This document shows positions 1-64,000 of a stretch of DNA of 64,000 nucleotides, in pieces. Each line of letters starts with the position of its first letter. The first letter of the stretch is position 1. The notes under the pieces are model-generated. The model did no database searches. It was given only the letters and a program-made list of their open reading frames with translations, and was not told where the DNA came from. Both the position numbers and the translations under genes were made by a program. This stretch comes from Lutjanus erythropterus (lineage: Eukaryota; Chordata; Actinopteri; Lutjaniformes; Lutjanidae): the NCBI GenBank assembly GCA_020091685.1, contig CM034591.1, positions 13,670,043 to 13,734,042 of the forward strand, given 5' to 3'.

Positions 1-400
1 TTTTTTGAAGTGGACCACAAAAAAATTAAATAAAAAATGCAGAGGGCACATGGGACACTGGAGTGACTCAACAAAAGAGCAAACAGCAAAGACCGGCTGG
101 AGAGTTCAGGAGAAACAAGGCAGCACAACAAAGAATTGGCCCAAATGAGGGAATCCAAAAAACAAGGCAGGAACACGTGGAAAAACACTGGGAGACACTG
201 GGGAGTAGACGGAGACAACCTGACGACTGAAAGAGGGAAACTGACTTAATACACAAAGGACGAAACAAGGGGCAGGTGACACTCGTCAGGCAGCAAAGAG
301 GTGGGAAAACAGACAGGAAATGAAACCAGAGCTGAACTTCAAAATATAACAGGAAATTACAAACAAACCAAAAAAAAACCCCAAAACATGACAATTTTAC
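1..400 (-). repeat. dispersed repeat fragment, probably retrotransposon-derived, runs off the left edge
   Basis: On the minus strand this starts with a GTCATGTTTTGG-type word and a T-rich tract. It continues with phrases such as TTTCCTGT, CACCTGCCCCTTG and GTGTATTAAGTCAG, whose style I associate with untranslated or terminal parts of teleost retroelements. An open frame crosses it on the minus strand but is lost in the adjoining (AT)n tract. No protein domain is visible. The family was not identified, and the left boundary lies outside the window. Confidence 0.4.
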
Positions 401-450
401 TGTTTCATGTTTGCTCACAGCTGTATAGGAGTTGTGAAAAGGTGAAATAT

Positions 451-452
<2 letters not shown>

Positions 453-505
<53 letters not shown>
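453..505. repeat. (AT)n microsatellite, about 26 units
   Basis: Uninterrupted alternating AT over about 53 bp. It is self-complementary and could extrude a cruciform. It creates the run of Ile-Tyr codons in the minus-strand open frame that crosses it, so that frame is an artefact. Confidence 0.97.
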
Positions 506-506
<1 letters not shown>

Positions 507-507
<1 letters not shown>

Positions 508-2290
508 CAGAAAAGAGTTTAAGGAAATGTGCCAAATTGAAATACTGGTTTCTTAGACAACAAAGCATGTTCTCCTTTAAAATTTCAATTCCGGTCCAGT
601 TTTTGTTTGTCTATTTCATGTTTACTGGAGTTAAAATTGAGGCCGAATGTTTGCCAAATGAGAGATAATCAATCATCTTTTACAGAGTAGATGTTTATGA
701 TGATTAAACTGAGTAATGTGTTACTGGAGTCTGGCAGGCAGTAATCCTGCTCCAGAATGTGTATTTTCAGAGGAGTGGGCTTTTGTTTTCAGGATAACAG
801 GCTTATCTTTACATTGGCAGACTACTGAAAGTTCAAAACAACTGGCAAACTTTCAGTGTAGGACTGAATGTCGCTTGTTAATCTTCAATTATAATGTTGC
901 ACTCATCTTGTGCTCCTGTTCAGTGTCCCTGCAGCCTGCAGGAAACCTGCCCGAGCTTCAAGTCAGGTGAGAGATCGCACATTAAAGGGGGATTCAACCT
1001 ACAATTCATAAGAAAAAGCTTTTATGTAACAAAACAACAGAGGACATTTATTGTGAAGAGTCTGTAGGAAACAAAGCATCCGCAGTGTTACAGCAGCTCG
1101 ATTTAAGACAAGCATGTCATGTTGGGCTAAAAGTAGTTAGGCGACACTATAACCAAGAATCAGCCCCTTCAGGAAGCTGCGATTGCAACAATTCATGCAA
1201 ATTCAACCAATCCCTGTGACTTCTGTGCGACCTTAAACTCAATTTGCAATTTTTCTACAAATTTGACCAATCATCACTGCTTCTTGGGAATTCTACCAAT
1301 CATAACATTCCCCAGTACAAACATTTGTATGTCTCAATGAAGCGACTTAATTATATATACAGTATTTTTTATTTTATTTTATCACAGGTACTGAAAAGAA
1401 CACATTTGTCATTGTTACTGACATTTATCGATGCTCTGTGTGCTTTTATTTTCTAATTCTCTGCTGTTTTGACTGAGTTTGAGCTCCAAAAAGTTTTTGC
1501 TTGTTTGGGGGATACCTGCTGCGCACCCCTTCATTAACAAATAAAGCATATTTTTGAAGTAGTTTTTGTAATCCTGAGCCTTTTTGGCAAGGTTACTTAG
1601 AAAAACCAGAATAGAGTGCAGTTTTGTTCTCCCCTGGACAAGTTGCCTTTGATTTTAAAGAATTATACACAAAATATTGTAACTTTCTTTTGCAAGTTTT
1701 TTAAAGAAGCTGTTGTGAAACCAGGCAGCAATCCTAAAAACAGCCTGCAAAATCCTGGAGAGGCTGAAGAATAAACAGCCAGTGCTGCTGTTATGCAGAG
1801 GACATTGGACAACAGAGAGGACGCATGCATGAGATGCAGCTCTGTGTCTTACCTGTGTCATAGGAGGAGTGAGTTGCAAAGATCTGTCTGCAGGATTTAT
1901 TATCATAACAATCCCTGCACTGAAGTGAGTTTGTGATTCCAAGTTTCAGAGAGCATGAATATGAAACAGTGCATTAGTAAATCGGTATGCAGATAACTGG
2001 ATCGCAGAGAGAGTGCTGCAAGGTCAAGATGTTTTTCCCATGATCTCGAGCTACTAGAAGTAATCTGAAGATAGCTGGTGGAAAGCACATCACTTACTTG
2101 GCATGGTATCTGTAGGAGGGTCAAAGAAGGTCTCATATCTGACATTATGCAAAGTGTAAAGAATAAATATCTCCACATAAACAAGAATAATTCTCCCCCT
2201 GTAGCATTGTGCATTACTACTGATGTGTTACCAGTTTGCAGTGCAAGACAGATTGGCCTAGCGAGACAATGTCTCACCACATGATCAATA
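507..2290. other. no gene recognised; mixed single-copy sequence
   Basis: Open frames are all under 130 codons with no recognisable motif. Around 1185-1310 a degenerate direct repeat of a 'CAAATT..ACCAATC' phrase occurs two or three times, which suggests an old repeat. An AATAAA at about 1540 has no gene upstream that I can support. A possible 32-bp micro-exon at about 935-966 (CTGCAG acceptor, GTGAGA donor) is too short to judge. Confidence 0.5.
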
Positions 2291-3392
2291 TCTATCTCTG
2301 TCTCCCAGTTAAATGAAAAAAAGACAATCTTCTGCTAATGTATCTCCTTTATTACTCGTATTTATCACCAAGTGAGATGAGAAAGAGAAAAGGAGGGCGG
2401 GTGGCGGCAGCAGCTCGGGGTGTTGAATATGAACATAGTGAGTCACACATAACAGCCTGTCAGCTACAAACAGGGCAACCGAGTTTTCTCCCACCATATG
2501 TGGAAGTGTGGTTCTGTATGAATATGGTAAAACGCGCCAGATCCTCATCTCCTCCATCTTTGTATCGGCAGCGTGAATCCCGCTTCAGGAGTTTCGTGTT
2601 CCCCTACAGCCTTCCTCGACTGCCGCTTTAATTTTTGATGAATCTTGTAATAGCTAGAGCAGAATATATTGAGAAAGTGGCCTTTGTGCGCGCGGCGACA
2701 GGCGTGTTGGAGGGAGGGCGGCACCATATGTTGCAAAGTGGAGATGAAATTGGCTTTGTCTAAAATGGAGAGGAAGCTGGAGTGTGTGCCGGAGTCCTGG
2801 AGGGAAAAAGACGAAGAGGAAGAAGGTAAAAAAAAAAAAAAAACCTCCCCCCTCATTTCCTCATCACCTCCAACAAAGCAAGGTATTAAAGAAACACCTG
2901 TGGTTTGAGCAATGAAAGATCCAGAGCTTTCCCCCTCCTCTTCCTCCTCCTCTTCCTCTCATCATAGACTCCATTCCTCTTTCACCCCCCCTGCTGCTGC
3001 ATCCCTTTCTGGCCTGGGGCATAATCTCTTCCCCAGACAAAAAAAACAAAACAAAAAAAAACGAAAGGAAGAGATGCTGACATGTAATAAAGCAGGACTG
3101 ATTCTGTTCGGGGCTGAGGCTAGCCGCGGCTGCTGCTTGAGCTGCTGCCGGTTTCCGGCTTTTGGGAAGCAGAATGGAGAGAAAAAGAGAAAGAGAGGGA
3201 GAGGGAGAGAGGCTGGGTATTTCTACTGCAGAAAGATGAGATTACTTACTAACAGATGCCTGCTAATGAAGTGTTGACAGGCAGGGTGAAGGGCCAAGCA
3301 AAGCTACTGTATGGGAAATGATGGAAAGAGGAGAGGAAAAAAATGGATGGTGAAAAGACTGATGAAGGCAACGGAGGAGTGGGTATACTCTA
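2291..3392. other. no gene recognised; purine/pyrimidine-skewed DNA
   Basis: Contains a poly-A run (about 2828-2843), a TCC-rich pyrimidine tract (about 2928-2961) and a GA-rich purine tract (about 3178-3212). The open frames here (2338-2631, 2669-2908, 2912-3277) are rich in Lys, Arg and Ser because of these tracts, show no domain, and overlap open frames on the other strand. Confidence 0.5.
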
Positions 3393-4498
3393 CACTCTGA
3401 GAAGTAAGGGTTCCAGCATGGTTCTCACTGAATGGTTGGGGTTATACCCACAACTATTTGCTTCTAAAGAACCATTTTTGAAGGAAGGGTTCGTCAAGCA
3501 TTCCTAAGGGTTCCACTGAGAACTATTTTCATGTAAAGAACCCTTTTTGGAAGAAAGAGTTCTTCGAGGATTGGGGGCCGGGGGGCAGAGCCGGAGTTTC
3601 TGGAGGGATCACCCCGAGTCATGTCGGATTCTGCTCTGATCTGACATACTTTACTTCATGAAAACAGACAGAGGTACACAAAGGAGAGGCAAGACTGGAG
3701 GGAAACAATCGGAGTTCCTTGGGTGCGGAGCGGAGTTAGAGGCTGAACTGAACACAGACGCACGCCCTCAGTGTCGCCCTGGAGATCGGATGTCTCGTCC
3801 GCTCGTCCCTCCCTAACGTTCTCATCTCATTTTTATTAGTTGACAAAAAGCCTTAGTATGTTTCATCAGCGTTTTTGTCATCATACTAAATTACTTTTTC
3901 TTTCATTGTCTATGCCTGTGGGTTGTAGGTGAAACCATTATCTAAAAGGGCATCATTTTGAGGTGTTTTCTGGATGAAACGTTTGGAATACACAAAGGTT
4001 CTTGAGAAGAACCACCTTGTCGTGTTATAGATGAAATCTTTGGAATATGAAAGGGTCTTTGGTAGAACCCCACTGGGTGGTTTCTAGGCGAAACCCTTGG
4101 ATTATTAAAGGATTCTCGGTAGAAGCCCCTGGGCACATTCTAGATGAAACCCAGGGAATAAAAAAGGGTTCTCACTCGAACCCCTTTGGTGAATTCTCGA
4201 TGAACCCCTTTTAATATAATAGGGTGGGTTCTAGATGAAACCCTTTGAAGATGGAAAGGTTCTGGATAGAATCCCCAGAGAGGGTTCTGCCTGGAACCAC
4301 TGCACCATAGAGGGGTTCTGGGTGTAGTTCTGGGTGGAACCTTTCACAGATGGTTTTAGGTACAGCCACCTATGTTTGGTTCTAGATAGAACCACCTGAA
4401 AAGGGATCCAGGTCGAACTACAGTGTTCGACCAAATAGGGTTGTCCTGTCGGGGCAGGCTAAAAACCCTACATGGTTCTGGTTAGCACCTTCATTTCT

Positions 4499-4505
<7 letters not shown>
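3393..4505 (+). mobile_element. TIR element with hairpin-unit tandem array, copy 1
   Basis: Starts with CACTCTGAGAAGTAAGGGTT and ends with a diverged inverted copy (the reverse complement begins CACACTTAGAAATGAAGG). A TA dinucleotide precedes it; the right flank has become a (TG)n microsatellite. The body from about 3925 is a degenerate tandem array of ~60-bp units with 'GGGTTCT..AGAACCC' and 'AACCCTT..AAGGGTT' arms. No transposase is visible, so it would have been mobilised in trans. This copy alone has about 350 bp of unrelated GC-rich DNA between its left end and the array. Confidence 0.8.
3573..3925. other. non-array DNA inside element copy 1
   Basis: Between 'TTCTTCGAGGATTG' and the first array unit lies sequence with no GGGTTCT/AGAACCC pattern, GC-rich with several CpGs, then an AT-rich tail. 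The other three copies go from the equivalent GATTG point into array-like DNA within about 50-150 bp. It is probably a later insertion, or cargo in this copy. I saw no clear target duplication and no coding potential. Confidence 0.5.

Positions 4506-4533
<28 letters not shown>
4501..4533. repeat. (GT)n microsatellite
   Basis: Perfect GT repeat directly abutting the right end of the upstream element. It may have grown out of the terminal GTGTG. Confidence 0.95.
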
Positions 4534-4534
<1 letters not shown>

Positions 4535-6019
4535 CTATCTTAAGCCTCTGTTCTCCAACCTCAGAACTTGTGCTGTGCTCCGTCACCAGGGGAACAGATA
4601 GCTTTTAGCAGGCTACCCCGAGGTGGAAAACACTGTTCAGCCTCTCTCTCCTCCTCCCAGTTAGTCCCTCTTTCCTGCTCCCTCCACGTTTCATCTCTCT
4701 CCTTCGAAGCATTTTGTTTTCCTTTGGTATCCCTGTGACACTTCTTTTTCTTTTTTTTTTTTTTCCGAGGCAGGTTTGAATTGAAATAAATTTATTTCTT
4801 CTCTCTTCTCATGCTGCTGCCGCTATGGACATAAACCTTCTCTATCCAGAGCAGTCAGTGCTGTCATTGAAACATATTACCTCTGTTTCCTGCTCTCCTC
4901 ACACAGGTGGTGTCGTATTTTCAAGGCTGTGTAGATGAATAACAGGGATCATTTCACGTTGACATTTTTTTTTCTCTTTTTTTTATGAAAACTTATCAGC
5001 TTTGTTTACCATTTCCATTGTTCCCTCCCTGCGTGCAGATCTGAGCCGGATGGCAAACATCGGAGACAGACTCGGTGGGTGATGAAACACAAGGACACAC
5101 ACGGTGGGGAGGTGGGGAGTTGGGACGGTGTGGGGTCTGGCGAGCTGTAGTCTGACAGAACAGGTGAAAGAGTTTTTTTTTTTTTTATGAAAAAGGATGG
5201 AGGCGCTGGAGAAAGGTAGCTGGCAGGAAATTCAGCACGGGGACTTAAAGAAAGGGGGGGGGTGCTATCAGCTCCCTGGACCTGCACATTTTGACAAAGA
5301 GCAGCTACTTTCAAAGTTTTATAGCTTCCACCTACCTGCCCAGCTTGCTCACCTTCCTTACATACTGTAGGCCCATCAGAGGAAGCTGATGGAGGTCGTC
5401 TCTAACGCCGTCCCCCTCTGCTTCCTTTGTTCTCGGGAAATGAGCACTGAAGATCTGATGCCTCCTCCTCTGTTAGCGAACGAATGTACCGAGCAACAGC
5501 AATTTCCTTGAGCAGGCTTCGCCTCCTGCTGCTCCAGATTACAGCTCATTAGTAGTAGCTGCAGAGAGACAGCCCACACCAAGCCTCCCCTCTGATTCCC
5601 ACATTGTTTCCTGTGATTCTGGAGCGGCGTGCCACGGTGACAAAAATGGTGGAGGTGGTGGTTATGAAGGTTAGGCGGTTGGAGAGGAGACAAAGACGGC
5701 AGCGAGGCGCTTGTTCGCAGTTTGTCAGCTGCTGATGAACATGTGAAGAAGTAATTTTGGGGAGTGGAGTGGCGCCGAACTGAGAGAAAAGCTACAGAGT
5801 TGGTAAGAAATATGAGAGACAATGTATGTCATGATGGACGACCCCATGTTGTGTTGATGGACTGAGGTTTAAGTGACCTTCACGTAGCTGTCAAGGCAGA
5901 AATACAGTATAATTTGGGGAAAGAGCAACGGTGAGTATTGTGTCTCTACTTCTGCTTTCATACCAACGACTGTGGCTGGAGGCTTTGTTTTTGGGTTGTC
6001 CATCCATCAGTTCATCCAT
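4534..6019. other. no gene recognised; single-copy-like sequence with T-rich tracts
   Basis: Pyrimidine-rich to about 4760, then mixed. The 148-codon minus-strand frame at 5376-5822 is Ser, His and Pro rich with no domain and no start or splice context. I do not support it as a gene. Confidence 0.45.
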
Positions 6020-6124
6020 CCCATTTTTGTGAACACAATGCTGTGATGGTATTTCTTTAAATTTGGCACAAATGTCCACTTGAACTCACTTTGAATTGTT
6101 TAGATTGTGGAGGTCAAAGGTCAC

Positions 6125-6137
6125 GGTCACTGTGACC
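6125..6137. promoter_or_regulatory. perfect palindromic estrogen-response-element-like site
   Basis: GGTCACTGTGACC matches the GGTCAnnnTGACC consensus for estrogen-receptor dimers exactly. It sits in a repeat unit. The match is seen directly; binding is inference. Confidence 0.45.
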
Positions 6138-6246
6138 TCATGTCCATCCCATTCTCAGAAACAGCTGGAGGGTATTTCGTCACATTTGGCACAAATGTCC
6201 CATTGGACTCAAGATGAACTGATAAAAGTTTGGAGGGCAAGGTAAA

Positions 6247-6259
6247 GGTCACTGTGACC
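6247..6259. promoter_or_regulatory. perfect palindromic estrogen-response-element-like site
   Basis: Second GGTCACTGTGACC, in the next repeat unit 122 bp downstream. The AGGTCA half-site is preceded by AA, as in many nuclear-receptor half-sites. Confidence 0.45.
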
Positions 6260-6385
6260 TCACGTCTTTCCCATTTTTCAGAATGCAAAACATCAAGATT
6301 GTTTCAAATGAATCACTTCCAACTTGGCACAAACATTCACTTGGACTCAGTTTGAACTGTTTGCATTTTGGAGGTCAGAGGTCAT

Positions 6386-6398
6386 AGTCACTGTGACC
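6386..6398. promoter_or_regulatory. one-mismatch palindromic response-element-like site
   Basis: AGTCACTGTGACC differs from the palindrome at the first base only. The flank also carries AGGTCA direct half-sites at about 6372-6384. Confidence 0.35.
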
Positions 6399-6790
6399 TC
6401 ATGTCCGTCCCATTCTCATGAATGCGATATCTGAATAACGCCTTGATGGAGTTTCTTCAAATCTGGCACAAATGTCCTGTTGGACTCATGGATAAACAAT
6501 TTATAGGACATGTCCATCCTATTTCTGTAAATGTGATATCTCAGGAGCAAATTTCTTTAAATTTAGAAAGATGAACTGAGAAGAACTTGGAGGTCAAAGC
6601 TCAAGGTCGCTTTAACCTCACAGAATATTTTGGCCATAACTCAAAAAGTCTTCTGCTAATTCTGACAAAATTTCACACACATATCAAATATTGAATAAAA
6701 TGATGCGGTGATGACATTTTTTTATCTGAAAGGTCAAAGGTCAACTTCACTGTGACATCATAATGTTCGACAAAAAACAATTGAAGCTCT

Positions 6791-8855
6791 CTGTCAGAGA
6801 TGTTTCATACTGGAACATGTCTACATTGATAACTTACATTTAGCCACAAAACACATTTAATACCTTTTATTAAATTCCTTCAAAGCTTTCACTGCTTATA
6901 TTATATTAATCTGAAGAGACATGGATGTAAACTGCTGCTTGACTGGTTTGAGGGTGCACACAACCACCAGGCAGTAATTGTAGTTTTGACTTACAACGAC
7001 ACCACTTCCTAGAAAAAATACTGAAGGTTATGAGGAGGTCATGGCGGTCATGTACACGGCCAGCAGCTTTATTCCTTTGTTTGCATGAATAGGCTACAGT
7101 TTGTGGGCTGCTTTGGCAGTTGAGCTCTTGTACATCTGCTTAAGTCTGTCTTTTGTCTTCCGTTTGCGAGGGTAGAACACGTTGAGAGTGCTTCTCTCAA
7201 ACTGTCAGCTGTGCCAGGCAGCGCGTGGTAATTGCCATTGAACTGCTTTGTGTTTCTGCGCATTCACACTCATTATCTGCTCTTCTCTTCCTTCCTGTTC
7301 CAGAAGACCGGTGAAACTCAAGCACATCGCTCCACAAAGTTCCAGTCTCCTCCAGTATCCTTGGAAGAAAAGTTTTGGCAAAGTTGCAAAAGGAAACAGA
7401 TGCCAGATGTGTGCTCTGTCTGTTGAGTCTCTTCAACTAAACCCCATTCTCTGCTTTTGTTTTGCTGTTTTCTGAAAAAAACAAAAAAAACAATGCGCAC
7501 ATAGAGTTGTAGATTTACATATACAGTAAATCATAATAATGATTGAAAGGAATTGAAAGCTATATATAACATTTCTGCATTAAAATGTCTAACAATGAGT
7601 AGACAGATATTGCAGATTTTGTTGAGTTGTGTAGTCGCATCATCTAAAACAATGGTCAAACCCAGAAAAAGCCCTGATTTATTCAAGGGAGCAGTATGTT
7701 TCACACAAGCATCTAGCTGCTATGACCTCCGGAAAAAGACACGTTTATGTCAGACATGTCAGAGAGTGAGGAAGGGAGTCAGCAAACATGAGTAAACACA
7801 ACTCAAATCAAACTTTACTTGCATCACCTTGTCCATGAACATAATTTCTGCCTGAGTAATGTGAGATAGATTTTTTTTTATCTGCAATGGTGTTTAACAA
7901 TGAAGAAAACAACTCCCATGATCCAAGGCTACTTCAGATGCCATCGAGCTACATCTTTTGTTGTTGTGTTAATGCGAGAGAGACTCTTAGCGGCACAATA
8001 TCATGCATTTAAATATGTGCTGGTAATTCATTTAACCATGTGACCAGATGTGGGCGTAGGTCATGATGAAATGAGCTAGAGTTCAGTATTTTCTCTCCAT
8101 AAAGTAAAGGGAATATATGCCCGTGAGTACTACATACATTGATTTATTGTACATTAATGACGGTTGATAAATTTATCCTTTTTGAGTTGTTCCGACAAAG
8201 ATTTGAATATGTTTTGGCAGAACTAGTATCTTGTTTGTTCACGGTACGCTGTTTAGTTAGCAGCATCCTGGCAGGTTGGCAAGTCATGCGCTTGGGTTCA
8301 CTTTAAACTGAACTGATGTTACTCACCTGGAAACACAGTGCTGTATTGTTTTAATGTTTTTGCATTTGTGTTATCTGACAATACAGAAATGTCCCAGAGA
8401 ATGTATTTCTAAATGTATACTTAACTACAGAGTACCTCGGGAAGAAAATAACCGCACAGACAAACAATTATAATCACTTTTTGTTTATATATATTTTAGT
8501 TTGAAAAAGAAGGATCAATGAGACATAAAAAAAAAAAAATCTAGAAAAACAAAGAAACTGAGTAAAACTTAAACTTATTCAAGCCTCACGTCTTTACTGG
8601 ATCCACTATATTAGCAATCTGTCTAGTCTGATAAAGGAGCAGAATAATATGTAGCTGGAAAAGCAAAGAGAAATTAAGCAGCCACCGTTTACCCTATCTG
8701 ATATTAATTCCATTCACCGTCTTATATCAAAGAGAATACCAGCAAACAGTACAAACACTGGTTTGGTTTTGCAGCACAGCAAAGCAACACGACAGCAGCT
8801 GAAACTTCTCGGATGCAAAACAAAAATCGACCACTCAGATCGGGTCAGTTTCAGT
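6791..8855. other. no gene recognised; single-copy-like sequence
   Basis: AT-rich in many places, with poly-A runs at about 7478-7492 and 8528-8540. Apart from the exon-like interval at 7304-7426, I see no coding signal, RNA gene or repeat array. Confidence 0.45.
7304..7426 (+). other. exon-like interval: strong acceptor then 40-codon frame to stop
   Basis: A long pyrimidine tract ending TTCCTGTTCCAG precedes an open frame in phase 0 that reads KTGETQAHRSTKFQS..., includes EEKFWQSCKRKQMPDVCSVC and ends in TGA. A second frame through the same DNA also stays open to 7475, which weakens the case. I recognise no protein family and found no upstream partner exon. It could be a terminal exon, part of a non-coding transcript, or chance. 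Confidence 0.2.
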
Positions 8856-8955
8856 TTACATCTTCTGCATCTCCTCGAGGGGTAGGCCTCCGTCCGTGCA
8901 CGCTTGGATGATTTGCATCCACTCCATCCTCTCCATCCACCGGGGCCCCTTCAGA
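8856..8955 (-). other. exon-like interval: possible terminal coding exon
   Basis: On the minus strand, TGGCTTATTCAG forms an acceptor at 8956-8957. From there one frame reads LKGPRWMERMEWMQIIQ, then ACTDGGLPLEEMQKM and a TAA stop (8856-8858). The composition (amphipathic, Trp, Met and Glu rich) is more protein-like than most frames here, somewhat like the last helix of a PH-type domain, but I cannot place it in a family. Its upstream exons would lie to the right, opposite in direction to the candidate at 15060. Both can be real only if two genes interleave. Confidence 0.3.
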
Positions 8956-10011
8956 CTGAATAAGCCAGGATGATAACAATCTTGTGGGCAGTGGGGGAGA
9001 GATGGAGGAAAAAAAAACAAAAAGACGGTCAGAATGCCCCGTCCTCCGCCCACAAACACAGCTATGAGCCATGCTGCAGCAGCATTGTACACTGCTGCTC
9101 GCCTTCCACTATCCATATCCCAACATGACCTGTGACCCTGCAGTCATCCTGACAGACGGAGCCTCTGACAGCTTATCCCCTGAACTCATTCTGCCTCCAT
9201 GAACACTGGAGCATGAAGCATGCGATACGTCAGAACTGAGATGCCGAGATTCTCAGTGTCAACAGACATCAAACCAAACTAAGCCTTAATTACATTACAG
9301 TGACTTGGATTGTTTTCTTTTACAGTAGACTCAGCTGTCCCCTGTATCCTTAATAAGCACAAACTTTGATCGAATATCTATACTGTATGCACATAATAAG
9401 AAAACAAATACATTATTTGAAGTATAGAGGGTGCTGCATGACACACACTTTGATTCTGGTGGTGAAACGCAGAAATAAATCCTCAGGGTGTGTGACTTCA
9501 ATTTCTCTCCATGTCCACACAGACCCGGGCCGATGAAATATGCTGCTTGTGTCTCTGCACTGTGGGTCATACTCAGCTGCTGTTAAAGGATGAATTTTTT
9601 TTTTCCCCTCTCCTTCCTCTTCTTTGTTTGGCTCTCCACTCAGGCTAGGCTGACCACTCCTTCAGCATACGACCGCAGCGCAGTTGACCCTGAAACAGCG
9701 AGCCTCACCTCAGACCAGCTCGGGGGTCAACCCATTTTCAACCTGAGCTGTGCAGACTGCCTAATGCTGCTGCTCATGAACCAAAACAATCCCACTTAAA
9801 ATCTCTTCTTTTACAGTTGGGAAAACTTGTGCAACTACTGTTTGCACAAGGTCAGATAATAAAAATCTGAACTGAAGACCCTCAGGAGGGAGCGGCGTCA
9901 ATCTTAAGAAGCTTTTTCGACGGCAGGCCTTCGCTCTCTGTCAGGTTTTCAATTTTTTGACTGGTAATGCGGTTTGAAAACATATAAGCCCTGTACCAGT
10001 GCTCGGTTCCA
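8956..10011. other. no other gene recognised in this stretch
   Basis: Apart from the open frame at 9590-9799, I see only mixed sequence and no repeat array. Confidence 0.4.
9590..9799 (+). other. 69-codon open frame: signal-peptide-like start or acceptor-bounded exon
   Basis: Two readings exist. As an ORF, ATG in an AAGG context starts a hydrophobic MNFFFPLSFLFFVWLSTQA followed by a 50-residue polar part with one CADC pair, like a small secreted peptide. As an exon, the same pyrimidine run is an excellent splice acceptor (CTCCACTCAG at 9634-9643), and the frame from 9644 runs 51 codons to TAA. A polypyrimidine tract read in frame gives Phe and Leu by default, so the signal peptide may be an illusion. 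No family recognised. Confidence 0.25.
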
Positions 10012-11299
10012 CACTCTCAGAAATAATGGTTCCAAAATGGCTGAGGTTCTACTAGAAACCTTTTTTGTAGAAGGGGTTCATTGGGGATTCATTGTAAGAC
10101 TTGGGGTTCCATTAAGAACCCTTTTCATCCATTTTGAATAATGAGTTCTTCAAAGATTGCTGAAAGTATGGGTGGTAAAATACGATTTTAGTTACAATAA
10201 TGAGCATAGTTCATGGATGACCACGATATAAAATCTATAGGATTCAATAATTTTTTTTTTGCCTCATTCGTAGAATATAGTACAGTTCTTTGTAGAACCC
10301 TCAGAAGACAAGAGTGTTATAGGTAACCTGTTTAAAATATATTTTTAGATTGCCCAAGGTGGGTTCCAGATGGAAAACCTGGAATATAAAAGGGTGGGAC
10401 ACCCCTGGTGGGTTCTAGAGGATACCCTAGAACATAAAGGGTTCTTGGTAGAATGCCCAAGGGGGGTTCTAGATGAAATTCTTCGAATATGAAAAGGTAG
10501 AAAACCCTGAGCTGAAGATGAAACCCTTGGAATATAAAATGGTTCTTTGTAGAACCTCTCGGGTGTGTTCTAGATGAAACCCATGGAAGATAAAATGTTC
10601 TTGGTAGAACCCCCTGAGCAGGTTCTTGATGAAACTTTGGAATGTAAAAGGGTAGAACGCCCTAGGAGAGTTCTGGATGAAACCCCTGGAATATTAAAGG
10701 GTTCTTGGTAGAACGCCCAACGGGGGTTCTAGATGAAAACCTTGGAACATAAAAGGATGGAATGCCCCTGGTTGGTTCTAGATGCTACCCTTGGAATATA
10801 AAAGGGTTCTCAGAGGAACCCCTTGGGGGGGGGGTTCTAAATGAAACCCTTGGAATATAAAAAGTTAGAACACCCTGGGTGGGTACTAGTTGAAACTCTC
10901 TGAATATGAAGGGGTTCTTGGTAGAACCCCCTGGATGGGTTCTAGATGAAACCTTTGGGATATAAAAAGATTCTCAGTAGGGTGGGTTCTAGATGAAAAC
11001 CCTTGGAATATAAGTGGGTACTGGGTAGAACACCCTGGGCGGGTTCTTGTTAGCAGTCTTAGAAGGTGAGAAGGTTGTGGATAGACCCCCCAGAGAGGGT
11101 TCTGGGTGGAACCATTGCACCATAGAAGGATTCTCTGTTAAACCTCTCTAGGTGGAATCTTTCACAGATGGTTCTAGGTATAAACCTTTAGGCTGGGTTC
11201 TAGGTAGAAGGCTCTGAAATGTTTCCAGGTGGAACTTTTATAGCAGGTTTTACTAGGAACCAAAAAGGGTTCTAGTTAGCACTTTTCTTCCTCAGAGTG
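10012..11299 (+). mobile_element. TIR element with hairpin-unit tandem array, copy 2
   Basis: The left end is CACTCTCAGAAATAATGGTT. The right end, reverse complemented, begins CACTCTGAGGAAGAAAAGTG. The flanking dinucleotides are CA on both sides. From about 10290 to 11100 there are roughly a dozen ~60-bp units with the core 'GGTTCTAGATGAAACCCTTG' then 'GAATATAAAAGGGTTCTTGG'. The last two or three units diverge toward the right end ('GGGTTCTGGGTGGAACC'). It is the longest and clearest array of the four. No ORF of note. Confidence 0.85.
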
Positions 11300-12690
11300 C
11301 ACCCCCTCGCAGTGACGTCCCTCACCCCCCACTATGTGTCAGCGTGCCGGGGACACTCACTCGGTCACAATCTCGACATCTCCCATCTAAACAATGCTGT
11401 CGTCATTTGTCAAACTCCTCTATCTGTCTCCTCTGAGTCTGCAGGGGGAGCCGAGTGATGCTGGGGTGTGATAGGTGCCTGTCAGGGACCATGCATCTGA
11501 GTGCATGTGCACACAAACACACACAAACACACACACACACACACGTATGCACACTGTGTGGGGTTGATAGAGACGGATGTCCTGTGCATTTGAGCATTCA
11601 GGGAGAGTGAGTGCATGTGACAGACAGTCAATCAGCCCGTGATGAGAGGTAATCGCACAGTGGACAGATCAATTAGTTATTTCCTCAGGAGACAAACAGA
11701 GGAAAAACACCACCGTTCTCCAGGTAAATGATTTGCATTTCACCGCTCTTTCATCTCTCTCATCCTTCTTGTATCTTTATCTTTCTGTTTTCTTCAAGCC
11801 CCCTCATTCCTCCCCTCTGTGTGTCTCCCGCTCTCCCTCTCCACTTTGAATTTGGCTGTTTGGTTGTTTATCTCCGCTCATTTCTCCTCCTGCCTGTCTC
11901 ACAGGGAGGGAGGTGGAGATCCAGCCGATCAGGGCTGAGTAATGGTATATGAGCGCAGCCTGTGAGCGATGAGAGCTCGGCTTGGCTGGATCATTTATAC
12001 TGGGCCTCGCCGAGAACAAACATATGTATCTCAAAGCCATCAGAGGCACTCCAAGGCTGGTTTGAGCACAAGCACACACACAAACACACACAGAGGTAAA
12101 CTGTGAGCACACTTTAGGACATGCTATGTATCAAATGCAAGCCCGGACCTCCTGAAGGGCACCTTTCCTCTCTTTTAATGTTGGACATGTAGTGAAAAAG
12201 CTTGTAACATGTGACCTAACATGGATGAAAAGTCATCCGCTTCAAAGCTCCATTTTCTTGTTATCCCCGCTTGTTTTCCTGCTGCCCATTCAGCCGGCGT
12301 CAGCTCACATCAGCTGCTTGAATTGGTGGATTTAGGGTTGTTATGCATGTAGGTCATGTGTTGTTGTTTTTTTTGTGTTTACTAGCAGCAGCAGCGGACA
12401 TTCCCTGAGGTTGCAGAAATGTGGTACAGTCTCAGCTCTCGCTGGAGATCACTCTGTCCTTCACACCCACTTAGAGCAGGATTCAGTCAGTGCTTGTCAG
12501 AGCAATTTTACACAGCAATCTTTATTTACAGAAATACCACCCTGCGCAGACACACTTGTACGGACGCGCACACAAACACACATGCTCAAAAAAGCTCACA
12601 TTTTTCTTGGGAAGGTGATGCAACCAACAAATGTTGCTCTACTCGTTGCTCAGGGGTGAAGTAGGCCTGGGGCTCTGTGCCAAACTTTTA
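11300..12690. other. no gene recognised; single-copy-like sequence
   Basis: Contains the (CA)n tract, a second short CA tract at about 12071-12092 and a T-run at about 12365-12375. Short open frames overlap on both strands and carry no motif. Confidence 0.45.
11511..11544. repeat. (CA)n microsatellite, slightly interrupted
   Basis: ACACAAACAC twice, then a pure CA run. Confidence 0.95.
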
Positions 12691-14480
12691 TACTTCTATG
12701 ATACTTCTATGGCTACGGCTTTGAATTGCTTGAGTATTATTGAATATTGAAAAATGCCTTAGAAGAGAATCTCCAAGTTGTGGTTTATTTTTTAGTTTGT
12801 AAAACTGCTTTCAGTGGGGAAAAACAGACAACTGAAGTTTAGCCACTTGTGGTAAATAAGTTCAGCTAAAGTTAAAATGAAAGATTTGTACTGTAATGTA
12901 TAATGTAATTTTAATTTAACTTCAAGTGATTTCTAACATTGGTATCGAAAAAAGGACCCAGTATCAAAGTAGGGATGCACCGATCGACCAGCCAGAGACC
13001 GGAACCAGCCGGTTTTCAGTGTGACTGATTCTCTGCCGGCCATATTCACACACATGCTCTGCAGGATGGTCACGTCATGTGCACAGCAGGCAAACTGACC
13101 GTAACGTCACACCCACAACAGCGCTGATTACGGACACACACACTCAGACACATGTTTGCATGAAATCAGTGTCAGTGGTAGATTCCAAGAACAGGATAAA
13201 GAAGAGACAGACGGTCTACAGGGAGACAAAGCAGCTGAGCAGCTGACGTTTGCGCCAAACAGCAGTAAACTTTCTGTCTTTTTAGCCTAAAGTTAGCCAG
13301 CAGCAGACTGCTGTTCACAGACGGACAGTTAAAATCTCACTTCCTGTTCTGGCTGAAGAATAAACAACCTGTGTTGATGCGTCTCCTCAAACATTTTCTC
13401 ATCCAGACTTGTTTAACATTTATTTCTGTTTTTCTCAAAGCTTTACTAAGCAAACTGTTGCACCGCGTCAGTCAGTTTGTTTACATCTGCTTCCACATGC
13501 GATCATGTGAAATTGCTATTAGGGTAACATTCACATATAGTTTAACTGGTTATATGGCTCCAAATGAGTCCCCTTATTGTCTTTTACATTAACAATATGT
13601 CTTCGAAGCCAACTCTAACATAGCTTAAACTTAAAGGTAGCTTTCCCAACTTTTACAGCAGCACAGCTGCTCTGCACGAGCACTCGAAGTGAAAGTACCA
13701 AAAAGTTTTTTCAAGCAGTTAAAAGTAATTAAAAGTATTTTCTGTACTACTGCCATAATGTTATAATGTGTCATCTAGTGTTATTCAGCTGGTTTATATC
13801 TTGAGAAAATGGCTACAACTAATGTTATAGACTGTTGTTAAAGTCTGTGATGGTTATTTTCCTTGTCCCACACTGATGCAAAAATACTTACTATTTTAAC
13901 TTAACTTAAGTATTTTAAGTTTGAAGTGAAAGGGAAAGCGTTGATACAATGATTAAATTAATATGCGTCACAACAGTCATTTTTAATTTGAGGTCCAGTA
14001 TTTTTTCTTATCAGGCTAATATATAGTCTATTAAATGGGATGGAAATTAGACTCCTTTTAAAATATACTATTATTATCATTATTTTTATGTGCTTCATAT
14101 GTCTATTTTAAGAATTATTTAGAATTTATTTAATCTTTGGAATAATCAATAAAGTCGTGGGTAGATTGGTTGAGTAATCAAAAAAATCATTAGATTAATC
14201 ATCTGAAAAATAATCATTAGGTGCAGTTATGACTAGGTATCGTTTTAAAAACCAGTACCATTAAAGTGATACTGCTACCAAGGGGGTACTTCACTCGATA
14301 CCTTTTTTCAAAGGTTTTTTTTTTCTCTGGCTCCAGTAAAACCATGTAAATAGTCATTTTCTTCCAGATTGGTGTACTGAATGCAGGTATTATTTAACTG
14401 CAGAAGTTTTGATCCTTCTTGGTACTGGGTTGTTTCGATCGATATCTCAAATATATTGAGTGCTGACATCCAGCCTGAGG
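12690..14480. mobile_element. degraded hAT-like repeats, nested
   Basis: TAGGGATGCACCGATC at about 12970 and the closing 'GAGGTGCAGCCCTAT' near 14481-14491 are typical of teleost hAT-family ends. In between, 'GGTATCG' and 'CTCGATACC' phrases (12940-12960, 14236-14305) and an 'ATTAATCATCTGAAAAATAA' region suggest at least two decayed elements. I could not pair the ends confidently. No transposase frame survives. Confidence 0.5.
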
Positions 14481-14659
14481 TGCAGCCCTATTAACTGCCA
14501 TCACTGACAAACAGAATAATTCAAATATTATTATTTTTGGACTTGTCCCCTCCGTGATCGCTGCCTCGTGCGGTCTCTGCTGGTCTTCCACATCCTGGGC
14601 TGCCAGGTTTGTGCACATTGCAGTAGAAATCATCCAATCATGTTTCTAAAACAAAACCT

Positions 14660-14871
14660 AATTAATAGACATCTAGAAAATCTAGAAGAACCCAAATATT
14701 TAATTTTCTAAAAATGTTAAGTCCTCTTGAATCATCTGTTTCAAGTCTAAGCCAAGTCCCAAGTCATGAATATCACATCAAAGTCAATTCTTTTTTAGTC
14801 AAGCAGGTCTCAAGTCATCAAATATGTGACTTTAAGTTGAGACGAGTCATGTGACTCCAGGCCCCACCTCT
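14660..14871. mobile_element. hAT-like element end ('caagtc' repeats to CCCCACCTC)
   Basis: Multiple short 'AAGTC' words in loose tandem lead into GTGACTCCAGGCCCCACCTC. This is the layout of a common teleost hAT terminal region whose reverse complement starts with (C)AGAGGTGGGG. Only one end is seen, so it is truncated or its partner is too diverged. Confidence 0.45.
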
Positions 14872-15059
14872 TACACAAACGGACAAATATGTCCACGTGC
14901 TTCTCATTAATACAAAAGACGTGTGCCATCTCATTTTACAGTTAACCAGCACACATCAGTCTGATGTCCTCCTGTGTGTGACATCCTGAGTCCTCCAGGG
15001 CTGGCCCAGCATGCTCCATTCCTGTTTTCAGTCCATCTTCTTCTTCTGTGTGTTGACAG

Positions 15060-15149
15060 GACCACCTGGTGCTGCCGCTGGTTGCCAGATTTCGGATTAT
15101 CCTGCATAACAATGGGCCAAAGGACTGTTTGGACCGGCTCCGCTCCTGA
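15060..15149 (+). other. exon-like interval: possible terminal coding exon, 29 codons
   Basis: Preceded by a strong tract and acceptor (CTTCTTCTTCTGTGTGTTGACAG, shown as CTTCTTCTTCTG + TGTTGACAG). In phase 0 the frame reads DHLVLPLVARFRIILHNNGP then KDCLDRLRS and TGA. Amphipathic and basic, it looks like a real C-terminus, but I recognise no family. A minus-strand frame (14942-15259) overlaps it. No second exon could be linked. Real last exon, lncRNA exon or chance are all open. Confidence 0.3.
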
Positions 15150-15339
15150 GCTGCCAGGAACCGCTCTGCCTCTTGCCCTTCAGAGGCAGCGGCTCTCCTC
15201 CCTATCGTGCACACATGGATGCTCGGCCACTCGGGGACGATGCTCCCCCTCACACACATTCAAACTGTTAATTAACGTGTCCTTGTGTTTATGGCCATCC
15301 AGTGGCCCACAAGGGAGTCAGTGAGGTCTATGCTTGTGT

Positions 15340-15359
15340 ACACACACACACACACACAC
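15340..15359. repeat. (CA)n microsatellite
   Basis: Ten CA units. Confidence 0.93.
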
Positions 15360-16002
15360 TGGTAAGCTCATACACAGCATGTCATCTGCACGCTTAACAA
15401 GCGCACAGTGGGCAAAACAGATGCATTTTAGTGATAGTAAAAAGAAGAAAAGTCACAATAAAAAGGAATAAAAGCCTAATTCATCTTGGTGTGGGCTGAA
15501 TAAGTACATGCAGGTGTGTGTGTGTCTCTGTTTGTGTGCACATAAAGATGAGCTCCTGTGTAAAATGAAAAAGACAGAGTTTGGCGATGCTCCTTTTCCT
15601 CACGGAGACTATTAACTCTAATAGGCTGTACGGTGTGTGTCTGCAGAGCCTCTCTTTGCATACACTCTGACATCCCCACAGCCTGGAGCGACACTGGCAT
15701 ATATGGCCTGCAGGCGTCCAGACAGATCCTCACTGTATGATAGTCTAAAACAACATCAGTGAGGTGGAGGAGACGCTCAGATCACATTGCAACTGTCAGA
15801 GTCATGACCCAACTGGAATAGACTGAAACCCGTGAAATAGAACCAGCCTCTCGCCGTCTGAACCACGAACCAAATCTGTCACTCAAACTCCAAATGGAGA
15901 CCACGGAGAGGTAAGAGGAGAGGAGGGAAAAGAGAGCGATACCTCGATAGGGAAATAAGATGAGAGACAGGGAGCGAGAAACAAAGAAGAGGAACAGAGT
16001 AG

Positions 16003-16150
16003 AGCTGGGCGACATGGCTTAATATAATATCTTGATATTTTTAACCTATTCTGCAATATACGATACATACCTCGATAGACACATTTTCTCAAAACAGCAT
16101 TCTGCAAATTCTCAAATACAAACAAACATACGATGATCTTACAGAATATG
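16003..16150. mobile_element. hAT-like terminal fragment (TAGAGCTGGGCGACATGG end)
   Basis: TAGAGCTGGGCGACATGGCT followed by 'AATATCTTGATATTTT', 'CAATATACGATA' and 'CCTCGATAGACAC' is the hallmark start of a widespread teleost hAT family. The matching right end was not located. A related end of opposite type appears near 56.8-56.92 kb. Confidence 0.5.
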
Positions 16151-16429
16151 ATGCCTGGCTGTAGGTTAAACTACAGAACAGTAAGTAGATAAAATTGGCA
16201 GCAGTAATACTAATCCCAAAATATCCTACCTGTAAAATCCTGACATGGACATGACATTTACTGCACAATCAGTACTTTAAGTAAATTCTGCCATAATACA
16301 GTACTTATGTGACATTACCTTAATAATGTTTAAAGAGCAGAGGTTTAGAGTATTTTCACATGAGGGTATTAGCAGGGTTAGGAGGGACTTTAAAAATGTA
16401 TTCTGACACAGTTACTAATTACCTGTTAA

Positions 16430-16880
16430 AAATGTAGTCAGTAATATAATCCAAGTATCACAATATTAAAGTTATGTAACTTGATTACGTTACTTTTGAT
16501 TTACCTCAATATAAAATATAATTATTTAGCCTAATATAGTGTTTTTAAGACTGCAACTCAATTAATTTCATCATCGATTAATATGTTGATTAAATTGAGA
16601 TTAAACTGTGGTCTGAAATCAGCTTTTTTTTTCAAAACAATGACTCAAAATTATTAATCAGCTATCAAAATAGATGCAGATTAATTTCATAGTCGGTTAA
16701 CAATAGATTCATTGTCACAGCTCGAAGTGTTTTATGTTCGTTGTCAGGTTTATTAGTTTTCCCAGCTGTTCCTTCATTTGTTGTGTGCAGTTGATTGATT
16801 GATTGACTGATTGATTGATCTGAAGACAAAATATGGTGAAATTTCCCCGCAGTGAAGCATTTTTTCACCAGAGGCCATGA
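16430..16880 (+). repeat. dispersed repeat, inverted partner at 53.2-53.85 kb
   Basis: Shares, in reverse complement, an ordered set of phrases with 53193-53850: 'TTTTTTCACCAGAGGCC', 'AAATTTCCCC', tandem 'ATTGATTGATTG', 'AGCTGTTCCTTC..', 'GGTTTATTAG', 'GTTTTATG', 'GACTGCAACTC' and 'AGCCTAATATAGTGTTT'. Small open frames in both copies encode related peptides (...NKPDNEHKTL... and ...NKPNNDHKTL...), which reflects the repeat and not a gene. Family unassigned. Confidence 0.65.
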
Positions 16881-17389
16881 TAATGAGTTGGCATCTGTGT
16901 GACCACTGTGCATGATAGAATATTATCCTTTATTTTAAAGTAGTAATCCTTCTAATAATAATATTTTTTACTAAATGTATCTGTAACTGGATTATATCTT
17001 TTTATTTGAAACACCGTAACCTTCCTTTGTATCAAGATAACATAATCCTGTTGCATGTAAGCCGTTACCTCCTCAAGCTTGGGTATCAGTACTTTTACTT
17101 AAACTAACTTGCATTTATATATCTTTTCTAGTCAATTGATTACTCACATTGATTCACCAATTTTCTCACACAATCAGACACATTCACACACTGAAGGAAC
17201 AGCCACCGAGGGCAATTTGGGGTTCAGTGTCCTGCCCAAGGGTCTGACATGTGGACTGGAGGAGCCGGGGATGGACCTGCAACTCTTCAGATTAGTGGAC
17301 GCCCTGCTCTTCCTCCTGAACCACAGGAATAATATGACAGTATGGACAGTATGGTCTTCTGCTGCGTGGCACATGAATCCATAATCAAA

Positions 17390-18188
17390 TATACTCAACC
17401 AAAAATATAAATGCAACATTTAAGTTGTTGCTCCCATTTTTCATAAGCTACAGTAAATATCTAGAAGACCTCCTCTGTGCACACAAAAGATTTATTTGTT
17501 AAATTTGTTTAAATCCGTGTTAGTGAGCACTTCACCTTTGCCAGGAGAATCCATCCACCTGACAGGTGTGGAACATAGAGACGCTGATTAAACAGCAGGA
17601 TTGTGTGTACAGGTGTGCTTTGGACTGGTTTTGAAAAAAGGACATTTATTAGGCATTGAACTATTTTTATTCTTTTCCCAGGAAGGCAAAGTCAGGGCCC
17701 ACCTCACTTTGCCTCTGATTGGCTCGTACTTGTTGCTGTCACTGGTTGGATTGGTTCGGTTTAGGCAGGAAGAGTGATTGGTTAGTGTTAGGGTAAGAAT
17801 ATCAGTCTAAGCCAATCAGAGGCAGAGAAGAGCAGTTCATGACTTTGCCCTCCTAGAGAAAAAAATGGTATCTGTAGCTCCAAGTGAAATAGCCATAGTT
17901 CTGTGTCTAATAAATGCCATTTTTCAAGGCAAAACTTTAACATTTTAGAGTGTCCTTTTGTTGTGACCAGTCCAAGGAACACCTGTGCCATAATCCTGAT
18001 GTTTAATAAACATCTGTATATGCCACATCCGTCAGGTGGACGGATTATCTATGGATTATCAAAGGAGAAGTGCACACTAACATGGATTTTACCAAATCTG
18101 TGAACAAAATATGCAATAAATAAACCCTTTGTGGACATTTAAGATTTTTAACTTTAACTGTATTATGTTTATATTTTTGTTGAGTGTA
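17390..18188 (+). mobile_element. TACACTCAAC-ended TIR element, copy A, with nested module
   Basis: Starts TATACTCAACCAAAAATATA and ends TATATTTTTGTTGAGTGTA, inverted repeats of each other, both carrying terminal TA. Next to the left end are 'TTGTTGCTCCCATTTTTCAT' and 'GTGTTAGTGAGCACTTC', phrases I associate with Tc1-like or allied non-autonomous elements of fish. No transposase. Inside (about 17665-17870) sits a second inverted-repeat module. Confidence 0.65.
17665..17870. mobile_element. nested inverted-repeat module inside copy A
   Basis: The left arm 'GGAAGGCAAAGTCA' ... 'TGCCTCTGATTGGCT' is mirrored by the right arm 'AGCCAATCAGAGGCAG' ... 'TGACTTTGCCCTCC'. The centre has 'TTGGTTCGGTTTAGG' and 'AGTGATTGGTTAGTG'. 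The same module sits at the same place in copies B and C, so it moved as part of the larger element or inserted before the copies spread. Confidence 0.6.
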
Positions 18189-19074
18189 AATGTGATATAT
18201 TGCACAGCCTTAAGAGAGAGGAAATCTGAATTTGAGAGAGGATGGTATGAGCCAGTGATGTTAGCATCAGCTGCAAGTATTCATAGTGTATTTTACATTG
18301 TTATTGTGTTGCTGCTCCTTCACTGAGTTACACTCAGTTGCATGTGCTATTGCATGAAGAAACAAGGCAGCACCACATGGTGCAGAACTGAAAAGGTGTT
18401 TTACATGCTGCCCTCACAGACAGAGCTATCCTGTACAAGCATTACAAAAAGCAAAATGAGTCACTCTCCCGTAAAATAGCCATTTGAAATTAAACTTTTA
18501 TGAAAAAAAAGTTGCTACGGTTACAACGGATTGGGCTGGAGTTGGCGCTGTCGGTGTTGATATTCAGCCCTCCGTCTTGTAATTGTGGTATCAAGAGGGA
18601 GCAGCTTGTGGCCAGATGTCACGGGAAGACACCGTTTCCCATTTGTTATTCACACATGGAATAGAAACTGCAGGAATTAGAGGTTAATTATGATGGAGAA
18701 AGTTTGAGAGAGGGATGAGAAGGTAGGATAGAGGGAGAGACAGACGAATGGTGGAGCGGGGCGGGGAAAGTTAATTTTCATCGCTGTTGTTTCTGTGTTG
18801 TGCTGCAGCTGGTGATGAATGACAGACAGAGAGCGCTCAGCTGGAGGAGGATGGCTAATGGAATTGTACTGCATCAGCCCTGAGATTCACGAGGAGAACA
18901 CACTAGGTTACTATTATTCTTTCTAAATGCCATGCCTTGTTAGGGACATCCTGCTTCACACAGAGAGAGCTGGAAAAAGCCCTCCGAAAAAGATTTGGGT
19001 CTCATATCGTCTGCTTTGAATTGTTTTGTTTTGATTCATTGTGAAATTAGCTGGAAAGAAGATGGGATATCTAG
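18189..19074. other. no gene recognised
   Basis: Mixed sequence. An AG-rich stretch with homeodomain-like 'GGTTAATTATGATGGAG' near 18680 could be regulatory, but nothing firm can be said. Confidence 0.4.
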
Positions 19075-20441
19075 TAGGGCTGTGATGGCATGGATTTATT
19101 GCTCCATGGTGACAAAGCAACACATTCAGGATGGTGGGTTACCACGACGACCTTAATAATAACATTTTATTGGACTTATTGAAGGATACTGTCATGAGCA
19201 TAGCTTAGCTCCTTTAAGGAATAGGGCAGTGCGTAATGTGTGTACGGCGTCTCAGTGTGAGTGTATTTCTTTAAAGACATATTTCACTGGTAGGTCTACA
19301 TGAAAAAATAATTTTGACTCATTTAATTTCTCATATAAAATGCCATAAATACAAACTATATAGATGGTGTGCTGCCATCATATTGGGAGAAGTTCTTAAT
19401 GTAAAACAAAGAAATAGTGTGTCTTGCTGTGTGCACATGCACAAGTACTTACATGTTTTGGCTACGACTTCAACTATTCTAAAAGTGTATGTACTGGGAT
19501 GTGGTATAAAGAGCAGCCATGACAAATTTGAGCGCAGGAAGTGGTGGTGGTTGAGTGGCGTAGGCCCAGGATTCACCCCCCAGTGAGCTGGATTTGAGAC
19601 GTACCTGTGCAAAATGATTTTTCTGGCTTTCGACTGAGAAATGATGATAGGCTTTCACATTGCACACTGTAAATTACTTTGGCAAATCCCAGGGAAAAGT
19701 GGTCCAAATGTGAGTGTTCAATCAACGTCTACAAGTAGTCAGACAAAAACGTCCATTTCTCAACCAATTCTGAATGTCTTGTCACCGGTTACCAGAAGCA
19801 AAGCAAGAAGCAGAGTGAGAGAGACGGTGAAGCTCATCACGGTGCGGTAAGCTGTCAATCTGACAGTAAATGTACAGTTCAGGTTACAGTGCAACAGTAA
19901 ATAAATGCTGCAGCTTCTCAAGACCAAGAAAAGTTTTGTATGTTATTTCTCAACCGATGGAAAAGTGCTGGGGGTTAGTCCCAAAGTACGCTGAGCAGGA
20001 AAGGGTAACGCTAACCTAATGCTAATGCTAGCATTGTACCTTTACAACATCTGTTCCAGTGTCATTGCAGCCCGTTCAGAAACCTTGTACTCCGGCCTTG
20101 AACTGCAGTGTCTTTTCGGAGATTTTGTAAAATAAATCCATAATGATAAATCCAAACACAGAACGTCTTCTTTAGTCATGTTTCTGTTGAAGATGGTTGT
20201 TGTTGTTGTTGTTAGGATGTTTTTAGCCACCCTCTGGCAATCCCATGATGCCTTTGGTTGAGTCTGTCAACCCATCAGGGGCTGTGGTCCTTACTTGTCA
20301 ACCAATCAGAGGCTGTGTTTCTGTCATTTGTGACGGCGCTGATCCACATTTGTATTAACAGATTGATGTACTAATCAAAACACGAGATTGACCCTTCAAA
20401 ATAAGACTGACTGCAGTATCGTGGTTATCGTCACGGCCCTA
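19075..20441 (+). mobile_element. non-autonomous hAT-like element with 8-bp target duplication
   Basis: The left end is TAGGGCTGTGATGGCATGG. The right end reverse complements to TAGGGCCGTGACGATAACCA. Flanks are ATATCTAG (19067-19074) and ATATCCAA (20442-20449), matching 6 of 8, as expected for a decayed 8-bp hAT target duplication. Inside are unrelated short open frames, a repeat-like block at about 19500-19680 and AATCAGAGGCTGTG phrases near the right end. No transposase frame. Confidence 0.65.
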
Positions 20442-21700
20442 ATATCCAACCTGCATCATGACTCTGCTTCATTTCCAGCCACAAAATATGTTTGAAAATG
20501 TCGTCTGTTGAGGCCAGTGAGTTTTCATTTGGACGGTGTAAGTCATCTGCAGCAGATGAGTTTCATTCTGTTCTGCGATAATGACAAATATTGCAGGTAC
20601 ATAGCGGTAGGTGCAGGCGGAGGGGGGGACCTGAAAAGTGTGTTGATTCACTTTGAGGTGTAATTCTACACTGATGATGTTCAGCGGAGCGTGAGACCAG
20701 CCCGAGATGAGAACGCCTTCATATATCGCTTTCTCCCGGCTGCCTGCGAGCGCGAGCTCGTATCCTGCCCAAGTGCACCCTTCAAACTGACCACAGCGCT
20801 TTCTCCAACATGCTTTATAGTCTTATTGATTCACTGTTGTATTTACTGTATTCACTGCTGGAATTATGAACTGTTAAATCAAACCAAACAGGCAGAGAGT
20901 GGATGAAGTCATCAGATATAGTAGCATTGATTATTCCCATTAGATTTCTCCCTTCCTCCCACGTCCGACTGCTTCTCCAGTTGAATGAGTTGTGGCCAGT
21001 GGCCGAGCAATGATAGACAGATCATTACTCTGCACTGAGCATGCCAAGCGAGCTGCCTTTTTTTTATAGGCAAGGACAGAGAAAGCTAAAAGCGAGAAGG
21101 AGAAAAGGAAGACAAAGACATCAATTTATCATAAATGCTAAACTGAAGCCAGTCTCTGGGTGTCTCACAGTCTGTCTTGGTATTTCCCATCCCCCACTCT
21201 GCTGCATATTCTTCATTCTCCAGTCTGCAGCTCTAACCTCTTTAGAGGATATTATGGTCCCCTGCCATCAGGAAAGCCCATTATTCCATCGACAAAGCTT
21301 TATCCATGGAGGTATAGCTTTACTTTTCCACTTTGTGCGTGTGTGCGCGAAACCAGAACCTTCACAGTCGCGGAGGGTGATGCCTGTAACAGCATCAGTT
21401 CTTGTTTGCCGGAATGGAAGCTCAAGACGGTGAGATAGGATCAATGTCAAGATGAGAAGTTGCTCTGTCACGGTAGAATAATTGTTGTGTTAGTTGTAGG
21501 TGTTTTACATTTTTAATCCAATTAATTTAGTCCTATCGCCAGACAGAACATTGATATTAGTTGATTATGCAAAACCCTGGAAATCCATCAATGACAACTT
21601 TATGTTTAATGCAAAAGTTTTACAATGATTTCTCTTTGCATCATCTGTGCATGGAAACTGAGGTGTGGTTAAGCAAGTAAAACACTGGAAAGATTACGGT
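20442..21700. other. no gene recognised; single-copy-like
   Basis: The 130-codon plus-strand frame at 21041-21433 starts in a basic stretch and crosses two other frames. No domain is visible. The block 20940-21050 has high complexity and could be regulatory. Confidence 0.4.
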
Positions 21701-22024
21701 TACTTTAGAAAAGATAATATTAGGTGTTGGCACAAAATGCTGGCATAGTCATATCCTGCAAAACTATCCTTAATTAAGATACATCAGTCACAAACACCTG
21801 AGAAACGAAGCTAACAGACCTCATTAATAGATTTGAGGGAGGAAACGTGTACTTTTGCACCCTCACTATTATTACAATATATGCATTAATGACTTGGAAG
21901 GAATTTAATAGATGTCATTACGTGTATTTTTTATTTATTTATTTATTTTTATTTTTGAGAAATGGAAGTTATCACTATATTGACATGTATGGTTCATTTA
22001 AAGAGGAGTACAGAGGACTGATAG

Positions 22025-22170
22025 AGAGCTGAACATTATGAAGTGAAGCTGACCTTTAACCTTTTGAATATAAAATGTCATCCCGTCATCATTTTGTCTG
22101 ATTAGATATTTGTGTGAAATTTTATCATAATTAGCGTACAAAGTCTTGAGTTATTTCCAAAAACGTGTAT
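22025..22170 (+). repeat. member of the nuclear-receptor-palindrome repeat family, diverged
   Basis: 'GAGGAGTACAGAGGACTGAT', 'GAAGCTGACCTTTAACCTTT', 'GAATATAAAATGTCATC' and 'TGTGTGAAATTTTATCATAA' follow the same order as 27.80-27.96 kb. The palindromes are mutated in this copy. An A/T-rich TTTA repeat (about 21926-21950) interrupts the upstream part. Confidence 0.6.
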
Positions 22171-22199
22171 TTTAACCTTCTGTCACCACTACAGAAACA

Positions 22200-24013
22200 C
22201 TAGGTAACTGCTGCGGTATGATAAGGTAGTTGGTCTGATTAATGGTTTAATAATGTGTGTATTGATTACTGATAGTGGCTGATCAGGCTAATTATCAGCT
22301 CATTTTATTCTGTTTCTAATGGCAGTATGGATTAAACTGTTGTGTGTGTTTGTCTGTCACTGCTGAAAGTACAGAACACAATGAAAAAATAACATTTTTA
22401 TACACAACACAGCAAAATAAACTGAGCCTTGCAGTGTTACGTTCCTACTTTTAACTATAACTAAGCATCAATGGACACAGTGCTGCTGTAAAGTCAAAAT
22501 GAAGCAGAAATCCAGGTATCTGCATATTTATGTTTCCTATACGATTGGTTGAAACCGGTTGGTTCTAACTAAGCATGCACATTTTTAAATCGGTGCACAG
22601 TATGACTGGGGATGAAAATGGTTAAAAAGACATTTTTTCATTTCATCTCGACTTTAATCAGTCACCTATGAATGCAGTGATCGGCAAGGTTTTATAAATA
22701 AAGAGAGTGGATATTTGCACATCAAATCACAGCTGGGCACAGGTGCAGGACAAAAAGGAAATATTCACACACAAATCTGCAAGCGCTCAAGAAATGTTCC
22801 ACTGAAGATTTGAACCTACAAGGTCGCCAGGCACGTGAAACATTTTTTAAAGTTTGCAATTACGCGGACAACCTGTTTTCAAAGGTGGGTATTATTTCAC
22901 TGATTTACTTTGTTCGCACCTGTGCTTGTTTTCAAACTGAGACAGCCGCTGTTGTAGGCTGTTTGATTTGGCCTCTTCCCCAAAATGAAGTCACACAGAT
23001 AGACTGAGACTGTTCTCTTCGTCTCTCTTTTTCTTTGTTACTCGCTTTCTTTCTTCTTCTCGTTCGCTCTCTACATGAAGCCAGATTGCCCTTCACTCGA
23101 GGTAATGAAGCCACTCTATCAAAGACCCGTACCTCCACCCGCCTGCCGCCCACCTCCCGGTTCCTCACTAAAAGGACAATACAGCGCGGTTGCGGTCGAG
23201 CTACGCTGCACAGCTTAAGGACAACATTCGATCTTACTGTATCTTTTGTCTAAAGCTTGTTTACACGATAGCTCACAGTGGCTCATAACCAGCACTGTGA
23301 AACTGATACCGATGCTCTATCACTTAAAATTCTGTTCTCTTCCATCATGCTGCATCGTTCTCCACTGAATGACCTTGAGATGCTTCAGCCACACGGCTCA
23401 GTGAGGATGAGGGTTCTTCTGGGGAGCCTCTCCGCCTCTCGTTACAGTTCTTCACCAGGCAAGTCGGCCATATGGTCACAGCTCTGTAGACCAACACTCC
23501 ACCGCTGAGGAGCTTTATGGGCATAAACGACAGCAAGACAAATTCCTTTTTGGGGGCTGATAAAATCTCTCTAGTCATCCATTTACTATATGGCCAAAGC
23601 TGCTTTCGCTCCAACTGTCTCCCCGTCCGTCCAAATGTCTGTTTTTTCTCTCCAGAAGTGTGCTGAGTGGGGTCGCGGCATTGGCGGTGGCAGCATCTGC
23701 CAGCGAGGAAAGGGCCAAGGAGAGTGAGTGCCTCCTGTTTGTCTCCACTGTCTCCAAGCCCCGGACCATATTCTTCCTGCTAATTAACCTGCTGACGCCT
23801 CCTTACTGTGTACATTTTGGGGGAAGGTGGAAGGAGGGTGTGCAGCAGGTGGGGAAAGAAGCTGACAACTGGCGACTTGAGCTCCGAAGCTCGAGGATTA
23901 ATTACGCTCCGTCTCATTTTCTGACCGCACGTATGCACACACATGCACACCTGCCTGCTTGGCTGCGCAGAGTATCTCTGAGCATTGTGCTTTTTTTTTT
24001 TCACAGATTTTTA
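22200..24013. other. no gene recognised; one exon-like interval
   Basis: Contains a hAT-type phrase 'AAATCGGTGCACAG' near 22585 and otherwise mixed sequence. The best exon-like interval is at 23656-23723. Overlapping frames at 23575-24022 have no motif. Confidence 0.4.
23656..23723 (+). other. exon-like interval with acceptor and donor
   Basis: TTTTTTCTCTCCAG acceptor, 68-bp body, then GTGAGTG donor (preceding base A instead of G). One frame reads KCAEWGRGIGGGSIC.., another SVLSGVAALAVAASASEE. Neither is recognised. Low support because no flanking exon is found. Confidence 0.15.
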
Positions 24014-26248
24014 AAGGGATAGTATGGATTATTTGATGTGGGGTTGTATGAGACATTTATAAGTAGTCTGTGTATTACCAACAATTGATGCAGGAAGCGC
24101 AACAACAGTTTAGAGAAGCAGAGAGGAGCAATGTGGACACGGTCGGCAACAAAAGGTATTTCAACCACTTAAAAAAAGGTCCATCATCATTTCCTACCAA
24201 AAAAAAATTAATGAATTATTAATACCAATACTCTACCAATACTGAAAATATATTCTTTAAGGATTTATATATATGAAATATATGTAATTGATACCATGTT
24301 TTGGTTTAAATTTCTGAACTTGCTCTGTGCCTGAGAACAGACAAGAATTCATAACTTCAAACTATTTAAAAATGTGTTAAAAGCCTTCAAAATCCAAAAC
24401 TAACATTACCTACTGATAACATAGGTGTAAAAAAGGTGCTATTATAATCATCTTTTTTTTAAATCGATTTTTTATGAAAACGTCGGTCCTAATCAGGCAC
24501 ATAAAGGGTTAGCTACACCCTCAGGACCCCTGTCTCACTTACTTGTTTAAAAAAGACGGGAATACTGCTCAAACACTGGTAAACTTTATATTTTTCAACA
24601 AATTCTTTAAAAGATGTTGCTCTCAGATGTGCCTCAACCATAACATGTCAAGTCTGTAGCTCTTCTAAACCCAAGATATGTAAGAATTATGGTAAAAATG
24701 TGCATTTTGATTTGCATTAACAGAATTATTAGCAACTTTAAAAAAAATAAAATGGCTACTCACTATAACTCTGCTGTGAAATGAAAACATGGAACATTCT
24801 GTGAGCTACGTAAGACGTCAACTCTGTCAGATTATCCATTTTAAGGAGGTGACAGAGGTGGCATAAGTTCTCTTAAATAATACAGTTTTGTCCCATTTCT
24901 TAAATCACAGCTGTTTCAGAATAATAAGACACGTCCCTTCAGACAGCTCAACTGTTCATGCATGCCATTATATTTTCTGTCTTACTGTGTTACTGGCCTC
25001 ACAGTCAGCTGTCAAACCTGTTACATCATTATATAAACAAACACTGAAAGTAAAGGAACAAAAACAAATGAAATGGCACCATTGTATAATTTTTAAAAAA
25101 GTACAAGTTGCTCAGTTCTGACAGCTTTACCAAGTTCTATTTAATCAAATTGATTTTTAAATGTGTGAACATTCTTGCCCCAGATGTACTTTCCTCTTAT
25201 GTCACAAAAACAGACTCATATAGAACAGTCAGTGGGGGATCAGCAGCCGCAGACAGGCACAGCAGAAAACAAAAAACAAAAAACACTTTCAGTCTGTCGT
25301 CCTTTTCAATAAGAGGTTTACATATTTGGCATGCACTACCAACAAAAACAAAAAGACAAAATGATCTGAAAATGTTTAGTGAGAAGATGAAACACTGGCT
25401 GAAACCAAACCAAACCTCTGATCACTGATTTCTGTTTATACACTTCAATACTTATTTATTTTTTATGGAGTTCATTTTACTGCTGAATTCTTACTTTTTT
25501 ATGTCATGCCCTTTTAAGAAGAAAAGATGACTAGAAACTCTACATCTGCGTCTTGTTCATTTAAACTGCTATAATGTCCCTCGTGTTGCCAGTGACAAAT
25601 AAACTAATAAATAAATAAGTGTATGCTCTATTTGTAATATTTTCACAGCTTCACCTTGCCGTCCGACGGCCGTTTCTGATGGGAAACCATAATATAATGC
25701 AAACACCGCTCTCTCCCAACAAACCAAACGCAGAACACAGGAGTTGCTGTTCAATGTCTGCCTCAATCTGATAATTTGTCTGTGTTTTTGAGCGACTTCA
25801 GTGAATCTAAACTATCCTTTTAAAATACAGAAATCACACAATAACACAAACAAACTGTCAGGATGAGGCAGCGGTAGACCAGCAACCCCCGTGAGCTGCA
25901 GGCTGCCTATGGAGTTTGGTTTATTTGAAGTGGGTGATATTTGGCTTTTATAATGGCTGTTTAGTGTTGGAAAAGGCTGTCTGACGGCAAAGTTAAGTGG
26001 TGAAAATATTCTAAATATATCTTACCCTTAAACTGATACAGATTTTTTTTTAGGTGGACCTTTTTAAAGAAGCTAAAATACCTTTTGTTGTTGACTCTGT
26101 CTGCAGCAGTTTATTGCTAAGCTTCTGTGCCAGTGCTCCTCTCTGCCTCTGCAAACTGGGGGCGTGTTGACCGCCATCTATTGCAGGTACATTGACATTG
26201 ATAAGTACCTCATACAACCCCACATCAAATAATCCAAGCTATCACTTC
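24014..26248 (+). mobile_element. 2.2-kb element with ~175-bp terminal inverted repeats
   Basis: The left 'GGGATAGTATGGATTATTTG' then 'ATGTGGGGTTGTATGAG' matches, in reverse complement, the right 'CTCATACAACCCCACAT' then 'CAAATAATCCAAGCTATCAC'. Homology continues inward through 'AGAGAAGCAGAGAGGAGCA', 'CAACAAAAGGTATTT' and 'AAAGGTCCA'. The interior carries part of a dead LINE (24950-25620). A shorter relative lies at 37.40-37.74 kb. I see no transposase. Superfamily not assigned. Confidence 0.7.
24950..25620 (+). pseudogene. 3' end of a non-LTR retrotransposon (LINE) reverse-transcriptase ORF, frameshifted
   Basis: Two overlapping frames read as the C-terminal tail of a LINE ORF2. The first (to 25121) has 'KPVTSLYKQTLKV...HHCIIFKK', the second (25108-25428) has 'LIKLIFKCVNILAPDVLSSY', 'SLSSFSIRGLHIWHALP' and 'MFSEKMKHWL'. 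This order (Y/FKQALK..., HHC..., LIFK..LAP..L, RG..LWN.LP, F...LK.WL) is characteristic of RT C-termini in L2/CR1/I-type elements. The frames are out of phase by one, so the protein is dead. The DNA ends in TAAACTAATAAATAAATAAG, a typical short A-rich LINE tail. The RT catalytic core is absent (5'-truncated). Confidence 0.65.
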
Positions 26249-27690
26249 AACCTTCACCGTCAGTACTGTAGGGAAATCAGGAGATTACATTTATATTTTA
26301 TGACAGATTAGTTTTCTTTCTGACTGATCCAACATGGAACAGGAAACACAGGAGAGCTGAGGAAACCAACACAGGGAGCAAAAGTGATTCAGCAAATTTC
26401 CAAACCTTCAGCCAAAACCTTGAGTATTTGATCAGGTCACATGTGACCAGCAACCATGGAGGTAACATGGAAATGATGGTGGAGCAAAGGAGGGAGGTGC
26501 AAACCTGCCTGCTGACACACAGCGTGAGGTTAGAGATACAGATGGCAAAACTGGCTGTGACTCCCTCGGCTTCAGGTTGCCAGGCTTGGAGCCGGAGAGG
26601 AGAAAATGTACCGCAGTCCAATTGCTAGCCTCTTTAGCATGGAAGTTCAATTTCCTACAAATTTTTGCCAGGGGCCCATTAGCATCCATTCTGACTTTTC
26701 CACTTTGTGGTAAGAGCAAGCACTTTTGTTTATCCTTATGAAAATGAGTTCCTGAAGGTAATTGCATCCGTGTTGCATTCAGCGTGTTGTTCATTAGGAG
26801 AAGGAGTTATAAATGGGAGCTCTCACAGCGTATGTTCACGTCAGGCTCTGCTGCTCCCTCTGCCACCATGGGCGACACGCACATCGCTCACTCCCTCGCA
26901 GGAACAGGCGAATATATGGCTGCACCCTGCCAGCGGGAACGAAAATGGGAAGGCGGGGGATGGAGGGGGTGGGGGTGGAAGAACGAGAACGAGTAGCGGG
27001 GAAGGCCACAGAGAGATAGATATAAGAACAGGATCAGAGATGACGACTTGGAAGATAAAACAAAGCAAAGAAAAAGTTTCGACTGGAGATGAGGAACGAT
27101 GAAGAGGTGGAATAAGGAGGGGTGGGGGTGTTGTGTGTGTGTGTGGGGGGGGTGTTGGTATAGCAGAACAGGCAGACGGGCAGGAGAAGTTTCCAGCCCT
27201 CCACCCATCAGAGAGTTCGGCTGTTCAGATGTTTGGTTGGCGGTAAAGGCAGACAGACAGATTGCAGCCAATGATATGTGTTGGGAATCATCTCAGAGAT
27301 GGGCTAATGACAGGAGGGGAGAAGCAGGCAGATGGCTCCCGTCAGGGAAATACGCTTGCATTACCGTCCCAGTGGTCTGGGCTGAGACGGCGTGAACATT
27401 TGGGATTGAAGGGAATAAGTAATGGTTAGTATGAAGGAAGAAACTGAGTGGGGAAGGTGGAGACAGACTGTCCTCTGCTAGACCTCCTGTTTCAAAGAAA
27501 GGAGGGAAACTGTGAGTTTATGATGCCGACACAGTCCATGTTAGCAAGGAAAGAGGCAGAGACAAAAGTGGTTCTCTCAGGTGAGTGTGTGGATGAAGTA
27601 TTTTGCATTGGAAAAATTATTTGGCAAATGTAATTAATCGATCCTTTCTAAGCCCCACCCCTTTTTGGTGTGTACTCAGAGCAGGAGTGA
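26249..27690. other. no gene recognised; candidate conserved block and G-rich tract
   Basis: 26600-26830 is high-complexity DNA with 'GTTTATCCTTATGAAAATGA' and other AT-rich homeodomain or POU-like words. 26945-27170 is G-rich with GT and G runs, including GTGTGTGTGTGTGGGGGGGG near 27137. Overlapping frames of 120-131 codons on both strands (26432-26794 minus, 26707-27102 plus, 26888-27271 minus) cannot all be genes, and none has a domain. Confidence 0.4.
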
Positions 27691-27789
27691 GCTAGAATTG
27701 CTACCTCATGGTTGTATGCAGTCAAGTTGCTGTTTAACTACACATCTGTCCAGACTAATATAATGTAAGTAGTAAAGATATTGAAGGAA

Positions 27790-28050
27790 TTTAACACAGA
27801 GGAGAGGAGTACAGACGACTGATAGGAAGCTTCAGGTGTTTTTGAAGAACATTATGATGTCACAGTGAAGTTGACCTTTGACCTTTTGGATATAAAATGT
27901 CATCACATCATCATTTTAGCCTATTAGACATTTGTGAGAAATTTTGTCATAATTATGGCCAAAAATGCGCTAAGTGAGGTCAGAGTGACCTTGAACTTTG
28001 GCCACCAAGATCTAATCAGTTTTTGAGTCCAAGTGAACATCTGTGCTTGA
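27790..28050 (+). repeat. nuclear-receptor-palindrome repeat, dispersed copy
   Basis: Matches the 22.0-kb copy directly ('GAGGAGTACAGACGACTGAT', 'GAAGTTGACCTTTGACCTTT', 'GGATATAAAATGTCATCACA') and the 6.0-6.8-kb array in reverse complement. It includes a perfect GGTCAGAGTGACC palindrome at 27978-27990. Confidence 0.75.
27978..27990. promoter_or_regulatory. perfect palindromic estrogen-response-element-like site
   Basis: GGTCAGAGTGACC fits GGTCAnnnTGACC. A further half-site TGACC overlaps AAGGTCA-type words in the flank (TTGACCTTTGACC at about 27869-27881, a direct repeat spaced by one). Confidence 0.45.
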
Positions 28051-29140
28051 TGTTTGAAGAAACTCCCTCGAGGGCTCTTAAGACGTCACATTCATGAGAC
28101 GCTCTCCGACCATCTGGCTGCAGCACATACAACATGTACCTGGTTTCTGCACTGAGACAAAAATGTGTGTCCTCCATCCAACTCGCGGTCACACATCAAC
28201 CCATTTCCGAAAACACGGTACTAACAGAGAGGTAGTTAATATTGTATTACACTTTCTGCATCTGCAAGGGTCCACTGGAGTCCGCTTCACTTAAACTTCA
28301 TCACAGTGTGTAGGCTCTGCGCGGATCCCCTCAGTTTGTCGTGACTGCGCACCACTACGGATGCCAATCTGCTGCACATGTTGGAATCTGTCCCTCAAAG
28401 CAGAAAGAAATATAAACAGAACTAATTGGCACACAGCTGTCTGTGTACACGTATGTTCGGGAGTATAATAGAGCACTTAGTGTTGCTATAATGCGGTTGC
28501 TAAATTTGAATTTTTAATCTCTTACACTACTTGTTGATGAGAACAGAAAATGATAATTACTGCCAAGCAGCACTGTCTCTCTCTTGTCTTTCTCTCGCAT
28601 CAGCCCTTATCTTGGTCTTCTTTGTTTCTCTGCCCTTCCCTCCCCAGTTTCCACACAGTGTCAGCTGATGAAGGGGTGCGAGTGGCAGCATCTGTCAACC
28701 CTTAGTATTGGAGTATGTGTCATCTACTCATGCGGGCCCACTTGTATCCCCCTGAGTAGCAGCTAAATAGATCAAAATGGACTAATCTGGTTCCGGCTCC
28801 TCTCGTCTGCTCCACTGGCTCTGACAATCTGCGTCGTTTCAGTCGCGTGTTGTCTGGCCGTCCGCGTCTGTGATGCTCGGCTCTGTTGAAGGGCTCCGGA
28901 TGAGAGGGCTTCAGATCAGCTGTCAATATGGCGAGGAAACTGAGAGACCAGTAACAGATTGACAGTGACAGAGTCTCACGGGAAGATCAGATACGATCCA
29001 TGAATCACAGACAGCAAACGCTGAAACCGAATCTATTGTTTATTTACACAGCGATGTACAAGTATCACATCACACGGGGCATGTCAGTGTCTGCTTTCTT
29101 CAGCTCGCCTGTCTGTTATCCGGTGTCACACTTGTACATG
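28051..29140. other. no gene recognised
   Basis: Mixed; 28760-28900 is relatively CpG-rich (GTCGTTTC, GTCGCGTG, CCGTCCGCG). Small open frames on both strands carry no motif. Confidence 0.4.
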
Positions 29141-29612
29141 CAGTGTTGTGCAAGTTCACACTTGACAAGAGTTAACTCAAAGTTGAGCTCATTGTCCCAA
29201 AAATGAACTAGTTCACATTCATTTCTTCTGTTTAAAAAAAAAAAACACCTCCTACCATGGACGCTTGAGTCTATTTATGTATTTTTGTATTAATTTGGAC
29301 AGGCAGAATAACTTGACAACTGGAGAACGTTTTATTCTACAGCAGACAGCAAAGTTGAACACAAACACAAGCCGACTGTTAAAATTTCTAACTGGGAACT
29401 CTGAAATTCCAACTTCCCAGTTCATATGGAACATATCATAATGTATGAGAACAGCAAGGAAATGAAAATGGAGACGAACTTATTTAACACAGAGTTGCGC
29501 GTTCGTTGCTGTAACAGAGACTCCAGTCTGCAGTGCTGAGGTCAGACACTTCATGTTCCACGATCAAAGACAGTTTGTATATCATGTCGATACTTCTGTC
29601 CAAATTGACAAG

Positions 29613-29646
<34 letters not shown>

Positions 29647-29750
29647 GCTGTGAGTCTGCATCAGACTTTTTTTTTTTATCAGCTGACGATGTGAGCTGAA
29701 TCATGTTCACGTTCATTAGTTGCAAATCGATCCAATCAGTGCACTGTTCA
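29141..29750 (+). mobile_element. hAT-like element, decayed
   Basis: Begins CAGTGTTGTGCAAGTTCACA with 'GAGTTAACTCAAAGTTGAGC' and 'GAACTAGTTCACATTCA', a style of left end I know from fish hAT repeats. A matching right end is suggested by 'GAATCATGTTCACGTTCATT' and 'CAGTGCACTGTTC' near 29700-29750. Pairing is imperfect. A (TC)n tract lies inside. Confidence 0.4.
29612..29646. repeat. (TC)n microsatellite
   Basis: CT repeat with one TTT interruption. It accounts for the Arg-Glu run in the minus-strand frame here. Confidence 0.93.
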
Positions 29751-30559
29751 AAAACATGACCATGTATAATGAAGGTGCTCTGTTGGCACATCCATGCACA
29801 GCACTGTACATTATCACATACATAAATAAAAAAGGCACTGCTGCCCCCTGATAGTTGATTAAACCACTGATGCAGTGACGTGTCGGCCAATCATATGTCT
29901 TTGTTTCCCTACTTCTGTGTCCTGTCTCCCTACAGTTCCAGTGCTGTGTAAGCAATTGAGGAAAAACTTATTCTCGCCTTTCACCAGTTTCCATTTTTAC
30001 TCATCCCCATCCTTTTTTTTTTTTTTTTTTACCACGACATCAGCAGAAAATGCAGCTTGATGATCCGTGTTTCTCTGACTCTACACAAAAAGCAGAATTT
30101 CACTTTAAATTCATTTCAGGTGCTGCACCACGCCATTAGAGTCGGGATTTCTGAAGCATGGACCTTTTGTGTTGTACACTGTAGTTTCCAGCAAACTGAT
30201 GCTAACTGTGTTGTAGCTACCATTAGCTACTTAGCTCACTTAGCGGTTGTATTAGACTGGGCTACAACCAAGAACCTGAAATACATTATGTTACATTACA
30301 AAGGTGATGTACAGGACTCAAGTTAATTTGTAAGTATACATCGTCCATCATTGATAAGTCTGTGAGTATTTCTTTTTGTGAAGGTGGATGCTATTTATTC
30401 TCCTGTTTTAAACAACAAAGTTATACTGCGTTGACATTAACTGAATGTTCACATCATTTTGCTGGTTGTTCCAACACATTCAGAATCATCACCACATTTA
30501 CGGTTGGCATTTAACAGGCTTCATGTCCCAAAAAAATCTATATTTCAATAATCAAATAA

Positions 30560-30618
30560 TTATCATAAATGTGCAACAACTAGTCGACTAGGAAAATTCT
30601 CAGTCAGGAGCAGCCCTA
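30560..30618. mobile_element. hAT-like right end (…CTAGTCGACTAGG… to CAGCCCTAA)
   Basis: 'GCAACAACTAGTCGACTAGG', then 'CAGTCAGGAGCAGCCCTAA', is a common form of fish hAT terminus ('TAGGGCTG' when reversed). The partner end was not located; part of 29.9-30.6 kb probably belongs to it. Confidence 0.4.
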
Positions 30619-30839
30619 AAAGAAAGTTTACTTTTCTAAGTTAGAAAGCAGCATAGAAGAAAGAAATGGAGACAAGAGACATCTCCTTTCTGTTATCTTC
30701 CTCTAATCCTCTCCGTCTCTTTCTCGTCTTTGTCTCCACTCTGTATTGGAAACATAAAGCGTTTTTGGCCCAAGACAAGAAGTCTGCCGTGCAGGATATA
30801 CAGTAAGATGAGAGAGTGGCTAATCTTCCTTCATTACAT

Positions 30840-31250
30840 TTAAAATGATCTTGAGTGAGTCATTCCTAGTGGCCCTCTTACTACGTCCTGCCGGGCTGTG
30901 TGGGTGGATGACTCTGACTGTGTCAGACAACTGCTGCTGGCTTATGCATTTAGCCGACGCCATTGGACCACAATGAGGGGAAGTACTTTCTAATGCAATA
31001 GGGAAATGGTCATTAGTTTGGCAGCTTCATCATCATTACGAGGCTTAAATAGGTCAGCCGCTGACTTCAGGAGGGCGGAGAGGCTCTTGTTTCTAGGAGG
31101 AAATCTTTGTGTTCATTATTGCCCGTAGTTTAGGATTGTTCATTCGCAATCATTTTAATGTGAATTTGTCAATTAAACTTTGATCAGTTTAATTACTGGA
31201 CACATTTCAGACTCACTGTTATTAGCTCTTGTAGCAGCTTATGCCCCGGC
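30840..31250. promoter_or_regulatory. candidate conserved non-coding element block
   Basis: High-complexity DNA without repeats, with stop codons in all frames. It is dense in homeodomain-type and HMG-type words: TTCATTCGCAATCATTTTAA, GTCAATTAAACTTTGATCAG (a CTTTGATC TCF/LEF-like word) and GTTTAATTACTGG. Such composition is typical of developmental enhancers. Conservation was not tested. Confidence 0.35.
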
Positions 31251-34200
31251 CGCCTCTCGCCGAGATGACGAAGGACCGTAAGAGAACTAAGATATGATAA
31301 AAGTCCATTTATATGCAACCACCGTCGCATACACATACAAACTATTCCCCTCTGGCAAAACACAGCCCGGGATACACTGTGCTCTCCGAGGCAGTAAAGG
31401 TGCTGAGGGAGCGAACATAAATTTCATTTCATACACCAATCATAGCTTTATTTGACTCCACCTGTTTGATAATGCTCACACTGTGGCTTATATTGTGATT
31501 TTCTGGGCTGAATAAGATTCTTTATGGCCTAAACAATAATAGAGACAAAATATGGATTAGATATAAATTCATCATACACTGTGAATGAGTATACGGAAAT
31601 GTGGATATAAATATGTATTTTCCTCAGCCATGGGGATAAACAGGTCTGTATATTTAGAAAAATGTGCTTATTATTATTCAAGCATGAGATTCATCTGAGG
31701 GTGCCTCACCCTGATAGAAAACAGTGTTCTTTGATGTTCAGAGTCAAGATAAAAGAGTCATTGTTTTATGTTTGTGTCCATGAAAAAATATCTGTAATTC
31801 ACTGTTTGCCAATTATGCACTGTTTTTTTTCCACAGTAAAGGTGGATGTCTAAGAGTTTTTTCAGCACAAATAATGAAAATGAGTGGATCAGAAAGAAGA
31901 AGCAGCCAGTTAAATCTTTGTTTTCTTTGTTGAATGTTAGAATAGTGAATATTAGCTCTGAGAAATACTCATTTTCAGACACCACTTAGCTGCTTCTACA
32001 TTTTGAGTCAAACAATACAGTAATATGCTGTAGACTTTTCTAGCATTTATTATTATTTTTAGTTTTTATTTTCATTTTTGTCATATTTTTGTTTCTCTTC
32101 TCATCCCTGCAGTCACTAAGTTTTTAATGCTTTCAAGAGTCGCACGTCTCTTGCAGTTGATCTCTTGGCAATTTGACATCAGCATAATATGATCACTATA
32201 TGGTAATTGATAATAATGTATATGTATGTATACAAAAGAGTCACGTGTCCTTCTGAAGTGCTGCATACAAACAGGCAAAGGAGAAAACTGCAAGTCAGAG
32301 AGTTAGAACAGCGCAGAGGTTACTTCACTGTTGAGACACACACACACACACACACACACATGCACACACACGCACACACACACACTCTCTCTCTCTGTCA
32401 TATTCTGTATAGATGGCACGCACTGGAATGTGTATGCACATATATATAAAGGGATAATGCCTCATCATATATTATCCTGCTTATACCATGGTCGCCAGCT
32501 AAATACAAAATATTAAGACCATTAATTTATATTAATGAGGGTCTGACTAATACCTGGAACAATCACTACCATCCCATAAAGTTCCTATGCAATGGAAACG
32601 TTGTTCACTACTCCTAAACAGGACGAACTTTAGGTACAACTTATGTTATGCTAGCAAGCTTATGCAAACAAAATTCAAAGTCAATAACGTATTGTTGAAA
32701 AATAATAGCAAGACTAGCTAGCTATCAGCCATTGTCCTCAAATCAATATCAAGATTTTCACAATTTCAGTGAGTGTTTCTTCACAGCAGAGTTGTGTGAA
32801 ATGCTAATTACCACAGATAAATATCACCAGCAGAATCCCTGAGCTAAGCTAACACATTAGATAGATAACGGTATTTTGGGGTTTATTCAAGCTACTTTAC
32901 TGTAATGATAGAGGAGTATCCCATCCTTGGAAAGCATTTTGTAGCCTCGCATTTTCTAAATTTAGGTGATTGTTATTGAGAGTTGTGCTAGAAAATCTGT
33001 GCTAGTCAAGCAACTTAGCAACAGTTGTGTAACTGAAAATAATGTTACTCACACTTTGATAAGACAAATCCATTAGGAGACAGGAATGCATTCAACTTGC
33101 ATATCTCTAGGCGCAGGTCCATACAGGTGTTTGCAGGACACAGTTTAATTTGAAAGTAATGTGAGTGAAATTTGTGTTGGAATCAATGAGCAGAATCAAA
33201 CTTAAAATGTTTTAATGATTCTTTTGGAATCATAATTTTGGAATGGATGCTTATTTGTAATATTTAGAAACTACGCCATGTGCACCATCAGCTGCAGCCT
33301 GAAGTGGTGAGTTGAATAGCGAATGGGATGATGAGTGAGACAATCAGTTATGTGAAACAAAGTCTCAGTAAGTTTAGAGGAGCAGTGTACATCATTCACC
33401 ATCCCGTGGTGTTCAGAGGACGAGGCGCTCAGTATTGTACAGAGGCGTAGCTTCCTAACGTGTTGCAATGAATTGTAAATGGAGGCTTTGACTGTGTCCC
33501 TGTTGCTATGGTTATTTACTTTAGAAATAGGCTGCACATTAATGTAGAACAGTGAACAAATAGTTTCAGTGGTACTACTTGTGATCTGTGTCCACATAGT
33601 GTTTAGAGAAAAGTGGGAACGCCCAGCATCTTTCTTCTGAGTGCTCTGATCTTCTTTGTGCAGCTGCTTCTAATTGAAAATTCCTTGAACTTTTCAGAAA
33701 GATGCTGGTACGGCCACTTTTGCTTTTTTCAGGCAACCAATTATATACATGATGGGGACTAGTTGGCCTGATAACCAAGAACATGGAGTGGAGTTTGCCT
33801 TTCTCTGTTTTTTTCTGAAGGGAACTGAAGAGCCAAGACTCAACTCATTTCCGTGCAGGACCTCAGAGAGAAAAAGGGTTTTAAAAGTCTTTGTGCGTTC
33901 AGCTCTCAGCACTTTTGTAGCTTCTAACTGAATCTCTATGGTCTGAAGTTTAGTTTCCCTCCTGCGTCGCTCTTTGTACTAGCAGGCATCTGCTTTATTT
34001 TACCGTTTCAAGTTCACTTTCAGCTGTATAGAAGTTGTGTTAGATGACAAACATTTCCACACCTTGCGGCTTCATAATAAAAGTTGCTCAATAACAAAAT
34101 ATCTGGGGACTTTTACTGGGACGAATTTATGGGAAATGAAATGTAGTGACCCAGTGTTTTACAGCTGCCCGACAAAGACAAGCACGTATCAACACACACC

Positions 34201-35544
34201 TTCAAATGGGTAGCCCAGATGTAAATCCCTGACACGCTGGGCTGAGGCGCCGAGTCAAACCAAGCAAGCTTGTTTTGAACAGGGCCATGTGTGAGCAAGC
34301 AGTGAAAAAATGGCAAATAGATACAAATAGATAGTAAAAACCAAATGGGGCAATGCTAGAGTGTGGAATTGAATATATGGTTATCATATAGACAAAATTC
34401 ACGTGCAGCGTTTCTTTTTTTTTGCCACACAGACTCTTTATCCTGATGCTCCACAGCTTCCTGCCAGGACCTGCCCACCGGAAACAAACGCTATGTGGAC
34501 GCAAGCCCTTAGGCGTCCATTATCACAAATTAATGGACACCCTGCGGCCAATCAAAATTGAGTATTCATCCGGACCACGGTATAAATATTGCATGAACAT
34601 GACTGAACAGCTGCATGTATGGTACATACATTTACTCACATCCCAGAGACAGAGAAAGGGTAAGACAGGGGAAGCTGACCTTGTGGTTTTTAGTTCCAAG
34701 GACACTGCCATCGATCTTGTGGAGGAGGTGGTCAGTCTGTAGGTGTGTGCTGGATTAGTCTGAAAGGGTAAGACGGCATTAGTGAATGTGTTTGTTTGCG
34801 TATGTATGCACAGTAAGTGCTTAGCTGTCTCCGCATGTGTCTTTGCCTCCATTATAGAGGAGACATAACGGCATTGACACAAGAGCTCTCACTTGTGAAA
34901 CACAGACCCACTTCAGCAGAGATTACCTAATGAACATTAAAATGCAGAAGTCTGATACTGCAGTATGTGCTTTTTGGTGTTAGTGTTGCCTTCAGGGTAA
35001 TGAGAATCCCTCTTTGTTCTAGCAATGGGACATTTCCTCATGTAATATGCAGCAGAGCAGAATATTGAAGAGCAGCATGACTACTGTCGCAGAATGAACA
35101 GTAAACCAGTACGCATTGATTACACATCATTTCTACCAATGATTTATGACAGCCAACAGCTGCAGTGCAGGGTGTGGCATCCCAACTCAATTTGTCATGT
35201 GAAAGAATACAGTGTGGTAGTGAGTGTCATTTTGGCCCTCTGTCTCTGGAGCTGTAAAGTAGCGCCTTGGGGCAAACCTCTTTGAAATATCTCTCTGTGA
35301 CAGTGCAAACCTTCACCTCGCCTCAGATCTGCCTAAATGATTTTAGCTGTAAGGTGAGAAATCCCAGCCTTTGATTTAGAAAGGGGGCACGCAGGTACAG
35401 ATTTCCCAGAGGAGGCCGAGTTCACAGATATATAACCAGAGAGGTAAATGTCTTCCTCATTTCCAATTATGGTTTAACAAGACGGATTGAGGTCAGAGCC
35501 AGAGAGCGGGGCCGCAGGAACCAGCCATCAGACACAGTTGTGGA
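31251..35544. other. no gene recognised; AT-rich single-copy-like DNA with one microsatellite
   Basis: Long stretch of AT-rich mixed sequence. Frames at 33271-33597, 34202-34504, 34422-34742 and 34523-34882 overlap each other on opposite strands and lack motifs. No RNA gene or repeat array was seen apart from the (CA)n tract. Confidence 0.4.
32336..32397. repeat. (CA)n-(CT)n compound microsatellite
   Basis: CA run with TGC and CGC interruptions passing into CTCTCT. Confidence 0.95.
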
Positions 35545-36536
35545 CAGAGGTGGCAGTACACACATTCTTTACTCAGGTAGAAGGGTAGATACCTGCATAA
35601 AAAAAAGACTCAGATAAAAGTAGAAGTACTGATTCGAGAAAGTACAGGCCCTTATATGTACTCAAAAAGAAGTAAAAAGTCCCCTCTGAAGGACATTTCT
35701 ACTGGCTGTGTCTTAGCAAAGTTAACTGAAACTCACCTTTCCTCCATGATTGAGTCTCCCTCTCTGACTCTCTATCTTTTATATTGTTTTTGTCTTATTA
35801 CATTATTTTCGACTCTTTATGTCTTGCTCTGTCTTTTTCGTCTTGTTAAGCTTTGTCGGGGTTTCGGCTTGTTTTGTCTTTTACGTCATCATCGTCTTGA
35901 TACGTTTTGTTACACTGTTTTCATCTCTTTACGTCTTGTTATGTCGTTTTCGTCTTGTTATGTTTCATTTGCCTTTGCTATGTTATTTACGCAACTTTTT
36001 TCATGTTGCATCATTTTCGTTGTTTTCATCTTCTTACACCTTGTTACATTCTTGGTTCACCTTCTACATCGTTCTCGTATCGTTACATAGTTTTCAGTTT
36101 GTTATGCCTTTTGTGACGTTTCCGTCTTATATTATTTTTTCTGCCTTTTTTGTCTTTTTATGGCTTTTATGTGGATTTCATCCTGTTAGGCCTTTTTACA
36201 TTGTGTTATGTCTTGTAACATTGTTTTCACCTTGTTACATCTTTTACGTCATTTTCATCTTGTTTCGTCTGTCATGCGTGATATACACTGGTGGATACAC
36301 CAAGGAATTCTCTTTTTTTGTGTTATTGTGTCATCCATTTACACAAATAATACAAATAATCAATAATTCTCCTCAAATTAATTAAAACTAAAGTGACAAG
36401 CCTGTTTTGAAAATGTAAGGAGCAGAAAGTACAGATATTTGTGTCAAAAATTTGTGTCAAAAAGTACAAATACCTAAAAAAAAATCTACATAAGTACAGT
36501 AAAGAGGAATTTGTACTTAGTTACTTTCCACCTCTG
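35545..36536 (+). mobile_element. hAT (Tol2-like ends) non-autonomous element carrying a minisatellite
   Basis: Left end CAGAGGTGGCAGTACACACA, right end ACTTTCCACCTCTG (inverted CAGAGGTGG). Subterminal DNA is full of 'AAAGTA', 'AAGTACA' and 'AGTAAAAAGT' words, the layout known for Tol2-type hAT ends. The 8-bp flanks are GTTGTGGA and CGTGTGGG, sharing TGTGG at the same register, a decayed target duplication. The interior is a tandem repeat (35800-36275). No transposase. Confidence 0.65.
35800..36275 (+). repeat. ~19-20-bp minisatellite, unit like GTTTTCGTCTTGTTATGTC
   Basis: Degenerate units 'TTTTCGTCTTGTTATGTC', 'TTTTCATCTTCTTACACC', 'TTTTCACCTTGTTACATC' recur with indels. The strand is almost free of A and has no stops in long runs, so two overlapping frames of 144 and 188 codons arise (hydrophobic Phe/Leu/Val). 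These are repeat artefacts, not membrane proteins. Confidence 0.75.
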
Positions 36537-36654
36537 CGTGTGGGAATGCCAGTGGAGAGAAGGGGGCACGAAGGGGTGGCAGGAGCATTGGAAGTCCTAG
36601 CACGCCACCCTGAGTGAGAGGGATGATTTTCCCCTCAGTGCCCACCCTTTCTCT

Positions 36655-36694
<40 letters not shown>

Positions 36695-37395
36695 CGGGGA
36701 GCAGTCGGAGGCAGGGGGCTGAGGCGGTGCCAGCCGCCCATAAAGGCCCCAGTGATTCTGTGTGGAGAATTAACCTAGCAACCACCGAGAGAAAGTGAAG
36801 CAGCCGGCTCCTTTCTCTCGAGTCCACTTTAACACTGTGTTTTAGGAGAATATTGTCCTCTAAGATAACTCCTCCGCCACAATGCATCATTTCAGAGGGG
36901 CTTGGCAAAAGTGCATTTAAGTCAGTTGCAAGTCAATGATATGGAGAGGGGGGAGGTGACAGCCTAGTTGGGGCCGACAGCTCGGAGACTAGCTGAGAGA
37001 GGTGTCACTGCCACTCCGTCTGAAAAGCTGGCTGTTGTCTCGGACTGTTTGTTCACTCGGTCTTTTCAATGCGGCTTCCCGTAGACAGAACGGGGGGGGG
37101 GAAAAACAGCCTAATTCCCAATACAAATCCCTGTTTAAACATCTAGTATCTGGTAGTTTCTGATTTTACCTGGAAACAAACAATCTATTTTTCTCTTAGC
37201 AGATGTAATCCCTGAGGTGGAGTTCTAATTGAGAAACACATAAAAGATTAAACACCTACAAGTTTAAAAGGATTTACAAAAGCGTATGCAGGCAGGCATA
37301 CGCTCACACAAAAGCACAGTCATGTTGTTCACACGCATGCTGTGAACAGTGAGCAAGCAGCTGGAGTTGCAGCTGTATAACCAAACTTGTATTAT
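36537..37395. other. no gene recognised
   Basis: Apart from the (CA)n tract, a high-complexity stretch at 36755-36910 ('AACCTAGCAACCACCGAGAG', 'TAACACTGTGTTTTAGGAG') might be a regulatory block. Not testable here. Confidence 0.35.
36658..36692. repeat. (CA)n microsatellite
   Basis: Uninterrupted CA run of about 17 units. Confidence 0.95.
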
Positions 37396-37399
37396 TTTA

Positions 37400-37740
37400 T
37401 GCAGAGCTGTATGAAGTACTTTTTCATAGTCGGTGTATTAGTGATAGTAGATGGAGGTCAACACGGCCCCAGTTAGGAGAAGCAGAGAGGGAAATGAGCA
37501 TGGAAGCTAAACAATGAACTGCTGTGGACAGGGTCTGCAAGAAAAGGTATTTTAGGTACTTTAAAAAGGTCCATCTAAAAAAATCAATATCAGCTTAACT
37601 GTAACTATACTTCACCACTTTATTTTGCTGTCAAACTGCTTTTGCAGCAAGAAATAGCTGCTATTAAAGCCAAATATCACTTTATCCAAACCAAGCAAAC
37701 TCCATACAACTCCACATTAAATAATTTGATTGATTCCTTA
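37400..37740 (+). mobile_element. short relative of the 24-26 kb long-TIR element
   Basis: 'CTGTATGAAGTACTTTTTCA', 'GGTGTATTAGTGATAGTAGA', 'CAGTTAGGAGAAGCAGAGAG', 'CAAGAAAAGGTATTTTAGG' and 'AAAAAGGTCCATC' reproduce the 24-kb terminal repeat in order. 'CATACAACTCCACATTAAAT' near 37706 is its inverted right end. It lacks the long interior. Its right end is interrupted by the TTAA-flanked hairpin MITE that follows. Confidence 0.6.
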
Positions 37741-37741
37741 A

Positions 37742-37949
37742 AGCAAGCTTGTCCAAACTATTCCATGAAGGGCCACGTGGCTGCAGGTTTTTGTTCCTAC
37801 CGAGCCAGAGCACACCAGGCTCGACTCATTTCATCAACTGATTTCAGTCTTCAAACAGCTGATTAGAGGAGTCAGGCGTGCTCTTGGTTGATTGGAGCGA
37901 AAACCTGCAGCCACTCGGCCATTTGTGGAATAGTTTGGACAAGCCTGCC
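37742..37949. mobile_element. 208-bp hairpin MITE flanked by TTAA
   Basis: The left arm 'GCTTGTCCAAACTATTCC', 'GGGCCACGTGGCTGCAGG' is mirrored by the right arm 'AACCTGCAGCCACTCGG', 'GGAATAGTTTGGACAAGC'. TTAA stands at both borders (37738-37741 and 37950-37953). It is nearly a perfect hairpin over about 60 bp per arm. A TTAA duplication is the signature of piggyBac- or Kolobok-type transposition. Confidence 0.85.
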
Positions 37950-37953
37950 TTAA

Positions 37954-39730
37954 AGGATCACTTAAGCACACAATGCACCTGGATTTATGTCATGATACTG
38001 AACAGCATGCCCCCTCTTTCCGACACTCCTTCAATCGTTCAGAAAAATAAAAGATATTGTTCCGTCCGTGCGGTAGCTGTACTTGCAGCAGGTGTTTTTC
38101 TGGCAATCTCATTGTCCATACAGTAACTCTGTGATTTGATCTACTGGCCACATGGAAAGCAACTCAAGGATTTCACTTCAAATTTCCTTTTACTGCTTTT
38201 TTTTTTGTTACCCTGCCAAATGGAATGGAAAATGGAGAAGAAACAAAAGCGCTTTGAGGAAAAAAAAAAAGATGAATCTTCGCAAAGGTCAGAGCGTTCG
38301 GTCCTCCAGGATACTGCTCATGTTTTTGTATGCAGTTTGTCTGTGGCCAAATCGTGTGTATGTGCGAGCAATTGTGCATGTGTGTGTGAGTATAAGTGCA
38401 CACAAAGGGTGTCCTTCTTCGAGATTGTGTGTACGTTTAAGGGCCGCTGCTTGTATCGGTTTACGACAGCCCCGGAGCTAATGCGATTCAGAGCAGAGAA
38501 TAAGGCTGTGCATTTTAACAGCTTGGCCAGCGGCGCACGGCAGCCAGCAGTGCACGAAGGAGCGACAGTAGCCGAGCTATATGTCTGTGCCAGATAGTCT
38601 ACCAGGGCTGCTTAGTAAGGGACTGCAGTTCCAGCCCGTCTCTCTGAGGACGGGGCCAGGCTGAGAAATGAGGAAACAATCTGAGAGGGAACAGAAAATC
38701 ATTCACCTGTTTATATCTTAGTAGCTCACAGGTTGCCTTCTCCTCCAATCTCCTTTGCCTTTCGTCCTCCTTCCATTCCCGGGCTGCCTTTCAAGCTCAC
38801 CCATCTCTCCAACTGTCACCGTGCGTGTGTGTGTGCGGGTGCGTGTGTCCAAGCGTGCATGCTCATAAATCTCTATGAAAGCTACTATCTGGAGTAAAAC
38901 CATTTTATCCATCAGGGAGCTGAAACAATCCTGCTTGATGTGCACAACTGCAGACCTGCACATACACATGAATGCGGAGAGATGCACTGTGATAGATGCC
39001 TCACACACAGCGCAGATTCACATGACAGACAGCCGGGGTAATTAATGTAGACAAAAGGACTGATATTTTCAGACCGGACATATCATATGAGAGCAGCAGA
39101 GAGCGCAGTCATACATCATGTCGAAACGCTCCACTTACTTTGTCAGTCTAATCCTGCATGTTGGGCACCATTACAGCCAAAAACAAACCCGGTCAGGACG
39201 CAGTGTTACAGCATGAAACATGGATTTGTTTGACTGACTGTGATGCAATGTGATGTATGATGACAAATACATCTCAGGCACAGCAGTTTGTGAAATAGCC
39301 ACAAAATGCAATAAGTAGATTGTAGATGGAGGGAGGAAGGAGGACGGGGTCGATTGGCGAGCCGAACACAAGACTTCCACAGAGCAGACCAGGGTTTAGT
39401 AGATAGTTATTTTAACCCAAACTACATTTTCCAGGCCTAACCAAATTTCAGCCGGCACCTGAAATGTTTCTCGGTAAGCTTTATTTTGAAAGAGCAATCA
39501 TACATTGCATCTTTATTAGTGCTAACTTGACGATGGAATGATAACGATGGTGGATAATACATTTGTTTGAAAGTTGGGCTGACTGACACAAAAAATGTGT
39601 TGTGTTATGCCTCTACACAGTAATATCAGAAGACATATTCTGATCTTTTTTTATTATACTGTAAGTAAAAGTAGCAATAACAGAAGTATTGTACAGGCCT
39701 TGTATTTACATTGTTAACAAAATTGGTGTC
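37954..39730. other. no gene recognised; 153-codon frame not supported
   Basis: The plus-strand frame 38136-38597 runs through poly-T, poly-A and GT-rich tracts (Cys and Val rich) and lacks any domain. 38440-38600 has high complexity with several CpGs and could be a conserved block. GT-rich tract at 38822-38848. Confidence 0.4.
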
Positions 39731-40021
39731 AGCAAATGTGTTTAATATTAGCAGCAGAGTAAAAGTTCTACTTAATAAACTGTTGAGTAATTTAAGCTAA
39801 ATAAACTTTATTATCTGACTTTTTAGACACTGAATATAATACATTGCCCTTAGGCACATCTTGTTTAACAACACAGCTTGAAAAACAAAATATGATGGCA
39901 GACTTGAAAAGGAAAAGTTCAAATACCATGCAGTTTTAATGGTTATCCTTCAGAAACATGACTTGTAAGTTTATGATTTGATTTTAAGTTGCACTCAAGG
40001 ACTTGAGACCAGCTTCTAGTA

Positions 40022-40488
40022 ACTATATTCAACTCAGCGTGAAGTCACAGATCTAAAACTTCTTCTGTGCATACAAATGTCGTTTGAAAAATTGTTAAAA
40101 TCTGTGTTAGTGAGCACTTCTTCCACCCTAATTTGCCTTTGATTGACTCACACTCATTGCCTTTGTTGATTTGGTTGGTTAGGTTTAGGCACGAGGAGTG
40201 ATTGGTTAGTGTAAGAATACCAGGGTAAACCAATCGGAGGCAGAGTAGGGCAGGTCACGACTTTGACCGCCTGGTGGGAAAAGTAGTCCTATGTGAAATA
40301 GCCATAGTTCAGTACCTAAATTAAAAAACATTGCACATTTTATTGTGACTGCTCCAACACACCTGTGTCATAATTATGTTGTTTAATCGGCACATAATTT
40401 GTAACCAGAAGTCTTAGATATTTTACTTCAACTCAGGAAAAACTGGGAGCAAAAACAAGTGTTGCATTTATATTTTTGTTGAGTGCTC
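40022..40488 (+). mobile_element. TACACTCAAC-ended TIR element, copy B
   Basis: Begins with a decayed TATATTCAACTCAGCG and ends ATATTTTTGTTGAGTGCT. Contains 'GTGTTAGTGAGCACTTC', 'GATTGGTTAGTGTAAG' and 'ACGACTTTGACCGCC', matching copy A including its nested module. 5' part deleted. Confidence 0.6.
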
Positions 40489-40792
40489 ATAGGTGTTAGA
40501 AAAATGTGTTTTAGTACTAGATGCAGAGGGAAAAGACTGTCTTATATACTGTTGAGTAATTTAGGCAATATAAGCTTTGTTACCTTATTGACCTAGTAGA
40601 CAATAAAAAATAAATAAGTTTCCCTGAGGCAGGTCTTGTATAACAATAGAGACTGAAGAAGGAGGAATGAAAAGTTCGAATACCGTGCAGTTTCATGGTT
40701 AGTCTTCAGATATCTGAAAGAGCTGCATGTTGACTTGGTAGGTGCCTTATGAGGTGACTTGGACTTGCATTCCTTGACTTGCTTCCAGTAAC

Positions 40793-41212
40793 TACACTCA
40801 ACAAAAACATAATTGCAACACTGGATTGGTGTTGGACTGATCACAATAAATGACCACTCTAAAATGTGCAGTTTTGTCTTGAATAAAAAACATTCTTTGG
40901 CATTGAACTATGGTTGTTTCAGTTCACATAGAGCTACAGAGAACTTTTTATTCCCAAGGAGGGCAAAGTCATGATCCACCCTACACTGATTGGCTAGTAC
41001 TCATTAAGTTTGGGTGGGTTAGGTTTTGGTATGAGGGTTAGGATAATTAAGTAAGTAAGTAAGCCAATCATAGGCATTTAATAAATTTGTGAAACAAATT
41101 GAGAGAAATAAACCTTTTGTGTGCACAAAAGAAGTCTTAGATCTGTTACTTCAAGTAATGAAAAATGGGAGCAAAAACACAAGTGTTGCGTTGATATTTT
41201 TGTGACGTGTCC
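40793..41212 (+). mobile_element. TACACTCAAC-ended TIR element, copy C
   Basis: Begins TACACTCAACAAAAACATAA, ends 'GTTGATATTTTTGTGACGTG'. Inner landmarks 'CCACTCTAAAATGTGCAG', 'GAGGGCAAAGTCATG' and 'AAAAATGGGAGCAAAAACA' confirm the family. Both ends are better kept than in copy B. Confidence 0.65.
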
Positions 41213-41454
41213 ATCGGTGTTAACAGTAAGTGTGTTTCAGTATCAGAAGCAGAAGAAAACAACTACCTAACATACTGTTAAGTAATTTAAGCTATGGAAA
41301 CTTTTATTACCTCACTGACCTGTGCGGCAATAAAAAATAAACAAGTTGCCCTTCGGCAGGTCTTGTATAACAGCCTGGCTTAGAAAGCAAAATACTATAC
41401 TATATAAACACACCTTTAAAAAGGAAATGTTCAAACATCATGTCATTTTGAAAC

Positions 41455-42141
41455 TGGGGTAGGAGATTTTGGAGAAAGAAAGCTGATGGCTGTGTCTCAT
41501 TCCCGCGTCACCAAAAAAAACAATGTTTTGTGCTGAAAGCTGCATTAGAGTCTCCTTCTGGTTCTGATTGTTTGTTTTCTTTCAGGTACGGTTATCTTTC
41601 AGAAAATTAGGAGCACGAGGAACAGTGGTGGTTCTAGACTGATTTTACTGGGGGGGTCAGACTGGGACCAGCTGTTTTGTCAGAGGGGCACAATTGACCC
41701 GGGAAAACAGAGACAAAGAAAGTGACATTGTTCAAGCTTTCAAAAAAAAATCTACCTCAGCAGTAGGCTTGGGCAGCATTTGTTTTTGTCATATCTTACA
41801 CAGACAGACAGTAATTTGTCTGTCACTCATCCTCTCTCACACACTCGCCGAAGTTACACACTCACAACGAAACGCTACTCTGACCAGATGGTCGTCTGCG
41901 GTGTTTGTTAGCTTACCTTTATTATCAGGACTGGATCCAAAATAATCCCAAACAGAAGCATTTTTCTTATTTTTTAGTAGTTAAGCCCGTAACTTTATCC
42001 CCCAGACGCCATGTTTGTCTGCTCAGCTGCACTGCTGCACAGAGACTGACCCCTGGTGGTATAAGCTGTGCACTACAATACAGTGTCTCTCTATCAGTTT
42101 AACAGAAAGAGGAGCGTCTGTATTTAGGAATTAATGTTTAG
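41455..42141. mobile_element. 687-bp insertion with 11-bp flanking direct repeat
   Basis: CATTTTGAAAC occurs at 41444-41454 and again at 42142-42152, exactly where the third tandem segment is broken compared with its two neighbours. The inserted DNA carries a G-run (about 41651) and 'GACCCCTGGTGGTATAAGC' near its right part. I see no terminal inverted repeats and no poly-A tail. The 11-bp duplication would suit a retrotransposed or unusual insert. Family unknown. Confidence 0.6.
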
Positions 42142-42909
42142 CATTTTGAAACCAGAGAGAGTTGCATGTTCACTTGTAAGATGCCTTTTGCCTTCCAGTA
42201 ACTTGTGGAGTAAAAGTACAAATTTGTCTCTGACGTGGTTATTTAACTATAGTTCCACAAAAGTTGAACTAAAGTATAATACTTGTACATGCATTTGTTG
42301 TTGTACTTTCCGACTCTGTATTAATGGTACTGCCAAGCAACTACCAGAGCAGCTGTTTTTTTCTGTTGCAAAGCAGAGCAAACTGTGAGGAAAAGTTACA
42401 GGGGTTGAAAGCAACTTAAAATGGACGAATAAAATCCAAATGGAAATGAAAAAGGAAACAAACTGCCGAAAAAAAAAAAAGCTTGAAGAAAGGGTAGTGA
42501 ACAGGGGGAGAAAGTGGGTAAAGAAAGATCTCAGTATAAAAGAACGATTAAGACGTGCAGATCAGGAAAAGAGACGAGAGAGTAAAACGAAGCTGCGAGA
42601 CAGAGACGGAAAATAGAGAGGGAGAGACAGCTTAGAGCGAGGGATGGAGAAGGGTGTATTAGCGACGTAGATTAGTGCAGCGGCAAAGGCGATTGTTGAC
42701 AGCGTCTTTCATCACAGAGGAGGGCGGTGGCAGTGTGACGCTTCGCTCCCACTCAGGTCCTGACCCGCGTTATTACAGAGCAGCTCTCGGCAGTTCGCTC
42801 GGCTAAATGAAGCCATTGTGTTGGATGGTGCGCGGCCTGATGTTGTTCTAATGAAGACAAAGCCGTGTGTCACATGCCAACCTGCAACTATTAACTACAC
42901 GCTCACATG

Positions 42910-42926
42910 CACACACACACACACAC
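42910..42926. repeat. (CA)n microsatellite, short
   Basis: Eight CA units, in the 5' shoulder of a high-complexity block at 42740-42900. Confidence 0.9.
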
Positions 42927-43226
42927 TCAGACTATGGCAAGGTCACATCAGCATTTCATAAACACCATATTTGCTGTGTTCCCAGGCAGATGCAACACGT
43001 TACTCGTATTAAATTCTGAAGCCGTGCATTTATTCTCATACAAAAATCGAGGTGTTATCTGTAAATTTAGCCGACAGAGCCTGATATTAGGTTTTAAAAA
43101 CAGGGATGGGAGAGTCGTGCAGGGGAGGAGATTGTGCTGCGTTTCATTATTTCAAGGTCCTTCTTACTTATACACAACCCCCACACCCTATTCCTCCTGC
43201 ACACACCCATGAACACAGATATATAT

Positions 43227-43246
43227 ACACACACACACACACACAC
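43227..43246. repeat. (CA)n microsatellite, short
   Basis: CA run next to an ATATAT hexamer. Confidence 0.9.
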
Positions 43247-43779
43247 GTGGGCCAGTGGTGTTTGAGGAAGGTCCGGTGGGTTTCTCTGGTCATGTTGACT
43301 CATCCTTGTGTGAAACGGAGACCAAACATTTGCTCTGCGTGGCTTCAGCTCCTCGGCACACCTGCTGCCTCTGACCCCCACGGCCATCAGCGCTCCAATA
43401 ATCGGCACATTCATTAGATTTCTGCTCATCACGCTCAGCATCTGGACTGTGAGACAAAAACAAACACCTGTGCCAGAGAGATGCAGAATCAGTTCGTCAG
43501 TGACGACACATTTAAACCTTGCTGGATGAATGATGGGGGGAATTCTAACTTTTTGATGATTATGTATTTCTGCCCTTTAATCAGCTGCAAGAAAAATGCT
43601 TTCAATCCACCCATTTGTTTAGATTATTAAGTACATCATATGCTTAGAATCCAAACTGAACAAGATTATGTATAAATGATAAACTGAACTGAATTTCTAA
43701 TGTACATAATAAAAAATCTTGAGAGAGTTTCATGGCAAAGGAATATAAAGCTAAATCCAATGAGGAAAAGTCAGTTTTC

Positions 43780-44062
43780 TTCTCGAAATTACAGAGCCAG
43801 TGTGGATTTAGTGCCATCTAGTGGTGAGCTTGCAGATTGCAAACACCTTGCCCATCCCTCCCCCTCCAACTACAGAAACATGGCAGCCTGCATGGAACAG
43901 GAGCTGCGTCCTCTGTAGATATAAACAGCTCATTTTAAGGCAACAAACTCTTACTTTCAGGTGATTATACATCGATGAAAACATACTTATGAATATTATA
44001 TTCCATTTCTGCAATATTCTGCCAATAAGACCTCCTAAATCTTACCCAATGGACCTTTAATA
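43780..44062 (-). repeat. dispersed teleost repeat (minus orientation)
   Basis: On the minus strand it starts 'TTAAAGGTCCATTGGGTAAG', 'GGAGGTCTTATTGGCAGAAT', 'GAAATGGAATATAATATTCA', then 'AATCACCTGAAAGTAAGAG' and 'GCCATGTTTCTGTAG', ending near 'CCACTAGATGGCACTAAATC'. I know this order as a very common percomorph interspersed repeat. It explains the minus-strand frame 43808-44014. Confidence 0.6.
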
Positions 44063-45131
44063 AAATATATCTTATGAAATATGTGAACAAATATTGGATG
44101 AAAAATTTAACTGAAATATTTGGCACAACGACTTACAGACCGTGATCATGGTCCAGAGAGGATGGATCCTACTGAATTTTGTAAGTCCCTCTTATTCCTT
44201 GCCTTTTGAATAAATTGAACAGTTTAAAGTGAGAAAAACAGACTACATGCACGTGTGCGGACTGTATTTGATGAATGTGCATGTGCCACATGAGGGTTTA
44301 ATCACTGTCACAGTTGTGTCAAAGGGAGATTTGCTGCTCCTGGGCTGCAGGCTCTGTGGGCCCAGAACAACTATCTACTACTACAACTACTACAACAATC
44401 CCCACCCTCAGCAGCCATTACAAAGCTAACTGTTTTAGCATGCGCTCTTGAAGGCAGCATGAAGGCAAATCATCAAATTAAACCAGGGAAACAGTTAATT
44501 TAGGTCATGTCAGTCAAACCGTTGTATCAACAATACAAGGAACGGAAGTCAAACGGTACAAGTGTACAGTGTTGCTCAGATAGACATTTACTGTGAGCTC
44601 AAAAAGGAAATCAGTGCACCTTAATGTTGACAACACAGCAGGACTTTTCTAACTGGACAAACAAATCCGGTGTTGCAACATTCCCCAGTCTCCCCTACTC
44701 ATGATTTAGTGGTAATTAGCGTGCTTATCTCAGCTTATCTCAGTTGAAATGTCCAACTTCTGACCTCAGCATGTTCCAGGTACACAATGCCAAAATTAAA
44801 CCAAAAAAAACATGGCTGACTGTGACAAATTTCACAAAATTGACCTCTCAGCAGTGCAGCTTGCTTGAATGTATTAATGAAACAGCTACTTAATAACACA
44901 TTTTGATATAAATCTACATGCAGAACATGTTTTACCATGCGATAGTTTGTTTTACTTTAATCAAATACAAGTAAATATAATTTTACACTGCCTTTATGTG
45001 GCGTTAAATTCTACTTTTTCTTGTAGTAGGTTGGAAATTTTTGAGTTATCTGGATCACGGCATTAGTCTTGTTTGTTTGTGCGAGTAGTGAAATCAACTG
45101 CATGTTCCCGTGTGTGTGTGTCTGTTTGCAG

Positions 45132-45223
45132 TTGGATGCGTGTGCTGCTAAGCGATCCAGCCGTGATACGAGGAGGCTCAGTGAGGCTGTCAGACAGCCT
45201 CTGCATGGCGTCTACGCTCCCAG
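45132..45223 (+). other. exon-like interval with acceptor and weak donor
   Basis: TGTGTCTGTTTGCAG acceptor, 92-bp body, CAG/GTCAAA donor. One frame reads LDACAAKRSSRDTRRLSEAV.., another MRVLLSDPAVIRGGSVRLSD; neither is recognised. The acceptor tract is a GT microsatellite, so the signal may be fortuitous. Confidence 0.15.
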
Positions 45224-45934
45224 GTCAAACTGGGGCCATCTTTGCCTGTCACTGCTCCTCTGGAGTGTGTGTATGCATGTGTGTGTGTGTACAAGTGTGT
45301 GTGTGGCAGCAGCGTGTAACCAAAGGAAGCTTCGCCCCTGAACCAGTGAGACTAACCTGAGGGGAACCGTATCAGCTGACCTGTTTCTCCTCCAAAAACC
45401 TCAAAGCAGAAGTTAAGACAGATGCAGTCAGGAGAGGTGACCTCAGCCAGACCTTCTGCCAACAAACCACAGTTATTTTACTCCACCAGACAAGAAAATG
45501 ACACACAGCACAGACTAAACATAAACTCCAAAAAATAGTTTCTTTTTACATCTTCCAGCGCTGTCAACACTTTAAGCGTTTCTCTTTTGTCTGTGGGATC
45601 CTCTCATGTAAACATATCAGTTGTGTTAACTGTTATCTGCCATGATTAAATCGAATTACTGCAGCTAGCGGACGTAACGTGATGTAGTATTACGGCTCAG
45701 ATGGTGTGTGTGACACGCAGAATTAACAACAACAGCGTTTTTCTTCACACTGGGCTGATATAAATGTTTAATCAGGCTTCGGCGGGAGTTTTTTAATAAT
45801 GAATTGGAACTTTTTCAATCAGAAAATCCAAGACGCTTGTTTGAAAAGGCTGTTGTTTCAACGCTAATTATTTATGAGAAAATTAAAGCTGCTCCGGGGT
45901 GAAACGAGTAACCCTGCAAACGCTCCTGCTGTTA

Positions 45935-47169
45935 CACGCTGGGAAATAAATGCGCTAACTAGAACCAAGAGGGGTTCTTCGGCTTGTCCTCACAAGAGAA
46001 CCCTCTCTGGTAGAGCCTGGTAGAACCTTTGATAAACGTTCAATTTGGAAACAGTTCTACCTAGAACCCAACATAAAGGGTTATTTGTAGAACCATCTTT
46101 CACCCAGAACCCTCTCTGGGGGGTTTATCCAGAACCTTTCCAACTTTTAAGCGTGCGAGCAAGACTCAACCTGCAGGGTTCTAACTAGAAGCTTTTCATA
46201 TTCTAAAGGTTTTGTCTAGAACACTCTCTCAGGGTTCCACCAAGGACTTTCTTATAGTCTAAGGGTTTCATGTAGAACCCAGCTATGGGGTTCTACCAAG
46301 AACCTTTTTATATTCTAAGGGTTTTACCTAGAACCCACCGAGAAGATTCTTTTGAGAACCCTTTTATATTCCAAGGGTTTCAACTAAAACCACCCAGGGG
46401 GTTCTACTGAAAACACTTCGTAATCGGAGGGTTTTATCTAGAACTCACCCAGGAGTTTCTACCAAGAACCCTTTTATATTCCAAGGGTTTCATCTAGAAC
46501 CCACCCAGTGGCTTCTCCTGAGAACCCTCTTATATTCTTAGGGTTTTTTTCTAGCACCGACTCAGGATTTTCTTCCGAGAACCCTTTATATTCCAAGGGT
46601 TTCATCAAGAACCCACCCAGGGGTTTTTTACCAAGAATCCTTTTATATTCCAGGGGATTTATCTAGAACCCACCCAGGAGTTTCTTCCAAGAACCCTTTT
46701 ATATTCCCCAGAGCCCTCTTTGGGGGTTTCATCCAGAACCTCTCCACTGCAAACAAGAACCAACCTGCAGAGTTCCAACTAGAACCTTTTCATATTCTAC
46801 AGGTTTTATCTAGAACACACTCTCAGGGTTCCACCAAGAACCTTTTCATAGTCCAAAGGGTTTCATCAAGAACCCACCCACAGGGTTCTACCAAGAACCT
46901 TTTTATATTTTAAGGGTTTTACCTAGAACCCACCCATGAGTTTTTTTTTTCTGAGAACCCTTTTATATTCCAAGGGTTTCAACTAGAACCAACCATTTTA
47001 CATTATAGTATAAAGAACTCTTGACTAAAGGGTTCTGTATGGGAACCTTTTTCTTACAAAAGAACCCTTGACAAACCCCTCTTTCAAAAAAGGGTTCTTC
47101 AGAAGTGACTCTGGGTAAAATCTCAGCCTTTAAGGAAGAACCCTTTTAGAACCCTTATTTCTAAGAGTG
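45935..47169 (-). mobile_element. TIR element with hairpin-unit tandem array, copy 3 (inverted)
   Basis: In plus orientation it begins CACGCTGGGAAATAAATGCG and ends 'GAACCCTTATTTCTAAGAGTG', the reverse of copies 1, 2 and 4. TA lies on both sides (45933-45934 and 47170-47171), an intact-looking target duplication. Units read 'GAACCCTTTTATATTCCAAG', 'GGTTTCATCTAGAACCCACC'. About a dozen and a half units. Confidence 0.85.
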
Positions 47170-47310
47170 TAGCTTTGATACAAAAATGACCATCTGAAGT
47201 CATAACATAAAAATTTTTCCCATCTTGCTCATTAGGCCTGATGTTATGATATTATAAGGGCATTATAGCCAAGTCAGAGAGACACAGAACAGGAGAGTGC
47301 CAGTCAGAAC

Positions 47311-47338
47311 CACACACACACACACACACACACACACA
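47311..47338. repeat. (CA)n microsatellite
   Basis: CA run of 14 units. Confidence 0.95.
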
Positions 47339-47580
47339 GTCCCGTTGACTGTAATGATATTCTTTGATAGCCTCCCTCTCCTCGGCGCTCCATCTCGGCT
47401 GTGTTAGATCCTTGGATCCCGGACTTAATGGACGATAACTGAAGCCATGCAGCCTCTCACAGACGCTATAGGAACACCAGGCGACTTCAAGATTCTCATC
47501 GGAGCCATTGAGCTGAGACGGCACATTCTTCACGGATCCAATGTACTTGGATGCGCGATAGTTTCACCGAAATGCACTTG
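47339..47580 (-). other. high-complexity block with protein-like minus-strand frame
   Basis: The minus frame reads MKNVPSQLNGSDENLEVAWC, SYSVCERLHGFSYRPLSPGS, KDLTQPRWSAEEREAIKEYH and so on until it enters the (CA)n tract. It is unusually protein-like (balanced composition, WSAEEREAI). No donor was seen before the microsatellite, and no family recognised. The same block could instead be a conserved non-coding element. Confidence 0.25.
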
Positions 47581-50500
47581 CTTGTTAGGGCTTGTGATGA
47601 AAAGAAGCACTGGCTGAACCCGAAGTTGCGATGTTGAAAGAGAAAGACCTAGATTGTTTTTTTTTAGAGCAGATGCTACAACGTGCAAACACATAACAAA
47701 TGCTATTTGTTCTATTTCACTCCTTCAGGCAATTCAGTCCACTGACATGAAGGTATTTTTTGGGGGGGGGGTATCAGTGTGCAAGTTTATGTGCTTCGAC
47801 AAAACACTAATCCTGTTATTTCGTCCCTGAAGGATGCACATTTCTTCAGTTCCTTGGAGACAACACTTCTATGATATTTTTATCAGAATTAGGGAGCCCC
47901 CTCCTCTCTGCTGACACACAAAACTTCTGTCTGCTGACCTAGTCTCCCTCTCCTCCTCGTTTGCCTCAGATGGAAGCAGCGATGCAAACATTGTAGGCGC
48001 CAAGCAGCGTTGGGGAACGTTACTTTTAAAGTTTGCATGAAGTTAAAATGGACCTTTAAGTGTTTGGTTTTTTTTAATCATATGTGTTGTGCTATGAGTC
48101 ACCAATACACCAGTATCTGGCTCAAGAATGACAAAAAAGGTAGCTATCAGTTAGTTTGTCTTTTTCAGGAAAACAATTAAAAACTGTTCGTGACTCATCC
48201 TGCACTTGAAGGCGTTACTAAATTTGCATCCAATTAAACGCTTTCTTGAATATATTCATGCTTCGAAGTGGAGTGGAGTGTTTCTGGGCGCAAAAGCAAA
48301 ACTTTATAACCTTATTTACTGATCTGGTTCAAACTGGATCATATTTTATGGAGAAAATATTTTCTGGTTTTCCCTCTGATGTCGTACGACTCCTCACCTT
48401 CAACTCGGCGTGATTTAATTATAGAGTTTCCTGATGGACGGACACTTAACTACTGCTACTGTTAGCGGTCGTTGTTGTTTTGATCCCAGTCTGGCCGTGT
48501 TCACTGGGAGCTCTGAGTCCAGAGGAGTCAGCTAATGTGATCGCACTCCCTCCTACATCCATGGACCACTTCAGCTCATGGTGGGAAGAACCAATAAACA
48601 CCAATCACTGTCCCTCCCTGGCTGCCTGGACTCTACTGGCTGTTTTAGCTGAACTTTAAAATAACTTGTTAAATTATGAGATTACTGCTAATTACTGTAT
48701 TACTGTTAATTATAAAATTACTGCTATTAAAAAGTAACTTGTTAGGTCACTGAGAAAAGGAACTGGTGAGACTGAACAGCCTCTCCACAGGTGCACTAGT
48801 CTGGATGGTGTTGGAGTGCTGGCTGCAAGAGAGATCTGATCGTGGGGAATTTGTTCAAAACATCCATCTCAACACCCCACTTGAGATACTCCACAATTTC
48901 AGAGTCTGCCAAGCCCATAGGCTGTCTGTCTGTCCTCCGTCTCAATTGCAAAAAAAAGACACCCACAGAAGCTCGTCCGATTACAAGTGAAAGCAGCAGT
49001 AGTTCTTGCTGTTGAGGAAACTAACAATTGTAACGGTAAGGGATTGCTTGCTTGAAAAAGTAACTAAATAACTGAGCACTTCAATTGTGAAACAAACACT
49101 TCACATTGCTTATTACAACAAAAAAGTAATCTGAGTACTATACAGGCTCATTTATGCTGTTAGATGTGGCTACAGGCGGAGACTTCTTTTGCATTCATTT
49201 TGTCTTTTGTCTGAAAGTTTACAGATACAAACTAGTGGAAAGAGTTCTCTGTCCTCATGTTGCAAAGCATCTAATTACCACAGAGACCACTGCCATCTAC
49301 AGCATTACCTCCACTTTTGTCTCTTTCTCAAAGGGACACTATTACAACTACCTCCAGCGTCGCCACGTTTGTTGCGGTCACAAACTTTGAACTCTTCTGC
49401 TTCTTCTTCGGTGAAACTACTGACCGTGTGCGGCGCCGTCTAGTGCAGCCGTTCCCAAAGTTAAGAATGCCACAGCTCTATCTGAAATCTAAAAATCGCC
49501 TGTGTCTTTACTTACTTATATACTTATTATTTTGTAAACAATACAATTCTATGTGAACGTGGGCATAAAGCAATGCAGTGCACATTGATAATCTATCCAC
49601 ATGAATGTAAATATTTATAAACTTGCATATCTTTCCTTTTTAATGCCCATCAATAACAAGGTATTCCCTCAACTATGACTGAGATATAAGATGTGTTGTG
49701 GTGGCAGTGTGAGGGACACCAAATATGGCGTAACACCTGTTAAAACAGGTCAGATAAAAGAAGAATAACATGTAATTTGAATACCGTGTCTTTTTTTTTT
49801 TTTTTTAGTTATTATTACCTTCTGCATATTTGATTCTTCTGAAGACTTTATGGTAATCTCAAACTTAATTATAAATTGAAAATTAAAAACTTTATTTTTA
49901 ACGACCTCTCGCAGTCTACCTGCAGCACCTTCACAGCCCACACTATGGAAATCTCTGCTCAACATTCGTGCCAATATAAAAGGACGCATGGAAGTACGTG
50001 GGAGCTGGTGACTGTATCGTTCAACTATCTATTTTTGTAAGCGATGGAGGTATAAATTAGCCTTAACACCTTACTTTATACTGTGTTACACTGCTGACCA
50101 GCACCTGGCTTGGTGACATTTAATGAATTTTTGTACCTGAGGGTGAAATCGTGCTCTCGTCAACTGTTCCTAAGCATCAGTGTGAAGCCTGGCTGAGCTC
50201 GACGGTGTGTAGATTCAATGTGTGACTCCCGTATTGTAAATTCAGAGCGTCTCTCTCCCAGCAGAAGCACCGTGATCCAAGAGCAGCTGCAGCAGAGACT
50301 TTAAAAGTTTGCAGCAGTGGCTGAAGGGTTTCATACTAACAGCATCGGCTTTCTGGCAACTGGAGAAGATGACAACTTCTTCTCAATCAGCTGCTTCTCT
50401 TGCTTTTTTTTTTTATTGATGGAGGGCTGGATGAATGAATGCATGTATGGATGGATGGATGTGTAGATGGGGGGATAAACAGGAGAAGCAGGAGGCTGCT

Positions 50501-53192
50501 TGGCTGCAGCAGATGGAGGAGCAGCAGGTGTCGTGGTGGGGAGGGACCGAGGTTCCCGTCGTCAGCGTTCCACTATGATGCTCCCTGACAGCACGGGGAA
50601 TGGATGTGTGGGAGAATGTACTCTCTCCCCATTAGCACATCTTCAGCCCAGAGCCGCCTCCACTCCAGGCTCTCCTCCTCGCTCTCAGGGGAAATAGAAA
50701 CAGGTGGAGGGTAGGTGCTTCTCTCTCAGAGGTGGCGGCAGAGCCGCGTCGCGGAGGTGATAGATGGACGTGTGGTTGGACGGGCGATGTGTCACTGGGG
50801 TCATGGGCTGTGTCAGCGCTTGTCTCAATGCAACATTCATCATCTGATCACTCCGGGGAGAGTTAAGTGACAGGTGTGAAAATTGAATTTTGCTCACATT
50901 TTCATCAGGTTTCAGAAAAGAACAGCTGGTTTGGGTTCTAGGTCAGATTTTGTGATCTGAATGTAATTCAGATGGAGTTTTTAAGTAACGTTAAGAAGAG
51001 AACAGGGATTAGAGGTGAACAGAGACAATCATTATTTGTATCTGTATCTGTTAAACCAACAAAATGATCCGTCTCTGTGTCTCTGTGTCTGTGTTCACAT
51101 ACCCCAACAGTGGACATGATTTATACCAGAAATCACATTAAATGGGGCAAATGTTTTATTTTCTAACCTAATATTCATTGGAAATGCATTTGTTTTGCCT
51201 TCAAAGCATCACATTGATTTAATATTGGCATATAATTTAATCTGAAATATGTTTCCAAATCCTTCAGTCCTTACTGTAATTTCTCTCTCTGTCTTTTCTT
51301 TAATTTTTTTAATGAACTGAATCCAGTCAACTGACATTGAACAATCAAGAACCGAAAAAATGTTTTATATGTTTTTCGCTGGACACCAGCTGCTGCGCTC
51401 TTACAAAACAAGCGCTCCCTCCCTCCCTCTCCCGTGTCTCCTCTCGATTTCCTCAAAACAGACCGCGCTGAAAACAGCGACAGAGGTGACATTGTGCCGC
51501 GTCGCACCACCAAACTTTCATAAGAGCGGAATAAGTTTGGGTTTCATAATAAAGATGAGAAACGCTGCTGCAAATCATTTATGCAAAGCGTGTCTGACAG
51601 CAGAGAACAGAGACACGAGTCTGAACCACAGAGACGTCGTGTCACTGTGAGAGCAGGTAACAGAAATATCACTGTTCCTCCACACTTATCAAAACCACAA
51701 CACTCTTCATATGAAACAGAGCAGCAGATCATCTTACTGCACAAATACTAATATTTTAAACAGTTAAAAGTTTGTTCACAGAATCTCATTTACATATAAG
51801 ACTCATAATAAGATGTTAACACCACTGTAATGTCTCCTCTCTGTCTCTTCTGTTACTATATTTAGTAAAACTATCAAGATGTCTTTCTGCAATGTATCGA
51901 GATACGTATTGAATCGATCTCAGTCAGTGAGATACACACTCCTACTATCTTATAATGGTTGAACAGTATATTAACTTAATATGCAATGCCAAAAATGTCA
52001 CGTTTGGAACCCATAAGAGTGCAGTTTTACTTCAAGGCAACATCCAAATCGAACAGTTTTACATAATTTAATTATGAAATAAAATACATTAAACAATTAG
52101 AAATTAAACTTGACTCATCAATTAATGTGAAGCCATTTTTTGTTGTAAAATGACAGACCATTTTTTGTGGATGCCGTTGAACCATGCGAGGAAGGCCAAA
52201 TAAAAAAGGATTTAACATGACTTTCAGGCAATAAAAAGCATATTTGGGTAGAGTAAATTTGTTTCCATTGCATTATCTGTGCTTAGCCGAATAACATATT
52301 TGCATCCCTAATAGCCATCAAGAAAAAGTAATGCCAAACTGGAACTTCTTAAAAAAAAATAAATGTACCTACAGGCGAAGAGGCAAAACAGTAATGTGTA
52401 AAATCGGATATCAAAATGTCAAAACAGACCGGCCAAGTGAGTCCAGAAATGATAAGGTTGTCAGTAGCAGCTGGTGGCTTTGTGTGAGGAGAATATCTTT
52501 TCTCTGTGGACAGCTTGTGAGTCTGGTTCAGGAAATCACAGGCTGTGGTAAAGACGCCACAGAAAGCGCAGTGAAACTGCTTCAAATGAGGCTGGAAACC
52601 TTTGCTCTGAGGGACCAATAAACACCCGGGCTGGCTCAGCAGGACACTTATAAACACACACAACTGACACATGCACACAAACCCGCTTGCCACGGGGAAA
52701 ATCAGGGCTGATGAATAGAGTGTTGTGCAGCACATTACTGGAGACAAACAAATAAGCAGCATGTGTCACGGCTGATAACAGATATCCCTCGGTGTGGTGT
52801 GTATGCGTCTGAGGACATCTTCTGTGCACCGAGAGGAAACTGTCTTTCATTAATCCCAAACTATTTCCGTTTATTTATTGAGTCACCAGCAACATGACTC
52901 ACGCTGCCTCCGTGACATCTTCGCCTCAAATAATTTGGCTGTTTTCACCGTGACGCCGCAATCAGTATTGACTTTCTGCCAGCAAAACATGGAAAGTGAC
53001 AGTCTGAGTGACTGTTTTCACATATGAAACTATGTCCTGAGAACCAGACTGGGACATTGTCCAAATTTGCCCTTTCACACACGTTGATGCCAACACTTCA
53101 TCATGACTGCCTTCACAATTACAGATGCATTTAGTAAAAATGGGAATTATTAGTAAGATTATGATTTTCAAATAAAGCTGCTAATTCATTAT
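47581..53192. other. no gene recognised; scattered repeat pieces
   Basis: CAGCGTTGGGGAACGTTACTTT at 48006 (shown in full only to 20: CAGCGTTGGGGAACGTTACT) is a teleost TIR-element start. A possible inverted partner is 'AAAAGTAATCTGAGTACT' near 49122. 49160-49475 holds a repeat-like block ending GTCTAGTGCAGCCGTTCC. 'TATCGAGATACGTATTGAAT' at about 51896 is hAT-like. Also T-runs (49789-49806, 50404-50414), an (ATGG)n tract near 50446-50461 and an exon-like interval at 52514. Confidence 0.4.
52514..52621 (+). other. exon-like interval: acceptor then 35-codon frame to stop
   Basis: ATCTTTTCTCTGTGGACAG acceptor, phase-0 frame LVSLVQEITGCGKDATESAV then KLLQMRLETFALRDQ and TAA. Helix-like and protein-like, but no family recognised and no upstream exon found. 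A minus-strand frame overlaps. Confidence 0.2.
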
Positions 53193-53850
53193 AATGGCCT
53201 CTAGTGAAAAAAATGCTTCCCTGGGTGGAAATTTTTCCATTTTTTCTCTTTAAATCAATCAATCAATTAATCAGTAATCATTTCAATCAATTGCACATAT
53301 CTAAGAAAGAAACAGCTAATAAACCTAACAACGATCATAAAACACTTGGAGCTGCAATTATTAATCTATTATTAATCAAATATGAAATATAATCTGAAAA
53401 TCAATTCATCATTTTGAGTCATTTTTAATGCTTTTTTAAAGTAACAAAACACAAAATTAGAAAAATTCCAGCTTCTTAAATGTGAATATTTATTATTTAT
53501 ACTCTCTGACAGTACAGTGCGCGTTTATTTTGAAGCTTTTTTAATAAAAAAAAAAAAAAAGTTAAAATTCTCTGATTTCAGCTTCTTAAATGTAAATACT
53601 GTCTGGTTTCTGTTCTTCTCTCCGACAGTAAACTGAATATTTTTTGAGTTGTGGACAAAACAAGACATTTGAGGACGTCATCTTAAGCTTTGGTCAATAT
53701 TTTTTTCACCATTTTCTTATACAATTGTTAGTTGCAGCTCTAAGACACTATATTAGGCTAAACATTTTTACCATATTTTATACTGAGGTCATCCAAAAGT
53801 AATGAAGAGTAATCAAGTTACATTACTTTAATATTGTTTTTTTTTTAAGA
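53193..53850 (-). repeat. dispersed repeat, inverted partner of 16.43-16.88 kb
   Basis: See the partner for shared phrases: 'GGCCTCTAGTGAAAAAAATG', 'AATCAATCAATCAATTAATC', 'GAGCTGCAATTATTAATC', 'CACTATATTAGGCTAAA'. An extra stretch at about 53460-53640 includes an internal duplication of 'CAGCTTCTTAAATGT(G/A)AATA' and a 15-A run. Confidence 0.65.
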
Positions 53851-56800
53851 TTAGTTTTCTGACCAAACTTTTGAACTATATTGGAATACATTTTTAAAGT
53901 AACCCTCTGAATTCTGGCTGCCCCCTAAAAGTCGATGATATGAGTCATCAGTCGAGAAAACCGAGTCAGTCGAGTCGATGTACTTTTGTTTTCGAGCACC
54001 TCACACACAGCAAGGCAGGAGCGACTCGGGACGATCCTGACTCCATCCCACGCCGTTTTGTTTCAGAAACACACATTCAAGAGAAACACTGAATAAATCA
54101 ATCCAAAATTAGATCGTCAGTGAGTTCTTGTACTTGAGAAAAGCACTCGACAAAGTAAATCACAATGTTCTTCTCTCAAAACTGTCCAATTTTAATTTTT
54201 GCTCTCAAACCACAAGAAGACGATGCATCGGAGCTGAGAATCACTCTGTTGGTTTTAGTTTTAGAGTCTCTTTTATTGAGCTTTTATATTAACAACGTTC
54301 CGCTTGTGGGCGTCTCCCAGCCGTGAAATGTTAGATTTATGTTAATATTGGTCATTTGATGTTTGATAAACAGATACACAGTGTTATTAAACATCTTGAC
54401 ATAAAAAATAATTACTAAATAATGTGAAAATTTATGAAGCATTTTATGGATCCAAACACCTATTTTGTTAATGTTCCACGACTGTGGTCTCAACGTTCAG
54501 CCGCATAAAACCAGTCAATAAAAATACGTTATGACACTATTTCAAATGAGATTGTTTCATCATATTAAAATCATTTCCACAAAACAAAAGCTGTTCCTCA
54601 GGAACCGAATTTAAGAAGTATGAGAAAATGGTCTCAAAGTCTCATATTGGTCTCAAATTGAGCTCATTTATTTTAAGGAGACACAGAAACTTTCCCTTTC
54701 CTCTGGGAAAACTCATTCTGGTACAGCTAAGAAGTTGTGCACTTTCCCTGTCAGAGAAAAAAAAAAAATAAAATAAAATAAAATAAAGAGCATGGCAGGT
54801 TGTAAACTTTACAGACCAAGTCTCAGCCCAGCAGGAGAGGCGCTCTGTAACTGAACTATGAGCAGGAAGCACACTTTAACTTCCTCTGGCTGTGTGGAAA
54901 TCTAATGCAACCGATAAATAAATAAAGGCAATAAACAGAAAAGAGCACGGAGCAGCTACACACTGTGCAACATCATCAACACGGCCACTCGCTCGCCGTG
55001 AATCCTCCAGACGACGACCTGCTCTCACATAGACTGTGAACCAGGGAGATGGCAGACTTAAACATGTTTACTGTGTAGTCCAACTAATTCGGACATTTGT
55101 ATTCACACACACAGCTGCTCCTGTAGTGCAGAGTTGCAGTGCATGTTTGAAAGCGCCTCTGTTCTCTTAAACAGTTTCTGGTGTTTTTATAAATGTCTGC
55201 CCTCTATGAATCATCCGCCGTCATATATGCCTCCTCTGTAGGGGCCGCTGGACGAATGCTTTATATTCCATTTGATCATTTCTTGGAGACATTTCCAAAG
55301 GCGTGCCCACAGTTTCTTCTTGCCTCTGAAACTAAATGACTCATTCTTTTATTTACTTAAATCACACCGAGGTATTCCAACCAAAAAAAATAAATAAAAA
55401 AAAGGCAGTGAATATTTCAGATCTTTGGCTGCAAAAAGATCAAACAGGCGCAACTGCTGTATGAAGTGAAGAATACACTCGGCGTGCTCTGTTATCTCTC
55501 AGGTTTTTCCATGTTGGACTCAGTGAGAGTTCTGTGTCAGCAGAATTTAACTAAACCATTTCTCACTACAAACTACTGAAAGCATGAATACAGGAATGCT
55601 ACTTTATATTCTATTTTATTTTTGAAGTAGAATCTACCAGAACCACTTTCTGTCTACTGGAAATAAAGCAGTTCCGACATGGAAGTGCTCACGACGTGGT
55701 TTGTAGATTATCTTAAGTAACTGGGTTATGATTTCTGGGAAGAGACATCGAGTTTTTCAGATGTATTTTCTTGGTACTTGGGTACCAGAAGCCGAGTGCC
55801 ATTCAGTCCCATTATACTGAACAGAAGGCAGACATCTCTATGGCCAGCATCTCCAAAACTCTGCAACTCACACCAAAACTCTCTACATCAACAAGTAGCA
55901 GAATTATGAATTTGTAAATCAGCAAATCAACACCTCCTTACTGTTTTGCGCCATTTGGTGCAGGCAGGCGCCGTGGACACTGGTGCTTCTTAAGTAGACA
56001 CGAGCACCTGAGCTCGGTTCACCGTCGACCACTTCATTTTCAACATGGCTGCTTGAAATATTCTCTCCCCGATCTGCTCTTCTCTTCGTAATGTTTGTTA
56101 TCAATGACGCAAGACAAATTTCAGACTTGTTCTGTCAATAAAATTATCAATCAATCAGTCAATAATAGTTGCAGTTTGGAGCCATGATTGCAGGGTTTTT
56201 GAACCACTAATTTAAAATGAATGGTCTCTATTAGATTTTTTTTAAATTTTCCAAACAATCATCATCAAGCCATCAATCAGTGATCAATGATATCATCGTG
56301 CCCCCATCCGTCCTCTCGGGTCTCAGCTGGGAGATGTGCGCAAGTGGTGAATTCACTACGTTACGCATGCTGCATACTTTCACTACGTCCAATAAACACA
56401 ATAAACTCACAAAGTGTCAAGAAATTAAATATTCTCACTTATTTTCCCTTTTGAATAGAGAAATACAACCGCACACCTTCTGAATTCAGGTTTCTCTCTT
56501 TTACCGAACTAAGTCGAGTTAATTGGCTCATTAACTCCTCAGAAAATTCAATTTAGTCAAACTCGACAGAAAAACATGTAAAACTCACCAAAACCATCTT
56601 TGTTAGTCTGTCCACTCTTCCAACAGCCACCAACTCTGGTTTGGTCAAATTAAATCCTTAATTCGCCGCGTGAAAAGAGTGTAAAGAGTCTGATTCTGCA
56701 GGCTGTTTACCTCTCACTCCTCGCGCTGCTCAGTGCACTCATGGTTGGGCGAGTGGATGTGTACTGCGCCGCTGGATTAGAGCGCGGCACGTAGCGGCAT

Positions 56801-58231
56801 CATTACATCAGCAAAATAAAATGACAAATATCGCCCCAAAAATCAGCCCAAAAAAGCGACCGGTGATCGCCGACGATATATTCGTCCACTCGCCAAACCC
56901 TGTACACACTGTAGCTCGTTACTCTCTGGTAATCATGGGCGACGTATGTGACCGTGATTATGTAGCCGGCTGACATTGAAACAAAAATACAGGAAGACAA
57001 ACTTCTTACTTCTTATTTTTAAAGTATTCTCACATTTGATGTAGCTTCATTGGGAATTTTCTAGTATTTTGATAGTATTATATGTTTTTAAATTAATTTA
57101 TTTCATTTTGAAAAATACTTCTGACATTCCTCCGTGCACCACTAGAGGGAGCTCGCGTACCAACAGTGGTACACGCACCACAGTTTGAGAATCTTGGATC
57201 TGGATGGATAGACAGCACGACCGGCCAGAGGGACAACTGTCCCTTTAAGTAACAGCTGCCCTCTTAATCAGCTTCAGCCAACTAAGGCATTTATACAAGA
57301 GTTTTAATTGATGCAATAATCGTTGTAATATACTTGCTAAGCGTCAGAGGAAGCTCATTTAGGGTAAACATATATTAATAAAAACACTGGGTATAATGAA
57401 GATGATTCGTTAGACTGTAACGTTTCTGAACAGAATGCTAAGCTAATCGTGGCATGAATGTATTAGCAGTAATATGAAAGATCTCTTAAGGGCATGTTGC
57501 CGCAGCTCTCTGCATCTTTCTCAATTGCCCCTTGCATTTCCACAGAGATATTCCACTGTTTGTATTCATATCTCATACTATATTCATGAGATATTACTGA
57601 ACCAAAGCATGAGATCCAAATGAATGGACAATTTATTCAATATTCAGTGAGACCAGGCGCCATTAATGAAAATTACCATTCTAATTGATGAATGACTATC
57701 TTCCTGTAATGAAATTATGGGGTGAAAAGCTAAAGAGTTATTTTAGGAGAGGAGGATAAGGTGCTTTTGTGGTAATACCCTTTTTTATCATAAAAGATAA
57801 TAGGCGAGCTCTAATTGGAGTGTTGATGAGGACACTACAATAGGTCCTCCCTCGAGAAGGGATTTCTGGGGGTCCATCGTTTAAAGATAGGCCCACCATT
57901 TCACACAGCTTTTAATTGAAATCCTGTGAAAAAAAAATAGAAAGAAAAACTTAATAGCTTTCGCCTGAGCACTCAACCAATCACAGAGATAGTGGCACCC
58001 ATTGACTTGGGTAATTATTTTGGAGTTTAACTCTTGTGTGCATTGAGTGATTCTACTTGTTCCGTACTAAGGAGCCGCTGCCAAACAGTGGAATGTGTCA
58101 TGTTTGGAGGCTCGAGGCGGAGAACAGTGAGGGCGGATTTCTTTTTTTTTAATGAATGTTAATTTCTGTTGATATTTGAGCTGATTTGATTGGAGGGTTT
58201 CCACCACACAGGAAGCTGCACTGTGAGGCTG
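53851..58231. other. no gene recognised; repeat scraps, and a candidate conserved block at its right
   Basis: A 'GCCCCCTAAAAGTCGATGATA' hAT-like scrap lies at 53930 and (AAAAT)n at 54768-54787. 'GCCACCAACTCTGG' and 'TATTCGTCCACTCGCCAAACC' (56.88 kb) look like another hAT end. 'CCACTAGAGGGAGCTCGCG' to 'CACAGTTTGAGAATC' (57.14-57.20 kb) is a common repeat end. The rest is AT-rich with no coding signal. Confidence 0.4.
57480..58120. promoter_or_regulatory. candidate conserved non-coding element block
   Basis: Repeat-free, high complexity, stops in all frames, with many short homeodomain-like and other words: GCGCCATTAATGAAAATTAC, CATTCTAATTGATGAATGAC, GAGCTCTAATTGGAGTG, CAGCTTTTAATTGAAATCC, GACTTGGGTAATTATTTTGG. 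It resembles the vertebrate ultraconserved or enhancer style. Conservation not tested. Confidence 0.4.
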
Positions 58232-59490
58232 CAGTCTGACAAATAAGGGTTCCGAAAGGGTTCTTCTTGAAGAGCTGAGGTTCTACCCAGAGCCATCTGC
58301 TTCTGAAGAACCTGTATCTGAAGAAAGGGTTCGTCAAGGAACCTTTATACAACCAAGGGTTCCATTAAGAACCTTTTTCATCCAATGAACCCTTTTTGGA
58401 AGAAAGAGTTCTTCCAGGATTGTTGAAATGCTTAAAGAACTCTTTCGTCAGTAGTTCTTTGCACCATAATATAAAAGTGTTCCTGGTAGAACCCTCTGAA
58501 TGGGTTCCAGATAAATCCCTTGGAATATAAAATGTTCTGGATAGAACCCCCTGAATTGATTCTGGATAAAACTAAGAAAAATATTATAGGTAGAACTCAG
58601 AGTAGGTTCTAGAAAACACTTGAAATATAAAAAGGCTCTGGGTAGAACCTCCCTCCTGTTCTAGATAAAAGCCTTGGAATATAAAAGGTTCTAGGTAGAA
58701 AGATAAAAGGGTTTTTAGTAGAACCCCCTGGCTGGGTTATATATAAAACCCTTGAAAATTAAAAAGCTTATCGTTAGAGTCTCTAAGTGGGTTCTAGACA
58801 AAACCCTTGAAATATAAAAAGGTTCTCTGTAGAACATCCTGGGTGGATTCTAAATAAAATCCTTGGAATGTAAAAAGGTTATTAGTAGAAAAAAAAAACC
58901 TTGAAATATGAAAAGGGTCTTTGTAGAACCTCCTGAACGGGTTCCAGAAAACCATTGGAATAGAATAAGATTATAGGTAGGACCGCCACTGGGTTCTAAA
59001 AGGGTTTTTCATAGAACCCCCTGGCTGGGTTATATATAAAACCCTTGAAAAGTAAAAAGTCTATTGGTAGAACCACTAAGTGAGTTCTAGATAAAATCCT
59101 CAGAATATAAAAAGGTTCTTGGTAGAACCCCCTGGGTGGGTTCTAGAAAAAAAAAACCTTGAAATATGAAATGGGCCTTGGTAGAACCTGCTGTGTGGGT
59201 TCTTGTTAGCACCCTTAGAAAGTGGAAAGGTTCTGCATAGAACCCTCAGAGGGATTCTGGGTGGAACCATTACACTAATGGCTCACTGTAGAGCCTTTCA
59301 TAAGGGGTTCTGGGTGGAACCTTTCACAAATAGTTCTAGGTATAAAGCTTTATGTTACCTTCTAAATAGAACTCTCTAAAAGAATTTCAACCTTCTGAAA
59401 GGTTTTACCAGGAACCAAAAAGGGTTCTCCTCTGAGGACAAGCCAAGGAACCCTTGATGGTTCTAGTTAGCACCTTTATTTCTCAGAGCG
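58232..59490 (+). mobile_element. TIR element with hairpin-unit tandem array, copy 4
   Basis: Left end CAGTCTGACAAATAAGGGTT; right end 'TTAGCACCTTTATTTCTCAGAGCG'-type, given as TTAGCACCTTTATTTC + TCAGAGCG. Flanks are TG and CA, each one transition from TA. About a dozen units 'AACCCTTGAAATATAAAAAG' + 'GTTCTTGGTAGAACCCCCTG'. Two internal blocks ('GGCTGGGTTATATATAAAAC' at about 58730 and 59025) are near-identical, indicating a higher-order duplication of several units. Confidence 0.85.
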
Positions 59491-59720
59491 CAGCTCTCCT
59501 GTGTCAGGGTGTCAGTGAGATGGATGTCAGTGATCTGTGTGTGGATGTGCGTAATTTAATCACAGGTTCTCTAGCAGGGGGACTACAGTGGAACCATTAT
59601 GAGGATATTAATGTATGCAGATTATTGGCTGAATGTCAGCAGCTGGTTGCCTTGACGAAAGCCGCCGGGGATTCACAGCTGCGGCGCCGTGAGCCGACCG
59701 GAGCCCACTGTGATCCCTGA
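59491..59720 (+). other. open frame / high-complexity block at the element's right border
   Basis: From just inside the element, a plus frame runs GVSEMDVSDLCVDVRNLITG, SLAGGLQWNHYEDINVCRLL, AECQQLVALTKAAGDS... to TGA at 59718-59720. It is unusually protein-like for this window. A CTCTCCTGTGTCAG acceptor precedes it at about 59508, and TGCAG/ATTATT offers no donor. No family recognised. Coding exon and conserved non-coding element are both possible. Confidence 0.25.
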
Positions 59721-62700
59721 GCTTTAAGGGACTGTGTAAGTGACTGACAGGTGAGGCGGGGGTGGATGGATGCTTTTTGTGTACCTGACAGCACCTGACT
59801 GTACCGTACAGTTCACACCGGTTACTTCAAGTGAGCAGCAAAGCTAAACCATCTGCACCATCTGAATCTGTGACTCGTCCAATTTTAGCTGCACTCAGAA
59901 TGGTGAAATGGAGCTTATATAATACAGAAAGTGAAATTATATAGAATTAAATAAATATCAGTGCTCACTAGGTAGAAAAAGCATCCTACGGTTTTGAAAA
60001 TTGCGAGAAAGACACGATCGCCTCTTTTCCTTGAAACTTGAACACCATGATGATTATTATGTGAATCATTTTCTCTACACTTTACTCATTTGAAGCCACA
60101 TTAGCAGCGAGGCTCTAAGCATGGCAATATCTGTCCGTCAGTCTGTAGGTCAATCAGTTGGTCCACAGCTTTGATCCAGACTGAAATATCTCTTCAGTGT
60201 TTGGATGGATGAACAGGATGAATCCAATGATTCCCAAATGACATACAAAGGCTCATTTATGCCCCCTTCATGTATGAAAATAGATACGACTGTTTTAATG
60301 GATGTGACAGTTGCTGTCCACGTACTTTCACGTGTCCTTTACATTGGCATGGATGTTAAGCAATACATCCACTAGAGGGCGCTGCTCAGAGTCAAAAGTT
60401 ACCCCAAAGAAGAAGAGGAAGAGTCAAAAGATTCTGACAACAATAAACTTGACAAAGTTGGAGGACTTTGTATTAAAGCACCTCTTGAAAAAGAGACAAA
60501 CGTGGAGGCAGAGCTGTAGACGGTGTTGGTCTGTGCGAACATTAAATACACGGAGACGTGGACAGAGAATTCTTTTCACTGGCTAATTGGCGATGAACAT
60601 CATTTCCAATATTTTAAGGTTTTTAAAACTTTGCTAGACTTAGTTGATACTGCTCTGTTTCATCCGTAAGCTTTCAGAAAACATGCACAAAAAGGAATGA
60701 AATAAACAGAGTGGAGACAGAAGGCTCAGTCTGTATCTGTGTGCATGTCTAACGTTTACCATAAATAAGCCTTAGACACGGTTGCCAGGTCTGTGTGACA
60801 AAATCAGCCCAATGGCAGATCAAAACAAGACCAAGCCAACAAAATGAACAGTGGCAGGCAGAGAACATAGGCGTGTTGTATTTGTGTGCGTATGTGCTTA
60901 TCACAAAGACAGGCTTTAACTACGGATAATCATTTTAACTTGTTAAAATAAAAAAAAATGGCTGACCAAGTCACCACATTCAACAACTCAACTCTGTTTA
61001 CCTCAGCAGAAAATATGTGTCTTTTGGAGGAACTCTTGCAAGGACAATTTTCCTTGGAAAGTTTAGGGAAGACTGTAACAATTAAAAAAGCACAGCGACA
61101 GTAAACAGTGTTAATCCCACCTCTGAGAGGCGCATAAAAGATGTTCAAAAAAGACAGAACAATGTGGTACAGTTTTTATTTTTGTGAAAAGGTCTAACTT
61201 GCAATTTACTGATAACACTAAAGTAACACTAAAGACTAGTCTAAAATAGTGAAACTGGCTCTTCGGTAGGAATTAGGTATAAATACATGATTTCATTTAA
61301 AACAGATGTGTATTTATATATATTATTGAAGTAATTTACATGCAAAATAAGTCCAACCAGCATTTTAAAAAATCATCCTGCAGCAGCACGTCAAAAACAG
61401 CACAATTCTGCAGGAAAAACACGGACCAGACCTTGATAATATTACCTATCATGTTGTCAGTACTGTCAAATTAACACAGTGAGAGGAGGGTTGGGATGAC
61501 ATTTTCCTAAAAAAAAAAACAGTTGTAATATAAACATAGACATATTGTGACTTTTTCAGTGCATTTTTTTGCACAAAAAGTGCTTTGATGCTTTTTCATG
61601 CTGGTATTCACTAACTTAATCAGTTATTATTGTTTACAGTAACAGTTAACAGTTGCATCTTTTTGCAAACGGTAACTTGCACCATCTACTGGTGGACGTA
61701 TGAAATGCATTAAATTTATTCAGTCTGACCAGCGGGAAATCCCCACCCCAACAGCGCTTCTTAGACAGTTTAAATGTTTTAAATCCCTACAAAACTCAGG
61801 ACACGCCCACCAGCCTCAGCTGAGCAAAATTAGCGAGCTAAACTACGATAGTGATGATAGTGAGCATTACCAAGTTAGCATAGCCATCGTGAGTATGTCA
61901 GCACGCCAGCAGTATTAAAGACAGCCTCAGAGATCTGCTCCTGTGAGCGTAGCTTCCAGTCATGCTTCTACATTTGATGTCACCTCTTAAATGGTACAAT
62001 ATAACTTGGTATTTAATTTGGATGTTTTTTTTACAGCGTTTGTCTGCTAAACAGACATTTGGGGCGGCAATTAGTGTTCACAACCTGCAGCCATGCAGCC
62101 TGAAAATGGGAACTCTTGATTTGTGTTCCTTATAATGAACACTTTCACAACAAGGTACCTTAAAAGTGATATAAAAACTTTAAAAAAAAAAGCACTTTCT
62201 TGCTATCATTATTTTTCCCCCGACACATTTTACCCCCACCGTCACCAGCTGCTCCACCCACCACCATCACAACCATCCCCTCTCCTCAACCTGCTCCTTC
62301 TTGCTCTCTGAGTACTTATTAGAAGAACAATCAGAGTTATATTTAGCCTGCTGTTGAGAACATTCTCAGGGAACATCACTCTCCAGCGAATTTGAGGAGA
62401 ACCTTAATATAGGACAGGAGGTGAAGGCTAGTCATTTCTAACTCAGCTCCCTAACCCTCTGATGGCTAACAGGGTGTATGGATGCAGGTAAAGGATGAGA
62501 GGAACATGAAGAGGCTGACAGACAATAATTATTCATGTTTAGTTCGGCAACTCCCTGCAGTGAGAAGGTCTAAAATACAACGCATCAAATGGAAGAGACA
62601 GCAAAGCAGATCTTTTTAAAATCTCCTGAGGCTGCCAACGACATTACAATTGATTTAATGTGAAATAAAATACAGCGCGCTCTCGCTGCTTAATTTCAAT

Positions 62701-63451
62701 GTAAAAGCATTTTGGCAAGTTTTTAAATAGCTATGTGATCAGTGGGCGTTCAAACAGAGGAAAAGGACTGCAAAATGTCAAATTCTTATTTTAATCTTCT
62801 TTCCATTTCCACATTTCGTCGCACCTGGGAATACCGGTGCAGAGCTCACCTCATCGTCATCTCAATCTCTCTGTTCTTTCGCTACCTCTCTCGACGGTTT
62901 CATCCCATTTTCAGCTTCCCTTTTTTCTCTAATCAGAAAATGTGTGTTGTGTTTGTGTTCCACTGACAGAGATTGTGCGGCTGTTGGTTTTTAAAGTGCA
63001 GGTGATCCCTCTGGGTAACTCCCCCCGTCTCCGAGCCAGGAGATGAGGCTGCAGTGGCCTTCGCACTGATACACAAACGCACACAGGAAAACACACACAT
63101 TAAAGGGCATCTGTTTCGCACATGCACGTACACACACACACCATTTAAATGAGGCATACCTCAGCTGTAGTATGCTCCATGCATAGCAAAAATATACACT
63201 GGTACTGTACGCACAAAAACACACATGGAGCAGGAGAAAATGGGGAACTGCTGCTCTGTTTCTTATTCATAAAGCACCTCACACACAGAGAATATATCAC
63301 AAATAATACTCCCTCTCTTTCTCTCACACATACACACACAAACAAACACACACTGAGAGTACACGCATGCAGGAATAAAATATGTATTAGGGCCTGTAGA
63401 GATGAATATGTGCTTTTTTATGGCTTTTAATTAGTCCACACACTTAAAAAA
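59721..63451. other. no gene recognised; repeat scraps and candidate conserved block
   Basis: 60350-60560 has 'CCACTAGAGGGCGCTGCTCAG' (20-mer: CCACTAGAGGGCGCTGCTCA) plus a Lys/Arg-rich frame of repeat origin. 'CCATCTACTGGTGGACGTATG' at 61682 is a similar repeat edge. 62330-62720 is high-complexity and repeat-free ('GACATTACAATTGATTTAATG' shown as ACATTACAATTGATTTAATG). Small CA-rich tracts at 63080-63140 and 63322-63352. Confidence 0.35.
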
Positions 63452-63940
63452 CTCAGGCTAACACTTTATCTTAAAGTGTTTGTAATAAGAGTAGTTAATA
63501 TGAGTTCCTTATTATTACCTTATATATCATTGTTAAACCTTTACTAAGCTTTTTAGTTGCTTTATTAAGATTTCTACATACATTTATACATTATAGATTT
63601 ATTAGCAGTTCTTAGCAGATAATAATAATAATTAAAATTCACAAGTAACTGTTAGCAAGTGCATAATAAAGGATTAATTAACTGTAATAAGCATTGTTCA
63701 CACTTTAGATTCAGTACCCCCAAATCATAGTTAATAAAATGTTAATAAATGCCTATTATAAACAAGAATGAAAAGAAACTCATGAGGCTTTTTATTAACA
63801 TTCTCAAGCAGTCTGTAAGCTAGTAATTAACACTTCTATAGTCTTGTTAACACATGTAAATGTTAATAAGCATCTTATAAGGTCTTACTATTTATTAACA
63901 ACGCTTATTACAAGTACCTCAATATAAAGTGTTACCAAAC
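63452..63940. mobile_element. TIR element with 'AACACTTTAT' ends and TTAATAA-rich body
   Basis: Left GGCTAACACTTTATCTTAAA; the right end reverse complements to TTTGGTAACACTTTATATTG. Both are followed by 'TTGTAATAAG(A/C)G' words. The interior is rich in 'GTTAATAAATGC' and 'CTTATTATAA' short repeats. This is the layout of a common vertebrate 'AACACTTTA' non-autonomous element. No ORF. Confidence 0.6.
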
Positions 63941-64000
63941 TGTTACTGGTGTACGGAGCAGTGGAAAACCATTTTAGCTCTGCATGCACAAACGTGGTCC

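Follow-up and report, generated by a model that had tools for sequence, protein, structure and literature searches.

The window, that is, the whole 64,000-nucleotide stretch of Lutjanus erythropterus DNA analysed here, contains four complete copies of a short transposable element, each of them with an internal array of tandem units (Table 1). A 20-base end pattern, allowing up to three mismatches, was found four times in the window, once per element, and not once in 100 shuffles, and this places the copies where the sequence-only reading had put them. Inspection of both ends and flanks also bore out the inverted ends that the copies had been said to share, which start with CACTCT or, in copy 4, with CAGTCT. 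The longest stop-to-stop frame of the four window copies has 70 to 123 amino acids, in agreement with the claim that the body of the element is not a transposase. Four copies in 64 kb are more than the 0.36 expected (P of at least four, 5e-4); genome-wide, 7.6 windows with such a four-copy local excess are expected. A tRNA scan of the 64-kb window returned nothing.

Table 1. Copies of the element in the window, their arrays (unit numbers by the stricter scoring) and the duplicated block of copy 3.
Feature	Position	Strand	Remarks
Copy 1, complete element, 1113 bp	3393..4505	+	flanks: left TA, right TG (a GT run begins)
Copy 1 array core, 4.7 units	3962..4225	+	strict scoring; Tandem Repeats Finder 4028-4225
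Copy 2, complete element, 1288 bp	10012..11299	+	flanks CA/CA
Copy 2 array, 15.1 units, 64-79% alike	10358..11155	+	partly alternating units of ~48 and ~56 bp
Copy 3, complete element, 1235 bp	45935..47169	-	TA on both sides
Copy 3 array, 16.3 units	46098..46994	-	
Copy 3, duplicated block, first copy	46707..46995	-	83.3% identity to the second copy, 299 columns, offset 599
Copy 3, duplicated block, second copy	46103..46396	-	extends to the junction with the 3' region
Copy 4, complete element, 1259 bp	58232..59490	+	flanks TG/CA
Copy 4 array, 15.0 units	58468..59271	+	best 150-bp ungapped self match 85%, offset 293

Tandem Repeats Finder reported arrays of about 56 bp in all four window copies, as well as longer periods of 105 bp in copy 2 and of 112, 166 and 222 bp in copy 3. 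The number of near-complete 56-bp units is 8, 16, 16 and 16 in copies 1 to 4, respectively. The 10 to 18 units per copy that had been read from the sequence are therefore correct for copies 2 to 4 but not for copy 1, in which strict scoring leaves 4.7. The alternation of 48- and 56-bp units, seen in copy 2, was rejected as a general feature of the elements. Each unit had been described as two nested palindromes, and both are present; a more fitting view of the unit, however, is that of GGGTTCT and AGAACCC arms alternating along a chain, each arm being able to pair with either neighbour, so that several mutually exclusive hairpins would be possible.

The host genome (938-Mb assembly, 444 contigs) was searched for the ends and for the unit. 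The 5' end with at most one mismatch gave 5352 matches (2726+2626), against 98 (49+49) for the reversed pattern, and its exact 21-base form gave 427+420 matches, against 0 for the control. With two mismatches, 2436 matches were found for the 3' end (1243+1193) and 4581 for a 28-position piece of the unit (2388+2193), the control being 0 in both cases. The family is short, present in high copy number and, as judged from the frames of the four window copies, without transposase, as a MITE would be. One scan of viral contigs gave 0 matches to the family end.

Ends were paired in 78 fetched loci (L001 to L078) and in the window. From 65 rows, L067(+) was dropped and L063 was re-oriented, resulting in 64 elements, and a 93-bp false pair in copy 3 was excluded. 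These elements range in length from 153 to 1484 bp (median 894.5 bp) and have terminal inverted repeats with the consensus ends CACTCTTAGAAATAA(G/A)GGT... in inverted orientation; the two ends align without gaps over about 19 bp and beyond that in pieces only. Left and right flank agree over exactly 2 bp in 30 of the 64 elements; in 2 elements the agreement is limited to 1 bp, and in no element does it extend to 3 bp. TA is found on both sides in 22/64, and both sides are TA, CA or TG in 52/64, so 12 flank pairs do not fit. Two rows of this set are imprecise, since L067(-) is bounded at 261 bp and really measures 945 bp, and for L013 two positions of the 5' end are possible, giving a length of 1336 or 1484 bp. 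These uncorrected rows underlie the counts of flanks, unit identity, best matches, block duplications, stem pairing and unit number given here; once L067 is corrected and the outer of the two L013 ends is used, there are 23 TA/TA pairs and 31 exact 2-bp matches among the 64.

A 2-bp flank match with TA on both sides is the signature of insertion at TA, as known from the Tc1/mariner superfamily, with decay afterwards. Inverted repeats and a 2-bp (TA) target duplication across 64 elements agree with the earlier designation of the copies as TIR elements. An hAT origin was discarded, as an 8-bp flank match occurs in 0/64, and so was a foldback element of the Tetris/Galileo type, as the elements have a single central array in one orientation and not tandem repeats inside long TIRs. 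Past mobility of the family is suggested by the ends together with the 2-bp duplications; in an empty-site check, no sequence in the sampled DNA matched the joined flanks of any of the 64 elements across their junction. A search of the host genome for the DDE_3 domain gave 3439 first-look candidates, of which 150 were scored, and it brought to light no autonomous partner with the family ends. Many of these 150 have stop-free open frames of 200 to 389 amino acids, indicating that some Tc1-like families in this genome may be young.

To relate ends and arrays, we scored 70 loci that had been chosen by the end pattern alone among the matches listed, on contigs 1 and 2 only; L038 is copy 2, and the overlap of L013 and L014 leaves 69 independent loci. 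An array score of at least 100 was reached in 62 of the 70 loci, the shuffle maximum being 28, and in all 62 the array has the same orientation relative to the ends. The 3' end scored above the shuffled maximum in 64/70. The eight loci below an array score of 100 are L023, L039, L043, L050, L052, L057, L058 and L070; hardly any array is present in four of them (L023, L043, L057 and L070), two of which look like deletion products. The complete elements of this sample (n=56) have at least one near-complete unit in 51 cases and at least five in 38.

Seventeen array-similar loci were taken from 40 scored candidates of a similarity search, the query itself being excluded. Both ends scored above the null maximum in nine of these loci, at least one end in 16 and none in L088, counts in which recovery of the 3' end was partly favoured, since the query was the whole of copy 2 together with its flanks and the 3' region is part of most matches, and in which an absent end may lie beyond the fetched sequence at the ten loci with short flanks. 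Two outcomes had been set against the idea of an element with an array inside it, namely TIRs without arrays and arrays lacking TIRs. Neither prevails: ends without a clear array occur in 8/70 loci only, and an array with no recognised end in 1 of the 17. The 100 exact unit matches listed, which reach up to contig 14, are spread, by eye count, over about 96 separate places, a distribution in which no long free satellite shows. A free satellite that came to lie by chance between end-like sequences was rejected on the joint occurrence of arrays and ends in these samples and on the 2-bp duplications.

The array is central, between outer regions common to the elements, and comprises 0 to 17 near-complete units in the sampled elements (median 8). 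In the 61 elements longer than 500 bp, the consensus of the outer parts measures 244 and 277 bp, with a mean column identity of 0.82 and 0.81. These outer regions of about 240 and 270 bp also consist of the GGTTCT/AGAACC motif, in a more diverged form. The 3' outer part has ten GGTTCT-like arms at a spacing of 22 to 36 bp, and an AGAACC-like arm comes next after nine of the ten.

We also compared the ends with the unit. In a first round of six comparisons, 4/1000 shuffles were as good as the 45-bp 3' end and 37/1000 as good as the 5' end. The 32-bp 3' end, reversed, resembles the unit to a degree equalled by 0/2000 shuffles of the end and 3/2000 shuffles of the unit; for its outer 18 bp, with the hairpin arm left out, the corresponding numbers are 62/2000 and 58/2000. 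This moderate evidence suggests that the unit likely derived from a duplicated terminal or subterminal motif. The array had been called the cargo of the element. It does lie inside a TIR element, but cargo is a doubtful word for it, because the outer parts too are built from the motif of the array, and because unit and 3' end resemble each other; self-derived is the better term.

The median K2P divergence of the ends from their consensus is 0.164 for the 5' end and 0.176 for the 3' end, indicating that the family is old. The units, with a column identity of 0.74 (gaps counted), are more diverged than the ends. Neighbouring units within an element are 0.617 identical, compared with 0.594 between elements, values so close, for units so short and diverged, that the history of the arrays is poorly resolved by them. 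Of 421 units, 60 find their best match within their own element, against 11.1 expected. Judging from these unit comparisons, the arrays look mostly present at insertion, with some local duplication since. Positional homology of units between elements was rejected, as identity is nearly flat over the index difference (0.593 to 0.602); either the arrays were reshuffled or the shortness of the units hides any such relation.

Internal matches of 100 bp or more were detected in 34/61 elements, with at least 80% identity in 3/61. Block duplications were found in L032 (86.3% over 190 bp, offset 221) and in L007 (84.9% over 186 bp, offset 224), as well as in copy 3. Half of the divergence between the blocks is smaller than the distance of the ends from the consensus in L032 (0.068 and 0.101), L007 (0.075 and 0.224) and copy 3 (0.084 and 0.192), so these duplications look younger than the insertions, assuming equal rates and a consensus that stands for the source. 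In copy 3 the duplicated block meets the junction of the array with the 3' region, as multi-unit unequal exchange or slippage would leave it. The proposal of an array that expands inside a transposon and spreads with it needs modification: the arrays appear mostly inherited rather than formed afresh in every copy, and later block duplication is clear in a few elements.

Taken together, we consider it about 85% probable that the elements belong to an old Tc1/mariner-type MITE family, built of one motif, with mostly inherited arrays and later gains of blocks. The members would be high-copy, non-autonomous elements of about 0.15 to 1.5 kb, inserted at TA and presumably moved by a transposase from another element. 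They would be composed of a single short motif, GGTTCT...AGAACC, in alternating orientation, the middle being an array of ~56-bp double-hairpin units. The unit comparisons suggest that source copies already bore arrays when they spread. Some arrays would have gained multi-unit blocks later, probably by unequal exchange or replication slippage, and the resident copies would since decay, with hairpins that are not maintained.

How the array arose and whether it had a role can be read in several ways. It may be a chain of extra transposase-binding sites, formed by repeated duplication of the TIR, that raised mobility while the family was active. The likeness of the 3' end to the unit over 32 bp and the composition of the outer parts from the same motif agree with this proposal, which has also been put forward for Galileo and Tetris in the cited text (PMC4079207). 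We regard it as possible but tentative, given that the outer 18 bp are only weakly like the unit (62/2000 shuffles as good) and that 4/70 end-selected loci have hardly any array, two of them perhaps as deletion products. A slightly more tentative version is that the MITE enlarged itself by iterating its own putative transposase-recognition hairpin and gained mobility with a Galileo-like multi-site body. If such self-amplification is true, how well source lineages fared in the past should follow from their number of units, and binding of the unit by the transposase would be expected.

A foreign satellite captured by the MITE, the model proposed for miDNA4 in the portion of the source considered (PMC12628747), would account for a central array bounded by regions common to the elements. 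Capture is nevertheless unlikely, since the motif of the array also makes up the outer regions and no free satellite is visible among the 100 exact unit matches listed. Selection on the hairpins in resident copies, as structured RNA, a source of small RNA or a cruciform, is very improbable. Folded as DNA, the first 889 nt of copy 2 do beat 20/20 shuffles (z -3.94), the RNA fold of the copy 2 array has a z of -1.93 (1/100 shuffles as good), and selection on folded Angel elements in zebrafish lncRNAs is reported in the cited part of PMC3636048. The palindromic origin alone, however, accounts for the folds, and a scan of the window gave no Rfam family at its gathering score. In addition, changes on both sides of four possible stems, counted in 505 units, number 25, 26, 50 and 28, against permutation means of 29.6, 28.8, 59.6 and 36.5; there is no covariation and the pairing of the arms is not maintained, which led us to reject a function through conserved hairpins.

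Short MITEs of zebrafish and other cyprinids, with ends like CACTCTTAAAAATAAAGGTTC and the GGTTCT motif, may offer a lead, since their ends are presumably similar to those of the present family; they are not known to carry a long array. Six forms of the family ends are not mentioned in the literature texts searched. The sequence-only reading had called an array inside a transposon unusual, a judgement to be qualified by the precedents described in the cited excerpts, among them Xenopus miDNA4, Drosophila Tetris and an hAT MITE of cod; with examples from frogs, flies and cod, the present family is one more of a known kind. What is unusual in it is that array and outer parts share one motif.

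One of the known systems closest to the family is miDNA4 of Xenopus tropicalis (Scalvenzi and Pollet 2014), which the sources consulted describe as a MITE of the Tc1/mariner superfamily whose interior holds a satellite-like array that varies in copy number (PMC12628747, PMC9659126). The likeness to the present family, also a Tc1/mariner MITE with an internal array, is one of description. These accounts regard the miDNA4 array as a tandem repeat that was captured and is able to expand to a free satellite, whereas in the present family the outer parts share the array motif and no long free satellite occurs among the matches listed. For the Xstir/Xmix MITE, also of Xenopus (Hikosaka and Kawahara 2004), the same texts report MITE-derived tandem repeats inside and beside the MITE (PMC12628747, PMC9659126); compared by description, it has MITE, tandem array and composite forms, and the present family is mainly composite.

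In Drosophila, the tandem repeats of the non-autonomous Tetris have a 37-bp stretch in common with its terminal domain, and those of Galileo are said to hold extra transposase-binding sites, according to the section of PMC4079207 used here. The repeats there measure ~220 bp and are placed in long TIRs, the duplications are 8 to 10 bp and the Mutator superfamily is suggested (PMC4079207), while the present family has 56-bp units, short TIRs and a 2-bp duplication. The gadMor-hAT-1784 element of Atlantic cod is a MITE of tandem and inverted internal repeats without transposase, as outlined in PMC12368964; it differs in being an hAT element with two ~600-bp TIRs of 167-169-bp units, located at inversion breakpoints (PMC12368964). 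Angel of zebrafish (Izsvak et al. 1999) is a high-copy teleost MITE able to fold back, with one long stem-loop formed from inverted repeats, and the passages cited do not mention an array of small hairpins (PMC12628747, PMC3636048). Coral CMITEs, as far as the excerpt describes them, form tandem arrays of whole elements and not of internal units as in the present family.

The family provides a well-sampled case, in a large fish genome, of a cut-and-paste element bearing a tandem array that is dispersed with it, and array-carrying transposons are a proposed route for the seeding of satellite DNA around the genome. Its thousands of copies would allow array gain and loss to be measured against insertion age and would make testable the idea that internal arrays serve as extra transposase-binding sites.

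Some loci and repeats were recorded in addition. Positions 1501-1668 of L013 contain two family 5' ends in direct orientation, 148 bp apart, the first of them followed by ~41 bp of the element and then by unrelated DNA; this reads as a complete copy next to one that was truncated or had its interior replaced. L043 is a 267-bp element, nearly free of array, whose left flank has a piece resembling the family 3' end, which suggests adjacent insertion of two family copies. In the window, a 123-bp tandem repeat at 6015-6283 (two copies, 77% matches), which contains TTTGGCACAAATGTCC, is unrelated to the hairpin array, and an AT-rich tandem repeat of 18/36 bp lies at 48657-48744.
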